A stretch of 11,386 bases of DNA. Origin: a bacterium (GTDB lineage Bacteria; UBP6; JAFGXH01). Positions within the stretch are counted from its first letter, which is position 1. Each line of letters starts with the position of its first letter. The stretch is from positions 1 to 11,386 of the forward strand of contig JAMOQH010000086.1 of NCBI GenBank assembly GCA_027064085.1, written 5' to 3'. The notes below the pieces were generated by a model. The model saw only the letters and a program-made list of their open reading frames with translations, searched no databases and was not told where the DNA came from. Both the position numbers and the translations under genes were made by a program. Positions 1-11,386 of the stretch are shown piece after piece.

Positions 1-531
1 AGGGGCAGAAGCTCTTGATTGAGCATATTTAGATGCTGTAACAACTTTTTCTTCTTCTTCATCTTCAATAAAAACAGCAAACTCATCATCAATAACTTCT
101 TCTGAATTATCATCTGAACTATCGTCAATCAAAGTATCTTTCATCTTCTTGTTTTCTCTCTCAATGATATCAACATATTGTGGGTTTTCTTTATCAGCAA
201 AACCTTTTATTGATTTGTTTTCAGTATCAACTACTTCTATATAGTAAACAACTCCAACTTTACCCATTTCGTCAGGTGTGATTTCACTAGTATAAAATCC
301 TTCTTTAGGATTCATTTCTTTTTCGGACCACTTCTTATCATTAATATTTTTATAGTGTAAAATTACATAGTTTACTTTATATGCATTCAAAATATTTGCT
401 TTTATTTCGATGTTATGCCCTTGTTTCACCCTTATTACTTTTGTGTGTAATACTCTTATTGCATCACCCTCAGCAAAAACCGTAACTGAAAAAAATAATG
501 TTAATAAAAATAAAGCAAAAACTTTTTTCAT
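1..531 (-). CDS. TonB-dependent receptor with N-terminal Ig/FN3-like domain, 5' part only
   Basis: This is an open frame of 177 codons without a stop that leaves the window at its left edge; I translated it by hand. Residues 1-20 form a Sec signal peptide ending VFA before EGD. Residues 21-125 are rich in beta strands (RVLHTKVIRVKQGHNIEIKA, then VNYVILHYK, VVYYIEVVD) and look like an Ig/FN3-type sandwich. Residues 130-161 are a very acidic linker. The last residues, EKVVTASKYAQSRASAP (161-177), match the TonB box and opening of a receptor plug domain. The likely role is TonB-powered uptake of a substrate across the outer membrane; the substrate cannot be read because plug and barrel lie outside. 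The ATG at 529-531 has an AGGGGG ribosome binding site six bases upstream. The receptor call rests on about 16 residues; the secreted, beta-rich N-terminus is certain. Confidence 0.72.
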   Translation of the reverse strand, partial: MKKVFALFLLTLFFSVTVFAEGDAIRVLHTKVIRVKQGHNIEIKANILNAYKVNYVILHYKNINDKKWSEKEMNPKEGFYTSEITPDEMGKVGVVYYIEVVDTENKSIKGFADKENPQYVDIIERENKKMKDTLIDDSSDDNSEEVIDDEFAVFIEDEEEEKVVTASKYAQSRASAP

Positions 532-591
532 AAATCCCCCTTATTAAAATTAGGTAAAATCACAGATTTTAAAAATCCAATTAATCATACA

Positions 592-610
592 TTCTATTAT
601 ACAAATAGAA
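592..610. promoter_or_regulatory. 19-bp inverted repeat, candidate operator
   Basis: The arms TTCTATT (592-598) and AATAGAA (604-610) are perfect 7-bp inverted repeats around a 5-base centre. The repeat covers the whole -10 box of the receptor promoter and part of its spacer. This is where a repressor would block RNA polymerase. The length equals a Fur box, but the sequence does not match the GATAAT-type Fur consensus. In such AT-rich DNA a 7-bp palindrome can occur by chance. Confidence 0.4.
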
Positions 611-623
611 CACATAAATTCAA
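596..623 (-). promoter_or_regulatory. Sigma-70-like promoter of the left-edge receptor gene
   Basis: Read on the minus strand, TTGAAT (618-623) is followed after 16 bases by a perfect TATAAT (596-601). A run of nine A lies immediately upstream of the -35 (624-632 on the plus strand as T), resembling an UP element. Transcription would start near 589 and give a leader of roughly 55-60 bases. Assigned by eye only. Confidence 0.6.
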
Positions 624-688
624 TTTTTTTTTGTTTTTAAATTTACATAGATTAAATTAATGTAATAAATCGTAAAATTAAAATAAAC

Positions 689-717
689 TTGACTAAAATT
701 TTAATTATTGATAAAAT
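689..717 (+). promoter_or_regulatory. Sigma-70-like promoter of the lipoprotein/barrel/LapA operon
   Basis: TTGACT (689-694) and TAAAAT (712-717) are separated by exactly 17 bases. Transcription would begin around 723-725, about 20 bases before the ATG at 744. This placement makes the upstream in-frame ATG at 708 an impossible start, because it lies inside the promoter. Confidence 0.6.
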
Positions 718-743
718 CAAACTTAAATTTTTATGAGGTTTCA

Positions 744-2270
744 ATGAAATTAGTTTATTCACTCTTAATACTTATAATAGCCCTTTTTGTCTATTCTTGT
801 GGAGGGGGCAGTTCCTCTGAAAAATGTTCAAAAGAATCACCAAATGGTAGTTGTGATGATGGGAAGACTTGTTCACAAGGAATTTGTATATCAAAAAGTG
901 AAAAATGTTCTAATCAATATCCAAATGGTTATTGTGAAGGAGATAATACCTGCCAAAGCGGAGTCTGCGTAAGCAACAAAGCATGCTCTGAAACTGTTCC
1001 AAATGGAACTTGTGAAAACAGTTCTGAGTTTTGTGATAATGGAACTTGTAAGCCAATGATAAGTAAGTATAAAATAGGGGCTATTTCTGAAGTAATAGAT
1101 GAAAATCATAATTTAACCAAAGTATATCATTTTTATATTATGGATATTATCTTAGGAAGACATAAACACAGAATTACAAATGATGTGCAATCATGTATAA
1201 ACAAAGATAGTTGTTGGATTTCCCCTAATTATAAATATTTTTTATACCTAATAGATGCAGGGAATGGTAACTACTCATTAAAAATAGTTGATGTTCCTAA
1301 TGATTTCCAAACAAATTTTGCATCATCTGAAATAGTAACAACTAAGCTAATGGGGCAACCTTATTTTTTAAATGACGGCAAATCATTTATCTACCTAGAT
1401 ACAACAGGCCAAGTTCAAATGATAAAAAAATATAATATGGAAAATAAATCAACAAGTGATATTGCAAAATTTTCAGTTGTTAAACAAGGTCAAGATGGTG
1501 ACGGAAATCCAGTAGATTATGATCATCCTGCTGTAAATTTCACAATAAGTCCTGATAATAAAACTATGGTTTTTGATATTATGATGGACTATAGAGTTGA
1601 AAACAACCCATCTGAAATATGGAAACTAGATATAACAACTAAAGACGCTACGCCTGTTCTTATTTATAAATTCAATAAATTTAACCAAGATGGAAATGGT
1701 ATGAATTGGGGTGTTATATCACAAGATAATCAAACATTAGCTTTTATTTCAGCCGCGGGCTTACAACATAGATTACATATTGTGAATATGGATGGTAGCA
1801 GCTTAGATGAAAGCGGTGGCGACCCTGTTGGTAAAGGAGATGGTAATCCATTAGGTAAGTTTATCGGTCCTGATTATAATAGTTGTGGAAATATTGAAGG
1901 AACACAAATTTGTGATATGAAATCAGAATTATACTTCTCAAAAGATAATAATTTTTTATATTTTGCAGGAAAAGTAGGTAAATATACAGATATGTCACCT
2001 ATGATTAATCTATATAAATTTGATATTGCAAACAAAAACTTAATCCAAATTACAGATGCAAATACAGACTTAAAAGATCAACCATTACAATCAGTAGCCT
2101 TTAACATGGACACGGGAAATATTATCTATACAATAGAACAGCATGGATATTTTAAAAATTTTGAAGCATGGTACTTAGACTTAAACTCAACTGCAGCTGA
2201 TTTAGGTAAAAAACAAATAACTCAAACAAGAGAATTAAGAGAGTTGAAGCTATTTTTTTTAAAACAATAG
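744..2270 (+). CDS. Lipoprotein with three 4-Cys repeats and a TolB/WD40-like beta-propeller
   Basis: The start at 744 (508 residues) is preferred over the in-frame ATG at 708: GAGG lies five bases before it, and the protein then begins with a classical lipoprotein signal (MKLVYSLLILIIALFVYSC, lipid-anchored C19). A Gly/Ser stretch follows, then three Cys repeats at 28-48, 55-75 and 81-102, each with PNG between its first two cysteines and spacing C-x8-C-x5/6-C-x4-C. From about 108 to the end there are six PD40-like strands (ISPNYKYFLYL, LNDGKSFIYL, ISPDNKTMVF, ISQDNQTLAF, SKDNNFLYF, MDTGNIIYTI), indicating a six-bladed TolB-like propeller. This architecture suggests a binding or scaffold protein of the outer membrane or cell surface; no catalytic motif is visible. 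It is the first gene of an operon; its stop codon overlaps the ribosome binding site of the next gene. Function unknown. Confidence 0.85.
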   Translation: MKLVYSLLILIIALFVYSCGGGSSSEKCSKESPNGSCDDGKTCSQGICISKSEKCSNQYPNGYCEGDNTCQSGVCVSNKACSETVPNGTCENSSEFCDNGTCKPMISKYKIGAISEVIDENHNLTKVYHFYIMDIILGRHKHRITNDVQSCINKDSCWISPNYKYFLYLIDAGNGNYSLKIVDVPNDFQTNFASSEIVTTKLMGQPYFLNDGKSFIYLDTTGQVQMIKKYNMENKSTSDIAKFSVVKQGQDGDGNPVDYDHPAVNFTISPDNKTMVFDIMMDYRVENNPSEIWKLDITTKDATPVLIYKFNKFNQDGNGMNWGVISQDNQTLAFISAAGLQHRLHIVNMDGSSLDESGGDPVGKGDGNPLGKFIGPDYNSCGNIEGTQICDMKSELYFSKDNNFLYFAGKVGKYTDMSPMINLYKFDIANKNLIQITDANTDLKDQPLQSVAFNMDTGNIIYTIEQHGYFKNFEAWYLDLNSTAADLGKKQITQTRELRELKLFFLKQ

Positions 2271-2279
2271 GAGGATAAA

Positions 2280-3221
2280 ATGAAAAAATTTCTAATATCG
2301 GTATTTACATTATTTACAACTATTTCTCTGTTTGCAGGAAGCAATGATATTAATATGAATGAAGATTACTACACTCAAATTATTATTGAAGCCCTTAAGG
2401 GAGATGTTGATGGATTTAAAGATCAAGCAACAAAGGAAATGCAATCATATTTTGATGATTTAAGTAATCAATTAGGTTTTGGTATGTCTTATCATAATTC
2501 TTCTCCTGCACAGAACCTTAAATTTGGAATATTACCAACCTTGGAAGCCGGTATAGATTTTGCAATTTTGCAAGTTGATACAAGTGATAAAATGTGGTCT
2601 TATGTTATGCCTAAAGATGATACTCCTGCAGTATTTGTAATTCCAAGGTTACATATAAACATGTCTTTACCGTTCGATTTTGAATTATCTTTTGCAGGAG
2701 CAATGGTTCCTACAACTAATATCTATCTTATAGGCGGAGCACTTAAGTGGTCTATAGTTGGTACTAATGATTCATTTTTTAATTTAGCTCTAGCAGGAAA
2801 TTTCACTAAATTATTAGGAATTGATGAAGTTTCAATGCTTTCCTATGGAGGAAATATTTCAACTTCATTAGATTTTAAAGTATTGGTTCCTTATTTAGGT
2901 GCAGGAATCGTTAAAATTCATTCATCTGCCACAGTTCCTAACTTTACAGGAAAAATAATTGATGATATTTCAGATGACAAATTACAAGTTCCTAATATGA
3001 CACCTGATGAAGTAAGGCAAAAAATAAAAGAACAATTTGATGATGGAAAACCTTTTGTTGAACTTAAAGATTTTGATGAAATTAAACCTAATTTCTTTTT
3101 TGGAACAAGATTTGATTTATGGCTATTAACATTTAATGCAGAAGTTGCATTTAGTTACGACTTTGAAAGAAGTGAATATATAAATACAATTTACTCTTTA
3201 AGAGCCAATATGAGTTTTTAA
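2280..3221 (+). CDS. Probable outer-membrane beta-barrel protein
   Basis: The protein has 313 residues. AGGAGG (2269-2274) sits five bases before the ATG and overlaps the stop of the preceding gene, so translation is probably coupled. Residues 1-19 are a signal peptide (cleavage after SLFA). Residues 25-66 form an amphipathic helical segment (YTQIIIEALKGDVDGFKDQ). From about 80 onward, alternating hydrophobic strands (FVIPRLHINMSL, FELSFAGAMV, FNLALAGNF, FDLWLLTFNAEVAFSYDF) end in the aromatic C-terminus LRANMSF, the usual signature recognised by the BAM machinery. A charged insert at about 225-268 could be a loop or plug. The N-terminal part (SYFDDLSNQLGFGMSYHNS) faintly resembles DUF6588 outer-membrane proteins, which I cannot confirm. 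Neighbours suggest that it partners the propeller lipoprotein encoded just upstream; substrate or function unknown. Confidence 0.78.
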   Translation: MKKFLISVFTLFTTISLFAGSNDINMNEDYYTQIIIEALKGDVDGFKDQATKEMQSYFDDLSNQLGFGMSYHNSSPAQNLKFGILPTLEAGIDFAILQVDTSDKMWSYVMPKDDTPAVFVIPRLHINMSLPFDFELSFAGAMVPTTNIYLIGGALKWSIVGTNDSFFNLALAGNFTKLLGIDEVSMLSYGGNISTSLDFKVLVPYLGAGIVKIHSSATVPNFTGKIIDDISDDKLQVPNMTPDEVRQKIKEQFDDGKPFVELKDFDEIKPNFFFGTRFDLWLLTFNAEVAFSYDFERSEYINTIYSLRANMSF

Positions 3222-3224
3222 ATA

Positions 3225-3530
3225 ATGTTCTTTAAAAATCATATAAAAAAAATAATCTTTCTATCAATAATATTAATCTTTTTTATCGTTTTTGCGTTAT
3301 CCAATACATCTACAGTTACAATTGAAATTTTTCATATAAAAGAACAATTTCAACTTTGGGTATTAGTGCTATATTCAATTTTACTTGGTTCAATAACAAC
3401 TATATTATTTATAATTTCACCTATAATTAACCTAAAATCTAAACATAAAACATTAATTAAAAAATTTGAAACTTTAAGCAATACGAAATTATCTGAGATT
3501 AAAGAAATAAAAACTGATATAATTGAATAG
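3225..3530 (+). CDS. LapA-domain (DUF1049) inner-membrane protein
   Basis: A small protein of 101 residues with two membrane helices (about 10-27 and 44-65) and a charged, helical tail (66-101) in the cytoplasm. The stretch FALSNTSTVTIEIFHIKEQF, followed by LWVLVLYSILLGSITTIL, fits the LapA/DUF1049 pattern: an 'alSNtxxVtixf' loop between helices, then a small-residue-rich second helix. In Escherichia coli the related LapA (YciS) works beside LapB in controlling lipopolysaccharide synthesis; whether this copy does so is unknown, and no lapB is nearby. It starts three bases after the barrel gene's stop with no strong ribosome binding site, so it is probably translated by coupling. It is the last gene of the operon and faces ktrA tail to tail with 12 bases between. 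Confidence 0.78.
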   Translation: MFFKNHIKKIIFLSIILIFFIVFALSNTSTVTIEIFHIKEQFQLWVLVLYSILLGSITTILFIISPIINLKSKHKTLIKKFETLSNTKLSEIKEIKTDIIE

Positions 3531-3542
3531 TTTAGATTTTGT

Positions 3543-4232
3543 TTAATTTCCTCTAAAAGCAGGAAACCTTTTCTTTTCTTTTTCTGCTAATTTATTATAT
3601 TTTTCAATAGCTTCATCTGTTCCAATAACAAGTAAAATGTCATTTTTATTTATTTTAGTTTGTGCTGTTAAATCAAAAGTATAGTCACTTTCATTTTTTA
3701 TTGCAATAATTGATAATTTATATATTTTCCGAAAATGAAGTTCCTGTAATGTTTTATTTGCTATTTTATGAATTGCTTTTACTTCAATTAATCTATAATT
3801 AGATGAAATGGGGATATATTCTAAAATAGTTTTTAAAGAAAGAGTTTTTCCTAATCTTTCAGCACTATCTCTTTCTGGAAATAGTATATTCTTGATTTTA
3901 AGTTTTTTTAAAATCCTTAAGTGTTGATCATTTATAGCTTTAACATATAGATTTTTAAAATTTTTATCTTTAAAATAAAGAGTTGCTAGTAAACTAGCCT
4001 CTAAGTTACCTAGTGAAATAACAGCAAAATCAATATGTTCATCTGGTATAAGCACAGATAAGTCATCTTCTATTATGACATCTGCAATAATAGCATCTGT
4101 AACAAAATTTTTTATTTTATTAATTCTAACTTCATCTTTGTCTATAACTAATAAATCAACACCTGACTTTGCCATAGATAGAGATAAATAATACCCAAAC
4201 TCACCAAGACCTAATATAACACCTTTTTGCAT
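3543..4232 (-). CDS. ktrA: Potassium uptake regulatory subunit (single RCK protein, KtrA/TrkA family)
   Basis: The 229-residue cytosolic protein contains one RCK_N Rossmann domain (about 1-115) with the nucleotide motif GLGEFG (8-13) and an acidic residue (D31 in LLVIDKDE) at the end of the second strand that would hold the ribose of the nucleotide. An RCK_C domain follows at about 135-221 (LIEVKAIHKIANKTLQEL to NDILLVIGTDEAIEKY). One RCK pair per chain is the KtrA form, half the length of the two-RCK E. coli TrkA. KtrA octamers gate the KtrB channel upon ATP/ADP binding. It starts three bases after the ktrB stop, with AGGA overlapping the end of ktrB, so the two are co-translated. All expected parts are present. 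Confidence 0.93.
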   Translation of the reverse strand: MQKGVILGLGEFGYYLSLSMAKSGVDLLVIDKDEVRINKIKNFVTDAIIADVIIEDDLSVLIPDEHIDFAVISLGNLEASLLATLYFKDKNFKNLYVKAINDQHLRILKKLKIKNILFPERDSAERLGKTLSLKTILEYIPISSNYRLIEVKAIHKIANKTLQELHFRKIYKLSIIAIKNESDYTFDLTAQTKINKNDILLVIGTDEAIEKYNKLAEKEKKRFPAFRGN

Positions 4233-4235
4233 ATT

Positions 4236-5570
4236 TTATCCTATTAAAATTTTTTCTTCTGCATATTTTTTATTTCTATTATCAGGATTAATTAAAATAG
4301 AAAAAATTAATGCAGGCCCAACTCTCCCAATAAACATTATTAAAATAATTACAATTTTAGAACTCGCAATTAATTTCTGTGTAACATTTAAACTTAAACC
4401 AACTGTTCCTATTGCTGAAACTGCTTCAAATATAATATCTAAAAAATAAATATCAGGATGTGTATATAATAATACTGCAATAGAAATAAATAAAAAAACA
4501 ATATATAATAAAAATAAAACTAGAGCCTGATAAATAACAGAATTTGGAATTCGTCTCTTTCTTATTGTAACATCTTTAAAATTATTATTTGCCATAAAAG
4601 TAACTAAAAATAGCAATGCAAATGTTGTTGTTTTGATACCGCCAGCAGTTGATCCAGGAGAACCACCAATAAACATTAAAACCATAGTTATAAATTTTGA
4701 TTCATGGGATAAAGAATTTAAATCTATAGTATTAAAGCCTGCAGTTCTTGTTGTAACTGATTGAAAGAAAGCTTCTAATAAGGTAATTGGCTCAAAGAAA
4801 TAAAAAATAATTGTACCTAGAATTAACAAAGCAATCGTTACATTAATAACTATCCATGAATTTAATGATAAGAAGGAGTGATATACTTTAATTTTTTTTA
4901 AAAATCTATTTTTTATTGCAGCAACGATCTCGAAAACTACTAAAAACCCTATTCCACCTGTAATGATTAGAAATGCTATTGTTAATGTATAGCCTGTATT
5001 ATCATGATATCTTACTAATCCATCTGAATATAATGAAAATCCTGCATTACAAAAGGCTGAAACAGAATGAAAAATAGAATAGAATATCCTTCTTACAATA
5101 TTTTTATCACTACTAAAGATAATTAAAAAAATAGCTCCGATTGATTCTACGATTAAAGTATATTTAAACAAAAATAATATAAATGATTTAAGAGAAAATC
5201 TGGGTGTTTTTTGTAAAAAAGCATATTGTAGTACATTTTGATTTGAGAATGATATTTTAGCTTTTAATCCCCAAATAATTATTCCTATGAATGTCATTAA
5301 ACCTAAACCACCAATTTGAATTAATATTAGAAGTATTATTTTTCCAAAAACAGTTAATTGACTTGAAACATCTATAACAGATAAACCCGTTACACAAACA
5401 GCAGAAGTTGAAATAAAAAGGGAGTTTATATATGATAATTCTCCATTGTGTGATATAGGTAAGTATAATAGTAAAGAACCAGTAAATATAACTGCCAAAA
5501 AAGACAGTAATAACAATTTTTGTGGTTTATTTTTTACTTTTTTTATCGTTTTATTCATTTTAACAGACAC
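4236..5570 (-). CDS. ktrB: Potassium uptake channel subunit (KtrB/TrkH family)
   Basis: A 444-residue integral inner-membrane protein with four M1-P-M2 repeats. All four selectivity-filter segments are visible: CVTGLSV (59-65), CNAGFSL (174-180), RTAGFNT (275-281) and GTVGLSL (388-394), each with the glycine that lines the K+ path. The Gly/Ser/Thr-rich gating loop IGGSPGSTAGGIKTTT occupies 301-316, and FIGRVGPA (413-420) is the conserved last-helix motif. The length fits KtrB (about 440-450) rather than the longer TrkH. The start is GTG at 5570, with AAGG four bases upstream; the in-frame ATG four codons later is too far from this site. First gene of a ktrB-ktrA operon, which together makes a K+ (often Na+-dependent) uptake system used in osmotic adaptation. 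Confidence 0.94.
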   Translation of the reverse strand: MSVKMNKTIKKVKNKPQKLLLLSFLAVIFTGSLLLYLPISHNGELSYINSLFISTSAVCVTGLSVIDVSSQLTVFGKIILLILIQIGGLGLMTFIGIIIWGLKAKISFSNQNVLQYAFLQKTPRFSLKSFILFLFKYTLIVESIGAIFLIIFSSDKNIVRRIFYSIFHSVSAFCNAGFSLYSDGLVRYHDNTGYTLTIAFLIITGGIGFLVVFEIVAAIKNRFLKKIKVYHSFLSLNSWIVINVTIALLILGTIIFYFFEPITLLEAFFQSVTTRTAGFNTIDLNSLSHESKFITMVLMFIGGSPGSTAGGIKTTTFALLFLVTFMANNNFKDVTIRKRRIPNSVIYQALVLFLLYIVFLFISIAVLLYTHPDIYFLDIIFEAVSAIGTVGLSLNVTQKLIASSKIVIILIMFIGRVGPALIFSILINPDNRNKKYAEEKILIG

Positions 5571-5590
5571 TACACCTTAAAAATCTAGTG

Positions 5591-5620
5591 ATGATATATC
5601 TTTTTATTAAGATTTGTCAA
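5591..5620 (-). promoter_or_regulatory. Sigma-70-like promoter of ktrBA
   Basis: On the minus strand a perfect TTGACA (5615-5620) is followed by TATCAT (5591-5596) after 18 bases; TATATC two bases earlier (16-base spacer) is an alternative -10. The expected transcript begins near 5584 and has a short leader before the GTG at 5570. I saw no riboswitch-like structure (for example a c-di-AMP ydaO/kimA type) in the short leader. Confidence 0.6.
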
Positions 5621-5719
5621 GATTATAGAATTAAACACTAATTGAACTCACTAAATCTAAATAAAATCACCATCCCTACTTATATGGAGTTTACGATCTC
5701 TGATAAAACTATGTAATTC

Positions 5720-5747
5720 TTGCAAAAATATCATTTCATGTTATAAT
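5720..5747 (+). promoter_or_regulatory. Extended -10 promoter of the Cys-rich lipoprotein gene
   Basis: TTGCAA (5720-5725) and a perfect TATAAT (5742-5747) lie 16 bases apart, and TG at 5739-5740 gives the extended -10 form TGnTATAAT. The transcript would start near 5754 with a leader of only about 15 bases holding the AGAGG ribosome binding site (5761-5765). Confidence 0.65.
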
Positions 5748-5769
5748 AATAATACTTTTAAGAGGTATT

Positions 5770-7407
5770 ATGTATAAGTTTAGTTTTATTTTTTCAATAT
5801 TATTAATATTTACCCTATCATCTTGTGTTTTTGAAAGTAAAAAAAAAGAAGATTTTTGTATTTTTGATACAGATTGTGCTGGAGACAGTTTTTGTAAAGA
5901 CAGTAAATGTGAAAACTATATTGTATGCACAAATTCAAATGAATGTTCTGAAAATGAAAACTGCATAGACAACAAATGCAAAAAAAGACACTGTATGAAT
6001 GATGATGAATGTGGTCAAGACGAATACTGTTTAGATGATTTTAATTGTGTTCATATTGCTAAAAAAGATATTGGAGAGAACTGTTTAAGTTATGGTTCAT
6101 TAGAGTGCAAATCTAATCAATGTATTGCGGATGAATATAGATTTTTTTGTACTCAAAAATGCGAGAAGGATGAAGATTGCCCTAGTACAATGTTTTGTGG
6201 CAATTTTTTTGATGATGACTTAACATGTTTATATAAAGATGGCCAAGGCGATAATCAAGGAAGATATTTTTCTGATTGTAGTCTTAATGGTCAAAGTGAT
6301 TGTATGGATATTTATACTTGTGTAGAAAATATTAATAGTAAAAGTGAGGATAGATGCTTAGCAACATGTACAACAGATACAGATTGCTACCAAGGATTTA
6401 AATGTAGTATGCATACTGATTATAATTACTACTGTATTCCACCAGCAAATAAACTAACTGGTGAATTATGTAATAGATTTAATGGTTTAGAATGTAAAAA
6501 CCTTGATAATACTTGTATTAAGTTACTAGATAATCATGAAAAATTTTGCACAAAAGAATGTTTAACTGATTCTGATTGTGAAGATAACACTACTTGTAAA
6601 GAATTTAATGATAAAAAATATTGTATGCCACAAGGAAATTCAAAGCTAGGAGAATCATGTAAAAATAGTGGTACCCAAGAATGTATTGATGGATTAATTT
6701 GTGATATGACTTACCTAAGAGGTGCTATTTGCACAAAAGAATGCCAAACAGACACAGAATGCCCTAATTATCATAGTTGTACAGTTACATATAACAATGA
6801 AAAGTTATGTCGTCCTGCAGTAAATGGTTTAGGAAATAGACTTGGAGAAATAGGAACAAACTGCTATATACATGGAGATAGCGACTGTAAAGATAATTTA
6901 TTATGCCTAACCGCTTCTTTAGATGATAAAGATGCTTTTTGTACCTATCATTGTAACACAGATAGTGATTGTGATGAAAATTATCATTGTGCAAATACAG
7001 TAAAAACATCAAGTAAGCTATGCGTAAAAGGGAAAAAAGGAGAATTAGGAGCAAATTGCTACAATGAATCATGTAATGAAGGTTTATTTTGTAATATAAA
7101 ACAGTTAAATGATTATACTGCAACTTGTACAAGAACATGTGATAATATTGGAGAGCCTTGTGAAAAAGAAGGTTATTATTGTAATATGCTTGAGGAAGGT
7201 TTTAATATTTGCTTAAATAAAGAACCAGAAATTATTGGTAATTTAGGCGAAAAATGTCCTAATGGTAAGTGCATAAGTGGCTTATCATGTATTTATGATG
7301 AGAATGGTAACTTTTGTAGTAAGTCTTGTAATGATACAAATACTTGTCCTGATGGTTTTATATGTTCACAATATGATGAAAATCATAATTTTTGTTATAT
7401 TGAATAA
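5770..7407 (+). CDS. Cys-rich modular lipoprotein (three 4-Cys and seven 8-Cys modules)
   Basis: The 545-residue protein starts at an ATG four bases after AGAGG. Its signal ends in the lipobox LSSC, so C19 is lipid-anchored. The rest is almost entirely Cys modules: 69 cysteines in all, about one residue in eight. Three short modules (C30-C47, C53-C70, C75-C93) have spacing C-x5-C-x5-C-x4/5-C. Seven long modules follow (105-153, 170-222, 234-285, 297-347, 365-418, 430-481, 496-542), each with eight cysteines; a core of C-x3-C-x5-C-x5-C is unchanged in six of the seven. Inter-module linkers mostly end in a LGE/GE-type sequence before the first Cys. Such Cys ladders in exported proteins normally form disulfides and give rigid, protease-resistant rods; similar 'DxDC' repeats are known from large deltaproteobacterial surface proteins. 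No enzyme motif or CxxCH haem site was noticed. Stands alone behind its own promoter and ends three bases from the converging receptor gene. Function unknown. Confidence 0.88.
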   Translation: MYKFSFIFSILLIFTLSSCVFESKKKEDFCIFDTDCAGDSFCKDSKCENYIVCTNSNECSENENCIDNKCKKRHCMNDDECGQDEYCLDDFNCVHIAKKDIGENCLSYGSLECKSNQCIADEYRFFCTQKCEKDEDCPSTMFCGNFFDDDLTCLYKDGQGDNQGRYFSDCSLNGQSDCMDIYTCVENINSKSEDRCLATCTTDTDCYQGFKCSMHTDYNYYCIPPANKLTGELCNRFNGLECKNLDNTCIKLLDNHEKFCTKECLTDSDCEDNTTCKEFNDKKYCMPQGNSKLGESCKNSGTQECIDGLICDMTYLRGAICTKECQTDTECPNYHSCTVTYNNEKLCRPAVNGLGNRLGEIGTNCYIHGDSDCKDNLLCLTASLDDKDAFCTYHCNTDSDCDENYHCANTVKTSSKLCVKGKKGELGANCYNESCNEGLFCNIKQLNDYTATCTRTCDNIGEPCEKEGYYCNMLEEGFNICLNKEPEIIGNLGEKCPNGKCISGLSCIYDENGNFCSKSCNDTNTCPDGFICSQYDENHNFCYIE

Positions 7408-7410
7408 TAC

Positions 7411-9396
7411 TTAGAAGCGTCCATTTAATTTTAAATAATAATTTCTTCCATATTCATAAATACCACTTCCATGGTACTTATATCTTTCATTTAACATGTT
7501 TTCTACTGAAAGTGTTAATGTAAAATTACCTAAATGACTAATAGCTCCAATAGAATGAATTGCATATCCAGGAGTTCCTCCTATAGGTATTCTTGAATCT
7601 TTGATGTCTCCATTTGAGAGCCTATCTTGATTAGATGCAAAGTTCATTTTATAAAACAAAGAAAGTATATAGCTATAGTTATAAGTTATTTTAAGTATTC
7701 CTTGTAAAGGTGGAATTCTTCTCATTGGATTTAATTTTGTTTCTAAAGTTGTTTTATTAACAATTTCGTCCATTGCTCCATATACATAATTTGTATTAAA
7801 TTTAAATTCAAAAGTCTTTCTATAATTATATGATAATGTTAATTCTGTACCATAAATAAAGCCGTTATTTACATTTTCTTTCTGAACAATTTGTTTATAT
7901 TCTTCGTAGCCCGCAGGTTTATCTATTTCTTTTCTCCCTATGAACCCTTTAAGTATAGAATAATAAGCTGATACACTTATAAATAAGCCCTTAGCCTGAA
8001 ACTTATTTACCAATTCAAACATATATGAATTTTCTGCACTTAAATCTTCATTACCAAATTCATATCCTCCATTAAATTCAAAACTTCCTGTTAAATCATT
8101 TAAATTAGGTGCTCTAAATCCTTGTGCAAAATTAAGTGAAATATTATAATTTCTATTTACTTTATATTGAGTAAAAGCAGAAAAAGAAATATTATTTTTT
8201 AGATATGTTGTATCTTGTACCTCTGCCAAATAAATAAAAGTATATCTTGCTCCTAAACCAAATATTAAGTCAGAAACTTTATATTCTCCCTTAGTAAATA
8301 AAGAAAAAGTATTATAATTTGATTTATCATAATAATTTTTATCTGATCTTAAATAATCATATATAAATTCCATTCCATTATAAAATGTTAATTGGTTAAG
8401 TTTTGTTGTTGCCCTAATATTTAAACCATATTGATATAAATCATCAATTCTGTGGTCAGATAAGCTATTGTGCTTAAATCTTTTATATTCTTCATAAGTT
8501 TTTTGAAAATAAAGTGTAGAATTTATTGCAGTATTAATATTTGATAAATAATTTTTATATTTTAAGTAATAAATACCATGGTTCTGATTTGGATATTGCC
8601 TATAATCACTTCTTTTAGATTTATCTGTTCTGTATCCATCTTTTTGAGAAAAATAAGTTGCCAAAAATGTTAATTCTCCCATTTTATTGGAAATTTTGTA
8701 ATTTAATTTAGCGGTAACAGCTTTATTCTGATAAGATGTAAAATCTTGTAAACCAATATCTTCACCTGTTTCAATATTTTTATAATCATTTACTGATGTT
8801 TGAATATTAAACTTTAATTTTCCTATTTTATTGGCAATATCAGCATGTAACCCCATTGATTTTACGGCACTTTGATATCTTATAATTGCATCAGCTCTTT
8901 TTTGCATATTTTCACTACTAAAAGCAATTACTCCTCCAACTGCATCACTTCCATAAAGAGTTGGAGCCGCTCCTTTTAAAACTTCTATCTTTCCTATTAT
9001 GTTGGGGTCTAAAATTGCAGCATATTGATTTGGGCCATATCTAAAGATTGAATTATTTAATCTTATTCCATCAAAAATTAGTAAAGTATGTTGACCTGTT
9101 AACCCTCTTAAAAAGGGAGAAAGCTGACCTGCACCTGTTTGTTGTAAGTTTATAGCACTTTCTTCTAAAACAGATTTAATACTTCCTTTGTTGAGTTTTT
9201 TTATTGTTTTATTATCTATTTCTTCAATATCTCTATTATCATTAAATGTATTTTCAGTTTTTTGAACTATATTCATTTCATATTTATGAGTTTTTGTTTC
9301 TTTTTTATCTGTTTGCTTTTCTACTAATTCACTAGAAAATATGTTAATTGTTATTAAAAGTACAATGATAATTTGCTTAAATTGTCTAAAATCCAT
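7411..9396 (-). CDS. TonB-dependent outer-membrane receptor
   Basis: Complete receptor of 661 residues. I prefer the ATG at 9396, which has GGAGG four bases upstream; an in-frame ATG at 9417 (MDFYGGK) has no such site. Residues 1-21 are the signal peptide. Following the probable TonB box (about KYEMNIVQK, 39-46), the plug spans about 52-161 and shows FLRGLTGQHTLLIFDGIRLN (95-114), RYGPNQY, ILDPNIIGKIEVLKGAAPTL (128-147) and YGSDAVGGVI. The remaining residues form the 22-stranded barrel, with GFRAPNLNDL and LSAENSYMFEL near its middle and the aromatic end YYLKLNGRF. The FRAP box also occurs in haem receptors, but I see no histidine between it and the usual NPNL position, so the ligand (siderophore, haem, cobalamin, other) is undecided. 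No TonB/ExbBD or periplasmic-binding genes are in the window. Confidence 0.94.
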   Translation of the reverse strand: MDFRQFKQIIIVLLITINIFSSELVEKQTDKKETKTHKYEMNIVQKTENTFNDNRDIEEIDNKTIKKLNKGSIKSVLEESAINLQQTGAGQLSPFLRGLTGQHTLLIFDGIRLNNSIFRYGPNQYAAILDPNIIGKIEVLKGAAPTLYGSDAVGGVIAFSSENMQKRADAIIRYQSAVKSMGLHADIANKIGKLKFNIQTSVNDYKNIETGEDIGLQDFTSYQNKAVTAKLNYKISNKMGELTFLATYFSQKDGYRTDKSKRSDYRQYPNQNHGIYYLKYKNYLSNINTAINSTLYFQKTYEEYKRFKHNSLSDHRIDDLYQYGLNIRATTKLNQLTFYNGMEFIYDYLRSDKNYYDKSNYNTFSLFTKGEYKVSDLIFGLGARYTFIYLAEVQDTTYLKNNISFSAFTQYKVNRNYNISLNFAQGFRAPNLNDLTGSFEFNGGYEFGNEDLSAENSYMFELVNKFQAKGLFISVSAYYSILKGFIGRKEIDKPAGYEEYKQIVQKENVNNGFIYGTELTLSYNYRKTFEFKFNTNYVYGAMDEIVNKTTLETKLNPMRRIPPLQGILKITYNYSYILSLFYKMNFASNQDRLSNGDIKDSRIPIGGTPGYAIHSIGAISHLGNFTLTLSVENMLNERYKYHGSGIYEYGRNYYLKLNGRF

Positions 9397-9422
9397 TTTA
9401 CCTCCATAAAAATCCATTTTAC
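9388..9422. repeat. 14-bp direct repeat duplicating the receptor's start region
   Basis: The 14-base string AAAATCCATTTTAC occurs exactly at 9388-9401 and 9409-9422, a period of 21 bases. On the coding strand each copy holds GTAAAATGGATTTT, an ATG with its surroundings, in the same frame. Only the inner copy has a GGAGG ribosome binding site ahead of it. Confidence 0.85.
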
Positions 9423-9472
9423 TAGCTTAAAAATAAAAATTCAAGTTTTAAAAATAAAATATTTCAGTAAAT

Positions 9473-9501
9473 TTGAAAATAAAAAGCTAAACTGTTAGTA
9501 T
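9473..9501 (+). promoter_or_regulatory. Putative promoter of the DUF4442 gene
   Basis: TTGAAA (9473-9478) and TAGTAT (9496-9501) are 17 bases apart, and TG at 9493-9494 gives an extended -10. The expected start near 9508 leaves a leader of about 17 bases with AGAGGA (9515-9520). I could not find a convincing promoter for the divergent receptor gene in the same 128-base gap. Confidence 0.45.
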
Positions 9502-9524
9502 CATAGTTTTTATTAGAGGAAAAA

Positions 9525-9977
9525 ATGAAAATTCGCCATTATTTATTTAAATATGGTCTAAATTTATGGACTCCATATCTTGGAGCAGGTGTAAAAATAG
9601 AATATATAAAAAAAGATTTTAAAGAAATTAAAGTTTCAATGAAATTAAAGTTTTACAATAAAAATATTATGCATACTCACTTTGGTGGTAGTTTATACTC
9701 TATGGTTGACCCTCATATTATGTTAATGTTAATGGAATTATTAGGAAAAGAGTATATAGTTTGGGACAAAAGTGCAACTATTGATTTTATAAAACCAGGT
9801 AAAACTAAAGTTCAAGCTATTATGAATATATCAGATGACTTATTAACAGAAATTAAAGAAAAAACAAAAAATGGAGAAAAATACTTACCTGAATTTAACA
9901 TAAATATTACAGATGAAAATCAAAATATAGTAGCAAAAGTAAAAAAGGTTCTTTATATTAAAAAAAAGTTAAAATAG
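9525..9977 (+). CDS. DUF4442 hotdog-fold protein, thioesterase-like
   Basis: The 150-residue protein fits the DUF4442 family (hotdog fold, related to PaaI/YiiD-type thioesterases) over its length: LWTPYLGAGVKIEYIKKDFK (14-33), the helix-starting loop THFGGSLYSMVDP (51-63), then GKEYIVWDKSATIDFIKPGK (74-93) and the closing strand VAKVKKVLYIKKKLK. FGGS plus the VDP helix corresponds to the central hotdog helix; VWDK is a family hallmark. Members are presumed to act on acyl-CoA or acyl-ACP thioesters, but substrates are mostly unknown. No signal peptide, so cytosolic. AGAGGA is four bases before the ATG. Its last nine bases overlap the end of the convergent radical SAM-Nudix gene. Confidence 0.88.
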   Translation: MKIRHYLFKYGLNLWTPYLGAGVKIEYIKKDFKEIKVSMKLKFYNKNIMHTHFGGSLYSMVDPHIMLMLMELLGKEYIVWDKSATIDFIKPGKTKVQAIMNISDDLLTEIKEKTKNGEKYLPEFNINITDENQNIVAKVKKVLYIKKKLK

Positions 9978-11243
9978 CAATTTATCTATAGCTATTAATA
10001 ATATTTTAGCATGATCAAAAGCAATTCCATCAGATTCTATTATTTTATATTCTATTTTTTCACCTATCAATGTATTTGTAGTGATTTTATCAACTAAAGC
10101 ATATAAAACTATATCTGAATTTGATAATTTAAGTTTATTTCTCTCTTTTTTAATATTTTCATTTTTAAATTCATCAGTTGTTACATCAAATTTCTGTAAA
10201 TTTATATTAAATAACTTAGCATCTATTGCATCTTCTCCAAACTGTAATGAAATATTTTTTGTATCAGTAATACCAACAAATGCAGTAGAAACTATCCAAG
10301 CTCTTGGATCTCTGTTAGGTTCACTAAATACCTGCAATTGATTTAATAAAATATTACTCACTCCAGCTTCTTCACTTAATTCTCTATAAGCTGCAATTTC
10401 AACAGATTCTTCAGGTTGTACAAATCCACCAAGTAAAGCCCAATTATTCATATATGGATGTTCGCCTCTTTTAATTAAAACAACAGAAAATTCTTTAATT
10501 TCAATGCTTTTTATCTCCATAGAGTATTTATAGTCATTTAACGCAAATAATATTATATCAGTTGCTAAAGAAGGCCTTTCATATTCTTCTATATTATAAA
10601 CTTTTAAAAATTCTTTTTCACCTGTAGAATAAATTTTGGCTTTATTATAAAGTTTAACTAGTTCTTTTTTAGCATCATCAGAGTAAAATAGAGGGATTAC
10701 TCCATTAATATAATCAGAACCTCTATTTGTTAAGTAAATTCTTTTTTCTTTTATCTCCATTAGTTTATTTTCTACAACAAACTTAATTTCATCTTTAAAG
10801 TAATCAAGAAAATCAATAACTCTCTTAGTTAAATAATCACTAGTTCCATAATCATTTTTTATTTTACTAAAAGTATTTTTACCAACATTAGCCATATATC
10901 CATTTTTAGTTAACAACTTGTATGCTAAACGATATTGTCTAATTATTTGATATAAAGATACTCCACCTGCTTCTTTTTCAATTTTTGTTCCCTTGTATCT
11001 ATTACGATAAAGAGTTATATGATCAGGAGCCAAATTAATTGCATATAAAATAGTATTTTCAAAATCTTCATCATTTTGATGTAAAAATCCATACATAAGA
11101 TCAACATTAAAGCTGTTAAAACCAGATTTTCTAATATTATCTCTTGCTCTTTCATAAATATGAGTTGTCCCCTCACGACCTAAATCATTAAGAAGCTTTT
11201 CTGAAATAGTTTGAATTCCCATACTTATTCTTCTATAGCCCAT
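9969..11243 (-). CDS. HemW-like radical SAM/Nudix fusion protein, 3' part after a frameshift
   Basis: The 424 residues read from the ATG at 11243 are not a complete protein. Residues 1-141 are the middle of a HemW-like (oxygen-independent coproporphyrinogen oxidase family) radical SAM barrel: YRRISMGIQTISEKLLNDLG, then FNVDLMYGFLHQ and PDHITLYR. Homologous sequence preceding the ATG continues in another frame (11258-11386), and that ATG has no ribosome binding site, so it is not a true start. Residues 142-185 look like the C-terminal winged-helix part (EIKFVVENKLMEI, IYLTNRGSDYINGV), but most of the stretch normally before it is missing. The second domain (about 225-424) is a Nudix hydrolase with a perfect Nudix box G-x5-E-x7-REL-x-EE-x-GV (G273-V295) and FDHAKILLIAIDKL at the end, so this half could still be active on a nucleotide diphosphate. 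Probably a damaged gene, or an intact one with sequence errors. Confidence 0.75.
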   Translation of the reverse strand: MGYRRISMGIQTISEKLLNDLGREGTTHIYERARDNIRKSGFNSFNVDLMYGFLHQNDEDFENTILYAINLAPDHITLYRNRYKGTKIEKEAGGVSLYQIIRQYRLAYKLLTKNGYMANVGKNTFSKIKNDYGTSDYLTKRVIDFLDYFKDEIKFVVENKLMEIKEKRIYLTNRGSDYINGVIPLFYSDDAKKELVKLYNKAKIYSTGEKEFLKVYNIEEYERPSLATDIILFALNDYKYSMEIKSIEIKEFSVVLIKRGEHPYMNNWALLGGFVQPEESVEIAAYRELSEEAGVSNILLNQLQVFSEPNRDPRAWIVSTAFVGITDTKNISLQFGEDAIDAKLFNINLQKFDVTTDEFKNENIKKERNKLKLSNSDIVLYALVDKITTNTLIGEKIEYKIIESDGIAFDHAKILLIAIDKLLF

Positions 11244-11257
11244 ATTATAAACTGCAT

Positions 11258-11386
11258 CTATTTTTCAGGCTCTTTTGCTGCAATTATTGGAGTTGTTTCA
11301 ATGCTGAAAACTACATCTTTTTGAAAATTAAATGATTCTGTTAAAGCATTAGTTACTTTTTGTATATTTTCTACAGATAACTTTGT
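11258..11386 (-). pseudogene. HemW-like radical SAM/Nudix gene, upstream fragment in another frame
   Basis: Forty-two codons enter from the right edge and end at TAG (11258-11260). The translation includes NIQKVTNALTESFNFQ and VVFSIETTPIIAAKEPEK, which corresponds to the 'TIEANP...PEKL' segment of HemW-type radical SAM proteins. The next family residues, IDAVYNMGYRRISMGIQT, are found at once in the following frame. A run of five A (T5 at 11261-11265) sits at the join; a sixth A would give EPEKIDAVYNMGYRR without interruption. The [4Fe-4S] CxxxCxxC motif must lie beyond the window. Confidence 0.75.

Follow-up and report, generated by a model that had tools for sequence, protein, structure and literature searches.

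The lipoprotein gene at positions 5770–7407 (forward strand) of the window, i.e. the whole 11,386-nt stretch of DNA that was analysed, may encode a disulfide-stapled, membrane-anchored rod for binding or contact at the cell envelope; judging from sequence, we put this reading at slightly below even odds (∼45%). The repeated 8-Cys module of its product is filed here as a putative uncatalogued family of bacterial Cys modules, widespread and nameless in the libraries searched.

Layout of the Cys-rich lipoprotein

The ORF has a Shine–Dalgarno-like sequence, AAGAGG, 5′ of its ATG (5760–5765; this and all features of the gene given below are on the forward strand). It encodes a protein of 545 aa that starts with MYKFSFIFSILLIFTLSSC, has 69 Cys (13%) and carries a net charge of −43. 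The product had been described as a lipoprotein from the DNA letters, and the claim holds: the signal peptide (5770–5826) ends with LSSC at residues 16–19, behind a hydrophobic stretch, which by inspection fits the lipobox pattern [LVI][ASTVI][GAS]C with Cys19 as the residue to be lipidated. The lipobox makes the protein extracytoplasmic rather than intracellular; from this lipobox, with Val and not Asp as the +2 residue, we infer an outer-membrane and surface location.

Apart from Cys19 of the lipobox, 12 Cys fall into three short 4-Cys units and 56 into seven modules of exactly eight Cys each, so that the counts given in the preliminary description are exact. Translation and Cys-gap analysis delimit the short units S1 (C30–C47; 5857–5910), S2 (C53–C70; 5926–5979) and S3 (C75–C93; 5992–6048), with the spacing C-x5-C-x5-C-x4/5-C. 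The same evidence, together with a module profile, delimits M1 (C105–C153; 6082–6228), M2 (C170–C222; 6277–6435), M3 (C234–C285; 6469–6624), M4 (C297–C347; 6658–6810), M5 (C365–C418; 6862–7023), M6 (C430–C481; 7057–7212) and M7 (C496–C542; 7255–7395). The core C-x3-C-x5-C-x5-C is found in six of the seven modules, the exception being M6 (x3-x6-x6), and Cys1 and Cys2 are separated by x7 in M1–M5 and by x4 in M6 and M7; both regularities had been noted before. The recurrent ‘LGE/GE’ said to precede Cys1 is a fair if loose wording: Gly does occupy position −3 in six of the seven modules, but GE is present in four only.

The period of eight Cys is far beyond chance. The core motif was counted six times, compared with a mean of 0.025 and a maximum of 2 in 5000 sequence shuffles. 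The autocorrelation of Cys gaps is highest at lag 8 (0.81), and the gap-column variance is 4.3 (minimum of 32 in 20,000 permutations). No CxxC, CC or metal-cluster motif is present in the protein sequence; a metal-cluster reading was rejected since CxxC and CC are missing.

The four-Cys unit and its predicted fold

The long module had been taken as the unit of the array, with the short units resembling its second half. The resemblance is borne out by profile comparison: the short units are closer to the second half-module (probability 81%) than to the first (44%), while the two halves match each other with a probability of 75%. Protein L038 of the same genome, a lipoprotein frame of 112 codons, has three consecutive 4-Cys units, and L077 contains a long tandem run of such units, mostly joined by x3 like the half-module junctions of the target. 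Because of these profile links and architectures, the basic unit is better read as four Cys (C-x5/7-C-x5-C-xn-C) and the 8-Cys module, regular as it is, as a doublet. At the centre of C2-x5-C3, 20 of 27 units have G, N or D, residues that a tight turn would favour.

For two adjacent modules, M4–M5, the kind of model that the preliminary description had called for, AlphaFold2 with a 15-row alignment gave pLDDT 80.9 and pTM 0.55, with strands near Cys3 and Cys4 in each half; the full-length model was poor (pLDDT 61.2, pTM 0.30). Each 4-Cys unit is predicted on this basis to be a two-strand hairpin. VIA-align of the two-module model, whose rows we take as proof of neither a fold nor its absence, ranked PcTx1 highest (Z 3.8; 35 residues at 1.9 Å), with lower scores for EETI-II (Z 2.3–2.4), colipase (2.4) and Dkk1 (2.1–2.2). 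In Foldseek the lowest E-value was 0.29, for MIT1, followed by Dkk4 (0.31). Matches this weak would indicate no more than a fold type.

The frame of the unit appears to fit the two-disulfide hairpin (DDH), judged against what we take to be the DDH consensus spacing. Written as C-x5/7-C-x2-[G/N/D]-x2-C-xn-C, it is compatible with knottin and DDH peptides (PcTx1, EETI-II and DDH toxins), which carry a hairpin on Cys3 and Cys4 where one is predicted for the target. Those peptides are short, free and from animals or plants, whereas the target is tandem, lipid-anchored and bacterial, and convergence is likely. Colipase, prokineticin (MIT1) and Dickkopf are compact Cys domains similar in size to the module and are among the best Foldseek matches; however, no family cut-off was reached, Z-values in VIA-align were 2.1–2.4, and these domains presumably have ten Cys against the eight of the module. 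DDH is treated in the literature jointly with the inhibitor cystine knot (PMC4942781). Since that source gives the pairing in two mutually inconsistent ways, we claim no connectivity for the units of the target.

Machinery for disulfide formation, which had been suggested as a check, is present: the genome encodes four proteins with a total of nine DsbA domains over the cut-off; four of these domains stand in tandem in one protein, and another protein is a VKOR–DsbA fusion. A LolCE homologue was also detected (TIGR02212 lolCE, E 2e-80; its 270.8 bits are under the equivalog cut-off of 362). VKOR/DsbA and the LolCE homologue together make Cys oxidation and lipoprotein release plausible.

The gene for the protein with four tandem DsbA domains and four CPFC sites (953 codons; L055:1479–4340, G000:C40) adjoins that of an EGF-like Cys-rich lipoprotein. 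Its counterpart in genome G002 has 939 codons and four DsbA matches; ORFs of ∼650 codons with two or three occur in further genomes of the target's phylum. Two lipoproteins (L057:1738–3546 and L056:1246–3321) have two DsbA domains each with other sequence between them, the former encoded next to a LolCE-like permease. The poly-DsbA proteins hint that a Cys-rich set of envelope proteins has an oxidative-folding line of its own.

Conservation and distribution of the module

Among 99 genomes of the same and other phyla, full-length relatives were found in only two others, G001 (JAFGXH010000116.1) and G002 (DYRY01000029.1), both of the same GTDB family as the target genome. Both orthologs are 44% identical to the target. 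The G001 ortholog is complete and has 69 Cys, the same plan of three units and seven modules and a lipobox-like LFLGC; the G002 gene runs off the end of its contig, and the short units are absent from the part present. No shared synteny was observed in the stretches read around the three genes. The habitats of both orthologs seem to be sulfidic (Zodletone spring and a sulfidic cave, as inferred from record titles), which is odd for a disulfide-rich envelope, as sulfide would attack disulfides.

Cys spacing had been said to persist while the sequences diverged, and comparison with the G001 ortholog agrees: 57 of 68 gaps are equal, while the modules are 38% identical outside their Cys. Scores of position-matched modules across two genera rank 1 of 5040 permutations, and modules cluster by position in a tree (with few columns and many weak forks). 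Module identity is tied to position across genera, so the seven modules predate the split of the two genera and have not been homogenised since; on this comparison the array is an old one that has stayed fixed. The proposed growth by duplication is thus true in origin, as the modules are related, but it is not ongoing. The linkers M4–M5 (AVNGLGNRLGEI; 6817–6852) and M6–M7 are 58% and 67% identical to the G001 ortholog, as against 27–45% for module non-Cys residues, although these values come from stretches of only 12 and 9 residues, respectively. Fixed module identity and the better conservation of the two linkers argue against a mere envelope spacer.

The profile search that the preliminary description had outlined shows the module in no fewer than three bacterial phyla, namely its own and those of genomes G290 and G055. 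In its own genome the module profile also detected L036 (497 codons, 69 Cys), the subtilase L037 and L038. The 4-Cys profile added many more Cys-rich proteins, including L067 (at least 97 Cys), L077 (114 Cys) and L078 (at least 90 Cys); the genome-wide census gives a minimum number of such proteins.

All five genomes sampled from the small G290 phylum have a lipoprotein of ∼525 aa (L133–L137) which, like the target, combines a lipobox with seven 8-Cys modules, and is ∼26% identical to it (E ∼1e-21). It differs in having one 4-Cys unit instead of three and modules without one-to-one match: position-matched scores ranked 3060 of 5040, so that positional orthology of the two arrays is unsupported. 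The two arrays may therefore have arrived at seven modules independently, or an original correspondence may have been lost. In two of these loci (L134:4716–6038 and L137:910–2394) the seven-module gene comes after a lipoprotein gene whose product has a stretch resembling a cytochrome, CANCH or NCLNCH, with a CxxCH heme-type motif.

In the G055 phylum the module was detected in 99 of 193 sampled genomes (E 1e-7). There it occurs in arrays of 600–720 codons (L139, L140 and L144), behind a metalloprotease domain (L145) and in single-module lipoproteins with frames of 140–185 codons (L141–L143 and L147), of which it is the only evident folded part. Overall, modules follow subtilase, trypsin or metalloprotease domains on the C-terminal side in L037, L046, L091 and L145. 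The single-module lipoproteins and the protease-attached modules suggest that the module does something itself. In the subtilases L037 and L046 the Cys modules follow the catalytic domain. The tail of L037 (SCS, a hydrophobic stretch and RKK) resembles a sorting tag; its assignment as MYXO-CTERM was unsupported by the MYXO-CTERM model.

With respect to named families, the whole protein gave no Pfam match at E up to 1, and none in NCBIfam, PDB sequences, viral contigs or plasmids. On single modules the lowest E-values for Prokineticin (PF06607), Dickkopf_N (PF04706) and WAP (PF00095) were 0.0028, 0.017 and 0.053, respectively, none over the gathering score. No Pfam or NCBIfam model exceeded its cut-off on the module arrays tested. 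Targeted searches of open-access literature returned no description of the module, an absence that is not proof that none exists. With the module spread over three phyla, and over about half of the 193 genomes sampled from one of them, but covered by no Pfam or NCBIfam model, many of its proteins are probably unnamed.

Possible functions

If the array is a binding or contact rod, its mature part would consist of 17 four-Cys units, three short ones near the membrane and fourteen fused pairwise into seven modules. Each unit would be a small two-strand hairpin with two disulfide staples and a knottin-type core, and the chain a rod-like string of rigid, proteolysis-resistant beads. The VKOR/DsbA system would oxidise the Cys outside the cytoplasm, and a Lol-type transporter would hand on the lipoprotein, with the outer membrane as its probable destination. 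There S1–S3 could serve as a stalk, while loops of the modules might bind a ligand, be it a polymer, a partner protein or another cell. Neither a ligand nor a partner nor a conserved neighbour gene emerged from the stretches read in the three genomes. A wider version, in which tandem two-disulfide hairpin doublets form a modular recognition scaffold on the envelope of at least three phyla and each module is selected for its own ligand contact, we regard as doubtful. Should the arrays bind partners, bacteria would have in them a counterpart to the EGF, WAP or Dickkopf ectodomains of animals, and the arrays might be useful as stable scaffolds.

The array could, somewhat less probably still, be a passive stalk that only sets the distance between the membrane and something else. 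Such a rigid-stalk role was proposed for the Cys-rich repeat region of Myxococcus TraA (PMC3325183). Four-Cys units lie stalk-like between a lipobox and other sequence in L075 and, within the window, in the lipoprotein ORF at 708–2270 (forward strand), where three related units (822–1052; 4-Cys profile, E 1.6e-7 to 5.9e-6) precede a PD40/WD40-like region (PD40 by Pfam). However, the target has no terminal head domain, and a pure spacer explains less well why the identity of all seven modules is fixed across genera and why single-module lipoproteins exist elsewhere; the two linkers more conserved than the modules also speak against it. The ORF at 708–2270 as a whole follows a stalk-and-head plan.

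The target and the TraA repeats (TIGR04201, Myxo_Cys_RPT) are both tandem Cys-rich repeats, bacterial and envelope-anchored, and by analogy the target would work like the TraA repeat region, yet it is no TIGR04201 member by model. That model matches other proteins of the target's genome and phylum, but not the target: the whole protein had no match at E up to 1, and only one of 21 modules matched at E 0.05. Neither the PA14 head nor the MYXO-CTERM anchor of TraA (PMC3325183) is present in the target; TIGR03901 (MYXO-CTERM) had no match in G000, G001 or G002, and the target has a lipobox instead.

It is unlikely that the protein is a multi-headed protease inhibitor or protease-handling protein whose knottin-like modules block or dock secreted proteases, in self-protection or in defence against predators. 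Modules are fused to secreted proteases in several phyla, and weak matches were obtained to potato carboxypeptidase inhibitor (E 0.024), WAP, squash inhibitors and EETI-II. Still, every such match is under the family cut-off and covers mainly the Cys frame, a kind of frame that recurs by convergence, and no conserved reactive-loop residue was seen.

Position-specific conservation would fit a scaffold for other envelope proteins, too. Surface lipoproteins serve some TonB-dependent receptors, and an ORF for a heme-type TonB receptor (7411–9417) adjoins the target gene. A role in an outer-membrane complex, be it as scaffold or as accessory lipoprotein and perhaps with this receptor as partner, nevertheless seems improbable, as the two genes are convergent and not co-transcribed, and the stretches read around the orthologs in G001 and G002 revealed no recognisable TonB receptor. 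A metal or thiol sink (metallothionein-like or a sulfide-reactive Cys store) could draw on the high Cys content and the seemingly sulfidic sites of both orthologs, but is very improbable given the lack of CC and CxxC, the predicted hairpin fold and an extracytoplasmic protein (by its lipobox) in a genome with oxidising apparatus.

Elsewhere in the window, the reverse-strand ORF at 9969–11243 fuses the C-terminal part of a radical SAM (HemN-like) protein to a NUDIX/NtrR-like part; positions 1–100 of the radical SAM profile are missing, and the ORF lies near the contig end.
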